A DNA stretch of 60,685 nt from an uncultured SAR86 cluster bacterium (GTDB lineage: Bacteria; Pseudomonadota; Gammaproteobacteria; Magnimaribacterales; D2472): contig CACBPP010000005.1 of NCBI GenBank assembly GCA_902541175.1, forward strand, positions 1-60,685, given 5' to 3'. Below, one piece after another: positions 1 through 60,685 of the stretch. Below the pieces are notes generated by a model. The model worked only from the letters and a program-made list of their open reading frames with translations. It was not told where the DNA came from and searched no databases. Both the position numbers and the translations under genes were made by a program. How positions within the stretch are numbered: position 1 is the stretch's first letter; every line of letters starts with the position of its first letter.

Positions 1-2
1 AA

Positions 3-188
3 GATATAAATAAAAATTATTCTAAAGAGGAAAAATTGTCTCTTTTAGAGTATTTGTGGAAAACAGCATATGCTGATGGACGATTAGATGTAGATGAAGA
101 GCGAATAGTAAGAAGAGTAGCTGATTTAATTATGATTAAAGATATTGAAGTTTTAAAATTGAAAGACTTATCAAAAAGGAATAATTAG
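3..188 (+). CDS. TerB-like protein, C-terminal fragment (5' end outside window)
   Basis: An open frame enters from the left edge and stops with TAG at 186-188. About 61 residues are visible. The stretch LWKTAYADGRLDVDEERIVR followed by RVADLIMI resembles the helical TerB/COG4103 fold, where an acidic ADG-x-L-x-x-x-E motif precedes an R-rich helix. Family members are small cytoplasmic proteins of uncertain role; tellurite resistance is only a historical label. The stop overlaps that of the convergent carboxylesterase by four bases. With only the C-terminus visible, the family call is tentative. Confidence 0.55.
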   Translation, partial: DINKNYSKEEKLSLLEYLWKTAYADGRLDVDEERIVRRVADLIMIKDIEVLKLKDLSKRNN

Positions 189-1981
189 TCATAGTCAATT
201 ACACTTGCATTATTTATTATAAAATTTTCTGATGTTTTTCTATCGCATTTTCCCGGATAGTTTTTTATGTTTTCTTCGTACATATCATTGCCTACATAAG
301 TAAACATCTGATACAAAACAACACATTTTTCAATTTTATCAAGTCTAGAATCTTCGAAAACCTGTTTTGATAAATTTAAAAGAGTTAAATTATCTGATGA
401 CATTTTAAGATTCTTTTTCTTGTCAATCACCATATATCTTGATTCATTATTTTCATTAAAACTATAAGTTTCCCACTTCACATTATTTGATGAATATCCG
501 GGTTCTCCATATTTGGCAAAATTGCTCCAAAATTTCATAATATTTCTTGATGTGTAAAAACGTGAAATACCCTTAGGATACATAAAATTAGATACAGGCG
601 GACCTCCAACTAACTTGGTGCTTCCTGTTAACAAAGGTATTTCTAGTGCATGACCAGCTCCAAAAAGTTTCTTAAAGTCTGCTATTAAAAACTTTCTTCT
701 GTCATCCCAGTCAATCCTATATGAGTATAGTTCTGAGTTACCAGCTTTTGCCAAGGAATTTAGTGGTTCATTAACGCCTCTTATCTTCCAAGCATTGCTC
801 CTGTAATAATTAAATGCCTCAAAAGCATCTTCATCATTTAAAACTACCTTTGGAAGGCCGAATATAGAACCTGATACAGAGTAATCAACAGTTACAAAAT
901 ATTTTGAAAATGCTAACCATATTTTAACTTCATCTCTAGTTGAGCCAGCAATCGTTGGCACAATATTTAAGTGCTCCTCTTTTGATAACGATTCTTGTAA
1001 GCCAATCTTTGGTATCACAATTCCATCATTAGTAAGCAATGGTAATTCTTCAAAGTTCTCTCTTTCAGCATAGTATTGATAGAACTCCTTTCCTGAAAGA
1101 CTATATAAAATATTCCTTAGTTCCTCCAACGTATATTGATCTTGTAAATTGTTGTCTGATTGGTCATTTATAATTTTATTTACAACTTCCCAAGTTGAAT
1201 AATTTGATGTTGGGGATTGTTGTTTTTGTCTATAAGCGTGATCAAGTGAAATTGATTCAGTGTATCCAGACATTGAGATTGCTTTATGAAATAATCCTTT
1301 TGCTTTGTTTGATACAAGTAATGATAAAACATTATGACCACCAGCAGACTCACCAAAGATTGTTATATTTTCTGAGTTACCTCCAAATAAATTAATATTT
1401 TCATTTACCCATTCAAGGGCTGAAATAATATCTAATGTTCCAAAATTAGATGTTTTATCTATACTGCTTTGTAAACCTTGAATTGATGGATGAGTAAACC
1501 ATCCCAGCGGTCCCAGTCTGTAATTTATGGTAACTACAATCACATTATGCTTTTTAACAAACTTTGTAAAATCATATAAGTCTTTTAAACCGGATGTATT
1601 CCCGCCTCCATGAATCCAAAACATAACTGGAAGTAAATCTTTAGATTTCTTTTTAGGAGCATATATATCTAGATACAAACAATCTTCAGTTCCTGATATT
1701 AAATCATTAGAAAATTGGGAGGATCCACCAAGATTCGATGTTCTTTGAATACAAAAATTATCATCTTTAGGCAGAATGATATTTGAATAATTTTTTAGTT
1801 TCCTTGGGGCTTTCCATCTTAAATCACCAATTGGAGGTTGTGCATATGGAATATCACTCCAAATTGTCACTTTGTTATATGTACTACCCTCTGTTATACC
1901 AGACGAGGTAATAATTTTTGATTCTTGAGCATTGGCCAATGCAAGAAATAATAAAAGCGACAATATGCGTGTACTTCTCAA
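185..1981 (-). CDS. Secreted type-B carboxylesterase (COesterase family)
   Basis: An alpha/beta hydrolase of the carboxylesterase/cholinesterase family, 598 aa, expected to hydrolyse esters in the periplasm or outside the cell. Residues 1-18 form a short hydrophobic signal peptide ending ALANA before QES. The oxyanion motif HGGG is at about 124-127. The nucleophile elbow GESAGG puts the catalytic Ser at 212. GSTRDE around 346-351 is the likely acidic region, and GAGHALE carries the likely catalytic His444. The length is typical. No ATG is in frame, so translation probably starts at TTG (1981), without a clear ribosome-binding site; a TTG at codon 7 would leave a very short signal. Its natural substrate cannot be told. 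Confidence 0.88.
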   Translation of the reverse strand: MRSTRILSLLLFLALANAQESKIITSSGITEGSTYNKVTIWSDIPYAQPPIGDLRWKAPRKLKNYSNIILPKDDNFCIQRTSNLGGSSQFSNDLISGTEDCLYLDIYAPKKKSKDLLPVMFWIHGGGNTSGLKDLYDFTKFVKKHNVIVVTINYRLGPLGWFTHPSIQGLQSSIDKTSNFGTLDIISALEWVNENINLFGGNSENITIFGESAGGHNVLSLLVSNKAKGLFHKAISMSGYTESISLDHAYRQKQQSPTSNYSTWEVVNKIINDQSDNNLQDQYTLEELRNILYSLSGKEFYQYYAERENFEELPLLTNDGIVIPKIGLQESLSKEEHLNIVPTIAGSTRDEVKIWLAFSKYFVTVDYSVSGSIFGLPKVVLNDEDAFEAFNYYRSNAWKIRGVNEPLNSLAKAGNSELYSYRIDWDDRRKFLIADFKKLFGAGHALEIPLLTGSTKLVGGPPVSNFMYPKGISRFYTSRNIMKFWSNFAKYGEPGYSSNNVKWETYSFNENNESRYMVIDKKKNLKMSSDNLTLLNLSKQVFEDSRLDKIEKCVVLYQMFTYVGNDMYEENIKNYPGKCDRKTSENFIINNASVIDYD

Positions 1982-2020
1982 TTTAGCAAATGTTAAATGT
2001 TTAAATAAAATTCTAGGTTA

Positions 2021-2029
2021 TATATTATA
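2021..2029. promoter_or_regulatory. Candidate back-to-back -10 region for the esterase and tRNA-Pro
   Basis: An AT palindrome-like block lies between the divergent esterase and tRNA-Pro. On minus it reads TATAAT (2029-2024), about 40 bases before the esterase TTG. On plus, TATATT (2021-2026) lies 12 bases before the tRNA 5' end. No good -35 hexamer is evident on either strand, so this rests on -10 likeness and position only. Confidence 0.3.
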
Positions 2030-2037
2030 TACAAACT

Positions 2038-2114
2038 CGGGATGTAGCGCAGCCTGGTAGCGCACTACACTGGGGGTGTAGTGGTCGTCGGTTCAAATCC
2101 GGCCATCCCGACCA
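2038..2114 (+). tRNA. tRNA-Pro (anticodon GGG)
   Basis: A full 77-base cloverleaf with encoded CCA. The acceptor CGGGATG pairs with CATCCCG. The anticodon stem CTACA/TGTAG encloses the loop CTGGGGG, so the anticodon GGG is at 2072-2074. The T arm has GGTTCAAATCC. In several gammaproteobacteria a tRNA-Pro lies just downstream of ihfA (recalled, not checked). Here the Wza-like and YjbH-like genes and a plus-strand gene lie between them. Confidence 0.97.
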
Positions 2115-2154
2115 TTAATATATGTTTAGCATTTTATTAATATGAGTGAAAAAA

Positions 2155-2206
2155 GTACATAAAATATCAAAAAAATGTACATATGATAAAAAAACACGTA
2201 TATAAT
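2155..2206 (+). promoter_or_regulatory. Candidate promoter and direct-repeat operator for the STGE-repeat protein gene
   Basis: TATAAT at 2201-2206 gives a predicted start near 2213 and a leader of about 60 bases. No consensus -35 is present. The word GTACAT occurs at 2155-2160 and 2177-2182, starting exactly 22 bases apart (about two helical turns), each followed by similar A-rich sequence. The second copy overlaps the expected -35 position. Such spacing fits a dimeric regulator site, but no family is recognised. Confidence 0.4.
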
Positions 2207-2271
2207 TGGCAATCCATGACAATTAATTGTATTATTGTCTAAAAGTTTAAGCCTACTTAGAGGAGTAAATT

Positions 2272-2850
2272 ATGGCTAAGTTTATTAAATCAAAGTTTAA
2301 AGTATTGTGGGGAACAGTATTTGCGTTCTTCTATGGTTTTTTTGCAAATGATATTATTGCTCAAGAATCAGGTTCGGATGAAGCTGAGGAACAATCAGCT
2401 GATCAGAAGCAATTAAGTCCTGGTGCTATAGCTGCTGCTGTTGCTGCAGCTGCTGCACTTATTGCTTCAGATGATGGAGATGGTGGTTCTGCGCCAGCTC
2501 CAGCGCCTACACCGGCTCCGACTCCAGCGCCTACACCGGCTCCGACTCCAGCGCCAACTCCGGCACCAACTCCGGCACCAACTCCGGCACCAACTCCTGC
2601 GCCTGCACCTAGTACAGGACCTAGTACAGGTGAAAGTACTGGTGAAAGTACTGGTGAAAGTACTGGTGAAAGTACTGGTGAAAGCACAGGTGAGAGCACA
2701 GGTGAGAGCACAGGCGAGAGCACAGGCGAGAGCACAGGTGAGAGCACAGGTGAAAGTACTGGTGAAAGTACTGGTGCGAGTACTGGTGAGAACACAGGTG
2801 AGAATACAGGTGAGAACACTGGTGAGAACACTGGTGAAAATGCCTCTTAA
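2272..2850 (+). CDS. Secreted PT/STGE-repeat protein, YjbE/GfcA-like
   Basis: A 192-residue low-complexity exported protein. ATG 2272 has a good ribosome-binding site (AGGAG, 2261-2265). Residues 1-31 look like a signal peptide, with cleavage plausible at IIA/QES. An acidic patch (about 32-46) is followed by an Ala-rich segment and an acidic DDGDGG linker (about 67-72). Then come about 40 residues of Ala-Pro/Thr-Pro repeats and 19 tetrapeptides (STGE, with STGP, STGA and NTGE variants). E. coli YjbE and GfcA are likewise small Thr/Ser-rich exported proteins of unknown function, encoded with YjbH/GfcD and Wza/GfcE; homologous partners lie next door on the other strand. Assignment rests on architecture and context, not alignment. 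A role as a polysaccharide-associated or glycosylated surface protein is inference. Confidence 0.65.
   Translation: MAKFIKSKFKVLWGTVFAFFYGFFANDIIAQESGSDEAEEQSADQKQLSPGAIAAAVAAAAALIASDDGDGGSAPAPAPTPAPTPAPTPAPTPAPTPAPTPAPTPAPTPAPAPSTGPSTGESTGESTGESTGESTGESTGESTGESTGESTGESTGESTGESTGESTGASTGENTGENTGENTGENTGENAS
2491..2610 (+). repeat. Coding tandem repeat encoding Ala-Pro/Thr-Pro
   Basis: Forty codons of degenerate AP and TP dipeptides. A 24-base unit (beginning actccagcgcct) is nearly duplicated at first, then a 12-base unit (actccggcacca) repeats exactly several times. The block is much richer in G+C than its surroundings, and the near-identical units suggest recent expansion. Confidence 0.9.
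2611..2838 (+). repeat. 12-bp coding tandem repeat, 19 units (STGE)
   Basis: Exactly 19 in-frame 12-base units. They encode STGP, twelve STGE, STGA, STGE and four NTGE. Variants cluster in blocks: agtactggtgaa units first, agcacaggtgag or agcacaggcgag units in the middle, then aacacaggtgag-like units. This block structure is expected from slippage or unequal crossover. Each gain or loss of a unit keeps the reading frame, so the protein length can vary between strains. Confidence 0.95.
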
Positions 2851-2863
2851 TTAAATATATGAT

Positions 2864-2895
2864 AAAAAAAATAGCGGCTTTGCCGCTATTTTTTT
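2864..2895. terminator. Bidirectional intrinsic terminator
   Basis: The stem ATAGCGGC (2871-2878) pairs with GCCGCTAT (2882-2889) around a three-base loop. It is flanked by an A-run on the left and a T-run on the right, so it works as an intrinsic terminator in both directions. It sits between the convergent STGE-repeat gene and the YjbH-like gene and overlaps the TAA stop of the latter (2894-2896). Confidence 0.93.
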
Positions 2896-5049
2896 ATTCT
2901 AAAAATAAATGACCATCCCAATCATTACTAAACTCGAGTTGATTTGTGTTGAACATTGAACCTGTTAAGCTTTTTCCAAAGCGTAGCTTCTGGCCTCCAT
3001 CTCTTGTTAATGGCCTTAATCTATAATCTATTCTTCTACCTGAATATTTTCCTCCAGAAAGTAAGTCAAAAGGAATCCTCCAATAAAATCCTTTATCAAA
3101 ACTACCCTCACCAAATAACTCAAAAGGTACATCAGTCAAAGTAACCCAAACACCAGAAGTAAAGCCAGAAGGAGTTTCTCTTGATAAATCAAGTGTGCAA
3201 CCATCATCTTTTGCTAAATAACGACCGCAACTTATATCAGCCGAAATGCCGTTCCATAATTCATAATTAAAGCTTAAATGTCCAGTTGAAACTTGATAAT
3301 CAAGAAAATCAAATTTTTGATCAAAAGCTCTTTTTCTTACTTCAAAAAGATTAAATGCAAGATGGTATCTTTTATCAAAAGGTTTATATAATATTTCCAC
3401 ACCGACGCCTCCATACATTGCTTCAAAAATTCCTGCAGTTATATGAGCATACAGTTCCTTTTTAGGTGACCAAAGATAGTCAATATGTAATTTGGCGATA
3501 TGTTGGTCAGCACCTTTGAGATATTGAACAATATCTGACCTCACATGAGGAAGGTCTGATTGAGGACCAGAAATAGAATCTCTAAAATTATTTGATATTT
3601 TAAGCCCAATCTCTGAGGTTAAAATAAGATTTCTTCTGAATAAAACTTGATTTGTTTGTTTCACAGCAAGACCTCTTGAAAAGAATCTTTCAGGTGCACC
3701 AATATGTGTCAGGAAAACTGGACTTCTAGAGGTAAAAACCATTGGCAACGGAAGGTTTGGTCTAAATTCATGTTCAAGTGATTTTTCTTTATCACCAGAT
3801 GAAAGTTCAGTATATTCTTTTAAAATCTCTATTATTTGATTATCACTATTTACTTTATTGGCTAGATATGTAACTTTATTTAACTCAACGCCTTCATTCA
3901 TATGAGATACGTTTATGGTATGGGCTTTAATTTTGTGATTGTCAGCAATATCTTTGATTATAGATGCAGCATAAGATGATGATCTTATATGATTCATATG
4001 ACCTTCAGCCATAATAACCACATCAATAGCAGATTCTTCTAAATGAGCTGTCTGAAGCCATAATTTATTTGAATTTAAATTTCTTAAAAGATCAACGTAG
4101 AAAGTTTTTTTATCTTTGATGCTTCGCTCTTCCCAAGGCAAATCTGTATTTTTAGCAGTATTTGAGATCTTTGGATTAAATTTATTTTTTTTAACCCCTT
4201 CACCATTAAAAGATCCGCCAAATGAAAAACCAAAGCTAAATGTATTACCTTTTATAAATGAACTTTGAAGAGTTAAGTTTTTATTAACTCTATATGAAAA
4301 TCCAAAATTTAAGGAAGATTCTTTTTTTCTAATATCATATATTGCGTCAGTCCTTCCTCCACCTGAAAAATCAAAATAATCAAATGGATCGTATTCCATC
4401 TTAAATACTAGACCTTTTGTTTTAGGAATTATCCATTCTATTCCTCCAAATAGACCTACTTCACCTCTAAACCATTGATCATATGATGGAGCGCCACCTA
4501 GTTGATAATTATCAGAAAATACAGGTCTAGTGTTCAATCTTTCTGAAATATAATTCAGGGGATTCTCAAAACTATTTTCGCCTGAAAATTTACCCCATCC
4601 CATACCAAGAGAATATCTATAATTTTTGAAATTTTGACTAGCTACTATGTACTCTTTGGTAAAGTATCCAGTACCTGCAAAATCATCCATACCAATGGCA
4701 ATATTTGGAAAGTTTCTATTTTTAGGTCTGTACAAAGCTTTTACATTGAAACCTTTATCTAAGTAATCTCCTCTTCTATCAGTTCCCTCCCAAATTAAGT
4801 CTCTTGGTCGATAATAAAAATAGCTTGCTTCTAACCAATTAAAAGGACTTGCAGTCATAGTGCCAAACTTCCAAATATCATTTAAATTTGTTGTAAGGTA
4901 GACTGAACTTTCATCAAGAATGTTTGCAGTTGGAGTTTGAATTAATCCAACTTGCCCAAATGAATTATATGAAAGACTTGAAAAGTCTATATCTTTATAA
5001 TTCGAGCTATATATAGTGGATGTAAAAAAAAATAAAAAAAAAATCTCAT
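2894..5049 (-). CDS. YjbH-like outer-membrane exopolysaccharide protein; apparent frameshift in signal-peptide poly-T
   Basis: The frame is open from 2894 to the preceding wza-like stop, but the first in-frame ATG is internal (4858, giving 654 aa). The 64 codons before it clearly belong to the protein: they encode FGQVGLIQTPTANILDESS, the hallmark start of mature YjbH/DUF940 proteins. ATG 5049, directly after the upstream stop, is out of frame. Between them lie ten T, one A and nine T. One extra T would give MRFFFLFFFTSTIYSS, a good signal peptide, and a 718-aa protein, close to the roughly 700 aa of E. coli YjbH. The rest is rich in beta-strand-like, aromatic-ended segments, as in outer-membrane proteins. 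Either slippage switches expression or the tract is mis-sequenced. The family role is exopolysaccharide export; mechanism unknown. Confidence 0.8.
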
Positions 5050-5050
5050 T

Positions 5051-6826
5051 TTAGTTATTGATACTTGCTACAGACGCAATGCTTAAAGCCAAGCTGCTTA
5101 CTATTGGCGCCCAAATTGCTGCCGTCTGAACTGGATTAGCTAGCGTAGCAGACCGAGGGACATAAATTATTGAACCAGGATAAATTTTTATTTCATTACG
5201 CATATTTGATGCAAAAGCTAGTCTATTATTTCTTAATGAAAGACTTTCTGTTTTTCCGTTAGGATGAACAACAAATATAATATTAGTATCTGCTGAGGTT
5301 AACACTCCTCCTGAGCCTTCAATATAATGTGCCAGTCCTTCATTGGGCTCATATTTAACCGCACCTTGGTTATTTACTTCACCATAAATGTATACCTGTT
5401 GTGTTAATAATGGAATTATTATCTCATCGCCGTCTTCAAGAACTGTATCCAATTCAGGTTTTGCATTAAGGACATCTAAATCAAACTCAGCAATTACTCT
5501 TCCAACATCTTCAACTTTACGAAGCTCTCTTAGAATAAATTGTAAGTTTTTATCAGTTCCTGATAGACCCGAAAGACCAGCATTATCTATTAAATTTTTA
5601 ATATAATTATCGTATAGTCTTTCCGTGGCTATTTTATTTATTTCAATACTTCTTGCATTATTTAAAAATCCACCAAATGGATATGCATACTCTTCATAAC
5701 CACCAGCTCTCTCAAGAACATCTTTTAAAGTGTCACCATCAACAATTTTATATTTTCCAGGAATTTTAACTGCGCCACTGATATTTACTGTTCCATATTT
5801 ATATTCTCTGATAATCAAAGAATCATTATTTCTTATTTTATAATTCTTAAGTTCTTCATAATTCAATGAGAGAATCTCGATATTATTTTTATTGAGCCTC
5901 TGTAATTGAATAAAATCTAGATCAGCATCACTCGAAATTCCATTAGCAAATTTAACCAAATCTTGTAGGGTTTCGTCATCTTTCATTTCGTATAAAAAAG
6001 GCCTATTAACACCTGACAAAACATTAACTATATTCATAGCAGGACTAACAAGAATACTATCACCAGTTCTCAACCTAGTACTTACATTGTTCCTACCTAA
6101 AATTATTAACTCATATATGTCTAAACTTTCAACAACCTTATTATCTCTAATAAGTTTTATTTCTCTATAACTTCCATTGTCGTCAATGCCTCCTGCCATT
6201 GTGATAGCATGCAACATATTTGAATTACCGCTAAGGGTATATACACCAGGATTAAATGCATTTCCGGTGACTAAAACTTGAATATCTCTAACATTGCTCA
6301 ATGTTACATAGGCTTGAGTTCCAATATATGAACTATTAACTCTTGCCTGAATGAGATTATTTGCGTCATTAAGTTTTAAACCACCAACATTGATCTTACC
6401 TAAGCCAGTTATATTGATTGAGCCATCTCTACTAATTGAAAATTTATCAGTAAATTCTTCTTGTCCAAATAGTTGTATTTCAAGGACATCACCATAATCT
6501 AAAATATATGAATCATCTAAATTTGGCTCGTTTACAGGCATAAAAGAAGATTGAATTGTGTCAAAGAATTTTTTACCAAATACCTTGTCATCATAATCGT
6601 AGTCTTTGGCTATTTCGCTATCATCTTCGGTTTGATCCATATCTTTATCTAATTCAACTGATGCTCTTCTATAAATAGGTTCTTCACTTTTTTCTTTTGC
6701 TTCTACTTTATCTAGGACATCTTCACGAACATCTTCAGGAAGACTTTCCAAGAATAGATCATCTATTTCTTGAGATACAAGAAATAAAGAATTGAAAGAA
6801 ATTAAGGTTATAAGTAGCTTTTTCAT
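5051..6826 (-). CDS. Wza-like polysaccharide export protein with SLBB domains
   Basis: A 591-aa outer-membrane export channel candidate (poly_export/SLBB family; E. coli Wza has 379 aa). Residues 1-18 form a signal peptide, but no lipobox Cys is seen, unlike Wza. An acidic, probably disordered region spans about 20-90. The export domain begins near 103 (YILDYGDVLEIQLFGQ). SLBB-type units begin near 183 (VLVTGNAFNPGVY), about 345 (VNISGAVKIPGKY) and about 480 (VYIYGEVNNQGAV). A hydrophobic C-terminal segment (about 571-591) could be the membrane-spanning helix. It starts two bases after ihfA and runs into the YjbH-like gene, matching the GfcE-GfcD pairing. It probably serves the nearby polysaccharide locus or a separate exopolysaccharide. 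Confidence 0.88.
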   Translation of the reverse strand: MKKLLITLISFNSLFLVSQEIDDLFLESLPEDVREDVLDKVEAKEKSEEPIYRRASVELDKDMDQTEDDSEIAKDYDYDDKVFGKKFFDTIQSSFMPVNEPNLDDSYILDYGDVLEIQLFGQEEFTDKFSISRDGSINITGLGKINVGGLKLNDANNLIQARVNSSYIGTQAYVTLSNVRDIQVLVTGNAFNPGVYTLSGNSNMLHAITMAGGIDDNGSYREIKLIRDNKVVESLDIYELIILGRNNVSTRLRTGDSILVSPAMNIVNVLSGVNRPFLYEMKDDETLQDLVKFANGISSDADLDFIQLQRLNKNNIEILSLNYEELKNYKIRNNDSLIIREYKYGTVNISGAVKIPGKYKIVDGDTLKDVLERAGGYEEYAYPFGGFLNNARSIEINKIATERLYDNYIKNLIDNAGLSGLSGTDKNLQFILRELRKVEDVGRVIAEFDLDVLNAKPELDTVLEDGDEIIIPLLTQQVYIYGEVNNQGAVKYEPNEGLAHYIEGSGGVLTSADTNIIFVVHPNGKTESLSLRNNRLAFASNMRNEIKIYPGSIIYVPRSATLANPVQTAAIWAPIVSSLALSIASVASINN

Positions 6827-6828
6827 AG

Positions 6829-7101
6829 TTAGTTTAGCAATTTTTTGATTTTGTTTGATGCCTTAAAACTGAGCTTATTCATACTAGGTATTATATATGA
6901 TTCTTTGGTTTTTGGGTTTCTTCCAATTCTTTTGGGAGTGTTTTTAAAATCAAATGAACCAAAATGACTTAATTTTATTTTTTTTGATTTTGCATTATTT
7001 TTTATAATGTCTAAAAAACTCTCAAGAATTTTTTTACTAACATCGATAGATAATTTTGTTGAAGAGCTAATCTCCTTACTTATATATTTTTTATTAGTCA
7101 T
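6829..7101 (-). CDS. ihfA: Integration host factor subunit alpha
   Basis: A 90-aa DNA-bending protein of the HU/IHF family, which pairs with IhfB (encoded at 52909-53202) for nucleoid organisation and regulation. The HU/IHF signature is seen as LSHFGSFDFKNTPKRIGRNP, with the DNA-inserting proline region in the RIGRNPKT arm. Position directly after pheT is the classic gammaproteobacterial order and separates it from HU. The pheT stop and ihfA start are tightly coupled. It is lysine-rich, as expected from low GC. Confidence 0.9.
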   Translation of the reverse strand: MTNKKYISKEISSSTKLSIDVSKKILESFLDIIKNNAKSKKIKLSHFGSFDFKNTPKRIGRNPKTKESYIIPSMNKLSFKASNKIKKLLN

Positions 7102-9024
7102 TTAATAGTCTAAACCCGGGACTGCAACGTCGCTTACAGATAATGCTGTTTTGATTATATCATCAAGAATTTTATTAACATCATTATCAGTCATTGTTTT
7201 CATTGATGATTGAAAAATAAATCTAAATCCAATCTTAATTTCTTTTTTGTCATTATTCTTATAGAAATCGAAGACAAAACTTTCTTTTAAGTTTATGTGC
7301 TCATAATTTAGAACCTTATATTCAAGCTCTTTTAGGTTTGAGAAATTTAAAACTGAAAATGATATGTCTTTGGTTGAAGAAGGAAATTCAGAAATAGGTT
7401 CATATATTATATTTGGTCTTGATTTTGTTATAGCAGAACTATAATCAAGAATAGATTTTGGGATCTCATCTATATTTAGCTCAAGATAGACTATTTTATT
7501 TTTAATTTTTGTATCCAGGCTTTCCCTTGATATCAGTTCAAATTTAAAATTAATGTCTTTTGATATTTTCTGTAAAACACCTGCAAAATACTTCTCGTCT
7601 ATTTTTCGTGAAAAGTCTTTATAATTCTTGTCAACTCTTCCACTGGCTATAATCCCAATTTTTCTTTTAAAGTGAAAATCCTCAGTGATTTTGTCAAAGC
7701 TATAAATATCAGATATCTCAAATAACTTGATGGAATCTTTTTGTCTTCTTTCGTTATATAGAAGATTATTAAGCAAAGATTCTTTTAGCCTTCCTCTAAG
7801 ATAATTCCTATTTACATCCAAAGGATTATCAATTTTTATCAAATCATTTCCTTCATTGTTATTTACAAAAGGATTATTTATAACTTCATAAAAACCATTA
7901 TCAATTAGTAAACTTTTTATTTTTGAATCTATTTCGTCGATGTTACCTGATTTTATACTATCTATTTTGAATCTTTTTGGTTTAATGTTGTCATATCCAA
8001 TTATCCTAGCAATCTCCTCAGCTAGATCGTTGCTATTTGAAATATCATTACGATATGAAGGAATACATAACTCACTTCCATCTAAATAAAACCCTAGATT
8101 AGTAAGTTTCTCTATACAAAAATCATAGGTTAGTTTTGTTCCCAATATGCTATTAATTTTATTGACATCAATCTTAATAGACTTAATTGGTAATTCATCA
8201 TATTTTTTAGTGAAAAATTGAATATTTTTAATAGTGGAGTGTTTTTCTATTATATGAAGGAATCTTCTTAAAACATTTTCATGACAGTTATGATCAACTC
8301 CTCTCTCAAATTTATAAGCAGCCTCAGAACTAATATCATATCTTACTGCTTTTCCAGAAATAATTTCAGGATCAAAATATGCACATTCAATTAAAACTGA
8401 TCTTGTTTTATCGGAACAAGATGAAGACATATCTCCAACAATTCCAGCTAAATTGATTATATTTTCATTGCTTTTAAAAACAGAATTTCTTCCATTTAAG
8501 CTAATTTTTTTACCAAGAAGTGTATTAAAATCATATTTTGTATCAATTTCTTCAAATATAATCTTCTTTCCAATCTTATTAAAGTCATAACAATGTGTAG
8601 GTTGGCCAGTTTCATATGCTACGTAGTTCGAAATATCAGTGAAGAAATTATTTTTATTTAATTCTAGATTTTCAAAGTAGTCTTTGAGCTCGCCAGAATA
8701 TTGAGATAATTCTTCTTCAATATCAACTTTCAAAAATGATATTTTTTTACAACCAGTTACAAATTTATTCTCAAAGTCTATTTCTAATTTATTTAGTTGT
8801 TCCTGATATAGTTGTTTATCCTCATTCAAATCAAAAAAAACAGATAAGTCTCTTAGAAGACCGTTGACAGATAAGCAGTCTCCCCTATTTGGAGTAAATT
8901 CAATATCAAAGATACCATCATGCACTTCGTGCTCGTGTCCTAATTGGAATAATCTTTTTGATATATCTTCAATTGAGGGTTTACCAACTATCCTGGAAGA
9001 AAGATCTTTATAAAAAATTTTCAT
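7102..9024 (-). CDS. pheT: Phenylalanine-tRNA ligase beta subunit, lacking the tRNA-binding OB domain
   Basis: PheRS beta subunit, which charges tRNA-Phe together with PheS. It is 640 aa against about 795 in E. coli. The N-terminal 35 residues go directly into FDIEFTPNRGDCLSVNG, the segment that normally follows the EMAP-II-like OB-fold; that domain of about 110 residues is absent. The B3/B4 editing region (for example QPTHCYDF), the B5 region (INSILGTKLTYD...IPSYRNDI) and the catalytic-like core remain. The FDX-ACB anticodon-binding domain is kept at about 545-640 (EFPSSTKDISF). ATG 9024 overlaps the pheS stop (ATGA). No frameshift is evident, so this looks like genuine domain loss. Confidence 0.95.
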   Translation of the reverse strand: MKIFYKDLSSRIVGKPSIEDISKRLFQLGHEHEVHDGIFDIEFTPNRGDCLSVNGLLRDLSVFFDLNEDKQLYQEQLNKLEIDFENKFVTGCKKISFLKVDIEEELSQYSGELKDYFENLELNKNNFFTDISNYVAYETGQPTHCYDFNKIGKKIIFEEIDTKYDFNTLLGKKISLNGRNSVFKSNENIINLAGIVGDMSSSCSDKTRSVLIECAYFDPEIISGKAVRYDISSEAAYKFERGVDHNCHENVLRRFLHIIEKHSTIKNIQFFTKKYDELPIKSIKIDVNKINSILGTKLTYDFCIEKLTNLGFYLDGSELCIPSYRNDISNSNDLAEEIARIIGYDNIKPKRFKIDSIKSGNIDEIDSKIKSLLIDNGFYEVINNPFVNNNEGNDLIKIDNPLDVNRNYLRGRLKESLLNNLLYNERRQKDSIKLFEISDIYSFDKITEDFHFKRKIGIIASGRVDKNYKDFSRKIDEKYFAGVLQKISKDINFKFELISRESLDTKIKNKIVYLELNIDEIPKSILDYSSAITKSRPNIIYEPISEFPSSTKDISFSVLNFSNLKELEYKVLNYEHINLKESFVFDFYKNNDKKEIKIGFRFIFQSSMKTMTDNDVNKILDDIIKTALSVSDVAVPGLDY

Positions 9025-9746
9025 TTAAATTGGTTTAAGAAATCTAAATTTGATTTGTAGAACTCTCTAATGTCATTCACTTCATATAGAAGCATAGCTA
9101 TTCTTTCGATACCAAGACCAAAAGCTAAACCGCTATAAAGCTCATGATCTATTTTACAATTCTTAAGAACTATAGGGTTCACAATTCCACATCCAAGAAT
9201 CTCTAACCACTTGCCTTCTTTTGATAGGATATCTACTTCAGCAGAGGGCTCAGTAAAAGGAAAATATGATGGCCTAAATCTGATCTGATTGTCTTCTCCA
9301 AACAGTTCATGGACAATTTTAAATATTAAACTCTTTAAATTAGCAAAACTTATATCTTTATCAATACATATTCCTTCGATTTGATGAAACATTGGAAGAT
9401 GAGTAGCATCATCATCTTTTCTGTAAACTTTTCCTCCCGAAATTAAAGCCAAAGGCGGAGTTCTCTCTAACATACCTCTAATCTGGACTGGTGATGTATG
9501 TGTTCTTAAAACTCGAGATCTGCCCTCAACATAAAAAGTGTCATGCATTTGTCTTGCTGGATGCGACTCTTTAATATTTAACATATCAAAGTTATATTCT
9601 TCCGATTCTATTTCTGGTCCATCTATAGCTTCAAACCCAACAGATTGTAAAAAATTTATAATTCTATCTTTTGTTAAGTTTATTGGATGTCTAGAACCTT
9701 CAACTTTTATTATGTTTGGTTCATTAATGTCTTTTTTATCTGACAC
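9021..9746 (-). CDS. pheS: Phenylalanine-tRNA ligase alpha subunit, lacking the N-terminal coiled coil
   Basis: The catalytic alpha subunit of PheRS, 241 aa against 327 in E. coli. Class II motifs are intact: HPARQMHDTFYV, RTHTSPVQIR, FHQIEG, RFRPSYFPFTEPSAE and FGLGIERIAML. The first residues align with about residue 85 of the E. coli protein, so the N-terminal coiled-coil arm that grips tRNA is missing. The start is GTG (9746) without a clear ribosome-binding site. Upstream the frame has no ATG or GTG before a stop lying inside rplT, so a longer N-terminus is not hidden by mis-annotation. It pairs with the equally shortened PheT. Confidence 0.95.
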   Translation of the reverse strand: MSDKKDINEPNIIKVEGSRHPINLTKDRIINFLQSVGFEAIDGPEIESEEYNFDMLNIKESHPARQMHDTFYVEGRSRVLRTHTSPVQIRGMLERTPPLALISGGKVYRKDDDATHLPMFHQIEGICIDKDISFANLKSLIFKIVHELFGEDNQIRFRPSYFPFTEPSAEVDILSKEGKWLEILGCGIVNPIVLKNCKIDHELYSGLAFGLGIERIAMLLYEVNDIREFYKSNLDFLNQFK

Positions 9747-9759
9747 GAGAAAAGTGTTT

Positions 9760-10107
9760 TTAGCTAATTGCTGTTCTTACAATTTTTTCGAAAGCTGGAG
9801 AATCATTTATAGCCAAATCAGATAATATCTTTCTATTAAGCAATATATTCTTTTTATTCATAGCATTAAGAAGATTTGAATAGGTTACATCTAGGTTTCT
9901 TGAGCCTGCGTTAATTCTTGAAATCCATAAAGATCTGAATGAACGTTTTTTATTTTTTCTGTCTCTAAAAGCATACTGGAGCGACTTAATGTTTGATTGC
10001 TTAGCAGTTTTATATAGCCTACTTCTAGCTCCATAATGTCCTTTTGTAGCATTAAGAACTTTTTTATGTTTTGCTTTTGCTGTAACTGATTTTGTAACTC
10101 TTGGCAT
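9760..10107 (-). CDS. rplT: 50S ribosomal protein L20
   Basis: A 115-aa protein of normal length that binds 23S rRNA early in large-subunit assembly. The start MPRVTKSVTAKAKHKKVL, the KGHYGARSRLYKTAKQ segment and the basic N-terminal extension identify L20. It sits between rpmI and pheS, the usual order. In E. coli L20 represses rpmI-rplT by binding the mRNA; whether that occurs here cannot be told. Confidence 0.98.
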   Translation of the reverse strand: MPRVTKSVTAKAKHKKVLNATKGHYGARSRLYKTAKQSNIKSLQYAFRDRKNKKRSFRSLWISRINAGSRNLDVTYSNLLNAMNKKNILLNRKILSDLAINDSPAFEKIVRTAIS

Positions 10108-10113
10108 AATCTT

Positions 10114-10305
10114 TTAATTTATTAATTTTGCAGCTATCTTTAGACTTGGGCCAGCCATTACATCTAGGCCTCTATTATGTCTTTTTCTTTTTGTAGATTG
10201 TTTTGTAAGGATATGGTTTCTATTCGCGCTTCTTCTTTTAATAGAACTACCAGTCTTTTTAAAACGTTTAGCGGCTCCAGAATGTGTCTTTAATTTATAA
10301 CCCAT
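10114..10305 (-). CDS. rpmI: 50S ribosomal protein L35
   Basis: A 63-aa basic protein with the L35 features [16 protein letters not shown] and a C-terminal region with RKRHNRG. The length is normal. It lies four bases after infC and eight before rplT, so the three are surely one transcript. Confidence 0.97.
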
Positions 10306-10309
10306 AATA

Positions 10310-10840
10310 TTACTTCCTTTTAAGAGGTGATAGAACCATAAGCAGTTGCCTTCCTTCTAAAGATGGCTCATGTTCAACCTGAGCTATATCATCTAATTCA
10401 TCTTTAATTTTATCCAATAAATTAAGACCGATATTGCTATTAAGTATCTCTCTTCCTCTAAACCGGACGCTTATTTTAGTCTTATCTCCTTCAAGAATAA
10501 AGCTTTTTATCTTTTTTAATTTTATATTATAGTCGCCTATATCAGTTGATGGTCTAAACTTTATCTCTTTAATGCTTGTCTTTCGTGCTTTTGATTTTGA
10601 AGATGTTAGATTTTTCTTTTTATCAAAAAGATACTTACCATAATCTAAGAGCTTGCAAATAACAGGGTTTGATCCGTGAGGTGAAACTTGGACGAGATCA
10701 AGTGAATTTTTCTTAGCAATTTCAAGAGCATCATCAATAACAATTACACCTTCTTTACTTCCATCAGCATTGATTAACAAAACCTCAGATGCTGTTATCT
10801 GTTCATTTATAGGATTAAAATTTTTTTTTGATGTTGCTAT
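10310..10840 (-). CDS. infC: Translation initiation factor IF-3, probable ATA start
   Basis: IF-3 controls start-codon selection and subunit dissociation on the 30S subunit. The only standard start in frame is a TTG (10780), which gives 156 aa and cuts off part of the N-domain. Reading upstream in frame gives [17 protein letters not shown], the conserved IF-3 N-terminus, with no ATG, GTG or TTG before the stop at 10850-10852. ATA at 10838-10840 has AGGA at 10848-10851, spaced seven bases, and gives 176 aa, the usual length. Rare AUU/AUA-type starts are the known basis of IF-3 autoregulation. Core motifs [20 protein letters not shown] and the C-terminal VRFRGRE are present. thrS, its usual upstream neighbour, is absent. 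Confidence 0.92.
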
Positions 10841-10911
10841 GAGACTTTCCTAGATATTATAAAGCAATGGAATTGCTAAGAAATTAGTTGAGATTTAAAT
10901 ATCATGAATGC

Positions 10912-10917
10912 ATTATA
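10912..10917 (-). promoter_or_regulatory. Candidate promoter -10 for the infC-rpmI-rplT-pheST-ihfA operon
   Basis: TATAAT on minus (10917-10912), about 70 bases before the infC start, within the only non-coding gap (10841-10960) between the polysaccharide genes and infC. No strong -35 is seen. The predicted leader contains a small hairpin (AGCAAT/ATTGCT, 10863-10877), which might affect translation. The support is sequence likeness and position only. Confidence 0.45.
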
Positions 10918-10949
10918 CAATAATTTTTATCTAAATATAGATTGTGAAA

Positions 10950-10972
10950 ATACAAAATAATTAATTTTGTAT
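10950..10972 (-). terminator. Weak AT-rich hairpin at the end of the polysaccharide gene run
   Basis: A perfect 9-bp inverted repeat (ATACAAAAT, 10950-10958; ATTTTGTAT, 10964-10972) around a five-base loop, overlapping the stop of the AlkP-like gene. Downstream on minus there are only a few T. Having almost no G+C, it would be a poor intrinsic terminator, but it marks the boundary before the infC promoter candidate. Confidence 0.3.
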
Positions 10973-12274
10973 ACCAAAATAATCAGTAACTGATCTAAAG
11001 ATACTTGATACATGATCGCCATCATCTAAGGAAAATTTAGAAATGTCCTTGGAAAAATAAGCATAGCCTTTGCTTTGATGTTCCCCGTTTTTAATAGCAA
11101 CAAAAGTTACTAAATCATTAAGGCATATTTTCTTATCAAGAATATTAATTTTTGTTTCCGGTTTGATTTCATTTGGATATGTCAAAACAACAAATAGATC
11201 TTTACCCCTATTGTCTATTTCTCCAAATAATTGAATTCCATCATCTAAATAAATATTTTCTAAGATTTCTTGAGAAAATTTAGCATCTTTATCTGAATCA
11301 AATGTGATTAAAAAATCTCTTGTCATTCTTGGAAAAACTTCTTTAAAGGGTATTTTAAGTTCATTAAGAAAAGTTTTGTGATCACTTAGTCGATAATAGA
11401 ACTTAAGTTCATTGAAGGGTTTTTGTGACAGACCTGTTGCTATTATGACTTCGGTATTCTTGTCATTATTAAAAAAAATATCCTGAAGAATGTGATCATA
11501 AGCATAAAGCATGTCAAGAAACGGATCTTGATCCGGTTTAAGGTACCAGTTTGGATTTTTTAAATTTTTATTAGTAACAAAGGGTGAATTATAGAAATAA
11601 TGATGTTGAATATGTGCTCCAGCATTGAGAAAAATAACAGCGAAATCAGGTTTTTTTCTTTTCATCAATGTTTTATGGAATTCATAAAGTAGTAGATCTA
11701 AAAATAAAGCTTTTTTCCAAGATTGTTTAATTGAGGAAATGGCATACATAAAAAGAGTAATTATTCTACTCGGCTTTATTAAGCTAACTATAGAAATCAA
11801 TAATTTGATTATTGTTGTTAAAGTTAACTTTGATTTAGAATTATCATTTACTGCTTGAGAAATAGCTGATGACAGCGCTCTACTAATAAAGCTTTTATCA
11901 CTGGGTGTTTGCGTCCATGGATCAGGTATAAAATAAGCTGGGTTAGATAATTTATTACTTGCATTCATTGGACTAATAGCACCAACTTTATATCCATTTT
12001 TTTCTAAAATCTCAAAAAATTGATCATCGCTAGAGTTTATAAAATCTCCAAGTCTAAAAACTTTATGTTCTTCAAATCTTTTTCCGGTGTGAACAGAAGG
12101 CCACTGAATCCATGGTTCGAGCTTATCATATTCTGACTCAGAAGAAGTTTCTTTAAATCCATCGTTAATGACTTTTTCAAAACCTGGTAATTTTATCCCA
12201 CTCTCTACATATTTTTTTACAATATCAAAATTTATTTCATTCAATTCAACTAAAATAAGTTTTTTATTCATCAT
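10961..12274 (-). CDS. Alkaline-phosphatase-superfamily protein of the polysaccharide locus
   Basis: A 437-aa protein starting ATGAATAAAA-style after a stop/start overlap with wecC (ATGA at 12274-12271); GGAG at 12282-12285 supports ATG 12274 over an upstream TTG. The N-terminal KLILVELNEINFDIVKKY, WIQWPSVHTG (possible Ser nucleophile region) and AGAHIQHHYF (possible metal ligands), plus a later LSDH, resemble the type I phosphodiesterase/AlkP core. A hydrophobic stretch lies mid-protein (IIKLLISIVSLI). Such proteins occur in capsule and O-antigen loci, possibly adding or removing phospho-substituents. The substrate is unknown and the family call is moderate. Confidence 0.6.
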   Translation of the reverse strand: MMNKKLILVELNEINFDIVKKYVESGIKLPGFEKVINDGFKETSSESEYDKLEPWIQWPSVHTGKRFEEHKVFRLGDFINSSDDQFFEILEKNGYKVGAISPMNASNKLSNPAYFIPDPWTQTPSDKSFISRALSSAISQAVNDNSKSKLTLTTIIKLLISIVSLIKPSRIITLFMYAISSIKQSWKKALFLDLLLYEFHKTLMKRKKPDFAVIFLNAGAHIQHHYFYNSPFVTNKNLKNPNWYLKPDQDPFLDMLYAYDHILQDIFFNNDKNTEVIIATGLSQKPFNELKFYYRLSDHKTFLNELKIPFKEVFPRMTRDFLITFDSDKDAKFSQEILENIYLDDGIQLFGEIDNRGKDLFVVLTYPNEIKPETKINILDKKICLNDLVTFVAIKNGEHQSKGYAYFSKDISKFSLDDGDHVSSIFRSVTDYFGIQN

Positions 12275-13497
12275 ATTTTTGCTCCACAAAAATTTAGTAT
12301 TTTTGGAGATCTCTTTAAGTTTTTGAAAACTTCAACATTGTCAAACTCTTTATGTTTAACCAAAATTAATATTAAGTCGTATTGCATTATATCTTCAAGT
12401 GAAGTTAGATTAAATTCATCATGAGAATTGATATTTGGTTCAACGCAAGCCACATCTAGGCCTTTTTGGTATAAACTTCTAACAATATCTATTGCAGGAG
12501 ATTCTCGTAAATCGTCAATATCTGGCTTAAATGAAAGACCTAAGCATGCTACTTTAGGCTCAATTTTTTTATTAATTCTAATATATTCAACTTCTTTGAG
12601 TGTTTTGTTTACAATCCATTGAGGTTTGTAATTATTTATTTCTCTAGCAGTTTTAATAATTTTTGCATTTTCAGGATCATTCGAAACTATAAACCATGGA
12701 TCTACTGCAATACAGTGACCTCCCACTCCAGCACCCGGTTGGAGAATTTCCACTCTAGGGTGGTGATTTGCTAATTCTATAAGCTCCCAAACGTCTATAT
12801 CATGTCTATCACATAATATTGATAATTCATTCGCAAAAGCAATGTTCAAGTCTCTAAAACTATTTTCAGATAATTTGCACATTTCTGCAGTTTTTGAAGA
12901 AGTTTTAATTACATCTCCTTCAATAAATTTTTTATAAAAATTTGCAGCATTTATTGATGATTTATCATTAATACCCCCAACTATTCTATCGTTTTCAATC
13001 AATTCATTGATTATCTTTCCAGGTAGAACTCTCTCTGGACAATATGCGATGGATATATCATCGGTATTTATATTTTGCTCTCTAAATGTTCTTGCTATTT
13101 CCTCTGTAGTTCCTACAGGAGAAGTAGATTCAATAATAACAATGTTGCCAGGCTCTAGCAGTGATGAAATAGATTTTGCAGCTTCTAAAACATAATCTAT
13201 ATTTGGTGTGGGGATTTGTGTATCTGATTTAAAAGGAGTTGGAACACATATCAAATATATATCTGACTTTTTTGGAACAGTTGATGCAATAAGTTTACCT
13301 TTTTCAATTGAGGATTTTACTAATTTATTTAAACCAGGCTCAATAATATGAATATCTCCTTTGTTAATTGTTTCAACAATTTCTTGATTCACATCTACTC
13401 CGTGAACCGTAAAGCCTCTGTTTGACAAAATTGCAGCAGTCGGCAGGCCTATATAACCCAAACCTAAAACACATATTTTTTCTTTATATTTAGACAT
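12271..13497 (-). CDS. wecC: UDP-N-acetyl-D-mannosamine 6-dehydrogenase
   Basis: Oxidises UDP-ManNAc to UDP-ManNAcA with two NAD+. The NAD motif VLGLGYIGLPTA is near the N-terminus. Also present are CVPTPF, the STSPVGTTEE segment and the catalytic-cysteine motif GGHCIAVDPW. The C-terminal UDP-binding domain is complete (LGLSFKPDIDDLRESP). It follows wecB, its substrate supplier. The likely start is ATG 13497, inside the last codons of wecB; an upstream TTG would add four residues. UDP-GlcNAc/GalNAc dehydrogenases are close relatives, but the wecB neighbour favours ManNAc. Confidence 0.9.
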   Translation of the reverse strand: MSKYKEKICVLGLGYIGLPTAAILSNRGFTVHGVDVNQEIVETINKGDIHIIEPGLNKLVKSSIEKGKLIASTVPKKSDIYLICVPTPFKSDTQIPTPNIDYVLEAAKSISSLLEPGNIVIIESTSPVGTTEEIARTFREQNINTDDISIAYCPERVLPGKIINELIENDRIVGGINDKSSINAANFYKKFIEGDVIKTSSKTAEMCKLSENSFRDLNIAFANELSILCDRHDIDVWELIELANHHPRVEILQPGAGVGGHCIAVDPWFIVSNDPENAKIIKTAREINNYKPQWIVNKTLKEVEYIRINKKIEPKVACLGLSFKPDIDDLRESPAIDIVRSLYQKGLDVACVEPNINSHDEFNLTSLEDIMQYDLILILVKHKEFDNVEVFKNLKRSPKILNFCGAKI

Positions 13498-14638
13498 GGG
13501 TACTAACAAGTTTTTTTTTCAACACATTAGCGATCTTTGATGAAGATTTTCCATCGCCATATGGGTTATGTGCTAAAGACATCTTTTTATATTCATTTTC
13601 ATCTAAAATGAGCTTAGAAATAGATTTTTCAATATTTGATTGGTTTGAGCCAACTAGTTTTACTGTTCCAGCTTTAACTGCTTCGGGCCGCTCTGTAACT
13701 TCTCGCATAACTAAAACTGGTTTTCCAAAACTTGGAGCTTCTTCCTGTATTCCTCCTGAATCTGTTAAAACAATGTAAGAGTTTTGAAGAAGATGAACAA
13801 AATGTTCATACTCTAAAGGGTCAATTAGAAAAATATTTCTTACGTTAGAAAGATATTTTTTAACAGGATCTTGAACATTTGGATTTAAGTGCACAGGATA
13901 TACAAAATTTATTTCTGAGAAATTATTAGCAAGATTTGTTAATGATTTGCAAATATTTATAAAACCATCTCCAAAATTTTCTCTTCTATGGCCGGTTATA
14001 AGAATATATTTACTCTTTAATAAATCAAAATTAAGTTTTTTAGAGATATCAGCTTCAATAGATTTAATATAGTTTTTACTTTTTTTAGTTATCCAAAATA
14101 ATGAATCTATAACTGTATTGCCAGTAACAAAAATATTTTTTTTGCTTACGCCTTCTTTGACAAGATTATCTTGACTAGTTTTTGTTGGAGCAAAATGGTA
14201 ATTTGCTATCTTGCTAATAATTTGTCGATTAAACTCTTCCGGATATGGTGCATGAATATCATAGGTCCTTAATCCAGCCTCAACATGACCAATTTCTATT
14301 TTTTCGTAAAATGCTGCAAGAGCTGTTGCAAAAGATGTTGTTGTATCACCATGAACTAAAACTAAATCTGGTTTGTTCTTTTTAAATAACTTCCTCATTT
14401 CTGAAAGAATTGAAGTCGTTATCTCTGATAAATCTTGGCCTGATTTCATTAGATTTAAATCAATATCTGGAATTATTCCAAAAATATCCAACACTTGATC
14501 TAACATCTCTCTGTGTTGTGCAGTCACACAAATAGTAACGTCAAAATTTTTTGAATCTCTCAAAAGTTCATGACAAACAGGCGCCATTTTTATTGCCTCA
14601 GGTCTTGTTCCAAAAACAATATATACTTTTAATGGCAA
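13490..14638 (-). CDS. wecB: UDP-N-acetylglucosamine 2-epimerase (non-hydrolysing)
   Basis: Interconverts UDP-GlcNAc and UDP-ManNAc; GT-B-like fold, 382 aa, normal length. Diagnostic segments are FGTRPEAIKMAPV, VHGDTTTSFA, HVEAGLRTYD, PYPEEFNRQ, GHRRENFG and TDSGGIQEEAP. The start is decided by a ribosome-binding site: AGGAG (14645-14649) lies six bases before TTG 14638. The ATG between them opens only a four-codon frame. It couples to wecC by overlap. With wecC it should supply UDP-ManNAcA. Confidence 0.93.
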   Translation of the reverse strand: MPLKVYIVFGTRPEAIKMAPVCHELLRDSKNFDVTICVTAQHREMLDQVLDIFGIIPDIDLNLMKSGQDLSEITTSILSEMRKLFKKNKPDLVLVHGDTTTSFATALAAFYEKIEIGHVEAGLRTYDIHAPYPEEFNRQIISKIANYHFAPTKTSQDNLVKEGVSKKNIFVTGNTVIDSLFWITKKSKNYIKSIEADISKKLNFDLLKSKYILITGHRRENFGDGFINICKSLTNLANNFSEINFVYPVHLNPNVQDPVKKYLSNVRNIFLIDPLEYEHFVHLLQNSYIVLTDSGGIQEEAPSFGKPVLVMREVTERPEAVKAGTVKLVGSNQSNIEKSISKLILDENEYKKMSLAHNPYGDGKSSSKIANVLKKKLVSTHV

Positions 14639-14644
14639 AACATA

Positions 14645-14649
14645 CTCCT
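14645..14649 (-). promoter_or_regulatory. Ribosome-binding site that fixes the wecB TTG start
   Basis: AGGAG on minus, spaced six bases from TTG 14638. It is stronger than most ribosome-binding sites in this window. The ATG one base beyond it (14642-14640) is too close and runs into a stop after four codons. Confidence 0.7.
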
Positions 14650-14705
14650 AAAAGAGATACTAATAAGGTGTAATTATATATCATCAAATATGGAATAAAC
14701 TATTT

Positions 14706-15857
14706 TTAGAGGTGATGATTAAATGAATCTTTTAGCAAATGTAGGTAATTTTTTACACTATCCTCTCTTATAAATTTATTTATAAGAATGCTTTTATTTT
14801 TCTTGGCCATCTCTGAAACAAATGTTAAATCTTTTATTATTTCATAATTTCTTTTTAACTCATTATAATCACCAACAGGAAAAATTTTTACACCATAAAA
14901 ATCTTTAAAGATTTCTTTAGCTTGGCCATCGGGAAGTCCAAGTAGCGCCTTTCTGCTAGAAGCTAAATATTCAAATATCTTTGTTGGCACAGCTGAAGAA
15001 AATTTTTTACCTATCTGTGCAAATAAAATGTCACTTTTTTCTATATGATCACTTATAAGCAAAGGTGAGATCTTTCCAATAAAATTAATATTTCTTAAAT
15101 TTCTTTTTCTTGATAAGCTATTTAAATATTTTAACCGAGCCCCGTCTCCTATTATATTGACCACAATACTGTCTCTGTAATCATCAGCAAGTTCAATTAA
15201 ACATTCTAACTCTTGAGCAATACCAACATTGCCAATATAAGTAAGATTTACTTTATTCAATTGCTTTTTTAACTCTATTTTTTTTAAAGAATTAAATGTT
15301 TCAAGAGATATTCCATTACTTATAATAATTGGTTCTACACCAGAAAGTTTTTCAACTTGTTCTTTTTCTTTACTGTTGGTAACTGAAATAATATTAGATT
15401 TTTTTATTGCATGTTTAAAAATTACTGAAAGAATTTTGCTGATAAACATATTAAAGATATTTCCAGAAAAATAATTCCAAACTGTATCGCGAATGTCTAA
15501 TGCAATAAAATATGATTTTTTACTTAATATTATTGGCATCAAAAGAAGTACAGATGGTACTGTAACTAATATTACATCAGGATTGGTTTTTTTAGCGTTA
15601 TTGAATAGTTCAAATGCATGGCTGAGTTCGTGATATGCCCTAATAAAATAATTCTTTTTATTAATTTTATTTAAGTTAATATCAATAAGCTTCAAATTAT
15701 GATATTCGGCTATGAAATTACGATCATCTGATGATGGATAAACAATGGTTACGCTATTTACATGGCTATCAAGTAAAAGTTGCTCAGCAAAAACTTTTAC
15801 CCTATTTGAAGTTGCTTTCCCATCCATGGGAAAAGAAGAAACTATAGTTACTTTCAT
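14706..15857 (-). CDS. Glycosyltransferase family 4 (WbuB-like)
   Basis: A 383-aa GT-B glycosyltransferase. The N-terminal MKVTIVSSFPMDGKATSNR matches the sugar-acceptor domain start of WbuB-like enzymes. The C-terminal half shows the GT4 donor domain (YIGNVGIAQELECLIELA, INFIGKISPLLISDHI, PTKIFEYLASSRKALLG with the E of the E-x7-E-type region). It probably adds a sugar of the repeat unit to a lipid-linked acceptor on the cytoplasmic face. It lies 67 bases upstream of wecB and after the heparinase-like gene, a set often seen together in O-antigen loci. Its exact specificity is unknown. Confidence 0.8.
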   Translation of the reverse strand: MKVTIVSSFPMDGKATSNRVKVFAEQLLLDSHVNSVTIVYPSSDDRNFIAEYHNLKLIDINLNKINKKNYFIRAYHELSHAFELFNNAKKTNPDVILVTVPSVLLLMPIILSKKSYFIALDIRDTVWNYFSGNIFNMFISKILSVIFKHAIKKSNIISVTNSKEKEQVEKLSGVEPIIISNGISLETFNSLKKIELKKQLNKVNLTYIGNVGIAQELECLIELADDYRDSIVVNIIGDGARLKYLNSLSRKRNLRNINFIGKISPLLISDHIEKSDILFAQIGKKFSSAVPTKIFEYLASSRKALLGLPDGQAKEIFKDFYGVKIFPVGDYNELKRNYEIIKDLTFVSEMAKKNKSILINKFIREDSVKNYLHLLKDSFNHHL

Positions 15858-15900
15858 GAAAATTTTGAATTGTTATCACAGCAATTGTATCATTGAAAAA

Positions 15901-17529
15901 TTAAATTATTTCAATATGACACTCATCGTTGACGAAAGATACTTCAATACATTTATTTTCAATTAATTCTCCCATCTTATGAGAGTGCTTCCAATTCACA
16001 ATATTAGCTTTGCCTTTTATAACCTTAAATTTTAATTTTTGATTTGGAGAACGAAGTATAAAATTAGTATCATCCTCTTTTGAAATCTTTACAAAACTAT
16101 TTAAAATAAATCTTGAAACAGCAGTTTTGTATTTTCCTTTTAAAGTGTCTCTGATGGATATTTTATTTTTACCAAAGATCCAAACTCTTTTTGGAGTTAG
16201 ATTATTAAAAATAGAAGAATACCCATCATGTGAACAGCTCACTTTAAAAAAATTTTCATTTTTTTCAATACTTAGATTTTTCGGTTTTGCTCTTTTGCCT
16301 ACTCTAAATGATGACCAAACATCTGAGGAATTCTTATTATTTAAATGTATGCAATTATGTGCTTTTGTAGAGCGTTCGAATAATCTTCTTTCTGATAATT
16401 CATATGTCGATGTGCCTGAATTTACAAAAAATTTTTCTTTTTTTGATTCTAATTCAAAAGAAAGTGTATCTGCATGAGAGTGAGCCATTAAATGATTTGG
16501 CCCAAGATTTGCTACATCCAAAATAATCTTCATATTATCTAGATATACTGCTATGTAACCAGAATCTTTTAAATGCTTTAAGTAAAATGGTTCGTGATAT
16601 ATTTTATCTGAATTTTTGAATCCTAGCTCAGATGCATAATGACAAATTTTATTGAAATTCGCAGCTATACCATCGGCCGTATCATTAAATAAAGATAATG
16701 AATTAGAAAATTTCATGTGATAGAGCCAATCAATCATTTTATAAACTTTATCCTCAGCAAAATTACTTAATTTTTTGAATTCATCTTCACGAAAAGTTTT
16801 AAGAATGTTCAAAATATCAAGAATATCTTCAATAAATATAGAATGATACATAGGTGATAACTCAAAATTAGCACCATCTTGTAATATCTGTTCCTCTAAT
16901 TGCGCATAAATGATTTCTAAACCTTTTTTTAACCATCTATCTGGGACTTCTCCATCAAAATAACATCCTAAAAAAATAAGTGCTTTTGCGTTTGAAAATA
17001 GATGATTTCCTAAAATATGGAATTCTAAATTTTTTTCTAAATGAAGGCCTTGGTTAAAAAGACTATTATCAATTACCTTCTCATTTTCATTACATCTTAA
17101 ATTCCATTTAATCCAATTTACAACTCTTAGGGATATTGGATATGAATCAACTCCAACTGTTTCATTCGATGAGCTAAAAGAAATCCAATCTTTAATAAGT
17201 TTTTTATGCCAAGAATATCTGTCCTCAGCATTAGAAGAATTTAAATCATCAAAGTAATGTAAATTATATCGCCATAGCTGATCCATTCCATGAGCATTCC
17301 ATCCAATCTTATTTATATTTCCAATTTTATTTAAAAAAATAAACTCTCTATCTTTAAGAAGTGATGGTTTTTTTCTAATTGGATCAATGAAATTTTCACG
17401 GAGTTTTCGTCTAACTATTGTATTTTGATATATTTTATAATCTGATTTAAAAATCTTTCGTTTAATTCGGTAAAAGATTTGAATAAGTTTTAAATGTTTT
17501 ATTGTTTGATAATACTGCGATAATCTCAA
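15901..17529 (-). CDS. Heparinase II/III-family protein
   Basis: A 542-aa protein with an N-terminal alpha-helical toroid region (WRYNLHYFDDLNS, ISLRVVNWIKW, GNHLFSNAKALIFLG, FELSPMYHSIF) and a C-terminal beta-rich heparinase domain (MAHSHADTLSFEL, SGTSTYE, HNCIHLNNKNSSDVW). The family includes polysaccharide lyases, but members in biosynthetic clusters have no signal peptide, as here. They may epimerise or process uronate-containing chains; the role is unproven. The start is TTG 17529, overlapping the previous TGA (TTGA); no ATG lies near. It is coupled to the bi-domain oxidoreductase. Confidence 0.82.
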   Translation of the reverse strand: MRLSQYYQTIKHLKLIQIFYRIKRKIFKSDYKIYQNTIVRRKLRENFIDPIRKKPSLLKDREFIFLNKIGNINKIGWNAHGMDQLWRYNLHYFDDLNSSNAEDRYSWHKKLIKDWISFSSSNETVGVDSYPISLRVVNWIKWNLRCNENEKVIDNSLFNQGLHLEKNLEFHILGNHLFSNAKALIFLGCYFDGEVPDRWLKKGLEIIYAQLEEQILQDGANFELSPMYHSIFIEDILDILNILKTFREDEFKKLSNFAEDKVYKMIDWLYHMKFSNSLSLFNDTADGIAANFNKICHYASELGFKNSDKIYHEPFYLKHLKDSGYIAVYLDNMKIILDVANLGPNHLMAHSHADTLSFELESKKEKFFVNSGTSTYELSERRLFERSTKAHNCIHLNNKNSSDVWSSFRVGKRAKPKNLSIEKNENFFKVSCSHDGYSSIFNNLTPKRVWIFGKNKISIRDTLKGKYKTAVSRFILNSFVKISKEDDTNFILRSPNQKLKFKVIKGKANIVNWKHSHKMGELIENKCIEVSFVNDECHIEII

Positions 17530-19679
17530 AGTTGATTCCTAAGAATATCTGAAACCTTTATAGATACTTCTGATACCTCAAAGATCTCGTTAATATCTAT
17601 TAATGTTGAATTATTTTTAATACTTTCTGTGAAAGCAAAAATGCATTCATTTTGTCCTTTATTTTGTTTCCAAGTTCTATAATTCCTAAAATTTTTCCAC
17701 CCATACCCTTTTAAAGTTCTAAAATTATTTAGACTTAAGACTTTATTTTCAGTAAAAACTTCAATTTTTTCCTTTGAATATGAATCTGATCCATTTGAAA
17801 AATAATTAATTACTCCAATTGAGCCATCTTCAAACTGTAATGTTATTGAGGCTATATCATCTTTTGAAAATCTTGGATTGTTAGCTCTAATGGATTTAGC
17901 ATCAAAAGATTTAATCTTTGAGGAAGATAAAAATCTCATTAGATCTATATAATGACAAGCCTCTCCAATAATTCTACCTCCACCAATTAAATGATCATGT
18001 ACCCAATGATCATGAGGAATAAATCCAGCATTCATAGTCATAATAAATGATTTTGGTTCATCGATATTTTCTATAAGTGATTTCATTTTCTTAATATGCG
18101 GAGAAAATCTTCTATTAAAGCCAACCATAATCTTTGGAATAATTTTTTTATTATTAGTAATAACTTCTTTATAAGTTCTCTTAATCTCATCCAGTTCATA
18201 TAGCGAAATGGCTAGAGGTTTTTCAACAAATATGTTCTTCCCAGCCTTAAGCGATTGGCAAACAATTTTTGAATGTGAATCGTGTCTTGTTGCAATAACA
18301 ATTGTATTTATTTCGTCATTATTTATAGTTTCTAAAATTTCAGTTGAAGAAAATTTAAAACCATTTTTTTTACCATGAATAGTGCCAGATAATCCACTTG
18401 TTGTATTTATAGTGTGAAAATTCGCTCCTGCTTTCTTGAAAGCTGGGATAAGTGCTCTTGATGAGTGATTGCCTGCTCCTATTAACCCAATAGTCAAACT
18501 AGAATCTTTGCTAGAAATTTTTTGTACTGAGTTATTAATAGAAATTGTTGATCTAATATCATTATTTTTTTCATGTGAATATTCAAGCAACATACCCAAT
18601 CCTTGATGTCCATCTGATATTTTTTTGTATGTATTAACCGAATCTAAAAAAGGTATTTTTTCAGTTATTAAATTACTAGGATCAATTTTTTTAGAACTCA
18701 TAAGATCTAAAATTGCCTCAAAATTTCTTTGTTCAGTCCATCTTACAAAGCCAATTGGATAATCATGACCTTCAAGTTCATATTCATTGTCATATCTTCC
18801 AGGTCCATATGAACAACTAACTTGAAAAGCAATTTCTTTTTCATAAAAGTCATCTCTTATTAGATTCAATCCGGTTACACCAACAAGTATAATCCTGCCT
18901 CTTTTTCTAGAAATTTTTGCAGCATTGCTTACTATTTCATCATTTTTAGCAGATGCTGTAATAATGACTCCATCTACTCCTTGTCCATTTGAAAAATAAT
19001 CTGCAGTTTTTAATAAATCCTGTTGTTTTGAAGTATTAATAGTTTTAGCACCAAATTTACTTGCTAATTCTAGTCTTTCATCTTCGATATCAACTGCAAG
19101 CACTTTACAGCCATGAGCTATTAAAATCTGAACGGCCATAAGACCGATTGCTCCAAGTCCAATCACAGCAAATTTCTCACCTATTGAAGGCTGTGCAAGG
19201 CGAATCCCTTGAAGGCCTATAGCAGACAACACTGTAAAAGAAGCTATCTCATCAGTAACATTATCTGGGATCTTTGCACATAAATTTTTAGGAACAGAAA
19301 CAATTTCTGCATGATTTCCATTGCTAACAACTCTGTCACCAATAGAAAATCCTTCAACACCTTGACCAACTTCAATTACTTTACCAACATTACAATATCC
19401 CAATGTGATAGGTTGATTTAGCTTATTTTGAACTGCCTGAATGGTTGATGAAATTCCATCAGTCTTAACTTTATTTAATACTTGTTTGACTTTTTCTGGT
19501 TGTTGTTTAGCTTTATTAAATATATTTGCTTTTCCAAAATCTACAAGCATTTTTTCCGTACCAGGAGAAATCAATGAGTAGCATGTTTGTATAAGCAGAT
19601 TACCTTTAGTTATTTTTGGTGGTGGTGAATCTATGATTGAAGTATCACCACTTTTTAAATCTTGTATTATTTGTTTCAT
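17526..19679 (-). CDS. Bi-domain oxidoreductase (zinc-type dehydrogenase + Gfo/Idh/MocA)
   Basis: A 717-aa fusion. Residues 1 to about 370 are a medium-chain dehydrogenase (GDRVVSNGNHAEIV, FAVIGLGAIGLMAVQI Rossmann motif). About 393-717 is a Gfo/Idh/MocA NAD-dependent sugar oxidoreductase (TIGLIGAGNHSSRALIP, NIFVEKPLAISLYEL, GRIIGEACHYIDLMRFL). Such fusions recur in polysaccharide loci beside heparinase-like genes, where they are thought to act on uronates or keto sugars; the substrate is unknown. It lies between asnB-like and heparinase-like genes and overlaps the latter. Confidence 0.87.
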   Translation of the reverse strand: MKQIIQDLKSGDTSIIDSPPPKITKGNLLIQTCYSLISPGTEKMLVDFGKANIFNKAKQQPEKVKQVLNKVKTDGISSTIQAVQNKLNQPITLGYCNVGKVIEVGQGVEGFSIGDRVVSNGNHAEIVSVPKNLCAKIPDNVTDEIASFTVLSAIGLQGIRLAQPSIGEKFAVIGLGAIGLMAVQILIAHGCKVLAVDIEDERLELASKFGAKTINTSKQQDLLKTADYFSNGQGVDGVIITASAKNDEIVSNAAKISRKRGRIILVGVTGLNLIRDDFYEKEIAFQVSCSYGPGRYDNEYELEGHDYPIGFVRWTEQRNFEAILDLMSSKKIDPSNLITEKIPFLDSVNTYKKISDGHQGLGMLLEYSHEKNNDIRSTISINNSVQKISSKDSSLTIGLIGAGNHSSRALIPAFKKAGANFHTINTTSGLSGTIHGKKNGFKFSSTEILETINNDEINTIVIATRHDSHSKIVCQSLKAGKNIFVEKPLAISLYELDEIKRTYKEVITNNKKIIPKIMVGFNRRFSPHIKKMKSLIENIDEPKSFIMTMNAGFIPHDHWVHDHLIGGGRIIGEACHYIDLMRFLSSSKIKSFDAKSIRANNPRFSKDDIASITLQFEDGSIGVINYFSNGSDSYSKEKIEVFTENKVLSLNNFRTLKGYGWKNFRNYRTWKQNKGQNECIFAFTESIKNNSTLIDINEIFEVSEVSIKVSDILRNQL

Positions 19680-19700
19680 AGTAAAATATCTAATTGATTT

Positions 19701-21596
19701 TTAACTTTTATTGTCTATAAACTTTCTACACCATATTTCAATACACAATAAAGAAAATATTGTATATGAAACATCTTTTTTTCCATCATTATTTTCTTTA
19801 ATAAGTTGTAAAACACTTTGATAATTAAATATACCTCTATTATTAATACTTTCTTCGGATAAAAGATTATTTATCATTTCTTTTAAGTCATTTTTTATCC
19901 ATTGCCTTAGTGGTGCCCCAAAACCAGTTTTAGGTCTATAGATAATTTCTTTTGGAAGAAAATCCTCCATTGCTTTCTTTAATATCCATTTTCCTTCTCT
20001 GCCTTTCTGCTTAAATGTATCAGGTATTTGTGCTGCTAATTCTACAAGTTCATTATCTAAAAATGGCACTCGCACCTCCACACCTTCAGCCATCGACATT
20101 TTGTCAGTATAAATCAAGTTATGATCAGATAAAAAAAATCTTTGCTCAAGACCAAGCATTTTATCTATATTATTTTCATAGAAGGAAGAATCTAGAAAAT
20201 CTATCATTGGTTTTGAGATGTCAGATATTGATAAATTCTTTTTAATCTTTTCTGAGAATAGTTCTATAAGATCATCTCTTTTTAGCCATTGAAAATAGGA
20301 AACTAATCTGTCATTACCATCCGATCCTGCTTGATTAAATAATCTAGATAGCCTCCTTCCATAAGATTTATTTTGATCTAATTTACTTGAGTATTTTTCT
20401 AATTGATTTCTATATTTAATGGGAAGCCAAGACCAAAATCTCTCATATCTTATTGCAAGATGTCTTCTATAACCCGTGAATAAATCGTCTCCACCAGAGC
20501 CAGATAAAAGAACTTTAATGCCCCTCTTTCTTGCTAATCTTGAAATGTATAAAACATTCAATGGGGCAGGATCTGCAAGCGGTTCTTCTAAATGCCATAT
20601 CATTTTTTCTAAATCGTTTGCTAAATCTTTATGATCAACTTTAACCACTTCTAGATCGACATTTAAATAATCTGCTACTTTGATGGCATAGGGCAAATCT
20701 TCTGCAAAATCATCAGTTCCTCCAAGTGCATCAATTGTATAACACTTTATTTGAGGTGATATTTGACTTGCTAAAGCTACGATAGAACTAGAATCTAAGC
20801 CACCAGACAAAAAAGCACCGACAGGAACATCAGACATCATTTGTCTTTCAACTGATGCAAGCAAGACATTTTGAATCTTTTTGATTGCTTCTTTTTTATC
20901 ATTGAACTTTCTTGATTGTGAGATTTGAGGAAGCTTATACCACGCCTTTTTAAAAACTATTTTTGAATTTTTAATATGTATATATTCTCCTGGAAGAACT
21001 TTTTTTAGATGCAATGCTGGTGTTCCCTCACCCGGACACCATAAAAAAGTTAAATATCTCTTTATAGAATCGATATCGATTTTAAATTTTTCTTTTGTTA
21101 ATTTGTGTATCGCTTTAATTTCACTTGAAAAATAAAATGAATCTGTGTCTGAATAATAATAAAGAGGTTTTATGCCCAGTCGATCTCTAGCAATAAACAA
21201 ATCATCTTTATCATTATCGTAATATGCTAAAGAAAAGATTCCATTAAAATCTCTAAGGCATTCAATACCATTTTCTATAATCATCTTTAAAACAACCTCA
21301 GTATCAGAGTTGCTTTTAAAGGTATGCCCCTTCTGCTCCAAGCCTTTTCTTAAATATTTATAGTTATAAATTTCACCGTTAAAAATTAAACAAACAGATT
21401 TATCATCAGAAAACATTGGTTGATGCCCTAATTGACTTAAATCAATTATAGAAAGTCTTGTGTGACCAAGTGCAATGTTGTTTAAATTACTAAAGTATGT
21501 TCCGTCGTCATCAGGACCTCTGTGTTTAATTTCTTGAACGGCTGATAAAAATGAATCTTTAGAGAACTTTCCACTTATCCCAACTATTCCACACAT
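19701..21596 (-). CDS. Asparagine-synthase-like amidotransferase (AsnB/WbpS type)
   Basis: 631 aa, full length. The glutaminase domain starts MCGIVGISG with nucleophile Cys2, with HTRLSIIDLS and FNGEIYNY. The ATP-pyrophosphatase domain carries FLSGGLDSS (SGGLDS at 264-269) and later YRPKTGFGAPL. True asparagine synthesis is possible. In O-antigen loci, relatives such as WbpS or WbmE turn sugar uronates into uronamides, and wecB/wecC upstream-type enzymes here provide a uronate, so amidation of ManNAcA is a fair inference. It follows a GT4 gene by three bases. Confidence 0.88.
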   Translation of the reverse strand: MCGIVGISGKFSKDSFLSAVQEIKHRGPDDDGTYFSNLNNIALGHTRLSIIDLSQLGHQPMFSDDKSVCLIFNGEIYNYKYLRKGLEQKGHTFKSNSDTEVVLKMIIENGIECLRDFNGIFSLAYYDNDKDDLFIARDRLGIKPLYYYSDTDSFYFSSEIKAIHKLTKEKFKIDIDSIKRYLTFLWCPGEGTPALHLKKVLPGEYIHIKNSKIVFKKAWYKLPQISQSRKFNDKKEAIKKIQNVLLASVERQMMSDVPVGAFLSGGLDSSSIVALASQISPQIKCYTIDALGGTDDFAEDLPYAIKVADYLNVDLEVVKVDHKDLANDLEKMIWHLEEPLADPAPLNVLYISRLARKRGIKVLLSGSGGDDLFTGYRRHLAIRYERFWSWLPIKYRNQLEKYSSKLDQNKSYGRRLSRLFNQAGSDGNDRLVSYFQWLKRDDLIELFSEKIKKNLSISDISKPMIDFLDSSFYENNIDKMLGLEQRFFLSDHNLIYTDKMSMAEGVEVRVPFLDNELVELAAQIPDTFKQKGREGKWILKKAMEDFLPKEIIYRPKTGFGAPLRQWIKNDLKEMINNLLSEESINNRGIFNYQSVLQLIKENNDGKKDVSYTIFSLLCIEIWCRKFIDNKS

Positions 21597-21599
21597 CTA

Positions 21600-22655
21600 T
21601 TAACTATCTTCCTGTTTAAATAAACTTAAATATTCTTTAAGTCTTTTATCATAACCATGGTGGTTAATTACTGTATCTCTTACATTGGAAATCAATTCTT
21701 TTCTTTCAAAATCTGATTTAGATATATGTGATTTGATAGCATTAAATACTTCTTCGGTAGTTATATTATTTATGATGTAGCCGCTACTTCGAACAACTTC
21801 AGGCTGAGCAGTATATGAAGAAACAAGACAAGGCGTACCATATGTCATGGCCTCAAGAACGGCATTTCCAAACCCCTCATAATAACTAGGCTGGATATAC
21901 AAGTCAGATTCAATATATAGTTGTTGCTTTCTAGAGTTTGTAATATCAATTTCAATATTGATAAAGTCCGTTATATTTAATTCTTTTATTTGCTTTTTAA
22001 GAAATTTAATCCCATCGCCACTCCCTCCGGCAATAGTAAGTTTTATAATGTCTTTCTCATCTGTAGATAACTTAGAAATTGCTTTTAAAATTATTGGAAT
22101 GGACTTTCTAATAATTTGATCTTTTGTCAACCAACATATAATCAACATATTGATTTTAACATTAGGTGTTTTATTTTTAGAGATCTTAAAAAGCTCATTC
22201 GCGTCATGAATTGACGACGATTTAAGAACATAAGGATTATTTACTTTTTCATGAGAAGTGATTTGTCTTAACTGACTTTCTGAAATAAATAAATTTTTAT
22301 CAGCAAATTTCCAAGTTATTCTGTTTGCAAGCCTGAATAGAAAAGATTTTTTATAGAAATCCAGTGCGCCACTTTCATCGAACATGTGCACGGCACCAGT
22401 TCCAATGATTTTTTTCCTGAAAAGCTTTGATAGTAAAACAATCAAACAAGATGAATGAAACCACCAAAAATATACTAAATTAATTTTTTTTGAAAATATT
22501 AGACTTAAAAAAGAAAGAATATTATTTGAGATATAAACATTATCATGAGCATCTCGAAGCATTTTTAGATCTACTTTATAGTACTCCCATTTATCAAAAT
22601 ATTCTAAATCAACAGGTACATAATAAATAATATTATTGTTTTTTAATTTTTGCAT
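21600..22655 (-). CDS. Glycosyltransferase family 4
   Basis: About 351 aa, GT-B. The donor half is clear: LTIAGGSGDGIKFLK, SDLYIQPSYYEGFGNAVLEA with the E-x7-E motif (EGFGNAVLE), MTYGTPCLVS. The N-terminal half is divergent and hydrophobic (LVYFWWFHSSCLIVLLSKL). ATG 22655 is preferred over an upstream TTG (22661) because ATG usage dominates here; neither has a clear ribosome-binding site. It is part of the repeat-unit assembly set, between wzy and asnB. Confidence 0.82.
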   Translation of the reverse strand: MQKLKNNNIIYYVPVDLEYFDKWEYYKVDLKMLRDAHDNVYISNNILSFLSLIFSKKINLVYFWWFHSSCLIVLLSKLFRKKIIGTGAVHMFDESGALDFYKKSFLFRLANRITWKFADKNLFISESQLRQITSHEKVNNPYVLKSSSIHDANELFKISKNKTPNVKINMLIICWLTKDQIIRKSIPIILKAISKLSTDEKDIIKLTIAGGSGDGIKFLKKQIKELNITDFINIEIDITNSRKQQLYIESDLYIQPSYYEGFGNAVLEAMTYGTPCLVSSYTAQPEVVRSSGYIINNITTEEVFNAIKSHISKSDFERKELISNVRDTVINHHGYDKRLKEYLSLFKQEDS

Positions 22656-22683
22656 AGTCAATTAAATATTTATTAGTATTGTA

Positions 22684-23808
22684 TCAGTCAATAAGTTTCT
22701 TTTTTGAGTTAATCGACAATAATATTAATGTTAAAGCAAATATGCCTGCATAATATGGTTGATATAAATTTGCATTAACATTCCAATCTATAAATATAAA
22801 AAGTCCAATCATTAAAGATGGACTTATTGAAAAATTAATTCTCTTTAGAAAATTAAAAATTATTGAAAACAAAATTGAAAATATTACCAGTCCGTAGATA
22901 ATACCGTGAGTTGATACTGTGTGCATAAAATAATTATGTGAATAATTATTTAATCCATTTCCTATAAGAAGATAAAACAAATCTTTAGTAATTATATTTA
23001 TAGAATCTATCCATGCATTAGCTCTAGTAAAATTTAACCTATCCCCAAAATCAGGAACTATTCCAAGGTATAAAACAAATATGATCAAAAACAGTAATAT
23101 TCCAGAGTAAAATATTTTTGGTCTATAAAGAAATAAAAATCCTAATAATAAAGCAAATGAAGTTCGTCGTAATAATATTATTTCCAATAAAATAACTGAT
23201 CCTAAAAGAATATATTTGTATTTAAAAGATTTTTTTAAAGGCAAGCTTTCTACCATCATTAATACAAAAATCATTACAAGCGGATATGTCAAATGAGATT
23301 GATAGATTATTTGACCCCAGAAGTTGGCACTATTTAAAACTAAATTTAATATAGAACCATCAAGATTAACAATGATGCTAATTAAGTGAGCAATTATAAA
23401 TACAAAGAAAGCGATGCATGTTGAGGAGGCTATTGTTTTTACTCTCTCATTACTAATAGAACTTAATAGGTAAAAAAATGCAAAAAAATACATACTTTGA
23501 ACAGCTAAAATCGACCTTGAAAAATCTTGAAATGCTGACATTGTTATGTAACTTAAAAAAACTAATACAAAAATTAAATGTTCTCTTTTTATTGAATAAC
23601 TAGGTATTAATAATAGAAGTGCTAGCATGCTTGTATGGAGTGGAATACCTTCCATAAAAAAATGACTTGTGGGGAGTTTGATTCCTGAAGAGGATAATTC
23701 AAAGAAAATTGGTAATCCCATTAAATATCCACATAATTTGTCGGTAAAATAAGATTTCGATGTTTTGTCAATGTGCTTAATCATTGTTTGGTCGATACTC
23801 TTACTCAT
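22684..23808 (-). CDS. wzy: O-antigen polymerase-like membrane protein (Wzy candidate)
   Basis: A 374-aa integral membrane protein with about ten hydrophobic segments and a larger loop before NGLNNYSHNYFMHTVSTHG, which resembles the Wzy/ligase region with a conserved His (N-x-x-x-H...G). Wzy polymerises lipid-linked repeat units in the periplasm. It is the only such protein in a locus that also has wzx and wzz, so Wzy is favoured over WaaL ligase. Its ATG overlaps the stop of the aminotransferase-like gene (ATGA). Confidence 0.75.
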   Translation of the reverse strand: MSKSIDQTMIKHIDKTSKSYFTDKLCGYLMGLPIFFELSSSGIKLPTSHFFMEGIPLHTSMLALLLLIPSYSIKREHLIFVLVFLSYITMSAFQDFSRSILAVQSMYFFAFFYLLSSISNERVKTIASSTCIAFFVFIIAHLISIIVNLDGSILNLVLNSANFWGQIIYQSHLTYPLVMIFVLMMVESLPLKKSFKYKYILLGSVILLEIILLRRTSFALLLGFLFLYRPKIFYSGILLFLIIFVLYLGIVPDFGDRLNFTRANAWIDSINIITKDLFYLLIGNGLNNYSHNYFMHTVSTHGIIYGLVIFSILFSIIFNFLKRINFSISPSLMIGLFIFIDWNVNANLYQPYYAGIFALTLILLSINSKKKLID

Positions 23809-24995
23809 TTAAATTCTCTGAGAGTATTAACAATTTTATTTAATTCATGATTTTTAAGTGTCCAATGACAAGGAATATTTACTACTTTTTCAAATAAATT
23901 TTCGATGCCATTAAGATCATTATCACTATACATAGGTAATTGATTAAACCAAAAGCCCATTTCAATTTTATTAGTTTTAAGCCAATCATATAATTTACTT
24001 CGTTTTTGAGGCTCAATAAGAAAGGCTATTCGTGGAACAGAGCAGTTATAGCTTACTTTACTAATTACTTTAAAACCTTTTTCTTCAAGTACGTTTTTCA
24101 ATTGCTGATGAATCTTATTTGATCTAGCGATTTTCTCTGATATTTTGAAATATAAATTATTAAAAATTTTTTTACTTAAAGATCCTAGCTTTGATTTCTT
24201 GTGATATCTATAATTTGAAGAATTTGCAGATATCCTATGAATTCTTAATACTCTTAATAATAACCATAAGTAATACTGAAATAATCCTCCCTTGTTTACC
24301 ATATATAAATTTAATAAAGTTGAAAGAACCCTATAAATGTCATTAAAAATATTTACAGTTCCGAGTTCGTCATAGTAATTCTTAAATTTAAGATAAGCCT
24401 TAACATTTGGAAGTTTAAGAATGCCTCCCCAACCAATCGTAAAAGATTTTGATACCTCGAAAGAAAATATCTCTGGATATTTATCTGAATAAAATGAATC
24501 AAAGTCTGATTGTCCATATGACAAGGATTTATCAACTAGAACATGAATATTTTTATTAATTGCATCATCTAAAATATCTTCTCCTATTGAATTTATACCA
24601 AATGTTGATTGACAAATTATAAGCTTAGTATCTTTTTTAATACTAAAATCTGTTGATTCAAGGTTCTCATCACAATCATATAGCTCTATTTCAGCTCCTA
24701 AATGCTCTATTGCACTTGTAACGGCATCACATGTAAATCCAAGTATTTGAACTCTATCAGATGGTCCAATTCCAACATATTTTGCATATTGATAAATCGC
24801 AACTCTTGCTGATTCAAATAGCAGATATTCTTGTTCTTTTGCAGTAGAAATTTTTTTAATGGTTAATGATTTCCTAAAAGCTTTAGCATATAAAGAAAAA
24901 TTATTTCCTCTCCATAATAAACTAATTCCCCCACCCCATTTACTTGATTCGCTGTTATTAAGAATACTATGGATTCTTTTCAAGGTTTGTATCAC
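23805..24995 (-). CDS. Divergent DegT/DnrJ-type PLP aminotransferase-like protein
   Basis: 396 aa. The fold pattern is DegT-like: ESARVAIYQYAKYVGIGPSD near 61-80, then FTCDAVTSAIEHLGAEIELYD, then FSFEVSKSFTIGWGG, where Lys183 matches the Schiff-base lysine before the normally GEGG-like turn (here GWGG). The HVLVDKSLSYG segment replaces the usual DCAQ/DAAH aspartate region. Compared with the next gene, a canonical family member, sequence conservation is weak, so it may make an unusual amino sugar or have lost activity. Its start overlaps the perosamine-synthase-like gene by 29 bases. Confidence 0.65.
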   Translation of the reverse strand: MIQTLKRIHSILNNSESSKWGGGISLLWRGNNFSLYAKAFRKSLTIKKISTAKEQEYLLFESARVAIYQYAKYVGIGPSDRVQILGFTCDAVTSAIEHLGAEIELYDCDENLESTDFSIKKDTKLIICQSTFGINSIGEDILDDAINKNIHVLVDKSLSYGQSDFDSFYSDKYPEIFSFEVSKSFTIGWGGILKLPNVKAYLKFKNYYDELGTVNIFNDIYRVLSTLLNLYMVNKGGLFQYYLWLLLRVLRIHRISANSSNYRYHKKSKLGSLSKKIFNNLYFKISEKIARSNKIHQQLKNVLEEKGFKVISKVSYNCSVPRIAFLIEPQKRSKLYDWLKTNKIEMGFWFNQLPMYSDNDLNGIENLFEKVVNIPCHWTLKNHELNKIVNTLREFK

Positions 24996-26088
24996 TTTTA
25001 ATTGACCGTATAATTATTTTTGATATGTGTTCAATGTCTTTATCAGAAAGATCAGGATAACTTGGCAGACATAAAGATGTATCACTAATTTTTTTTGAAT
25101 TTTCATAACTTTCATCAGAGAATCTAGTATATGGAGGCATCTCAGAAATTAAAGGAAATGCAGGCCTTGTTTCAATATTCGAAGTCTCTAAATTTTTAGA
25201 AACAGCTTTTCTAATCTTTTTTGATTTAAATCTTGCTACTACCAACCAAAATGAACTTGATGAGTTTTTTGGTATCTTTTGAAAAGTCACTCCGTGGTGT
25301 TCAAGATAATTTTTATAACTATCAGCAATATTTTTTTTTATTTTTAGAATATTTTCAATATTTTCAATTTGGGCTAATCCAATTGCAGAAGAAATATTTG
25401 TAAGACGATAATTATATCCAATTATGTCGTGCCAATAGGGTATGGTTTCGCTTACAGCTTGATTTTTTAAAATTTTTACTTTATTGATTAGTTTTGGATC
25501 TTTCGAAAAAACCATACCTCCCTCACCGGTTGTGATAGTTTTGTTACCGAAAAAACTTAGAGTTGAAATATCGCTTTTTTTACCAACATGATCTTTGTTG
25601 TAAAAAGATCCGAATGCTTCTGCACAATCCTCTATAACTTTAATATTATGTTTACAAGCTAATTCAATAATTGGATCAATATCTATAGGTACTCCATATA
25701 AATGAACGCACATAATAGCTTTTGTTTTGTTTGTAATTTTTTTAGAAATTAAATCAGCTGATATATTCCAGTTATCAATGTCGCAGTCAACAAATACTGG
25801 CTTCGCACCAACATACCTGATGGCATTAACTGATGCAATATATGTAAAAGTAGGGACAATTACCTCATCATCAGGTCCAATATTTAGAGACAACATTGCT
25901 AGATGGAGAGCTACAGTTCCATTGGAACATGAAGTTGCAGAAATATCTCCAATGTACGATTCCACAGATTGCTCAAATTTGCTAACGTATTTACCTTTTG
26001 AAGATATCCAATTTGATTCAAGGCAATCATTTACATATTTACTTTCATTACCCTTTAAGTAGGGCTGATAAATAGGAATCTTCTTCAT
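24967..26088 (-). CDS. DegT/DnrJ/EryC1/StrS aminotransferase, GDP-perosamine synthase-like
   Basis: A PLP enzyme of about 373 aa. The N-terminus IPIYQPYLKGNESKYVNDC and the active-site stretch SFFGNKTITTGEGG (Schiff-base Lys183) closely follow GDP-perosamine synthases (Per). Also present are CSNGTVALHLA and VIEDCAEAFG. Per transfers an amino group from glutamate to GDP-4-keto-6-deoxymannose, the product of Gmd, which is encoded in this locus with ManC, while no fucose synthase is seen. ATG 26088 is preferred; a GTG at 26094 would add two residues. Other 4-amino sugars remain possible. Confidence 0.8.
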   Translation of the reverse strand: MKKIPIYQPYLKGNESKYVNDCLESNWISSKGKYVSKFEQSVESYIGDISATSCSNGTVALHLAMLSLNIGPDDEVIVPTFTYIASVNAIRYVGAKPVFVDCDIDNWNISADLISKKITNKTKAIMCVHLYGVPIDIDPIIELACKHNIKVIEDCAEAFGSFYNKDHVGKKSDISTLSFFGNKTITTGEGGMVFSKDPKLINKVKILKNQAVSETIPYWHDIIGYNYRLTNISSAIGLAQIENIENILKIKKNIADSYKNYLEHHGVTFQKIPKNSSSSFWLVVARFKSKKIRKAVSKNLETSNIETRPAFPLISEMPPYTRFSDESYENSKKISDTSLCLPSYPDLSDKDIEHISKIIIRSIKSDTNLEKNP

Positions 26089-26098
26089 TGCCACAAAT

Positions 26099-26845
26099 TT
26101 AGTCTTTTATCTTTATGAAAAAAGATTGTCCAAATGTGGAGAATGATTTCCATGGGATAAGCTTAATGTGGGTATTCTTTTCAAGAAACTCTTTCATAGC
26201 TAGACCCTCTCCTCCCTCACTGCCAAATGGAAAACAATACCAATCATCAAATAAAACTAAACTACCGTCACATAATAAAGGCTCCATAAATTCAAAGAGC
26301 TCAAGAGTAGATGAGTATAAATCAACATCAACATAGATCACTCCAGCTTTTGGAAGTTCTTTTTGAAGTTCTTTGGTTAATGATTCTGAGTAAAAACCTT
26401 TATGGATATAGTTATCAGTTAATCTCATTCCTGTTCTTCTTTTTACAATATTAATAAAATCTTTGTCAGAAGTATTAAATGTGCCTTCTTTAAAATATCC
26501 ATCATCTTCGGATGTGGCGGGTAATCCTCCAAATGAATCAAAAGCATGAAATTCAAAATTTTTCATTTTCAAGTAATTTACAGCATTAATAGCAGTAGAA
26601 AAAGTTCTTCCAGAATGGCAACCAAATTCAAAATATGTATACGGTAATCTATTATTAGCTCCAGCAATTCTTAAATAATTTATAGCTTCAGTAATATGTT
26701 GATACTTATTTAGTTCATCTGAGATAGTGAAGATTTTCCAAGATGAGTAAATATGACGAGATCTTATAAAAACTAAAAAACCTCTTATTATTTTTGAAAT
26801 TGAAGGGTTGACTAAATTCGATATTCTTATAAGAAGATTTCTCAT
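26099..26845 (-). CDS. TylF/MycF-like O-methyltransferase
   Basis: A 248-aa class I SAM methyltransferase. FEFGCHSGRTFSTA is motif I. FHAFDSFGGLPATSEDDG, GVIYVDVDLYSSTLELFEF and VLFDDWYCFPFGSEGGE match the TylF/macrocin O-methyltransferase family (metal-binding D residues in DVDLY and FDDW). It probably O-methylates a sugar or its precursor. A TATAAT lies only six bases before the ATG, so it may have its own leaderless transcript. Confidence 0.82.
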   Translation of the reverse strand: MRNLLIRISNLVNPSISKIIRGFLVFIRSRHIYSSWKIFTISDELNKYQHITEAINYLRIAGANNRLPYTYFEFGCHSGRTFSTAINAVNYLKMKNFEFHAFDSFGGLPATSEDDGYFKEGTFNTSDKDFINIVKRRTGMRLTDNYIHKGFYSESLTKELQKELPKAGVIYVDVDLYSSTLELFEFMEPLLCDGSLVLFDDWYCFPFGSEGGEGLAMKEFLEKNTHIKLIPWKSFSTFGQSFFIKIKD

Positions 26846-26851
26846 AGTAGT

Positions 26852-26857
26852 ATTATA
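26852..26857 (-). promoter_or_regulatory. Candidate leaderless-type -10 before the TylF-like gene
   Basis: TATAAT on minus followed by six bases (ACTACT) and then ATG 26845, so a start at the usual distance would fall on the A of the ATG. The 68-base gap (26846-26913) is one of the larger ones in the island. No convincing -35 is seen. Confidence 0.3.
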
Positions 26858-26913
26858 GTATATTTAATAAATTAAAATTTCATATATGTTGTCTTAAAAC
26901 TTTGATTAGCTAT

Positions 26914-27828
26914 CTAATAGTTTTTTGTAAGAATTAGTGAATGAAGATAGGTAGGATCTCCCAAAGGACAATCCTCTATGGATATAATTTCTCCAAATTT
27001 TTCAATATCTTCAACTTCTAATAAGCAGTAGTCATTTTTTTTAAAATGAATCCTGCCCGATATGGATTGCCTGCTAATAATTGGCTCTCGTATTATTGAA
27101 TATTTTGCAACTCTCATCATTTCTGACAAAGCATTCAGCTTTTCATATTTAATTTGATCTAATACGCTATTACAGACAGTAACATCGAAAGCCTTATCAT
27201 CATAATGAATATTAGTTGCATCTCCATTATATATCTCTATATCGGATTTTTTAGTAAGTTGGTAGTTCTCAAATAAGGTTTTACAATTTATGGCAGCCGC
27301 AACAGAAAAATCAAAACCTTTCCAAGACTTACCATCTAGAAAATTTTGATTAATTTGTAGTGCTGTAAAAAGAACAATGCCCTCTCCGCAGCCTATCTCA
27401 AGAATTTTTTTTGCATTAATCTCATTTATTTTTTTCATGAAGTCTTTAGCAGCTTCGATCCTTCTATTCCAAAGGGAAGAATAGACGGGCTTACCATTCA
27501 AAATAGATATAATTTTATTTTTTGATTTATCTAATTGAAATGCTTCTAAAGCAATGTTTTCATATATATTTTTGGAATTTTCGGCGTCATTTTTTTCTTT
27601 CTTAGAGAAAAATATTTTTATGTTAAGAATATATCTCTTAATATAAAAAATAATCATCTCAAAAAATGTTAATTTTTCAATAAAGGCGAGATCTTTCAGA
27701 TTTGGAAAATTATTAGATATATTTTTCATATATTTTGACACTATTTCATACCTTTCATCATCAAAATATTTAGATATTATTTCCTCAGAATTCTTTTTAA
27801 ATCTTTTCTTTAACTTAATTTCTATCAT
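26914..27828 (-). CDS. Class I SAM-dependent methyltransferase
   Basis: 304 aa. Motif I is KILEIGCGEGIVLFTA (about 140-155), followed by WKGFDFSVAAAINC, IEIYNGDATNIHYDD and FDVTVCNSVLDQI (motif for post-I and IV regions). The N-terminal third is helical and highly charged, of unknown role. It acts in the cytoplasm, probably on a sugar nucleotide or lipid-linked sugar. The ATG overlaps the end of wzx by 14 bases, which suggests translational coupling with the flippase. Confidence 0.75.
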   Translation of the reverse strand: MIEIKLKKRFKKNSEEIISKYFDDERYEIVSKYMKNISNNFPNLKDLAFIEKLTFFEMIIFYIKRYILNIKIFFSKKEKNDAENSKNIYENIALEAFQLDKSKNKIISILNGKPVYSSLWNRRIEAAKDFMKKINEINAKKILEIGCGEGIVLFTALQINQNFLDGKSWKGFDFSVAAAINCKTLFENYQLTKKSDIEIYNGDATNIHYDDKAFDVTVCNSVLDQIKYEKLNALSEMMRVAKYSIIREPIISRQSISGRIHFKKNDYCLLEVEDIEKFGEIISIEDCPLGDPTYLHSLILTKNY

Positions 27829-29068
27829 CTTTAACTCTAAAAAATATTGTTAGTAAAACCAAAGAGGAGATTATAAATGATGCACTGTAAATATAAGTAA
27901 TGCTTAGTATATTTATATCGCCACTGAAGAAATACAAAAGTATTAAATGCATAATTATTGATATGAAATGAGGAACAGATGCATAGATTTCTTTGCCTAT
28001 GCCCTTAAGATATTCAAGTAATAATTGTGATGAAAAATATATTATTGAGCCAATGCCCAAGAAATTAATTATTGTTGTTACATCTATGAATTGGCTTCCA
28101 TATAATGACACGACTATTTCTTCCCAAAAATTAAAGAGTGCTATGTAAACTAAAATAAAAGATAAAAATACTCTAATGGTTACATTAAAAACCAGTTGTT
28201 TTTTCTTTTCATATCCTCCAGACATATTAGAAACTATTGGATACATTACCCCGCTAAATGCAGATGCAAGTCTTGAATATATGAGATCAGATAATGATTT
28301 TGCAGCATAAAAGATTCCAATACTTGCGGCACTTAAAAATTGAGATGCAACTACTAAGATCATACTAAAATTTAATTGTGAAGATAAGCCAAGAAAATAA
28401 TAGCTGATTCCTCTTTTAAGCAATGAGATATTTAAATTATTTTCCAGTGGACTAAAAAAACCATGTTTACGGTGAAAGTCAAAAAAAAGTACTAAAAATA
28501 ATATAAAAAAAGAAGCTGCTAAAGATATTAAAAGATTAAATATATTGAGTTTGTTAAATGTCATAAGAAACAACACACATATTAAAAAAAATAAACTTCT
28601 CATCATGTTGAATATGCCATATTTAGTACTTTTTCCGAGTGCTAAGTTTATATATAAGTAATTAAAAAAAAGGTTCTGTACAAAAAATATGCTACAAATT
28701 AATGGCAGAAGGCTAATTGCAGACATTTTAAACTCACTGAATAGATTGCTAAAAATAAAATTACTAAAAATTATAAATACTGCAAGAACTAACGATGTTG
28801 AAATAACTGTTATAAAATTTACTGACGAAATAATTTGAATTGGTGAGTATTTATTTTCTGATAAAATATAGACAGAAGCAATATCAACTTTTGCTCTTCC
28901 AAATGCCTCTCCATAACCAATTAATAATAGTATTAATCCCCAAAATCCAAAATTTTCAACACCAAGATTTCTTGCTAATAACAAAGCAACTATGAAATTA
29001 GATACTCCAATTATGGCTTCTGCACTAAATAAAGACAGAGTTTTTTTATATATCTTTGTAAGATTCAT
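27815..29068 (-). CDS. wzx: O-antigen flippase (Wzx-like, polysaccharide transport family)
   Basis: 417 aa with about twelve to fourteen hydrophobic segments. The N-terminal FSAEAIIGVSNFIVALLLARNLGVENFG matches the start of PST-family flippases (shown only by key residues: N, LLAR, LG, FG). Wzx moves undecaprenyl-linked repeat units to the periplasmic face. It is the only flippase candidate in the locus and is consistent with wzy and wzz. Confidence 0.85.
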   Translation of the reverse strand: MNLTKIYKKTLSLFSAEAIIGVSNFIVALLLARNLGVENFGFWGLILLLIGYGEAFGRAKVDIASVYILSENKYSPIQIISSVNFITVISTSLVLAVFIIFSNFIFSNLFSEFKMSAISLLPLICSIFFVQNLFFNYLYINLALGKSTKYGIFNMMRSLFFLICVLFLMTFNKLNIFNLLISLAASFFILFLVLFFDFHRKHGFFSPLENNLNISLLKRGISYYFLGLSSQLNFSMILVVASQFLSAASIGIFYAAKSLSDLIYSRLASAFSGVMYPIVSNMSGGYEKKKQLVFNVTIRVFLSFILVYIALFNFWEEIVVSLYGSQFIDVTTIINFLGIGSIIYFSSQLLLEYLKGIGKEIYASVPHFISIIMHLILLYFFSGDINILSITYIYSASFIISSLVLLTIFFRVKDDRN

Positions 29069-29074
29069 AAAAGA

Positions 29075-30166
29075 TTAGCATTTCTGTATAGATCTCCAAC
29101 GCTCTGCATAATAGCCAATGCCATTAGCAAAATTTTCTGTTTTAAGGGTAGTCACCATATCTCCAAACTCTTCCTTAAGAAGACTCAAATCATTGTCATC
29201 AAGTGTTGGCAATATAACTTCAGAGTATAAGCTGTCTATAACTCTAGCATCTTTACTTATGATCTTAATATCTTTCAATTTCTGAAATAATTTATCTTTT
29301 AATCCTAAATGATCTAAAACGTCGCTTTGCAGTGCAAAGACAAAAACTTTTTTAGTATTATTTGATATCTCTTTTAATGATGAAAATCTTGAAACATCAT
29401 GAACATATTTTATAAGAGTATCTGAAGTAAAAATTGCCTCATAAATATCCGATGAGCTTGTATCATTAACTACTAAATGATAAGCAGGTCTTGGATGGAA
29501 TTTTTCTTTTATTTCAAAAGTTCCGTCTGAATGAGTAATTCTAGGTAATCTTGCACCATGCCCAATCATTAAAGATCTAGATATAATGGTTTTATTACCA
29601 ACTTTACTAATAACAATTTTTTTTTCTTTGTCAAAAAAAATCTCAGTAATTTCTGAATCTAAATAAATATCAATATTTCTATCATTTAACATTTTTTTTA
29701 CTCTATTTGTCATGCCAACTGATCCTTCAGAAATATAATATGATCTCTCTCCTTTTTCTTTTATTACATTAAAAAATGTTGCGAATTTCTTTTGATAGAT
29801 TAATTTATCTATGAGTCTTCCTATCACAGAACTATATTTAAATTTAAAATAAAATAGATTAAAAAAATTAAAGTATCTGTATTTTTTTTTAGAGACTTCA
29901 ATTGGCCATTTAAGATCTTCAATCAAATATTTTATTCCAATCTTATCAGGCATAAAATAATGAATAGCATTCTCAACATTTGAAATTCCAGCAAGTTTAA
30001 TGGACTTCCAAGCTCCACCAAAAGAAGAGCTTTTATCTATCATTAGAACTTTCTTGCCAAGATCTGATTGATAAGAAGCTTCAAGACACATAATAATGCT
30101 TGTTCCAATTGCAAGAAAATCAATAATATTTTGAGATTTTTCAACATCAGCTAATTTTGTTTTCAT
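29075..30166 (-). CDS. FAD/NAD(P)-binding oxidoreductase-like protein, divergent
   Basis: 363 aa. The pattern FLAIGTSIIMCLEASYQ...KKVLMIDKSSSFGGAWKS recalls the dinucleotide-binding beta-alpha-beta of amine-oxidase/phytoene-desaturase type flavoproteins (acidic residue after the second strand, then GGAW). The normal G-x-G-x-x-G is replaced by GTSIIMC. A later IISRSLMIGHGARLPR could be the second nucleotide contact. It may be an unusual sugar mutase or oxidoreductase, or may have lost FAD binding. No specific function is claimed. Confidence 0.5.
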   Translation of the reverse strand: MKTKLADVEKSQNIIDFLAIGTSIIMCLEASYQSDLGKKVLMIDKSSSFGGAWKSIKLAGISNVENAIHYFMPDKIGIKYLIEDLKWPIEVSKKKYRYFNFFNLFYFKFKYSSVIGRLIDKLIYQKKFATFFNVIKEKGERSYYISEGSVGMTNRVKKMLNDRNIDIYLDSEITEIFFDKEKKIVISKVGNKTIISRSLMIGHGARLPRITHSDGTFEIKEKFHPRPAYHLVVNDTSSSDIYEAIFTSDTLIKYVHDVSRFSSLKEISNNTKKVFVFALQSDVLDHLGLKDKLFQKLKDIKIISKDARVIDSLYSEVILPTLDDNDLSLLKEEFGDMVTTLKTENFANGIGYYAERWRSIQKC

Positions 30167-30199
30167 TTGGTCATTTAAATTTTTTATATTTGATATTAA

Positions 30200-31063
30200 T
30201 TATGGAGTCCATTCAATTATTGAAAAAGGAAGAAAAGGATTAGAGCCATGTATGTTTTTATGAGCAGTGAAATTTGCACTTATTTTTTTACACCCATCTT
30301 GTATAGATGTTGCAATGTTTTTTGTATATCCATTAAGATCCATGTACCTTTTACACATCAAGCCATAAGTAGTCTTTTCATCAAAATATTCATAACATGG
30401 CTCAAAATGAATTACCGCGATTGGTTTAAATTGATCTAAAAATTTTACAAAATCTAATTTAAGCTCAGTTACATAATGAACTGCATATGAAGTAAATATA
30501 ATACTGTTCTCAGGTATTTTGATTCCACTTAGTGACAAATTATTAAAATCGCATTTACCAACATTAATATTTTTATTAATATTTTTAGATATAAGACTAA
30601 TTAAATCGCAGCCTGAATCTGTGTATTCAGCGGCATATAAATCAAGGTGTTTAAAAGATTTATGTTCTGATAATTTAAATATTTTATTACCATAACCAGC
30701 ACCAAGCTCAACAAGGCAGCTTGCATTTTCAACGTATTTGCTTAACGCTTTTTTATAATATTGAAGAACCTCAAGATCAGCCAGCCTCGACTGTGTAAGA
30801 TAAAAACCAATACTGTGATCGTAGCATGGAATGATTTTATCAAGATCTTTTTCCATATTTTCAACGTCTGATAACAAAAATGAAGATTCTTTTTTGAAGA
30901 AATCTAGAAGTTTACCCCACTTGTCATTACCAAATTCACGAACAATCTCTGAATGATTTTTTTCTTTTTTTCTAAAAAAATCAATTGACAATAATCTCGC
31001 TGGCCACTCTGAATACAATGCAAGATCATTTAAAGATAATATCTCTTTATTTTGTCTTTTCAT
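30200..31063 (-). CDS. Class I SAM-dependent methyltransferase-like protein
   Basis: 287 aa. Motif I is CLVELGAGYGNKIFKL, followed by LYAAEYTDSGCDLI (acidic residue after strand 2), NVGKCDFNNLSL and ENSIIFTSYAVHYV. The order of motifs fits a Rossmann methyltransferase, but the substrate is unknown. The C-terminal part (HFEPCYEYFDEKTTYG) is reminiscent of methyltransferases in other polysaccharide loci. It sits five bases after a KpsC/KpsS-like gene. Confidence 0.65.
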   Translation of the reverse strand: MKRQNKEILSLNDLALYSEWPARLLSIDFFRKKEKNHSEIVREFGNDKWGKLLDFFKKESSFLLSDVENMEKDLDKIIPCYDHSIGFYLTQSRLADLEVLQYYKKALSKYVENASCLVELGAGYGNKIFKLSEHKSFKHLDLYAAEYTDSGCDLISLISKNINKNINVGKCDFNNLSLSGIKIPENSIIFTSYAVHYVTELKLDFVKFLDQFKPIAVIHFEPCYEYFDEKTTYGLMCKRYMDLNGYTKNIATSIQDGCKKISANFTAHKNIHGSNPFLPFSIIEWTP

Positions 31064-31068
31064 CTATA

Positions 31069-32718
31069 TCAAATCTGTAATATATGATTTTTTTTATAAT
31101 CATTTATTAAGCATTCTATCTCATTAAAAATGATATCTAAATCCTTATTATTATTTGGTCTTAATTCACTAGGATCTGAAAACTTGAAATTACTAAAATT
31201 ATCTCCGAACGCTTTTTTTGTAAGTGGCCATTTTAAGCTTTGGTGAATAAAATAAAAATAGCAAAATAATCTTAATTTCTGATAAGGGGCAACTTGCCAC
31301 TCTTTTTGGCTCAAGACTTCAAAATATTGTTCAATGGATTTTGGTTCATTTAATATACCAAGACCGTAACATGGACTTATTCCTGCAGAAACAACTGGTA
31401 TTTTTTCAAGAGCCATCTCTAAACCTAAGGTTCCAGTTAGAACAACACCTAGATCAATATGCTTAAAAAGGCTATATGTATTAATTCCTTTCTTTGGATC
31501 AATTAAATGAATATTATCAGGGAGTATTTTAAATTTTGCGTTGATAAAATCTGCAACACTTTTTGAAGATTTAGCAGTGCTTGTAACTTCTGCTGGATGA
31601 GGTCTGATCCAAATATCAATATTTTTATTATTTTTAAAGTGTTCAATTGTGCGACTAACCCAATCTAGGACATTTTCAAATGGTCCAGCAAATTCATCTA
31701 AACCAACATCCCATGGCACATTTGTGAACAAGAAAATATTTTTTTTATTTTTATCAATCTTTAAATTTTGTACTGAGGATTCTTGAAAATAATTCCATTC
31801 TTTCATTAAATCGTCATTTCCAGATTTTCTATTTTCTATAAATTCTGTTAGGCCTCTATCTTCATTACTACTCAATTCCTTATTTTTTCTGTTAGATATA
31901 AACCTTTGATACGTTCTCTTATGTCTGAATAAATCTGAGTCATTAAGTCGCACTGCATTAAAATTAAAAGCAGTAAATAATAGAGTTATTGCCGGTATTC
32001 CAACCATATCAAATAGATCAAATAATGGATTCCATGCACTATAATTTCTCATTTGATTAAAGAACAATGATGGAGAATACTTGTCAATCAATAATTTACC
32101 TAGAGCTAAGGAGATATATGCAGTCTTTTCATGATCTTGTCTGACTTTAGATACTACTTCAGGGTCATAAAATGATTCTGCGCCAAAGAAATGCCTTGTG
32201 ACTGAATCATTTATTATCCTGTCAAAAGAATCACTATTGTAAGAAAAATCATTATAGACTGTTTTACCAAATTTAACTGGGTCTTCAATCTCAGTAAATA
32301 TTGAAGAAAGAGTAATAGTCTCTAATCCAAAAGTATCCAACAAATTATTTCTATTTACATTGCACTTCAAACATGGATCAAAATTTGATGGTATTCTAAT
32401 ATTTTTAATTTCACATTCTGGTAAATATTCGTCGCAAACTACAACAAGAACTCTGTAATCTCTTAACGAGAATGCTTTTGCCATAGCCAATATATGAAAA
32501 TGCGTATAATGATTTGTTTCTAGAATAGGCACTACCACTAGCGGTTTCCTTTCGTCATTAATATTAATTACAGGAATCAAGTTTGAATGCAATGATCTTG
32601 ATAAATTTGGTTTTATAAAAAACAAAACTCTCGTTAAAAATACAATTTTATAAATTAAAAAATATAGGCGGCTTTCTCCAATAAGAGACTTTAATTTTTC
32701 GTTCAACTTTTTAATCAT
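31069..32718 (-). CDS. Capsule-polysaccharide-type GT-B protein with RPHP motif
   Basis: 549 aa. The N-terminal half has a Rossmann-like VVVPILETNHYTHFHILAMA and a Cys pair (CLKCN). The C-terminal half has NIFLFTNVPWD, IWIRPHPAE and GVVLTGTLGLEMALEKIPVVS. RPHP followed by a G-x-x-x-E-A-like donor loop is typical of capsule synthesis proteins related to KpsC/KpsS and CDP-glycerol-type transferases. It may transfer a CMP-activated nonulosonic acid, since pseudaminic acid genes lie nearby; that is inference only. A similar RPHP protein follows upstream. Confidence 0.6.
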   Translation of the reverse strand: MIKKLNEKLKSLIGESRLYFLIYKIVFLTRVLFFIKPNLSRSLHSNLIPVININDERKPLVVVPILETNHYTHFHILAMAKAFSLRDYRVLVVVCDEYLPECEIKNIRIPSNFDPCLKCNVNRNNLLDTFGLETITLSSIFTEIEDPVKFGKTVYNDFSYNSDSFDRIINDSVTRHFFGAESFYDPEVVSKVRQDHEKTAYISLALGKLLIDKYSPSLFFNQMRNYSAWNPLFDLFDMVGIPAITLLFTAFNFNAVRLNDSDLFRHKRTYQRFISNRKNKELSSNEDRGLTEFIENRKSGNDDLMKEWNYFQESSVQNLKIDKNKKNIFLFTNVPWDVGLDEFAGPFENVLDWVSRTIEHFKNNKNIDIWIRPHPAEVTSTAKSSKSVADFINAKFKILPDNIHLIDPKKGINTYSLFKHIDLGVVLTGTLGLEMALEKIPVVSAGISPCYGLGILNEPKSIEQYFEVLSQKEWQVAPYQKLRLFCYFYFIHQSLKWPLTKKAFGDNFSNFKFSDPSELRPNNNKDLDIIFNEIECLINDYKKNHILQI

Positions 32719-32777
32719 ATTTTGTATATAAAATCACGATAAACTTTTAAAAATTCTATATTATTTCTATCATTTTT

Positions 32778-33647
32778 CTAATGCATGATATATTTGTATG
32801 ATTCTTTTGGTAGTCTTGGCTTGCGTATCTTTTTAGGTATGCTTGTGTAAACATTAAATCCACATTGACTAGCTAAATGCAAAAAATAGCTCTCTATGCC
32901 TACAACAGTTGAGACCTCTTTGAGGGACTTTATACCTGATATATTAGTATCAAAAGACAAATTGTCGAAATTATGTAAGTCATCATATACACTGAGATCA
33001 TCTTTTGGGTGCGGCCTAACAATAATTTTATCCAAATTATTATTTTTTAAAAATAAATTGTTATAAAAATTTTGAAAAGCAGTCTTCCAGGCAGGTTTAG
33101 AATCCCATTCTTCATTTAAATTTTCTAAGACATAAAGGACTGTTTTACTTTTTTTATTAATTTTATCTTTAAATAGAGTTTTGAGAGATTCTAAATAATA
33201 GTTCCTACAAATATGAATATCTTTATATGGATGCAGTTCTTTTAATGCAATTTCGTATGAATAACTATCAGAAACAAAGCATAAATTTGGGAATATAAAC
33301 TTATTTTGTTTTTCAAATCTTTTTTTATAATTTACAAAATGATCTAAAATTGAGATTGTAAATATTTCATTCTCTCTTGCATCACTTAATAAATTTTTTT
33401 CAAAATCAGTTCCTCCAGTACCAAGGATTAAAAGATCAACATTATCTAAAAGATCGTATTTACTATCAACTCTAATAATATTCTGATTATTAAATATTTT
33501 TGAAGCCGGGCCATCAACATATAGATAAAATTTAATATCTAAGAAATTATCAACTAGAGAATTAAGAAGATTTGCACCACCAGCATCATAGGAGGCAATT
33601 CCAACAGTTGTATACTTATTTAACAAAGATTCAATTGAGATTATCAT
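32778..33647 (-). CDS. Uncharacterised GT-B-like protein with YDAGGAN and RPHP motifs
   Basis: 289 aa. The N-terminus VGIASYDAGGANLLNSLV is followed by LLILGTGGTDFEKNLL, and the C-terminal half has KIIVRPHPKDD and VVGIESYFLHLASQCG. I do not recognise an assigned function. The RPHP and GIES loops suggest a shortened GT-B fold with a nucleotide-sugar-binding C-domain. It lies between a DegT aminotransferase and the larger RPHP protein, in the nonulosonic acid part of the locus. Candidates: sugar transferase, or a hydrolase replacing PseG (also GT-B); neither is proven. Confidence 0.5.
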   Translation of the reverse strand: MIISIESLLNKYTTVGIASYDAGGANLLNSLVDNFLDIKFYLYVDGPASKIFNNQNIIRVDSKYDLLDNVDLLILGTGGTDFEKNLLSDARENEIFTISILDHFVNYKKRFEKQNKFIFPNLCFVSDSYSYEIALKELHPYKDIHICRNYYLESLKTLFKDKINKKSKTVLYVLENLNEEWDSKPAWKTAFQNFYNNLFLKNNNLDKIIVRPHPKDDLSVYDDLHNFDNLSFDTNISGIKSLKEVSTVVGIESYFLHLASQCGFNVYTSIPKKIRKPRLPKESYKYIMH

Positions 33648-33668
33648 GAATATAACTTGCCAATAGGC

Positions 33669-34955
33669 TTAAGCAAGCTCAGATAAATTTGAATATACTT
33701 TATTAATTGCTTGAGACATCATTTCAACCTCATTTTCATTAAAGTTGCTGCCAACCATAAAAATTCCAAGATATTCTTCATTATTTAAACGTTCAGCAAC
33801 AGGACAGTTTCCCTCACCATAATTATAAATTACATCATTATTCAAAGACCAAGGGAAATTATTAGACCCATAACATTGCTTTTGCGTAAACATAGGAAGC
33901 AGATGTAAGTTTTGATAATTTTTAGATATTAATGGAACTCCTTCAGCGAGAAGCGCCTCATAAATAGAATCTCTTTTAACGCCTGTTATTTTTTCAGAAT
34001 GTTTCATAGCATAAAAATAATAAACGTGAGTGCAGTCCTCTCTTACTACTGGTATTGTCAACCCTTCAATACTAGATAGATTCTCATTTAAGAGTTTGGC
34101 AGCATTTTGCCTTGATTTAATTGCCTTATCTAGTTTATTTAATTGTTCTATGCCAATAGCAGACTCTATCTCTCCCAGTCTAAAATTGTATCCAATCATA
34201 TTAGTTAAATCAGGATTTTTAACATTAAGCATTGAGGCTTCTGCATGATTTCGAATTAACTGACATTTTTTTGCTATTGTTTGATTGTTAGTAACTATCA
34301 TACCGCCCTCACCGGTATGAATGTGTTTGTGATAATTGAAACTATACCCCCCAACATCAGCTAATGTTCCAGCAATCTTGCCTTTATACATAGCTCCTGG
34401 TGATTGAGCACAATCACTTATAATTTTTAAATTATATTTTTTTGCAATCTCAATTATTGGTTCCATATCAGCAGATTGTCCAAAAATATCAACAACAAGA
34501 ATCGCTTTAGTTCTTTCAGAAATTTTTTCTTCTATTTTCTTTGGATCCATACAAAATGTATCCTCTTCAATATCAACAAAAACAGGTATTGCATTCCAAT
34601 GCAATATAGCAATTGCTGAAGCACACATAGTCCATGGTGTAACAAGCACTTCATCACCTGGTTCAATATCTATTGCACCAATTGCAGCAATTAAACCCGA
34701 GGTCCATGAGTTTACAGATATAGCATGATCGCTTTGAAATCTCTTTTTAAACTTATCCTCAAAAGATTTTACAAACTTTCCACCTAAGAAATTATCACCA
34801 GGTGCACCAACAAAATCACTTAAGATTCCACTTTTAAGAACTATATTTGATGCTTCAATTTCCTCATGACCAATAGAGTTATACGAAGAAAACTTTGATT
34901 TAATTAACTTATCGCCGCCATTAATTGCCAAAATAGAATTATTTTTATTACTCAT
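33669..34955 (-). CDS. DegT/DnrJ/EryC1/StrS family aminotransferase
   Basis: 428 aa with the canonical PLP site SFNYHKHIHTGEGGM (Lys210), ISDCAQSPGA, SVNSWTSGLIAAI and EVLVTPWTMCASA. The N-terminus LAINGGDKLIKS resembles the branch containing AHBA synthases and ketocyclitol/3-keto-sugar aminotransferases. It overlaps the Gfo/Idh gene by eight bases, so the pair probably works as oxidation followed by amination of one sugar. The actual product is not known. Confidence 0.85.
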   Translation of the reverse strand: MSNKNNSILAINGGDKLIKSKFSSYNSIGHEEIEASNIVLKSGILSDFVGAPGDNFLGGKFVKSFEDKFKKRFQSDHAISVNSWTSGLIAAIGAIDIEPGDEVLVTPWTMCASAIAILHWNAIPVFVDIEEDTFCMDPKKIEEKISERTKAILVVDIFGQSADMEPIIEIAKKYNLKIISDCAQSPGAMYKGKIAGTLADVGGYSFNYHKHIHTGEGGMIVTNNQTIAKKCQLIRNHAEASMLNVKNPDLTNMIGYNFRLGEIESAIGIEQLNKLDKAIKSRQNAAKLLNENLSSIEGLTIPVVREDCTHVYYFYAMKHSEKITGVKRDSIYEALLAEGVPLISKNYQNLHLLPMFTQKQCYGSNNFPWSLNNDVIYNYGEGNCPVAERLNNEEYLGIFMVGSNFNENEVEMMSQAINKVYSNLSELA

Positions 34956-35904
34956 TAATTAATTTCTCAAGAAATTTTATATTTGTCACAGCATCTTTAA
35001 TGCCGCACAAATTTCTAAACTCTAGATCTGAAGTTATTAATTTATACAAATCATTATAAACATAAGATTGAAATTTTAAATAGTCTGTTTCTATATTCTT
35101 AGAAATGGAATACTCATTACTTTCTTTGAAATCAATATCAGGTATAGTTGAGTATATTTCCATACATCTTCCAGCCCTCGTTATTAAAACTTTTTGATTA
35201 TTATTCATAATTTGTATTTCGTGATCTGATACATCTTCTGAATGTAAGGGTATATATGAACAAATAGCATTCAGATACTTTACAGTTGCATTTACTTTAA
35301 AGTCATTATTTTTTGTTTGATTACATGATTTCTGAATAATTTTTTTTGGTTTACCAAAAATAAAATTCATTAGGTCAACAAAATGAGATCCATTATTTTT
35401 AAAACAACCAGAGTATTTAATTATTACATCATGATTTTGATTAATATTTTTATTTATAACTTTTTTGAGATCTATAAAAGCAGGTAATGACCTTCTCATA
35501 AAATTTATCACTATAGGCACATTTCTTTTATTGCATATGGAATCAATCTTTTTAGCCTCATGATAACTATTTGCTAATGGCTTTTCACAAAGTATCAAGC
35601 TTGGATTAGTAAATTCTAAGAATAACTCTAAGGATTGTAAGTGAAACGCTGTTGGAGATGCTATAACAAGTAAATCAATGTTTGTATTATTTTTTTTTAT
35701 GTCTGAAATATTATCAAAAATATTATTTAACTTGTACTTTCTTTTAACTATTCCGCATATGTTTTTATCAACATCATATCCAAACTCTAAAGTAAATCTT
35801 TTATCATTAATTACAGTCTTCAAATGAGATATTAAGTTATTGCTCTTAAGATCATATAGAGCACCGATACCGCCAAGACCAACTATACCAACTCGGATTG
35901 TCAT
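34948..35904 (-). CDS. Gfo/Idh/MocA family oxidoreductase
   Basis: 318 aa. N-terminal Rossmann motif VGIVGLGGIGALYD, LLVIASPTAFHLQSL, and the family's lysine motif LCEKPLANSYHEAK. The C-domain has SGCFKNNGSHFVDLMNFIFG, where the family often keeps an N/G-x-x-x-H-x-x-D pair. It likely oxidises a sugar nucleotide for the coupled DegT aminotransferase. NAD is the expected cofactor. Confidence 0.85.
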   Translation of the reverse strand: MTIRVGIVGLGGIGALYDLKSNNLISHLKTVINDKRFTLEFGYDVDKNICGIVKRKYKLNNIFDNISDIKKNNTNIDLLVIASPTAFHLQSLELFLEFTNPSLILCEKPLANSYHEAKKIDSICNKRNVPIVINFMRRSLPAFIDLKKVINKNINQNHDVIIKYSGCFKNNGSHFVDLMNFIFGKPKKIIQKSCNQTKNNDFKVNATVKYLNAICSYIPLHSEDVSDHEIQIMNNNQKVLITRAGRCMEIYSTIPDIDFKESNEYSISKNIETDYLKFQSYVYNDLYKLITSDLEFRNLCGIKDAVTNIKFLEKLINE

Positions 35905-35940
35905 AATTATTGCATCAAATGACTGTTCATCATTTAGTTT

Positions 35941-36645
35941 TTATTTTTGTTCTCTTAGATTAATTAAAGCTTTTGCAAATGACAAGTCTCCGTAATCATC
36001 AATATCAACGGCGCTAATCCAATTAATTTCTTCAAATTTATAATTATCTCCATAGAATGACTTGGATGATTTGAGTTGAGAAGATTTAGCAATCCAAATA
36101 GAACCAGTCGGACAAAATAGATCATCTAAGTCTTGAGATCTTTCAAGTCTAGCATTAGGAAACATATACTCATGTTCATTTTGATTACTATTTTTAAATC
36201 TAAAAGACCACCACGGATTCATCCATCCAAATTTAAAACAACTTATTTGAAAATCTCTATTTTCTTTTTTAAAGATATCCATTGCATCTGTAATATCTAT
36301 ACTTGAACGAAGTGGGCAGTTTGCCATAAGCTGTGTAACGGTATCAAATTTAGTGCTCCAATAATTTTCTGCTTGAATCAAAGCATGGCGCGTAGCTTCA
36401 CTTACCGGAGTAATATCATCTGATAGTTTTTCTCTTAGGAATGGTACTTCAGCTCCATAATTTTTTGATATTTTTGCAATTTCATTACAATCGGTTGAGA
36501 CTAATATCTTTGTAAATTGTTTAGATTTGATTGCTGCCTCAATTGTCCAAGCAATCATTGGCTTGCCATCAAAATCTATAATGTTTTTTTTTGGGATTCT
36601 TTTTGAACCACCTCTGGCTGGAATGATAGCTATATTATGAGTCAT
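35941..36645 (-). CDS. pseF: Pseudaminic acid cytidylyltransferase (acylneuraminate CMP-transferase family)
   Basis: 234 aa. The CTP-binding signature IPARGGSKRIPKKN is at 8-21, with KPMIAWTIEAA, ILVSTDCNEIA and VTQLMANCPLR. It activates a nonulosonic acid as its CMP derivative. It follows pseI by ten bases, and PseB/PseC in the locus make CMP-pseudaminic acid the best guess over CMP-Neu5Ac or CMP-legionaminic acid. Confidence 0.87.
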   Translation of the reverse strand: MTHNIAIIPARGGSKRIPKKNIIDFDGKPMIAWTIEAAIKSKQFTKILVSTDCNEIAKISKNYGAEVPFLREKLSDDITPVSEATRHALIQAENYWSTKFDTVTQLMANCPLRSSIDITDAMDIFKKENRDFQISCFKFGWMNPWWSFRFKNSNQNEHEYMFPNARLERSQDLDDLFCPTGSIWIAKSSQLKSSKSFYGDNYKFEEINWISAVDIDDYGDLSFAKALINLREQK

Positions 36646-36655
36646 ATTTCATTTC

Positions 36656-37675
36656 TCATTCAATTATAGACCAGTCTAATGCTGTACCTTTTTTTACATC
36701 TTTATTTATAGTTTTGCCAAGTACTTCATTATAATATTTTGGTGGTAATCCAAAGCCTGGCCTGATTCTTCTGATATTGTTTTCTCTTAATTTTTCACCT
36801 TTCTTAATATCCTTGACTATATATATAGATCTTCTAAATTTAATATTAGATTCTTCAGCTTTCTTTCTTTCAAAAGAAGCTCTTCCAATCGATTTTGATG
36901 CTATTTTGACATTTTTAACAAGATCCTTTAATTCACTAGGCTCCATTGAAAACTCAGCATCTGGGCCACCATCACTTCTCTTTAATGTATAGTGTTTTTC
37001 AATAACTTTGACGCCATAAGCAACAGAGAGAATTGCGCTCGTATTTCCTATTGTATGATCTGAAAGTCCAACCTCAGTTTTAAATTTGTTTTTTAATAAG
37101 TTTATTGTTTCCAAATTTATCTGATCTGCTGGTGTAGGATAACCACTTACACAATGTAATAGAACTATTTCTCCACAACCATACTTATTCATTACTTCAA
37201 CTGCTTCATGTATCTCTTCTTCGTTAGCCATACCTGTAGATGCAATTATTGGTTTTTTAGTTTTTGCAACATATTCAATTAAAGGTAAATCAGTTAATTC
37301 AAATGAAGCAATCTTGTAAAATGGACATTCAATACTTTCAAGAAGATCCACAGCCGTTTCATCAAAAGGAGTGCTTATTATTGGAATATTGATTGATTTA
37401 GCATATTTAAATAACTCTTTTTGCCATTCATAAGGTGTATGAGCTTCTTTATATAAATCATATAAATTATAACCCTCCCATAGTCCGGAGCTAATTTTAA
37501 AATCTTCTTGTTCAGACTGTATTGTCATAGTATCCGGGGTGTAAGTTTGAAGTTTTACGCAATCAGCCCCATTTTTCTTAGCAGATTCAATAATTTTTAT
37601 GGCTCTCTCTTTTGAACCATTATGATTACCAGATATTTCAGCAATAATATATGGCCTTGTAAGGTCTTTAAACAT
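36656..37675 (-). CDS. pseI: Pseudaminic acid synthase
   Basis: 339 aa NeuB-family enzyme that condenses a 6-deoxy-diacetamido hexose with phosphoenolpyruvate. The N-terminus PYIIAEISGNHNGSKERAI, then VKLQTYTPDTMT, STPFDETAVDLLE, ASTGMAN, LSDHTIGNTSAI and EKHYTLKRSDGGPDAEFSM are NeuB-type and of the PseI flavour (GPDAEFSMEP). The C-terminal 60 residues form the SAF/antifreeze-like domain (IYIVKDIKKGEKLRENN). A TATAAT lies six bases before the ATG. Confidence 0.92.
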   Translation of the reverse strand: MFKDLTRPYIIAEISGNHNGSKERAIKIIESAKKNGADCVKLQTYTPDTMTIQSEQEDFKISSGLWEGYNLYDLYKEAHTPYEWQKELFKYAKSINIPIISTPFDETAVDLLESIECPFYKIASFELTDLPLIEYVAKTKKPIIASTGMANEEEIHEAVEVMNKYGCGEIVLLHCVSGYPTPADQINLETINLLKNKFKTEVGLSDHTIGNTSAILSVAYGVKVIEKHYTLKRSDGGPDAEFSMEPSELKDLVKNVKIASKSIGRASFERKKAEESNIKFRRSIYIVKDIKKGEKLRENNIRRIRPGFGLPPKYYNEVLGKTINKDVKKGTALDWSIIE

Positions 37676-37681
37676 TTAAGT

Positions 37682-37687
37682 ATTATA
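37682..37687 (-). promoter_or_regulatory. Candidate leaderless-type -10 before pseI
   Basis: TATAAT on minus, six bases (ACTTAA) before ATG 37675, the same geometry as before the TylF-like gene. It lies in a 72-base gap. No good -35 is visible. Confidence 0.3.
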
Positions 37688-37747
37688 TATCTTTGATAAA
37701 AATTTTCTTAATTTTAAATTAATACAAAGTAAATTTAAGAATGTTAA

Positions 37748-38194
37748 TTATTTATCAAGCTTATATAGATTTATCTGATTATCTTTTTTAAATAATTTAA
37801 AGCCTAGCTTTTCTATCATTTTGATAGATGGGATATTTTTTTCCTTAACTTCACAAAAAAAGCTCCCTTTCCTTTCAATTAAGTATAGATGCATCATAAT
37901 TTGACCTATTTTCATTCCACGATATTTTGGATTTATTGTATAAGACAATTCAAATTGATCTTCTCCAAGTAAATCTTCTCTGATTGTACCGACAGGTTTT
38001 TCATTATATTCAAAGATAAACTGATTTTTTTCTGAGTCTTTTATAATTTTTTTAATGAAGTCTTTATGCTCATCCTCTTGAATTATATTTGAATTAATTG
38101 AGTTATTTCTGGTCTCTTTTTCATTTCTCCATTCTAAAAGAATTTCCCAGTCATCATATGAAATCTCTCTTAAGTGAAATGTTTTTTTTGTCAT
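37748..38194 (-). CDS. GNAT N-acetyltransferase (PseH-like)
   Basis: 148 aa. The GNAT pattern is FHLREISYDDWEILLEWRN, then ELSYTINPKYRGMKIGQIM (acetyl-CoA loop R/Q-x-x-G-x-G/A-like) and NIPSIKMIEKLGFKLF. PseH N-acetylates the 4-amino group of UDP-4-amino-4,6-dideoxy-N-acetyl-altrosamine, made by PseB and PseC encoded upstream; position just before pseI supports this role. Other amino-sugar acetylation (for example perosamine) is possible. Confidence 0.75.
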   Translation of the reverse strand: MTKKTFHLREISYDDWEILLEWRNEKETRNNSINSNIIQEDEHKDFIKKIIKDSEKNQFIFEYNEKPVGTIREDLLGEDQFELSYTINPKYRGMKIGQIMMHLYLIERKGSFFCEVKEKNIPSIKMIEKLGFKLFKKDNQINLYKLDK

Positions 38195-38204
38195 TATTTT
38201 TTAA

Positions 38205-38774
38205 TTAGTGATTTGAGTATAATTCATGAGATTCAATTATTGTATTATAAAGCTCATTAAAATCTTTTGGATTGCAATCTTTAACAGCATTAAAAAATTT
38301 ATCTAATGATTTATTTTGTTTCTCAATAAGTTCTAAATTATTATCTCCTTTAACTTCTATAAAACTTATTTCAGGATCATCTTTGGCACCAAAAATAAAT
38401 GAAAATATTTCTTTTGCTCTTTTAATATGCCAATTGCTAGTTACAACAAAAATTTCTAAAACATCATATGAGCCATCTTTAAGAAATTTTTTTAAAAATA
38501 GCGCTTCACCAACAGTATCTTTTGCTTCTTTTATTTGAAGAATATTTCTCTCTTCTAGTTTGAATTCTTCAACTGCAATTTTAGCCATAAAGTCTGATAA
38601 CTCTGTTTTTAAATCATCCCTATATTTCCAACCAGTTGTTACTAAATAGTTACAAGAATTTGAGAAAAAGATGGAACAAGCCTTTTTTAATCTTGCAAAT
38701 GAATCATGCGAGAGACTAAGGTCATCTAATAATTGATGTGATAAACATATGACTACAGATATATTTTTTACCAC
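38205..38774 (-). CDS. YdcF/SanA/ElyC-like (DUF218) protein
   Basis: 189 aa. The segments VVICLSHQLL, LVTTGWKYRDDL, AKDTVGEALFLKKFL and IFVVTSNWHIKRAKEIFSFI follow the DUF218 pattern (…TGG/TTG…, E-x-x-x-T-x-E-N-like, VTS-x-x-H-x-x-RA). The biochemical role of the family is largely unknown. Here there is no membrane anchor and it is embedded in the pseudaminic acid genes. It starts at GTG (38774), overlapping the SDR stop by seven bases, so co-translation is likely. Confidence 0.72.
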   Translation of the reverse strand: MVKNISVVICLSHQLLDDLSLSHDSFARLKKACSIFFSNSCNYLVTTGWKYRDDLKTELSDFMAKIAVEEFKLEERNILQIKEAKDTVGEALFLKKFLKDGSYDVLEIFVVTSNWHIKRAKEIFSFIFGAKDDPEISFIEVKGDNNLELIEKQNKSLDKFFNAVKDCNPKDFNELYNTIIESHELYSNH

Positions 38775-39511
38775 AAAGTCCAGCCTGCATCAGCAATAAT
38801 TGTTTGACCATTAATAGGCAGTGAGTCTGAATCTATCAAAAATTTTATAGGCCCATATGCTTCTTTGATATCTAGCATTCTTTTTCCAGGAGAAATATCA
38901 GAATATCTAGCCTCAAACTCTTTAGAGACTCGCCCTGAAAATCCACCAAAAGCAACACAATTTACCCTTACATTCTTTTGAACATATTTAACAGCAAGCT
39001 CTTTTGTTAAATGATTTAATGATGCTTTTGATGAATTATATTGAATTGGAGATGACTTATTCGCCCCTTTATATAATCTACTATTAGGAGCAACTAAACT
39101 ATATTGAGAACTTACATTTACTATTGCTTCTAATTGGGTAAAGGAATCATATAGATAATTACTTAAATTATATGGAACAATAACATTCATATAGTACTCA
39201 TTATTCATTGCTGAAGAAGAACACCTTCCATCATCATCAAGTTCTAAATTATCTATATTTCTAGCATTATTAATTAAATATGAAATATCTGAGTGATCTT
39301 TACTTAAATTATTCTTGAAAAATCCAAAAGATTCATTATCAGTAAAATCAACTATCAAATAATCAGCTTCAGGTATACTTTTCTTGATTCTTTTTGCATT
39401 ATCAATAGATCGACTAGTAAATAGTACATGGAAATCATCTTCTGCAAATTTTTTAACAAGCTCTGATCCAATTAAACCAGTACCACCAGTAATTAATATT
39501 TTTCTTTTCAA
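38768..39511 (-). CDS. Short-chain dehydrogenase/reductase
   Basis: 247 aa SDR. NAD(P) motif ILITGGTGLIGSELVKKF (TGxxxxIG), YLINNARNIDN (NNAG-like), VNVSSQYSLVAPNSRLYK, then a catalytic region IQYNSSKASLNHLTKEL with the Y-x-x-x-K as Y-N-S-S-K, and RVNCVAFGGFSG. It is likely a sugar or sugar-nucleotide dehydrogenase; similar SDRs sit in legionaminic/pseudaminic acid loci (for example PtmA). It overlaps the Gfo/Idh gene by four bases. Confidence 0.85.
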   Translation of the reverse strand: MKRKILITGGTGLIGSELVKKFAEDDFHVLFTSRSIDNAKRIKKSIPEADYLIVDFTDNESFGFFKNNLSKDHSDISYLINNARNIDNLELDDDGRCSSSAMNNEYYMNVIVPYNLSNYLYDSFTQLEAIVNVSSQYSLVAPNSRLYKGANKSSPIQYNSSKASLNHLTKELAVKYVQKNVRVNCVAFGGFSGRVSKEFEARYSDISPGKRMLDIKEAYGPIKFLIDSDSLPINGQTIIADAGWTLW

Positions 39512-40401
39512 CTTAAACCTCTATTAATAATATCAACAATTTTCTTATTGTATAACATGGGACTTTCAATAGTTTTATTCCTTATACCATATAAAAACTT
39601 TTCAATTGATTTCTTAAATGCCATAAATGTATCTTTATGGATTAATGTAACACTTCCTTTTGTTCCAGAAACTGTGATTTTAATTTGGCTACTTTCTTCA
39701 CCAGAACTTATTAGAGAGGTTTTCTGATTTGAATCCCAAACAATATCTAATTGCTTTGATTTGCCTCTAATAATTACTTTGCTTGATTTAATATTTAATT
39801 TACTGGGTAAAATATTGAGAACTGGCTCAATAATGTGGATTGAGTATTTATCCCATTCTTTTGGAGTTATGGCTTTTATTTCTTCTATTTCTCCTATTTT
39901 ATTCTTATCGCTAATCGATAAATTGAGATCTGAGCAATATCTTAATGCTGAGCATGTGAATATTTGGCCTTCATATTTTTCATTTTTATATATTTTTTCA
40001 AATTGGCTAATCGAAGTAGCAATTGGTTTATCTATATATATTGGTAAGCCAGAGTCAAGAAAAATCTTTGAAAATTTATTATGATTCTTATAATCATCCC
40101 TTGCAAGCATAATGCAGTCTGAATATTCTAGTAATTTATCAATATCCTCACATACATGTTTTATATATGTTGATTGAGCAATATGCTTACTTATAGTTTT
40201 GCTTTGTGTCCATATTGAATTAACATTTGCGCCTTTAATTGAACTGTCTGGCCATTTTTGTTTTTTCAAATAATCTGGTATTACTGGAAAGGGACAATCT
40301 TTCATATATTCATGATCATATCCATTGACTATAGCGGACCACGAATAAGGATGTCCATTTCCATGAGACATGCCAATTATTCCAATTTTTATATCTTCCA
40401 T
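39508..40401 (-). CDS. Gfo/Idh/MocA-like oxidoreductase, divergent
   Basis: 297 aa. IKIGIIGMSHGNGHPYSW keeps the Rossmann start but replaces the usual GxGxxG by GMSHGNG. CIMLARDDYKNH and LPIYIDKPIATSISQFEKI match the family's lysine motif (DKP). The C-domain is short. It may oxidise or reduce a hexose with an unusual nucleotide contact. It is coupled by 14-base and 4-base overlaps to the aldo/keto reductase and SDR. Confidence 0.75.
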   Translation of the reverse strand: MEDIKIGIIGMSHGNGHPYSWSAIVNGYDHEYMKDCPFPVIPDYLKKQKWPDSSIKGANVNSIWTQSKTISKHIAQSTYIKHVCEDIDKLLEYSDCIMLARDDYKNHNKFSKIFLDSGLPIYIDKPIATSISQFEKIYKNEKYEGQIFTCSALRYCSDLNLSISDKNKIGEIEEIKAITPKEWDKYSIHIIEPVLNILPSKLNIKSSKVIIRGKSKQLDIVWDSNQKTSLISSGEESSQIKITVSGTKGSVTLIHKDTFMAFKKSIEKFLYGIRNKTIESPMLYNKKIVDIINRGLS

Positions 40402-41255
40402 TTTGTTGGGTTTATCAAGTCTGAATTGGTGTTAATAAATTCAGGTGGAGAAATATCCACGTCAGAATCATTATTGTAACTTTTTATCACTTCCTTCAAC
40501 TGATCCAATGAATCGACTCCAATAATAATTCCTTCAATCATCTTATTTTTTTTTAAGAATTGAATGCAAATATCTAATGGTGATAAAGAAATATTTGAGG
40601 CCCATGCTCTATACTCATCAAAAATATTGGTCCACTTTTTAAAGTAATTAGGTAAATTTTCAGAATTTAGTAAAACACCCTGTAAAAAAATTGATCTTGC
40701 ATGAAGCTTGATATCTCTCTCTAATAATAAACTTGTAATATCTTGCTTTATAAATCTTGTATCAAAAATATTGACAGGCGCTTGAACCACATCAATATCA
40801 TATTTTTTTAAAATTTCTTTAAGAATTTTAGTATCATAAACAGATATTCCAAGTTTATTAATTAATTTATTATCTTTTAAATCATTTAATGCTTTATATA
40901 TTAGATCGCCTCTTTCAGTCAAAAGTTGATCTGGGGCATGTATCAATAGGGTATCAATATTATTTATTTTCAAATTATTAAGACTATTTTTGATTATCTT
41001 ATTTATATCTTTTTGTATATTTACTTTTTTACAACTTAATTGAGGCAATTTTGTAATGATTTTAAAATTTAAATTACTAAAAGAGCCAATATTTTTTTCA
41101 CTTTTACCATAAGCTGATGCGGTATCTATAATATTGATATTATTCGAGATAGCATGCTGTAATATTTTTTTAATTTCTCTAAGCTTTAATTGTCCAAATT
41201 GATTAGTAACTCCATAATTAAGTCCAAACTGAGCAGATCCTAAAATAAGATTCAT
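40389..41255 (-). CDS. Aldo/keto reductase
   Basis: 288 aa. NLILGSAQFGLNYGVTN, INIIDTASAYGKSE (catalytic Asp and Tyr), FKIITKLPQ (catalytic Lys) and TLLIHAPDQLL (His) match the AKR tetrad, followed by KLGISVYDTKILKEI. AKRs of this type are common next to pseC in pseudaminic acid loci, where their role is unproven. It lies three bases after pseC. Confidence 0.87.
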   Translation of the reverse strand: MNLILGSAQFGLNYGVTNQFGQLKLREIKKILQHAISNNINIIDTASAYGKSEKNIGSFSNLNFKIITKLPQLSCKKVNIQKDINKIIKNSLNNLKINNIDTLLIHAPDQLLTERGDLIYKALNDLKDNKLINKLGISVYDTKILKEILKKYDIDVVQAPVNIFDTRFIKQDITSLLLERDIKLHARSIFLQGVLLNSENLPNYFKKWTNIFDEYRAWASNISLSPLDICIQFLKKNKMIEGIIIGVDSLDQLKEVIKSYNNDSDVDISPPEFINTNSDLINPTKWKI

Positions 41256-41257
41256 AT

Positions 41258-42415
41258 TTAAGTTAAGACTTTTTTGAGAGTCTCGACAACATAACTTTGT
41301 TCATTTTCTGATAGTTTTGGATATAGAGGAATGCTTATAGCTTTTTGATAATACTCTAATGAATTTGGAAAATCCTTTTCATTAAATCCCAATTTTTTAT
41401 AAAAAGGATGCATTGGTATTGGAATATAATGAAGATTAACTCCGACACCTTTTTCCCTGAGCGAAATAAAGATATCTTTTTTTGATTTCGCTATATTAGC
41501 TAAATCCAATAAAATTACATATAAATGAAATGAAGAATAAATATTTTCCATAATCATAGGAATTTGAAGAGGCAAATCACTCAAGAGAGAGTCATATTTT
41601 TTAGCCAAGTTATTTCTTTGAAGAACATACTCATCTACTCTTTTAAATTGCGATCTTCCTAGTGCTGCTTGTATATCTGTCATCCTGTAATTTAAACCCA
41701 GATCAATCTGTTCGTAGTACCATGGGCCCTCAAACTCATTTTCCATCATATTTGGGTCCCTGGTAATTCCATGAGTTCTTAATATAGACATTTTATTATA
41801 TAAATCCTCGTCATTTGTTAAGGCAGCGCCTCCTTCGGCCGTAGTAATAATTTTTACAGGATGAAAGCTAAAAACTGCTATATCACTATATTTACATGAA
41901 CCAACATAACTATCATGATACTTACCTCCAACAGCATGAGATGCATCTTCTATGATCTTAAAACCATATTCAATAGATAATTTTTTAATCTTGCTCATAT
42001 CACAGGACTGGCCACACATATGAACTACTACTAATATTTTTGGTAAACAATCTTTTGTCTTAGCTTCTAATAGTTTTTCTTCTAACTTTTTAAGGCAAAT
42101 ATTGTATGTTTCTAAATCAATATCAACAAAAGATACTTTTGCACCACAATATAAACCGCAATTAGAAGATGCTACAAATGAATTAGCACTAGTCCAAAGA
42201 ATGTCTTCTTTGCCAAGTCCTAATGCCATACAAGAAATATGTAGTGCGCTTGTAGCACTATTTACTAATACGCCATATTTTGAACCAACTTTATCTGTAA
42301 TATCCTTTTCGAATTGATCTATCCTTGGTCCTTGAGTTATGAAATCTGAATTAAGAGTATCTACTACAGCTTTTATATCATCATCTGTGATGTCTTGTTT
42401 TCCATAAGGAATCAT
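41258..42415 (-). CDS. pseC: UDP-4-amino-4,6-dideoxy-N-acetyl-beta-L-altrosamine transaminase
   Basis: 385-aa DegT-family PLP aminotransferase. IPYGKQDITDDDIKAVVD is the typical PseC opening. Also VNSATSALHISCMALGLG, EDASHAVGG and FSFHPVKIITTAEGGA, with Schiff-base Lys188. It aminates the 4-keto product of PseB. Its start abuts the stop of pseB, so the two are coupled. Confidence 0.92.
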   Translation of the reverse strand: MIPYGKQDITDDDIKAVVDTLNSDFITQGPRIDQFEKDITDKVGSKYGVLVNSATSALHISCMALGLGKEDILWTSANSFVASSNCGLYCGAKVSFVDIDLETYNICLKKLEEKLLEAKTKDCLPKILVVVHMCGQSCDMSKIKKLSIEYGFKIIEDASHAVGGKYHDSYVGSCKYSDIAVFSFHPVKIITTAEGGAALTNDEDLYNKMSILRTHGITRDPNMMENEFEGPWYYEQIDLGLNYRMTDIQAALGRSQFKRVDEYVLQRNNLAKKYDSLLSDLPLQIPMIMENIYSSFHLYVILLDLANIAKSKKDIFISLREKGVGVNLHYIPIPMHPFYKKLGFNEKDFPNSLEYYQKAISIPLYPKLSENEQSYVVETLKKVLT

Positions 42416-43413
42416 TATATTTTACCGATCTTATCTTTATTATTAGTTATCCAATCTTCTAATTCAGATGATTCCATCCAATCATCATTAGTATCGCTAG
42501 AATAAGTAAAGCCTTCTGCAACTTTTTTACCATTTCCAATTCTTTTCTTGTCTTCAAACCAATTGTGAATTGCTGGTAAGATTTTATAGTAATCATCATA
42601 TTCATAAGTATATTGTGAATCCTCAAAACCTATCATTTGTTCATGAAGTTTTTCACCAGGTCTGATTCCAACAAATGATTGCTTAGTATCTGGAGCAATA
42701 GTTTTTGCTAAATCTGTAACTTTCATAGATGGGATTTTCTTTACATAGATTTCACCACCAATCATATTATCAAATGCATGCCATACAAGTTCAACACCTT
42801 GCTCTAAGCTAATCATAAATCTTGTCATCCTTTTATCTGTAATAGGAATTTCTCCGGAATCTTTTATACTCAAAAAAAACGGAATTACAGAACCTCTTGA
42901 TCCCATAACATTACCATATCTTACGACTGAAAATGAAGTACCATGTTCGCCAGAATATGAATTTCCAGATACGAATAATTTATCAGAAGCTAATTTAGTT
43001 GCACCATATAAATTAATTGGACTGCTAGCCTTGTCAGTAGATAGCGCAACCACTCCTTTCACTCCTTTATCAATACACGCATCAATTAAATTCATTGCTC
43101 CATTTATATTAGTTTTAACACACTCAAATGGATTATACTCAGCTGTAGGAACAATCTTAGTTGCAGCTGCATGAACCACATAATCAACACCATCTAAAGC
43201 TCTATAGAGTCTCTCTTTATCTCTTACATCTCCAATAAAAAATCTGATCCTACTATCTCCCTCAAAATTCTTTGCCATATCCCATTGCTTCATTTCATCT
43301 CTAGAAAAAATAATAATTTTTTTTGGATCATATTTTTTTAAAGTCATTGGAACAAATGTATTTCCAAAAGAGCCAGTACCACCAGTAACCAATATTGTTG
43401 AATTTTTAAGCAT
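42415..43413 (-). CDS. pseB: UDP-N-acetylglucosamine 4,6-dehydratase (inverting)
   Basis: About 332 aa, extended SDR. It starts [71 protein letters not shown] and [15 protein letters not shown] are the PseB/FlaA1 hallmarks, including the catalytic D-K pair in TDKA and the YGATK. It performs the first step of pseudaminic acid synthesis. ATG 43413 is preferred, overlapping the gmd end by eight bases; an upstream TTG would add four residues. Confidence 0.93.
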
Positions 43414-44500
43414 CTTTATCACCAATTGAATTTGAGTTTTTAATTAAAAGCTCATTTTTAGCATTTTTTAAATCATTTTCTACCATTTCAGAAACTAATT
43501 GATCTATAGTCACAGATGGCTCCCATTTAAGTTTCTTTTTTGCTTTTGTAATGTCGCCCAAAAGTGTCTCAACTTCAGTCGGTCTAAAATAACTAGAATC
43601 TATTCTTACAACTATTTGTTTTTCTCCATTTTCTTTAATCCATGTTCCTATTTCATCCTCATCCGCACCAGACCAAACAACATTCATTTGGAGTTTTGCA
43701 AAAACTTTATCAAGGAAATCTCTTACACTAATTTGTTGACCTGTTGCTATAACGTAATCGTCTGGCTTATCTTGTTGTAACATCAGCCATTGCATTTCAA
43801 TATAGTCTTTGGCATGGCCCCAGTCTCTTTTAGAATCTAAGTTACCCATGTAAAGACATTCTTGGAGTCCAAGACTAATTCTTGTTGCGCCAATTGTAAT
43901 TTTTCTGGTAACAAAAGTTTCTCCCCTTCTGGGAGATTCATGATTAAAAAGAATGCCGTTACAAGCAAAAATTCCATATGCCTCCCTATAATTTACAGTA
44001 ATCCAATATGCATACATTTTAGCTACAGCATATGGACTTCTTGGATAAAAAGGAGTCTTTTCATTTTGTGGCATGCTCTGAACCATTCCATAAAGCTCAG
44101 AAGTGCTTGCCTGATATACCTTTGTATAATCTACAAGATTTAAAACTCGTATTGCTTCTAAGATTCTTAAAGTTCCGACTGCATCAACATTTGCAGTATA
44201 TTCAGGTTGTTCAAAACTTACTCCAACATGAGATTGAGCAGCAAGATTATATATTTCATTTGGTTTTACTTTATTTATTATACTTGTAACACTTGCAGTA
44301 TCTGTAAGATCTCCATAATGCAAAAAAAGATTAACATCTTTATTATGAGGATCTTCATATAGATGATCAATTCTCTGAGTATTAAAAATTGATACTCTTC
44401 TTCTAAGTCCGTGAACTTCGTAACCTTTATCAATTAAAAACTCAGCTAGATAAGAACCATCTTGGCCAGTTATACCTGTTATTAAAGCTACATTTTTCAT
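43406..44500 (-). CDS. gmd: GDP-mannose 4,6-dehydratase
   Basis: 364-aa SDR that makes GDP-4-keto-6-deoxy-D-mannose. [65 protein letters not shown] (catalytic Y-x-x-x-K) and [16 protein letters not shown] are diagnostic. It follows manC by 42 bases. No GDP-fucose synthase is seen, so the product probably goes to the perosamine-synthase-like enzyme. Confidence 0.95.
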
Positions 44501-44542
44501 TATGAATCTCTTTGCTATCTAATTATTTCATTATTATCTTAT

Positions 44543-45934
44543 TTATTCGACTCTTCCGTAAACATCTTCATATCTAATTATGTCGTCTTCACCCAAATAG
44601 CTGCCAGATTGAACCTCAATCAGTTCTAAGTCATAGTCTTCGGGATTCTCAAGCGAATGAATTGTTCCAACTGGAATATATGTCGATTCATTTTTGTTTA
44701 AAAGAAATGTGTCATTATCTTTAGTGACTTTTGCAACTCCAGATACCACCACCCAATGCTCTGAGCGATGTTTATGTGATTGAAGGCTTAATTTTGCTCC
44801 CGGCTTAACTGTTATTCTTTTAACTTGATAATCAATGCCATTATCAATTGAATCGTATTTACCCCAAGGTCTATAAACTTCCCTATGAATTTCCCATTCA
44901 TTCCTATTTTTATCTTTTAACATTTCAACAAGACTTTTAACATCTTGTGTTTTATCTTTATTTGCTATTAGAACAGCATCTTTTGAAGATACAACTACCA
45001 AATTTTTAATACCAATTGTTGCAATGAGCTTGTCTTCCGATCGTATTAAGCAATTTTTTGAATCTATTGTAATCGCATCACCAAAAATATTATTTCCATC
45101 AGCATCTTTTTCAGAAACATCCCAAAGAGCAGACCATGAGCCAACATCACTCCACTCAATATCTATTTCTACAACCCGTCCCAGATCTGTTTTTTCCATT
45201 ACAGCATAATCAATTGAATCTGATGGACATTTCTTAAAAAGATCTTCATCAATTCTTTTAAAATCAAGGTCATCTTTTGAATTTTGAATTGATTTTCTGC
45301 ATATTTCATGAATGTCAGGTCTATATTTTTCTAATTCTTTTAAATAAACAGACGCTTTAAATAAAAATATTCCACTATTCCACAGATAATTTTTTGAAGC
45401 TACGTAATTCTCTGCTTCATGAAGTTGAGGTTTTTCAACGAATTCTTCTATAACGTAACTGGTAAGATCTCCTTTACCTTTCTTTATATACCCATAACCA
45501 ATATGTGGAAATGAAGGCTTAATTCCGAAAGTAACAATTTTTCCATCTTCAGCTATTTTCTTTGAGGAGTTTACTGCTTTTAGAAATTTTTCATCTTCAT
45601 TCATGACATGATCAGCAGATAAAACTAAAAGTAAATCATTTGGATCAGAATCAAATGCAGCAAGAGCTATAGCTGGTGCAGTATTTTTGCCAATAGGTTC
45701 AAGTATAATTTTAGCCTCAGCTTGAATATGTCTTTTTTGTTCAGCTACAAAGAACCTATGTTCATTATTACATACTGTTGTTATAGAACTTATATCAAAA
45801 GAACTTACTCTCTCATATGTATCCTGAAGCAATGTAGAATCTGAGTTAATACTAAGAAATTGTTTGGGATGCATATATCTGGAAACTGGCCACAATCTGG
45901 TACCATAACCACCCGCCATAACAATTATTTTCAT
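44543..45934 (-). CDS. manC: Mannose-1-phosphate guanylyltransferase / mannose-6-phosphate isomerase
   Basis: 463-aa bifunctional enzyme making GDP-mannose. The N-terminal nucleotidyltransferase has MAGGYGTRLWPVSR and FVEKP. The C-terminal cupin isomerase has PGAKLSLQSHKHRSEHWVVV. Length is normal. It appears to open the main island transcript after pdxH, with its own promoter candidate. Confidence 0.95.
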   Translation of the reverse strand: MKIIVMAGGYGTRLWPVSRYMHPKQFLSINSDSTLLQDTYERVSSFDISSITTVCNNEHRFFVAEQKRHIQAEAKIILEPIGKNTAPAIALAAFDSDPNDLLLVLSADHVMNEDEKFLKAVNSSKKIAEDGKIVTFGIKPSFPHIGYGYIKKGKGDLTSYVIEEFVEKPQLHEAENYVASKNYLWNSGIFLFKASVYLKELEKYRPDIHEICRKSIQNSKDDLDFKRIDEDLFKKCPSDSIDYAVMEKTDLGRVVEIDIEWSDVGSWSALWDVSEKDADGNNIFGDAITIDSKNCLIRSEDKLIATIGIKNLVVVSSKDAVLIANKDKTQDVKSLVEMLKDKNRNEWEIHREVYRPWGKYDSIDNGIDYQVKRITVKPGAKLSLQSHKHRSEHWVVVSGVAKVTKDNDTFLLNKNESTYIPVGTIHSLENPEDYDLELIEVQSGSYLGEDDIIRYEDVYGRVE

Positions 45935-45954
45935 TCTTTTATACCTATCAAATT

Positions 45955-45960
45955 ATTATA
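45955..45960 (-). promoter_or_regulatory. Candidate promoter -10 for manC and the downstream island genes
   Basis: TATAAT on minus, 20 bases before manC ATG 45934, giving a short leader that contains AGG as a weak ribosome-binding site. The gap is 53 bases of almost pure A+T, which makes chance matches likely. Confidence 0.35.
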
Positions 45961-45987
45961 TTATTTATTTTATTAAAAATACTTAAA

Positions 45988-46593
45988 TTAAGGCTGGAGA
46001 ATGTTTTCTTCCCAACCATTATCTCCATGAAAAAACTCTTTCCTTTGATTTATTCTATATTTATTGCCAATCCAAAATTCAAAATAGTATGGTATAAAGT
46101 AGAAGCCTCCCCAGTAATCAGGTCTATTTAATTCTTTGCTGTTTTTTAAAAAATTTAATGTCGATTCATAGTTGTTAATTACTTCATTATATGAGCTAAT
46201 CTTTTCAGACTGTTTTGAACTAATAGCAAGAGCATTTTTTTCTATAGATCGGCTTAAAAAATGCTTATCAGAAATATCTTTATCTGCAGTAAAAATTTTT
46301 CCTTTTATTCTTATTTGTGAATTAATTCTACTCCAAAAAAAAGTAGATGTTATTTGTGAATGATTTTTAAAATCTAAAGATTTGGGGGAGTTATAGTTTG
46401 AAAAAAAATAAAACTCATTATTTTTAATAAATTTTAGATTTACAAACCTTGATGAAATTTCTTTATTGCGGAGGCTATAAGAACCTATACACATTGCTTC
46501 CACATAATCCTGATTATGCTTGCATGCGTTTTCGTATAGTTTTTTTAACTCATGAAATGGTTTTGAATCTTCGATATCTATGAAATTAATCAT
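45988..46593 (-). CDS. pdxH: Pyridoxamine 5'-phosphate oxidase family protein
   Basis: 201 aa, close to the usual PdxH length of about 215. FYFFSNYNSPKSLDFKN (FMN-binding region), FWSRINSQIRIKGK (F-W-x-x-L-x-x-Q-x-R-x-x-G) and the C-terminal RPDYWGGFYFIPYYFEFWIG (R-P-x-x-W-G-G) are PdxH hallmarks. It oxidises PNP/PMP to PLP, the cofactor of the four DegT-type enzymes in the island. The usual C-terminal L-H-x-R is altered to YRINQRKEF, so activity is likely but not certain. Confidence 0.85.
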   Translation of the reverse strand: MINFIDIEDSKPFHELKKLYENACKHNQDYVEAMCIGSYSLRNKEISSRFVNLKFIKNNEFYFFSNYNSPKSLDFKNHSQITSTFFWSRINSQIRIKGKIFTADKDISDKHFLSRSIEKNALAISSKQSEKISSYNEVINNYESTLNFLKNSKELNRPDYWGGFYFIPYYFEFWIGNKYRINQRKEFFHGDNGWEENILQP

Positions 46594-46612
46594 TCAAAAT
46601 ACTTCATAATGA

Positions 46613-47512
46613 TTATTTGTTTTCTTTAATATCTTTCCAATATAAATTGAAAGTGAAATATAGAACAGATATAAATAAGCCCAAGAAAAAACCTAAAACT
46701 GTAAGCACAGACCTTCTAGGGCTAGATTTGTACTCTGGTAAATATGGAGGGTCTATTATTTTGAATAAATATTCAGGTGTAACTTTTGCTATCATAATTT
46801 TTTCATGTTGAGATAGCGCTAAGTTTGTTAGTCCAGATCTAATTTCAGTAAGTTTGGTATTTTCAATTTCATTTTTTAGGTAATTGAGAGAGCTCTCAGC
46901 TCTTTCGATCTGATCAACTCTTGAAATACTATTAATTTCCTCAACAATCCAACTTAGCCATTGTTTAGCTATGAAAGGAGAAAAATGCTCTATAGATAAA
47001 GTAATAACTCCAGTTTCAAGATCTTGATTGGTAACAAATATTGAATTAAATGCTAAATACGACTCTTCATATGAAGGTTTTATAATCCAATTATTATTTT
47101 TAATACTATAAATCTTTCTATCATATGTAAGAGTATTCGATTTTGCATTCCATCCATCTGAAGCAACCAAATCTTTATATAAATCGTATTTTTTAAGAAA
47201 CTCTCCAACAAACTTTCTTGATCTCAGCTGCTCTAACCCTAGGGTAGTTTTATCAACAAAGCCTGGACCTCCAACAGAAATTCCAGTTAATCCTGCCAAA
47301 CTTCCTAAACTTGAGGATATACCTCCCGATTGAGATTCTTGAGATGTTGTAGGGGCCAATGAAACTGAACTTATATATTTATTTGATATTGTTAAACTAT
47401 ATATTGCTATTACAAAACTTAAAATTAATGCGAAACTTAAAATTTTGAACTTTTTCTCCCATAGTATATCTATTATGTCAACTATGTTCATTTCGCTATT
47501 TTTATCATTCAT
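46613..47512 (-). CDS. wzz: O-antigen chain-length regulator (Wzz-like)
   Basis: 299 aa. TM1 spans about 22-40, TM2 about 268-287, with a periplasmic coiled domain between (for example AESSLNYLKNEIENTKLTEI). A proline-rich stretch before TM2 (IIDPPYLPEYKSSPRR) is a Wzz signature. There is no C-terminal tyrosine-kinase domain, so it is Wzz-type rather than Wzc. A Gly/Ser-rich loop (SGGISSSLGSLAG) follows TM1. An AGAGAG-type ribosome-binding site precedes ATG 47512. It lies just after tRNA-Leu. Confidence 0.88.
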   Translation of the reverse strand: MNDKNSEMNIVDIIDILWEKKFKILSFALILSFVIAIYSLTISNKYISSVSLAPTTSQESQSGGISSSLGSLAGLTGISVGGPGFVDKTTLGLEQLRSRKFVGEFLKKYDLYKDLVASDGWNAKSNTLTYDRKIYSIKNNNWIIKPSYEESYLAFNSIFVTNQDLETGVITLSIEHFSPFIAKQWLSWIVEEINSISRVDQIERAESSLNYLKNEIENTKLTEIRSGLTNLALSQHEKIMIAKVTPEYLFKIIDPPYLPEYKSSPRRSVLTVLGFFLGLFISVLYFTFNLYWKDIKENK

Positions 47513-47534
47513 AAGGCTCTCTAAAAAAATTATA

Positions 47535-47621
47535 TGGTACCCGAGGCCGGACTTGAACCGGCACGATATTTCTATCGAGGGATTTTAAGTCCCTTGTGTC
47601 TACCAATTCCACCACTCGGGC
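47535..47621 (-). tRNA. tRNA-Leu (anticodon TAA)
   Basis: 87 bases with encoded CCA. The acceptor GCCCGAG pairs with CTCGGGT (G-U first pair, as in E. coli leuZ). The anticodon stem AGGGA/TCCCT encloses loop CTTAAAA, so the anticodon TAA is at 47587-47585. A long variable arm (CGATAGAAATATCG) is present, as expected for leucine. Confidence 0.96.
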
Positions 47622-47632
47622 ATATCTATAAG

Positions 47633-48490
47633 CTACTCCTTTGAAATATCATCATCACTAATAAATATTATATTCTGCTCTTTTTCACGTTTTGTAACAT
47701 TATACTTATCTCTAATATTATTATTAATATTTATTGCCTTTTTTAGTAGTTTAAATTCTGCATCAATTTTTTTTGAGTAAGAAATTAATGCGTTCGTATC
47801 TTTTGGAAAGCACGCGCCACCAAACCCATACCTGCCATCCGGTCCAGGTACATTCATATGCGAAGATCCAATCCTTGGATCGCGAGATAAATAACTTACA
47901 AATTCGTCCCATTTATTATTTGATTCTGATTTTTCAAAAATATTATTCATTTCATTAAAAAATACTACTTTCAAAGCTAAAAAAGAATTTATTGCATACT
48001 TTATAAGTGAAGCAGATACTTCATCCGTGAATATATGATCTTGTGTAATACATTTTGTGTATTTTTTGTAAAAATCAGATACCTTTCTTGTATTTTCAAT
48101 ATTTCCACCCAAAACTATCATTTTAGAATTTATGAAATCTTCATCAGCATAATTCTCTCTTAAAAATTCAGGGTTAAAGACAAGTGTTTTATATTGATTT
48201 GTTAAATGATTTGCATAATTTGGTAAAACTGTGCTTTTCAAAACTATTAATATGTCTGATTTCTTTTCTGTAATATCTTTTAGTACTTCATTTACAATTG
48301 ATATGTCTTGTTCTCCACTATCTTTCATAGGAGTAGGCACGCAGACAAAGACAATTTCTGGGTCAAAATCAATTAAATCGTCAATACTTGTATTTAACTT
48401 TGGATCAATTTTGATTAGATTTATAGATTCTTTTAAACCATTACTTAATGCATTACCAACAAATCCGAGACCAACTATTCCAACATTCAT
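47633..48490 (-). CDS. Short UDP-sugar dehydrogenase-like protein without C-terminal domain
   Basis: 285 aa against about 390-440 in the UDP-glucose/GDP-mannose dehydrogenase family. The NAD domain (VGIVGLGFVGNAL, FVCVPTPM, VLKSTVLP) and the central domain with the catalytic-cysteine motif FGGACFPKDTNALI are intact. The C-terminal UDP-binding domain is missing; instead there is a short charged tail. Similar short versions are known in viruses and some bacteria (recalled). It lies between tRNA-Cys and tRNA-Leu, which are adjacent in E. coli (glyW-cysT-leuZ). It may be an active variant, a partner-dependent subunit, or a remnant. Confidence 0.8.
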   Translation of the reverse strand: MNVGIVGLGFVGNALSNGLKESINLIKIDPKLNTSIDDLIDFDPEIVFVCVPTPMKDSGEQDISIVNEVLKDITEKKSDILIVLKSTVLPNYANHLTNQYKTLVFNPEFLRENYADEDFINSKMIVLGGNIENTRKVSDFYKKYTKCITQDHIFTDEVSASLIKYAINSFLALKVVFFNEMNNIFEKSESNNKWDEFVSYLSRDPRIGSSHMNVPGPDGRYGFGGACFPKDTNALISYSKKIDAEFKLLKKAININNNIRDKYNVTKREKEQNIIFISDDDISKE

Positions 48491-48510
48491 TATTTTTTTA
48501 TTATACTTTA

Positions 48511-48584
48511 TGGAGGCTGAAGCCGGAATCGAACCGGCGTAAACGGCTTTGCAGGCCGCTGCATAACCACTCTGCCATCCAGCC
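48511..48584 (-). tRNA. tRNA-Cys (anticodon GCA)
   Basis: 74 bases with encoded CCA, the same length as E. coli cysT. Acceptor GGCTGGA pairs with TTCAGCC. The anticodon arm GCGGC-CTGCAAA-GCCGT places GCA at 48552-48550. The T arm has GGTTCGATTCC. It follows pgsA by 48 bases. Confidence 0.97.
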
Positions 48585-48632
48585 TAAATTTAATAAGTAT
48601 TGTATATGTGAATTATATAAATATGTGAATTT

Positions 48633-49169
48633 TTATTTGAAAGTATTTACCGTATAAATATAGCCCGTGTAGATAGTTATTAGTGAGGCAATAATAATGA
48701 ATATGTCTCCAAGCACTATAAATAGCATCATATTAAATGCTAGACCAAAAAGATAAATTGTAATTGTAAATAATTGTACAGCGGTTTTAATTTTTGCTAG
48801 ATATGTAACTTTTGTAGCATCAGATTTATAATTTCTGGCATTATGATCTCTTAAGGCGCTTACCCAAATCTCTCTAGCAACTATTATTGAACCCATGAAA
48901 GCAATCAGATAGCTATTTAAATTTACTGATAGAGCAAAAAAGATAAATAGTATTAGAATTTTATCGGCAATTGGATCAAGAATTTCTCCTAATTGAGATG
49001 TCGCATTGTATTTTCTTGCAAAATATCCATCAAAGTAATCCGACATTCCTGCTAGGAAAAATAAAATTAATGCTAGCAAATAGCCTCCTTTATTCATTAA
49101 AAGGCCAAATATTATTAAAGCTAAAAAAACTCTTAGTATTGTTAATATATTTACAATTTTAGTTATCAT
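48633..49169 (-). CDS. pgsA: CDP-diacylglycerol-glycerol-3-phosphate 3-phosphatidyltransferase
   Basis: 178-aa inner-membrane enzyme of phosphatidylglycerol synthesis. The CDP-alcohol phosphotransferase motif D-G-x2-A-R-x8-G-x3-D-x3-D is seen at about 47-69 (DGYFARKYNATSQLGEILD). Four to five hydrophobic segments follow. It overlaps uvrC by four bases (ATGA), the usual uvrC-pgsA order. Confidence 0.95.
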   Translation of the reverse strand: MITKIVNILTILRVFLALIIFGLLMNKGGYLLALILFFLAGMSDYFDGYFARKYNATSQLGEILDPIADKILILFIFFALSVNLNSYLIAFMGSIIVAREIWVSALRDHNARNYKSDATKVTYLAKIKTAVQLFTITIYLFGLAFNMMLFIVLGDIFIIIASLITIYTGYIYTVNTFK

Positions 49170-50947
49170 TCAATTTTACTTTTAATTTCTAGTGCTATTT
49201 TCTCACTTATGCCTTTAACAGTCATCAAGTCTTTAAGAGAAGAAGATTTAATATTTTTTAAATTTTTATATTTTTTTAATAATCTTTTTTTAATGACGCT
49301 GCCTATGCCCTTTATACTATCAAGTTCAGACCTAGTTATACTTTTTCTTTTTTTTCTTCTTAGTGCTTGAATCGCAAATCTGTGTGATTCATTTCTTATT
49401 TCCTGAAGGGCAAGAAAAGCCTTAGATTTTTTATCAACTTCAACAATTCCATTCACGCTAATAATTGTCTCTGTTGCTCTTACTCTTTTAATTCCTTTTA
49501 CAATAGATATAGCTTTTATATTTTTATGTTTAGAGTTGTTTAAAACTGAATTTACAAATTTTAATTGAGATTTACCACCATCTATTAACAACAAGTCAGG
49601 TTTAATGCTATCGTTATCAAAATATTTAATTCTTCTTTCTAAAACATTCTTTAAAGATCCTATATCATTTCCTGATAAATCTTTTGGAATATTGAATAAT
49701 CTAAAATCTTTCTTTATTGGTCCAGTTTTTGAAAAAACTACACATGATGCTACTGCATGCTCGCCAGATAAATGACTTATATCATATGCCTCAATCCTAT
49801 TAATATTTTTAATAGCAAGATATTCACCTAGTTCATTAAAAGCAAATGTATATTTATCTTCTTTGCTAATATGATTTTGTATTACTTGTTGAGCATTCAA
49901 TTTGCATAAATTGAATATTGGTCTTATTGAGTTGCTTGCTGAATGTACAATTTTTACATTTGTTTGATGCTTTGTTAAAAACATATTTTCTAGAATCTTT
50001 TTATCTATTAATGCGTATGCGCAAAGAATTTTCTTTGGTATGTCTGCTTGATTTTCATAAAAATTATATACCACGCTATGGTAAACATCATCTAGAGTAC
50101 TAAAATGAGTTTGTTTTATTAGGTGTGTTTTGGTTCCTCTTATTTTTCCATTTCTTACAACAATGATGGAGACACCTAAATAATTCATTTCAGAGCTTAC
50201 TGAAAATATATCAATGTTGTTAGCTAGTGTAATAACTGATTGTTCCTCTTTGATTTGATTTAATCTTTTAAGTCGATCTCTGATTTTGGCTGCCTTTTCA
50301 AAATCAAGCTTCAAAACTGCCATGTCGATGTCATCCATTAATGTCTTAACTGTTTTCTTGTCAGATGATGATAGGAATAATTTTGCACTTGTAATATCCT
50401 CATAGTAGTCAGCTTTTTTAATTTTTTGAACACACGGAGCAGAACATCTTTTCATTTGAAACTCAATACATGGTCTGGTTCTATTGGCAAAAGTGTTGTC
50501 ACTACAGTTTCTGATTTTAAAAATTTTTTGAATTTCTTTTATTGACTTTTTTACTGCCTCAGAACTCACAAATGGTCCATAGAATTTTTTATCTATGGCT
50601 TGTTTTGTTCTTTTAGAATATATGCCAGGGAATTCGTGATCAAGAGAAAAATAAATATAAGGATAAGTTTTATCATCTCTCAAAAGAATATTAAACTTTG
50701 GTTTATTTTCTTTTATTAACATTTGTTCAAGTAACAAAGCTTCAACTTCATTTTTTGTAGTAAAGGTTTCTACTTTATCTGTAAGAAGTTTTATTTGGGA
50801 AGCTTTTCTATCTTTAACAGAATTTCCAAAATATGAAGACACTCTTTTTTTTAAGTCTTTTGCTTTGCCAATATATATAATTTCTTCACTATTAAAGAAT
50901 TTATATACTCCAGGAGTACTGGGAACGTTTTTTAAATCAATAGACAT
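49166..50947 (-). CDS. uvrC: Excinuclease ABC subunit C
   Basis: 593-aa nuclease of nucleotide excision repair. The N-terminal GIY-YIG domain has GVY at 13-15, YIG at 25-27 and catalytic Arg35. A cysteine cluster (around 145-170, CSDNTF...RCSAPC) is typical. A UVR motif follows (about 200-235), then the RNase-H-like domain (IEAYDISHLSGEHAVAS, LLIDGGKSQLK), then a helix-hairpin-helix pair (LDSIKGIGSVIKKRLL, VKGISEKIALEI). Full length for the family. Confidence 0.97.
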   Translation of the reverse strand: MSIDLKNVPSTPGVYKFFNSEEIIYIGKAKDLKKRVSSYFGNSVKDRKASQIKLLTDKVETFTTKNEVEALLLEQMLIKENKPKFNILLRDDKTYPYIYFSLDHEFPGIYSKRTKQAIDKKFYGPFVSSEAVKKSIKEIQKIFKIRNCSDNTFANRTRPCIEFQMKRCSAPCVQKIKKADYYEDITSAKLFLSSSDKKTVKTLMDDIDMAVLKLDFEKAAKIRDRLKRLNQIKEEQSVITLANNIDIFSVSSEMNYLGVSIIVVRNGKIRGTKTHLIKQTHFSTLDDVYHSVVYNFYENQADIPKKILCAYALIDKKILENMFLTKHQTNVKIVHSASNSIRPIFNLCKLNAQQVIQNHISKEDKYTFAFNELGEYLAIKNINRIEAYDISHLSGEHAVASCVVFSKTGPIKKDFRLFNIPKDLSGNDIGSLKNVLERRIKYFDNDSIKPDLLLIDGGKSQLKFVNSVLNNSKHKNIKAISIVKGIKRVRATETIISVNGIVEVDKKSKAFLALQEIRNESHRFAIQALRRKKRKSITRSELDSIKGIGSVIKKRLLKKYKNLKNIKSSSLKDLMTVKGISEKIALEIKSKIE

Positions 50948-50966
50948 ACAGAAAAATACGCTAAAT

Positions 50967-52253
50967 TTATACTTTATTAGCTAAATATCTCTTAGTATAA
51001 ATCTTGCCGGCATTAACGCCAAATTGATCAAAGGCATTTATACCTAACATTACTGAGGTTATGTATGTTCTATGTTCCCAAGTTGCTATCAAGTAGCCTA
51101 AGGTAAATGAATCAACTTTATTTAAAATAAAAAGATTTAGAGGGGTGTTACCATTTATTAATTCTTCATCATTTAAAAAATCTTTTGCTCCGATGGATAG
51201 TAGTTTTGATTGAGTTACTCCCTGAGCATATGCAAGGTTATTTTGATCTTCTTTACTAACTATAATATCAGCACAAATATCTTGAGTACCTTGATGCAAA
51301 AGCTGAAAATATGAATGCTGAGCTGTTGGGCCATAACCTCCAAAAATTAATTGTCCTGTTTTTTTAAACTTTGAATCTTTTGATGGCTGTTTGCCTAACG
51401 ATTCCATTTCAAGTTGTTGTACATAGTCAGAAAATGATCTGAATTTCCATATATAGGACAAAATTACTCTCGAAGACTTATTTTTATAGTTATTTAGCCA
51501 AATATCACTATAGGCCAACCTTTTTAAAAATTTAAAATAATCTTTATTGTTTTTTAAATGGTCATCTGCATGCCTACCTCCTAATATAAATTTCTCTTTC
51601 AATTCCACGTTATTTTCCCAATGAGCTACAAGGGAGATATCAGACCATATGGAGTATCTTCCACCGATTTCTTTATCGAACTCGATGATATTTTTTAAAT
51701 TATATTTTAACGCTTCATTTTTATTTGCAGTTATTGCTATAAATCTATCAAGATCTCCAGACCAATCAATTGCTGCTTTTAATAATGATATAGTCTCATC
51801 AGTTATGAATGATTTTGAAGAGACAACAAAAATAGTTTCATTTGGTTTTAATGAAACAGTTTTTTCATAAAACTCCTCATGATCTGATCCCGTTATGAAT
51901 ATATGATTTGCTCTGCAATTTCCATAGCTTTCAATCAATAATTTTGGGCCCTCATATGAACCTCCAATCCCAATATTTATTACATTTTTTGCTGACTTAA
52001 ATAAATGAAAATATTTGGGTTGCTGTTTTTCTTTCAAGAAATCTTCTCTACATTTGGTATGTAATGCAGCCAAATTTTCGCTTTTATTTACTTTTTTTCC
52101 TTTAAATAAATCTTCTATTTTTGATTTGAGATCTATTTTTTCTGAAAGTGATTCAAAATCCTCATAAATATTTGGTGTAAATCCTGAGATGTAAGATCTA
52201 TAAGCTAGTATTTTATTCTCAAACACGAAATCTGAGTTATTTTCTTTTTTCAT
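50967..52253 (-). CDS. pgi: Glucose-6-phosphate isomerase, compact form
   Basis: 428 aa against 549 in E. coli. Catalytic features remain: NIGIGGSYEGPKLL, VSSKSFITDET (phosphate loop), FDKEIGGRYSIWSDI, QQLEMESLGK (catalytic Glu), LLHQGTQ (catalytic His) and FGVNAGKIYTKRY (catalytic Lys). The N-terminal extension and several loops are shortened. It supplies fructose-6-phosphate, the precursor for ManC and UDP-GlcNAc routes as well as glycolysis. It overlaps pyrF by four bases. Confidence 0.93.
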   Translation of the reverse strand: MKKENNSDFVFENKILAYRSYISGFTPNIYEDFESLSEKIDLKSKIEDLFKGKKVNKSENLAALHTKCREDFLKEKQQPKYFHLFKSAKNVINIGIGGSYEGPKLLIESYGNCRANHIFITGSDHEEFYEKTVSLKPNETIFVVSSKSFITDETISLLKAAIDWSGDLDRFIAITANKNEALKYNLKNIIEFDKEIGGRYSIWSDISLVAHWENNVELKEKFILGGRHADDHLKNNKDYFKFLKRLAYSDIWLNNYKNKSSRVILSYIWKFRSFSDYVQQLEMESLGKQPSKDSKFKKTGQLIFGGYGPTAQHSYFQLLHQGTQDICADIIVSKEDQNNLAYAQGVTQSKLLSIGAKDFLNDEELINGNTPLNLFILNKVDSFTLGYLIATWEHRTYITSVMLGINAFDQFGVNAGKIYTKRYLANKV

Positions 52254-52912
52254 TGAATGCTTCTATAGATTTCATCTAATGATTTTTTTATATTCTTTGA
52301 AGAGGTTATTGGTCTCCCAATAACAATATAATTTGCTCCTAAATCAATTGCATCTTTTGGAGTCATGACTCTTTTTTGATCATCATTAAATTTTTTAAGT
52401 CTGATCCCTGGTGTTATGGATAATAAGGATTTTCTTTTACCAACCATCTCTAGTTCGTGGGGTGAACAAACCACACCATCAATACCTCCTAATTCTGCAA
52501 GATTTAACATAGCATTTACATGTTCAGAGGCTTTTCTTTTATATATATCATTCACATCTTTGTCGCTTAAGCTTGTCAGAGCAGTGACTCCAAATACTTT
52601 AATATTTGTCCCACCTACTGCCTCCATAGACGCCTTCATCATTTCCAATCCACCAGAAGTATGAATAGTTAACATTTTAATTGGTAAATGAATTAAACCT
52701 TGTATAGATTTCTTTACAGTATTTGGAATATCATGAAGTTTAAGATCAAGAAAAATTTCAAAACTTTTTTTGGCAGCATATGAAATAATTTCAGGACCAA
52801 AAGAGTTGAAAGACACACTTCCAACTTTTATCATACATTTGTCAGGATCAAGATTATCTATTATCTCTGTCGCTTTTTTAAAATTATTTTCATCTATTGC
52901 AACTATTATCAT
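52250..52912 (-). CDS. pyrF: Orotidine 5'-phosphate decarboxylase
   Basis: 220-aa TIM-barrel enzyme producing UMP. The catalytic motif FLDLKLHDIPNTV (D-x-K-x-x-D) is near residue 60, with CMIKVGSVSFNSFGPE, GVVCSPHE and the C-terminal phosphate loop NYIVIGRPITSS. Length is normal for the bacterial family. Coupled by overlap to both ihfB and pgi. Confidence 0.95.
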   Translation of the reverse strand: MIIVAIDENNFKKATEIIDNLDPDKCMIKVGSVSFNSFGPEIISYAAKKSFEIFLDLKLHDIPNTVKKSIQGLIHLPIKMLTIHTSGGLEMMKASMEAVGGTNIKVFGVTALTSLSDKDVNDIYKRKASEHVNAMLNLAELGGIDGVVCSPHELEMVGKRKSLLSITPGIRLKKFNDDQKRVMTPKDAIDLGANYIVIGRPITSSKNIKKSLDEIYRSIQ

Positions 52913-53202
52913 TTTTTAATTAATGTCTTTGATGGTTTGAAATGAAGCGTAGATGTTTCTCCTAAATATGAAATTTTCTTTGTTTTAGGATTAATGAACT
53001 TTCTTGGCCTAATTAATTTTTTTGAAAATGTGCCAAAGCCCCTAATTTCAACTTTTTCATCTAATGCAACACATTCAACAATTGTATTAAAAATAGTATC
53101 TATTGAGAGCAAAATATCGGACTTACTTATGTTAGGAAATTTTTTTATAAGTGATTCTTCAATGTCTGAACGTTTAAATGTATCTTTATTCTTTTTATTC
53201 AC
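52909..53202 (-). CDS. ihfB: Integration host factor subunit beta
   Basis: 97 aa HU/IHF fold. VEIRGFGTFSKKLIRPRKFINPKTKK carries the GFGTF turn and the DNA-inserting R-x-x-x-N-P arm (shown only by key residues). Position after rpsA is the typical ihfB (himD) order in gammaproteobacteria and distinguishes it from HU. It overlaps rpsA by eight bases and pyrF by four. Confidence 0.92.
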   Translation of the reverse strand: MNKKNKDTFKRSDIEESLIKKFPNISKSDILLSIDTIFNTIVECVALDEKVEIRGFGTFSKKLIRPRKFINPKTKKISYLGETSTLHFKPSKTLIKK

Positions 53203-54502
53203 TAAGTTTTAATGAAATTCTTTCTCTTTCTGAATCAACTGCAAAAACAATACATTCTAACTTTTGATCTTTTTTATACTCATTCAATGATTTCTTTGGG
53301 TCTTCTTCCTCGGATATATCAGACAGGTGAATCAAGCCATCAATTTCTCCCTCCAGTCCTACAAATATACCAAAATCTGTAATTGATTTTATATTACCCT
53401 CAACTTTATCTCCAATTCCATATTTATTTGCAAATTCCGTCCATGGATTAGATCTAGTTTGTTTCAAACCAAGTGATATTCTTCTTTTTTCATTATCAAT
53501 TTCTAATATCATCACTTTAATTTTTTCATTCATTTCGACGACTTTTGATGGATGAATATTTTTGCTGGTCCAATCTAACTCAGAGAGGTGAATAAGTCCC
53601 TCGATTCCTTCTTCTAATTCGGCAAAGCAACCATAATCGGTAATATTTGAAACTTCAGCTTCATATATTCCACCGATAGAATAATTAGAATCTAAATTTT
53701 CCCATGGATCGTTATGAATTTGTTTTAAGCCAAGAGAAACTCTAAGTTTTTCTTTGTCAAAGCTAAGAACTTTAACATCGATCTCTTCTCCAATATTTAA
53801 GTGATCTGAGGGTTTTGTAACTCTTGACCAAGATATATCAGTTATATGGAGTAATCCATCCAATCCACCTAAGTCAATAAAGGCTCCATAGTCGGTAATG
53901 TTTTTAACTACGCCCTTTACTATCTGGCCCTCATCAAGGTTCTTAAGAAGTTCAACCTTTACTTCCGAATTATTTTTTTCTAGAACAGCTTTTCTGGATA
54001 GGACAACATTATTCCTCATATAATCAAGTTTAATTACCTTAAAGTCTTGGACCGTATTCTCTATATCAGGTGCCTCTTTTACAGGTCTTACATCAACAAG
54101 AGAACCTGGTAGAAAAGCTTTTACAACATCGACCTCTACTGCAAATCCGCCCTTTACTCTGTTATGAATTTTGCCGGTAACAAATTCACCAGTATCTAAT
54201 GCTTCCTCAAGCATTTTCCATGTTGATAACTTTCTGGCTTTTTCTCTAGAAATTCTTGTTTCGCCGTATCCATCTTCAACTGCTTCCAAAGCAACTTCGA
54301 CTTCATCTCCAATTTCGATGTTAACTTCTCCTTCATTGTTTCTAAATTCATCTAAAGATACAACTCCTTCTGATTTAAGCCCAACATGAACTGTCACCCA
54401 ATCCTTATCAACATCAAGCACAACGCCCGAAACTATTGAACCGGCTTGCATATCGAGAGAGCTTAGACTCTCATCTAGTAAGGCTGAAAAAGATTCTGAC
54501 AT
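53195..54502 (-). CDS. rpsA: 30S ribosomal protein S1 with five S1 motifs
   Basis: 435 aa against 557 in E. coli. Five S1/OB motifs can be counted: GSIVSGVVLDVDKDWVTV, GEFVTGKIHNRVKGGFAV, GQIVKGVVKNITDYGAFI, GGIYEAEVSNITDYGCFA and GDKVEGNIKSITDFGIFV, and the protein ends soon after the fifth. The sixth motif is absent, with a natural stop and no remnant. The first two bind the ribosome in E. coli and the rest bind mRNA. Loss of the last one fits streamlining and the weak Shine-Dalgarno sites seen in the window. Confidence 0.95.
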   Translation of the reverse strand: MSESFSALLDESLSSLDMQAGSIVSGVVLDVDKDWVTVHVGLKSEGVVSLDEFRNNEGEVNIEIGDEVEVALEAVEDGYGETRISREKARKLSTWKMLEEALDTGEFVTGKIHNRVKGGFAVEVDVVKAFLPGSLVDVRPVKEAPDIENTVQDFKVIKLDYMRNNVVLSRKAVLEKNNSEVKVELLKNLDEGQIVKGVVKNITDYGAFIDLGGLDGLLHITDISWSRVTKPSDHLNIGEEIDVKVLSFDKEKLRVSLGLKQIHNDPWENLDSNYSIGGIYEAEVSNITDYGCFAELEEGIEGLIHLSELDWTSKNIHPSKVVEMNEKIKVMILEIDNEKRRISLGLKQTRSNPWTEFANKYGIGDKVEGNIKSITDFGIFVGLEGEIDGLIHLSDISEEEDPKKSLNEYKKDQKLECIVFAVDSERERISLKLSE

Positions 54503-55162
54503 TTATATAAATTCCTTTTTAATTAAATTTTCAGTAAAACTGAACACTTCTTCTAGTGACATTTCTGAAGAATCAATTATATGAGCATCTTCAGCTGGTA
54601 AAAGAGGTGATAATTCTCTTGAGCTATCATTTAAATCTCTTTTCTCGATATCAGCTATCAGAGCGGGCATATTAACTTCTTGTCCACGATTCTGCAACTC
54701 TAAAAAGCGTCTTTTTGCTCTTTCTTCAGATGAGGCGGTTAAAAATATTTTTAATTTTGCATCTCTAAAAACTACTGTCCCCATATCTCTTCCATCTGCG
54801 ACCAATCCTTCCCCATTATAAAAGTTTCTTTGTATATCATATAAGGCATTTCTTACTTCTTTTTTTGAGCTATGTTCTGATGCTAATTTAGCTAATATTT
54901 CTGATCTTAATTCAGTTGTAATATCATTTTTTTTGTATCTTATTGAAAGTTTGTCTTCACTTTTAATAAATTCAACGTGTTTTTTGATTTGATTTGCAAT
55001 TTCATCTGAGGTAAAACTCAACTCATACAAAAAAGCAAAAAGTCTATATAAAACCCCGCTATCAAGGAGATTAAAACCAAAACTATCTGCAATTCCTCTT
55101 GCAAGAGCTCCTTTACCAGATGCTGATGGTCCATCAATTGTAATTACATTAATCCTCTTCAT
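54503..55162 (-). CDS. cmk: Cytidylate kinase
   Basis: 219-aa P-loop kinase phosphorylating CMP/dCMP. ITIDGPSASGKGALARGIA is the P-loop, then LLDSGVLYRLFA, VADGRDMGTVVFRDAKLKIF and RAKRR lid residues. Placed between aroA and rpsA as in E. coli. Overlaps aroA by 14 bases. Confidence 0.96.
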   Translation of the reverse strand: MKRINVITIDGPSASGKGALARGIADSFGFNLLDSGVLYRLFAFLYELSFTSDEIANQIKKHVEFIKSEDKLSIRYKKNDITTELRSEILAKLASEHSSKKEVRNALYDIQRNFYNGEGLVADGRDMGTVVFRDAKLKIFLTASSEERAKRRFLELQNRGQEVNMPALIADIEKRDLNDSSRELSPLLPAEDAHIIDSSEMSLEEVFSFTENLIKKEFI

Positions 55163-56462
55163 TAATTTTCATACCTATTGTATTCATTATACGTTTGAAA
55201 TTTGGGAATGAAGTCTCAATGTTTTTACAATCTTTTACTCGAATAAAATTATCTGATCTGATGCCAGCTATTAAAAAACTCATTGCGATTCTATGATCAT
55301 CAAAAGAATCAATAGATTCATCACATTTAAGTTCTCTTGATGTTCCTGAAATTGATATACCATCCTCAAAAATATTGTGTTTGATTTTTAACCTTCTCAG
55401 TCCTTCTGAAATTGCATGCAATCTATCAGACTCTTTAACTCGCAACTCAGCAGCATTTTTAATTACTGTTTGTCCCTCTGCAAAGCATGCAGCAACACTT
55501 AATATAGGAATTTCATCGATGATGTTTGGAATAATATTGTCTGGTACATCTATACCTCTTAGCTCTGAAGAACTAATATAAATGTCACCAACAATCTCAT
55601 TTGAAGCTTTTTTCTTATTTTTAATTTCAAGATTTGCTCCCATTAGAAGCAAAACATCTAATAGTCCTTTTCTAGATTCATTTAAGCCAACATTTTTTAT
55701 AACAACTTCAGAGCCTTTAGAAATAATCGTTGCAACAATAATAAAGGCTGCAGATGAAAAATCACCAGGAACATCAAATGAATTTTTTGGTTTTAGTTCA
55801 GAGTAGTTTAGCTGAATTGTTTTTGAATTTTGATTATTTTCATACAGAATCTCTCCACCAAAGAACTCGATCATCCTTTCAGTATGATCTCTTGTTATTT
55901 TTGGTTCAGTTATTTTTATATTTTTCTGAGATGACAGTGCAGCTAATAATAAGCATGATTTAACTTGAGCGCTGGCAATTGGCATTTTATATTCAAAATT
56001 ATTAATAATTTTTGAACCTAATGTTCTGATAGGAAGTGTGCCTGAATCACTGCTTAACTTAGCTCCCATCATCTCAAGGGGTTTAATAACTCTACTCATT
56101 GGTCTTTTTTCAAGCGACGAATCTCCCCTAATTGTTAATCTTAAGCCAAGGCCAGAAATCAGACCTAACAACAATCTTGCACCAGTACCTGAGTTACCAA
56201 GATTTAATTCTTGTTGAGGATCCTTGAACATAACTTCTCGTTTCCTTAAAGTGACTTTGTTTTCATTTATAGATATTGAAGATCCAATAGAATTAAGTGC
56301 ATTAACAGTTGAAATTGGATCTTGAGCATTTAAAAATCCATTTACATGCATATCACAATTAAGTAATGATCCAATAATTACAATTCTTTGAGATACTGAT
56401 TTATCACCTGGACAGTCAACTTCTCCATGCAAAGATTCTGTTTTGTATGAGGTTAAGTTCAA
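55149..56462 (-). CDS. aroA: 3-phosphoshikimate 1-carboxyvinyltransferase (EPSP synthase)
   Basis: 437 aa, penultimate common step of chorismate synthesis. CPGDKSVSQRIVI, LNLGNSGTGARLLLGL, the R-x-K-E-S-D-R loop (RVKESDRLHAI) and DDHRIAMSF are diagnostic. The order tyrA-aroA-cmk-rpsA is the pseudomonad-type gammaproteobacterial arrangement. Confidence 0.97.
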   Translation of the reverse strand: MNLTSYKTESLHGEVDCPGDKSVSQRIVIIGSLLNCDMHVNGFLNAQDPISTVNALNSIGSSISINENKVTLRKREVMFKDPQQELNLGNSGTGARLLLGLISGLGLRLTIRGDSSLEKRPMSRVIKPLEMMGAKLSSDSGTLPIRTLGSKIINNFEYKMPIASAQVKSCLLLAALSSQKNIKITEPKITRDHTERMIEFFGGEILYENNQNSKTIQLNYSELKPKNSFDVPGDFSSAAFIIVATIISKGSEVVIKNVGLNESRKGLLDVLLLMGANLEIKNKKKASNEIVGDIYISSSELRGIDVPDNIIPNIIDEIPILSVAACFAEGQTVIKNAAELRVKESDRLHAISEGLRRLKIKHNIFEDGISISGTSRELKCDESIDSFDDHRIAMSFLIAGIRSDNFIRVKDCKNIETSFPNFKRIMNTIGMKINEED

Positions 56463-57331
56463 AACTTGTCTTCTTTGTAAGATTTAATTTCATCAAGTTC
56501 TTTATTTAAGAGTTCGAGATGAGAAAATACATCAGGGATTTGCTTGGTCTCAGTAATCAATTCTAAAAGATTGTTTAATGAAACTTGCATTCCAGCAAGT
56601 GCTTTAATCAAATCAACTCTATTAAGCATGAAAATATCACGCCACATTTCTGAATTTGATCCACTTAGTCTTAGAAACTCTTTCAATCCTCCTCCAGCAT
56701 TATCATCTACGTCATGGTTAGATAATCTTATCGAATCAATTAATGCATATGAAACCAAGTGCGGTAGATGACTTGTCATTGCAAATATTAAATCATGCTC
56801 AGAAACACTCATTGTTGATGTCCTCATTTGTAGTGCGTTTTTCCAAAAATTATCAACTTTTTGAAAATGACCTTTTTTGCTGTTAAAAGGATCACATAAA
56901 ACATTTTTTTTATTTTTGAAAAGATCTCCATCAGCTGCAGAAATTCCTGATTGATCAGAGCCAGCAATTGGATGAGAAAGCACAATATTTGATGCACCAT
57001 TCAATTTAATGTGATTTTTTACACTTGATGTATCAGTAATAGTAACATCCGTATTCCAAATATCCTTTAAGTCGTTTAAAACATCTAATGTTTGTTTTGG
57101 AGGGACAGCAACAATAATTAGGTCAACTTTTTTTAAAAAATCTTTTGAATTGATATCTAAAATAGACTCAACTTTTGAGTCAATTATATTTTTTTCTAAA
57201 GCCTCTTTTATGGAGTTGTTTGATTTATCAAATCCATAAACTTTTATACCTTTGGATTTTGAAGCGAGGGCAATTGATGAACCAATCATACCAAGGCCAA
57301 TTATTAGAATTTTTTCTACATTTAAATTCAT
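56459..57331 (-). CDS. tyrA: Prephenate dehydrogenase
   Basis: 290-aa NAD(P)-dependent enzyme of tyrosine synthesis. ILIIGLGMIGSSIALASK is the nucleotide motif; VLSHPIAGSDQSGISAAD (with catalytic His) and HLPHLVSYAL follow. There is no fused chorismate mutase or ACT domain visible, so it is the monofunctional form. ATGA overlaps on both sides. Confidence 0.93.
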   Translation of the reverse strand: MNLNVEKILIIGLGMIGSSIALASKSKGIKVYGFDKSNNSIKEALEKNIIDSKVESILDINSKDFLKKVDLIIVAVPPKQTLDVLNDLKDIWNTDVTITDTSSVKNHIKLNGASNIVLSHPIAGSDQSGISAADGDLFKNKKNVLCDPFNSKKGHFQKVDNFWKNALQMRTSTMSVSEHDLIFAMTSHLPHLVSYALIDSIRLSNHDVDDNAGGGLKEFLRLSGSNSEMWRDIFMLNRVDLIKALAGMQVSLNNLLELITETKQIPDVFSHLELLNKELDEIKSYKEDKF

Positions 57332-58428
57332 ATATATTCAGGATATGAACCAAAATTTCTTACAATAGCACCAGTATCAATAACTTCTTTTATAGCTAGG
57401 CGTAATTTTTGATCTTTAATATGTCCTTCACAATCAACAAAGAAATCATGAGAATTTATATTTCCTCTTGATGGACGAGTCTCTATCTTACTTAAATTGA
57501 TTTTTCTTTTTTCAAAAGGTTTTAGAACTGACATTAAGGAGCCAGGTTTATTTGGAGTTTGAATTAAAAAAGAACTTTTATCTTTGCCTGTTTTTTCAAC
57601 TTTATTTTTACCTATTACTAGGAATCTAGTTTTATTTTCTGAGTAATCCTGAATATTTTTGTTGATTAACTTCAATTTATACTTGTTTAATGCCATTGAA
57701 TTCACGATACATAAAATATTTTTATTCTCTTTTGCATATTGCGCAGCAACTGCTGAGCTTGGCATTTCAAGTCTTTTTATGTTTCCTAAATTTCTTTCAA
57801 TCCATTTTGAGCATTGTCCTAATGCCTGAGGATGAGATGCAATAGCGAAAGCTTGTTCAATTTTAAATTTATTTCCTGCTGCTAATTGATGATCAATATT
57901 TAAATATATTTCTCCAATAATATTTATGTCTTTACTGTCTGCTAGACAGTTTAGAGTAGTATTTATAACTCCCTCCGATGAATTTTCTACTGGAACAACC
58001 CCTAAATTTACATCATCATTTATTACCTGATAAAACACATCATCAATAGTTGATGTAGGTATTCTTAGAGCCTGAGAGCCAAATTGATTATGAACAGCTG
58101 CCTCTGAATGAGTTGCCTCAGGTCCAAGATATGCAACTTTTAAAATTTCTTCGAGAGACAGACAGCCAGAAATTAATTCTTTATAAATGGCTCTAATCTT
58201 AGAATCTGGTAATAGTCCTTTTTTATTTGCATTTAAAATATTTCGTAAAATTTTTGTCTCTCTATCGGGCTTATAAAATAACTCTTTAGGACTCACTTTT
58301 GTCTTAATTTTTCCAATAGCTACGGCATGTGAAGCTCTTTTTTGAATGAGAGCATAAATTTCTTTGTCTATTTTATCAATTTTGACTCTATGACTTTTTA
58401 ATTTCTTATCTGTCATTTTGTTAACCAT
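57328..58428 (-). CDS. pheA: Chorismate mutase / prephenate dehydratase (P-protein)
   Basis: About 366 aa, three domains: AroQ chorismate mutase (1 to about 90, with R-x-x-I-D-x-I-D-x-x-I), prephenate dehydratase (about 95-275, AYLGPEATHSEAAV, VPVENSSEGVINTT, KTRFLVIG), and an ACT domain (about 285-360, TPNKPGSLMSVL, KIETRPSRG) that senses phenylalanine. ATG 58428 has a partial ribosome-binding site; ATG 58416 or TTG 58440 are alternatives. It overlaps serC. Confidence 0.95.
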   Translation of the reverse strand: MVNKMTDKKLKSHRVKIDKIDKEIYALIQKRASHAVAIGKIKTKVSPKELFYKPDRETKILRNILNANKKGLLPDSKIRAIYKELISGCLSLEEILKVAYLGPEATHSEAAVHNQFGSQALRIPTSTIDDVFYQVINDDVNLGVVPVENSSEGVINTTLNCLADSKDINIIGEIYLNIDHQLAAGNKFKIEQAFAIASHPQALGQCSKWIERNLGNIKRLEMPSSAVAAQYAKENKNILCIVNSMALNKYKLKLINKNIQDYSENKTRFLVIGKNKVEKTGKDKSSFLIQTPNKPGSLMSVLKPFEKRKINLSKIETRPSRGNINSHDFFVDCEGHIKDQKLRLAIKEVIDTGAIVRNFGSYPEYI

Positions 58429-59497
58429 ATTTTGACTCAAAGTATTTCATATACTTTATAAGTTCCTCAACCCCATCTAGAGGCATTGCATTATATATGC
58501 TGGCTCTCATTCCTCCAACTGATCTATGTCCTTTTAAGTTTAAAAGGCCATTTTCTTCGGCATGTAATAAGAATGGAGAATCTAATTCATCATTTTCAAG
58601 AAAAAATGTAACATTCATAATTGATCTGTTTTCAATATCTATATTATTTGAATAAAAATCTGAACTATCAATATATTCATATAATTTTGATGATTTTGAA
58701 TAATTTTGCTGTTTAAAAAATTCAAGTCCTCCTTTCTTCTTTATCCATTTAAAAACTTTTCCGGCCATATACCATGCAAATGTAGGAGGTGTATTTAACA
58801 TTGATTCTGCAATTGAATGTTCAGAATATTTAAGAATATTTGGAATTTTTTGATTTCCCAATTCCATAAAGTCTCTATCAATAATTACTATTGTTAAGCC
58901 AGCAGGTCCAATATTCTTTTGAGCACCTGCATATATTAATGAGAATTTACTAACATCTAGAGGCTCACTCAAAATTACTGAAGATGCATCTGAAATAATA
59001 GGTTTATTAACATTAGGTGCTTCATGAATTGCAACTCCCTGAATCGTCTCATTTGGACAATAATGAACATATGCAGATTTTTCTGATATCTTCCAAGTTT
59101 TTGGATCAGGGGCATAAGAGTAATTTTTAGCTTCAGATGATGCAATTGTATTCACTTTTATTATCTTTGATGCTTCAGAAATTGCTTTTTTTGACCATGA
59201 GCCCGACAAAATGTAATCTGCCTCACCTGAACTATTACAAAAATTATATGGAACCATTGAAAATTGATGTGTTGCACCTCCTTGGAGGAATAAAACATCA
59301 TAATTTTTGGGTATATTTAAAATATCAATTAAGTCTTGTTTTGCCTCTGCAGCAACTGAGGAATATAACTTTGACCTGTGGCTTGTTTCCATTATGGAAG
59401 TTCCAGAGTTGTTATATTCTAATAGCTCAGATTTAACTTCTTCTAAAACCTCTTCAGAAATTACTGCAGGACCTGCACAGAAATTCCATTTTCTCAT
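58421..59497 (-). CDS. serC: Phosphoserine aminotransferase
   Basis: 358-aa PLP enzyme of serine and pyridoxine synthesis. WNFCAGPAVISEEVLEEV opens the protein; SIMETSHRSKLY, FLQGGATHQFSMVP and YAGAQKNIGPAGLTIV (Schiff-base Lys) are diagnostic, and GHRSVGGMRASIYNAMP ends it. It starts six bases after gyrA, the known gyrA-serC-pheA order. Confidence 0.97.
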   Translation of the reverse strand: MRKWNFCAGPAVISEEVLEEVKSELLEYNNSGTSIMETSHRSKLYSSVAAEAKQDLIDILNIPKNYDVLFLQGGATHQFSMVPYNFCNSSGEADYILSGSWSKKAISEASKIIKVNTIASSEAKNYSYAPDPKTWKISEKSAYVHYCPNETIQGVAIHEAPNVNKPIISDASSVILSEPLDVSKFSLIYAGAQKNIGPAGLTIVIIDRDFMELGNQKIPNILKYSEHSIAESMLNTPPTFAWYMAGKVFKWIKKKGGLEFFKQQNYSKSSKLYEYIDSSDFYSNNIDIENRSIMNVTFFLENDELDSPFLLHAEENGLLNLKGHRSVGGMRASIYNAMPLDGVEELIKYMKYFESKYG

Positions 59498-59503
59498 TAC
59501 TAT

Positions 59504-60685
59504 TTAATCTTGATCTTCATCTAGAGGTATTGTTACACACTCAATAAGTTTTTCTTGATCTTTTGGAGTAATGATTTTTACTCCTTGGGTATTTCTGCTT
59601 AATGTTGGAACTTGGGAAACATTGGTTCTAATCATAGTACCTTTATCACTTATCAACATTATTCCATCTTCTTCCTCAACTAATGCCGCTGCAACCATCA
59701 TTCCGTTTCTCTCACTTGTTTTTATAGAAATGACGCCTTGCCCACCTCTATTATGTGTTGGGAAATCCTCAAGTTCAGTTTTTTTGCCATAACCATTTTC
59801 TGACACACACAGAATAGTCTTTGCTGGATCAGCAACATTTAACGAAATTAGTCTTTGGTCTTTTTTTAATTTCATGCCTTTCACACCTCTTGCGGTTCTT
59901 CCCATAGGCCTAACTTTAGACTCTTTAAATCTAATCAATTTTCCTGCAGATGAGGCCAATAAAATTTCTTTTTTACCATCAGTTATTGCAGTCCCAATTA
60001 ATCTATCATCATCATCAAGATTTATAGCCTTAATTCCTGATTTCCACTTTCTTGCAAAAAGGCTCAAGCTAGTTTTCTTTGTTATACCTTTTCTTGTTGC
60101 CATAAAAATAAATTTATCTTCAGAAAATTCTTCAACCGGTAAGATATCGCTTACCCTTTCATCATCATCTAAATTAAGCATGTTTACTAAAGGTCTTCCT
60201 TTTGATGTTCTAGATGCAACAGGTATCTCGTAAACTTTAAGCCAGAATACCTTTCCTTTTGTTGTGAAGCATAAAATTTGAACATGACTACTCAAAACAT
60301 AAAGATTTTGAATTAAATCTTCTTCTTTTACAGATGCAGCCGCCTTGCCTTGTCCTCCTCTTCTTTGTTCTCTATATTCATCGAGAGGTTGGGTTTTAGC
60401 ATAACCACTTCTTGAAACTGTAAGTACCCTTGTTTCTTCTGGAATAAGGTCCTCATTTGTAATACCTCTTCTGGTGTCATTAATTAATGTCCTTCTATCA
60501 TCACCAAAATTTTCTTTAATTTCTTCAAGCTCACCTATCATCAAATCGATAAGTGTTTGCTTATCATCGAGAATTTTTTGAAGACCAAGAATCTTTTCAA
60601 CAATTTCTGAAAATTCTTTGCTTAAATTATCTTGCTCCAAACCAGTCAGTCTTCCAAGCCTTAGCTCGAGAATTGCTTTTGCCTG
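59504..60685 (-). CDS. gyrA: DNA gyrase subunit A, C-terminal part (5' end outside window)
   Basis: The frame runs off the right edge; about 393 residues are visible. The leftmost coding residues QAKAILELRLGRLTGLE are the coiled-coil region after the breakage-reunion domain. The C-terminal beta-pinwheel follows, with the GyrA box as QRRGGQGK (canonical QRRGGKG), which marks GyrA rather than ParC. Repeated blade motifs such as GKVFWLKVYEIP, RKGITKKTSLS, GKLIRFKESKVRPMGR and GYGKKTELEDFP are present. The active-site Tyr and quinolone-resistance region lie outside the window. Confidence 0.96.
   Translation of the reverse strand, partial: QAKAILELRLGRLTGLEQDNLSKEFSEIVEKILGLQKILDDKQTLIDLMIGELEEIKENFGDDRRTLINDTRRGITNEDLIPEETRVLTVSRSGYAKTQPLDEYREQRRGGQGKAAASVKEEDLIQNLYVLSSHVQILCFTTKGKVFWLKVYEIPVASRTSKGRPLVNMLNLDDDERVSDILPVEEFSEDKFIFMATRKGITKKTSLSLFARKWKSGIKAINLDDDDRLIGTAITDGKKEILLASSAGKLIRFKESKVRPMGRTARGVKGMKLKKDQRLISLNVADPAKTILCVSENGYGKKTELEDFPTHNRGGQGVISIKTSERNGMMVAAALVEEEDGIMLISDKGTMIRTNVSQVPTLSRNTQGVKIITPKDQEKLIECVTIPLDEDQD

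Follow-up and report, generated by a model that had tools for sequence, protein, structure and literature searches.

The SAR86 stretch analysed here (60,685 nucleotides, hereafter the window) carries what is, with a probability of about three in four, a functional minimal PheRS, the sole copy found in its genome, that lost domain B2 of PheT and then the coiled coil of PheS, was probably transferred between SAR86 lineages, and would read an ordinary tRNA-Phe without the coiled-coil clamp. According to this reading, B2 would have been lost before the divergence of the SAR86 families, and the lineage leading to this gene clade would subsequently have lost the PheS coiled coil in a single event; pheST in its minimal form would then probably have moved in place between the lineage of group f4 and part of the window's family, in either direction. 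Four SAR86 families are recognised (PMC11582366). The window's own family, group f1, is most likely D2472 (Suzuki), and group f4 is most likely TMED112 (CHAB-I-7), judging from an identity over a 300-nt stretch of pheS between an f4 genome and a record named TMED112 (L079).

On the minus strand, the window reads infC, rpmI, rplT, pheS, pheT and an HU/IHF-like gene, matching the E. coli order infC-rpmI-rplT-pheS-pheT-ihfA (Table 1). The two synthetase genes overlap by 4 nt and, since the rplT stop lies at 9760, an N-terminal PheS domain cannot fit upstream of pheS.

Table 1. Features of the minimal pheST locus (positions in the window).
Feature	Positions	Strand	Description
HU/IHF-like gene	6829..7101	(-)	occupies the ihfA position
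pheT	7102..9024	(-)	640 aa; B1, B3/4, B5, catalytic-like module, FDX-ACB (B8); without B2
FDX-ACB (B8) anticodon-binding domain	7105..7392	(-)	Pfam match to residues 545-627, extended to the C-terminus
Pro636	7117..7119	(-)	replaces the C-terminal Arg that corresponds to T. thermophilus Arg780 (MAFFT and HMMER alignment)
Lys597	7234..7236	(-)	replaces the Ser that corresponds to T. thermophilus Ser742 (MAFFT and HMMER alignment)
B3/4 editing domain	8239..8688	(-)	residues 113-262; equivalents of E. coli His265 and Glu334 present
B2 junction	8923..8928	(-)	PheT residues 33/34, inside B1; from alignments
pheS	9021..9746	(-)	241 aa, GTG start; class II catalytic core alone, without N-terminal coiled coil
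Intergenic gap, rplT stop to pheS start	9747..9759		13 nt
rplT (L20)	9760..10107	(-)	upstream neighbour of pheS, as in the E. coli order

Residues 6-241 of the window PheS align with residues 93-327 of Salmonella PheS, and residues 7-241 with residues 94-327 of the E. coli protein. The core domain PF01409 was matched with an E value of 1.5e-95, and the TIGR00468 score (303.4 bits) exceeds the cut-off of 237.45. An earlier note, made from the DNA letters, had claimed that PheS lacks about 85 N-terminal residues forming the coiled coil, and it was right, as the alignment begins near residue 93 of PheS of the E. coli type and the coiled-coil profile PF02912 is unmatched. Across the 46 rows of the coil-less clade, between 0 and 12 of the 80 coil positions are filled. 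The PheS core is conserved. The AlphaFold2 model of the window PheS (pLDDT 86.9) has as its top solved match the bacterial PheRS 4p75 (Z 32.6, rmsd 6.8, 233 aligned residues).

In the window PheT, the next residue after 33 already corresponds to E. coli 153, B2 and short linkers being gone. None of the 108 positions of B2 (E. coli 42-149) is filled, which bears out the claimed absence of an EMAP-II-like domain of about 110 residues. The remainder of the subunit was aligned to its profile over the full length, with B3/4, B5, the catalytic-like module and FDX-ACB above the Pfam cut-offs and B1 matched weakly, below its cut-off; the score with NCBIfam pheT_bact (358.1 bits) is also below the cut-off (402.65). 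The AlphaFold2 model of PheT (pLDDT 89.1, pTM 0.68) finds its top solved match in the bacterial PheRS 6p8t (Z 39.1, 603 aligned residues), with an rmsd of 21.0, so large that the placement of domains in the single-chain model is unreliable. Both losses are real and clean, as the earlier note had described, the catalytic, editing-region and FDX-ACB parts having been kept.

The enzyme appears to be the only PheRS of its genome. The assembly holding the window (1.155 Mb in 13 contigs, 90% complete) contains one PheS core and one match to PF01588, located at the C-terminus of MetRS, and a profile search found PF02912 neither in the window PheS nor anywhere else in the genome. A full-length extra pheST copy, which would have spoken against the earlier note, was thus not found in the assembly at its 90% completeness. 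A separate protein, either a coiled coil or EMAP-II-like, might make the missing contacts in trans, and stand-alone EMAP-II-like genes of 110-118 codons do occur in groups f2, f3 and f4. However, in the 12 loci read, a short metG directly precedes the stand-alone gene, which represents the MetRS C-terminus in split-off form and was for this reason rejected as a partner, and in the window's genome the EMAP-II domain was found solely in its fused MetRS form. Thus, the search for a free-standing EMAP-II protein that the earlier note had proposed came out empty in the window's genome. PF02912 was also unmatched in the coil-less genomes searched, a search that a strongly diverged partner would escape. 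A partner acting in trans is therefore very unlikely.

The two losses differ in their distribution. B2 is absent from all the 72 SAR86 PheT sequences compared, which represent four families (each f2 row retains 5 stray residues), and the coil is absent from 46 of the 72 PheS sequences, all members of a single gene clade, whereas the other 26 possess it. The concerted loss claimed in the earlier note is accordingly not borne out: since B2 is also missing in the coil-bearing SAR86 families and genera, B2 was lost first and the coil later. Three of the 10 outgroup rows lack B2 and have a normal PheS, indicating that B2 is dispensable outside SAR86 too. The coil-less set comprises 46 complete pheST pairs (45 loci and the window), and the coil-bearing SAR86 set 10 f1 loci (out of 17 with a coil) plus 16 f2/f3 loci, including an f2 gene truncated at its end (L232). 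The starting collection held 53 SAR86 loci (L032-L083 and L085), of which L082 and L083 were left out of the first PheS and PheT trees; loci with no PheT longer than 600 aa, due to a broken pheT frame (L039) or to contig ends (L041, L052, L054, L056 and L077), were also left out.

Genome-wide searches gave a similar picture. A PheS match was found in 41 of 60 genomes (window's included), many of the remaining 19 being incomplete. Of the 41, 27 have PheS open frames of 240-256 codons (21 f1, 6 f4) and the other 14 have frames of 325-352 codons (f2 and f3), and PF02912 was matched in 14 of the 60 genomes, exactly those with the longer frames; as a control, the same search recovered the domain in 10 of 10 bacterial genomes. 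In a wider draw of the order, PF02912 was matched in 80 of 151 genomes and unmatched in 71, of which 20 were listed individually. The matched genomes include 17 from f1, belonging to genera g194, g195 and g197. In three further f1 genera (g2, g192 and g193), PheS frames measure 241-251 codons. When 299 genomes sampled from the phylum, the window's among them, were searched, PF02912 was found in 297 at E ≤0.1, with 296 above the cut-off (G069 was marginal, E 0.007), and the frames among the best-scoring matches listed had at least 319 codons. The two genomes without it are the window's and G168, which also lacks a PheS core match, so that, of the 299, only the window's genome has a PheS core but lacks a coiled-coil match.

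A deletion, a wrong start or a frameshift introduced by assembly or gene calling might be invoked for an assembly in 13 contigs with 90% completeness. Nevertheless, the alignment across related genomes that the earlier note had suggested revealed the same coil-less, B2-less architecture in all 46 pairs, most of which come from separate single-cell or metagenome assemblies, which rules out a sequencing gap; the short PheS frames recur in the 27 genomes mentioned above, and rplT blocks any upstream extension of the window pheS. The probability of an artefact is thus close to nil, and the sequencing deletions that could have overturned the earlier note were not found, both losses being common to many separate assemblies.

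The phylogeny of the synthetase conflicts with that of other genes. In PheS, PheT and combined trees, the 46 coil-less enzymes group together in a single clade comprising f1 and f4 members (FastTree support 0.89-0.97). A mixture-model tree of PheRS, obtained by a quick search with 44 of 82 rows (10 of the 19 coil-less f1 and 4 f4), joined the coil-less f1 and f4 enzymes with an SH-aLRT of 100 (stem length, 1.46 changes per site), and all f1 as a single clade was rejected (p 1.7e-34), in a tree where the long branches of coil-bearing f1 and the minimal clade meet and the outgroup is not monophyletic. By contrast, an rpoB tree, also from a quick search, placed coil-less and coil-bearing f1 in one clade (SH-aLRT 100) and rejected the grouping of coil-less f1 with f4 (p 1.4e-5). 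Identities across the locus, calculated with 10 of the 19 coil-less f1 rows and an f4 set of 4 rows labelled by sequence match and 6 otherwise unlabelled loci positioned within the f4 part of the first trees, show a similar conflict. The infC genes of coil-less f1 have a median identity of 69% to coil-bearing f1 and 45% to f4, in agreement with rpoB; rpmI agrees weakly (66% and 59%), and rplT favours neither side (69% and 67%). The opposite is seen in pheS, with 55% to coil-bearing f1 and 73% to f4, and pheT shows 30% and 45%, respectively. Slow evolution of pheS cannot explain its high identity between f1 and f4, because inside coil-less f1 the conservation of infC (77%) is about the same as that of pheS (81%).

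The conflict of pheST with rpoB and infC makes it probable that the minimal enzyme passed from one SAR86 lineage to another, pheST having been replaced in place by transfer between the f4 lineage and part of f1. Alternatively, the coil might have been lost twice, in f1 and in f4, with the two sets grouped by long-branch attraction and neither a single loss nor a transfer involved. The intact f1 of the rpoB tree and the meeting long branches of the PheRS tree are in line with this explanation, but the coil-less f1 enzymes are nearer to f4 than to coil-bearing f1 in both subunits, and the coil-less enzymes of the two groups share the same Lys and the same loss of Arg in the anticodon-binding domain described below. 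Two independent losses are thus considered distinctly improbable, and a single loss followed by probable transfer is preferred.

Despite the changes in the enzyme, its tRNA appears ordinary. Scanning 30 of the 33 tRNA loci of the window's genome gave one tRNA-Phe gene (GAA, L115), whose 76 nt are identical in 30 of 36 f1 genomes, window's included; the other six have a partial, a diverged (G032, 91%) or no full-length match. The nucleotides of interest are 20 and 59, which act as identity elements in E. coli, together with the anticodon and A73 (PMC9976931), and the window tRNA-Phe has, in our own numbering, U20, U59, the anticodon GAA and A73. Genes from coil-less f4 loci (L204, L205) and coil-bearing f3 loci (L206, L207, L221) are identical to one another and differ from the window's at position 60 only. 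The C for T at this position separates the window tRNA-Phe from 18 of 18 non-f1 genes, and coil-less f4 does not carry it. Co-evolution of tRNA-Phe with coil loss was in the main rejected, given that coil-less f4 and coil-bearing f3 share the same gene. Thus, the enzyme was altered with coil loss and the tRNA was not, and the smaller enzyme of the coil-less clade must read the same, nearly unchanged tRNA.

Changes that could accompany this were found in the anticodon-binding domain. In Thermus, the B8 residues in contact with G34 are Asp729, Tyr731, Ser742 and Arg780 (PMC9976931). Spacing and alignment to the Thermus sequence served to locate their equivalents, MAFFT and an HMMER profile pairing the same residues; the spacing is 0, +2, +13, +51 in Thermus and 0, +2, +13, +52 in E. 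coli (D742, Y744, S755, R794). At the Ser742 equivalent, all the 46 coil-less rows have Lys and all the 36 coil-bearing rows Ser. In 46 of 46 coil-less rows, a tail of Pro-Gly or Glu-Gly stands where other enzymes have the C-terminal Leu-Arg, and the Arg is present in 34 of 36 coil-bearing rows, the exceptions being one sequence cut at a contig end and one Lys. The equivalents of the other two residues are Asp in 46 of 46 coil-less rows (Asp729) and Tyr in 23 or Phe in 23 (Tyr731). Since coil-bearing f1 enzymes have also changed at these two positions (Phe in 10 of 10 at the Tyr731 equivalent, Asn in 5 of 10 at the Asp729 equivalent), drift in the anticodon pocket is not peculiar to the minimal clade.

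His265, Glu334, Gly315 and Gly318 (E. coli numbers), positions that we take, partly by assumption, to be the editing residues of PheT, are present in all rows, and loss of editing was therefore rejected. Clade-specific residues occupy E. coli positions 250, 264 and 266 in 44, 44 and 45 of the 46 coil-less rows, respectively, and in none of the others.

Plain streamlining would account for the same architecture if dispensable parts were shed, charging became less efficient, the anticodon-domain changes were drift and recognition remained as before. The small genome, the long stem of the PheRS clade and the drift of coil-bearing f1 genera at two G34-contact positions are compatible with it. However, the Ser-to-Lys change and the loss of the C-terminal Arg are fixed in every coil-less row despite a median PheT identity of 53% among coil-less f1 (10 rows), and PF02912 is retained in genomes of 0.9-1.2 Mb from the phylum (G177, G189, G221, G240, G275, G281 and G352). 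Streamlining without any change in recognition is, on balance, unlikely. That tRNA-Phe is recognised in a different mode, as the earlier note suggested, is plausible in view of the replaced equivalents of two G34 contacts, together with a tRNA left unaltered when the coil disappeared, and stands as a suggestion.

In the preferred reading, the minimal PheRS would retain the (alpha-beta)2 assembly and would recognise ordinary tRNA-Phe by its acceptor end and a remodelled anticodon pocket, with no coiled-coil clamp; Lys597 might take over a lost contact. Such a mode would resemble that of mitochondrial PheRS, yet on a bacterial two-subunit scaffold with the editing domain retained. The complete proposal, namely a two-point, mitochondria-like charging with a rewired pocket (Lys for Ser, Arg lost), editing kept and in-place spread between families, is put forward tentatively, its combined parts being somewhat less probable than not.

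Among the papers listed in searches of open-access literature, no title or displayed abstract dealt with coil-less bacterial PheRS or with SAR86 PheRS. The coiled coil has been described as critical for the interaction of bacterial PheRS with tRNA (PMC7948948, PMC3275996). Coil-bearing and coil-less enzymes of SAR86, a common marine group, acting on identical tRNA-Phe thus constitute a natural experiment from which the purpose of the coil could be learned, with the two fixed anticodon-domain changes as the first sites to probe, and the minimal enzyme offers a small bacterial PheRS scaffold.

Compared with the bacterial heterotetrameric enzymes of E. coli, Thermus thermophilus, Pseudomonas and M. 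tuberculosis, the SAR86 minimal PheRS has the same adjoining pheS and pheT, class II core and fold, and its PheT shares B1, B3/4, B5, the catalytic-like module and B8; it differs in having neither coil nor B2 and in the replacement of the Ser742 and Arg780 equivalents. Beta subunits of archaeal and eukaryotic cytosolic PheRS are not known to contain B2 either, and their alpha subunits carry other N-terminal extensions. Structural matches of the PheT model include the human (3l4g_B, 589 aa) and Plasmodium (7by6_B, 606 aa) beta subunits, but the sequence matches of the SAR86 enzyme to this type are much weaker. PheT without B2 (0 residues aligned) was also found in two Syntrophomonadaceae loci (L088, L098) and one Bacillota locus (L105), which, unlike the SAR86 minimal clade, keep the PheS coil at 80 of 80 positions. 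Small Mycoplasma genomes encode a PheRS with an altered, degraded editing domain (PMC4014445, PMC7373986); both enzymes are reduced, but the SAR86 one keeps the aligned editing His and Glu and drops the coil and B2. In mitochondrial PheRS, the catalytic core plus B8 is enough for charging (PMC3275996); the identity set is described as restricted, and the yeast enzyme as not touching nucleotide 20 (PMC9976931). This enzyme (FARS2 type) is a one-chain chimera of core and B8 in which the other beta-subunit domains are missing, whereas the SAR86 minimal PheRS consists of two chains encoded by two genes and keeps B1, B3/4, B5 and the catalytic-like module.

In the genera of f1, the SAR86 family of the window, that retain the N-terminal coiled coil of PheS (g194, g195 and g197), the PF02912 domain representing this coil scored lower than in most genomes of the SAR86 families f2 and f3. 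The anticodon-binding domain B8 (FDX-ACB) of PheT was also altered in these genera at the positions equivalent, by spacing and alignment, to the Thermus thermophilus residues contacting G34 of tRNA-Phe: the Tyr731-equivalent was Phe in all ten coil-bearing f1 rows (L222-L231), and the Asp729-equivalent was Asn in five of them.

In two assemblies of one or two contigs, G012 and G044 (91% and 93% complete, respectively), no PheS match over the cut-off was found. This is perhaps due to assembly gaps, since the single-contig assembly G041 likewise yielded no rpoB match. Separately, the pheT frame of one metagenome-assembled SAR86 genome (L039) was interrupted, the best frame comprising 158 codons.

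In 13 of the 60 genomes listed, the contig carrying the intact tRNA-Phe gene held a second match to the 3' part of tRNA-Phe (41-57 nt, 93-100% identity), at a distance of up to about 7 kb. Integration at tRNA-Phe would leave such a pattern.

Examples of genomes with a second tRNA-Phe 3' match
Genome	Contig
G004	C5
G012	C2
G024	C4
G016	C1

The 12 MetRS loci read in families f2, f3 and f4 (L158-L167, L170, L171) were split in two: immediately downstream of a MetRS frame of 544-586 codons, the EMAP-II-like part had a frame of its own, 110-118 codons long. In the window's family, both parts form one frame of about 650 codons.

Outside SAR86, PheT without its EMAP-II-like domain B2, but accompanied by full-length PheS, was found at three Bacillota loci (L088, L098 and L105), where the loss of B2 was presumably an independent event.
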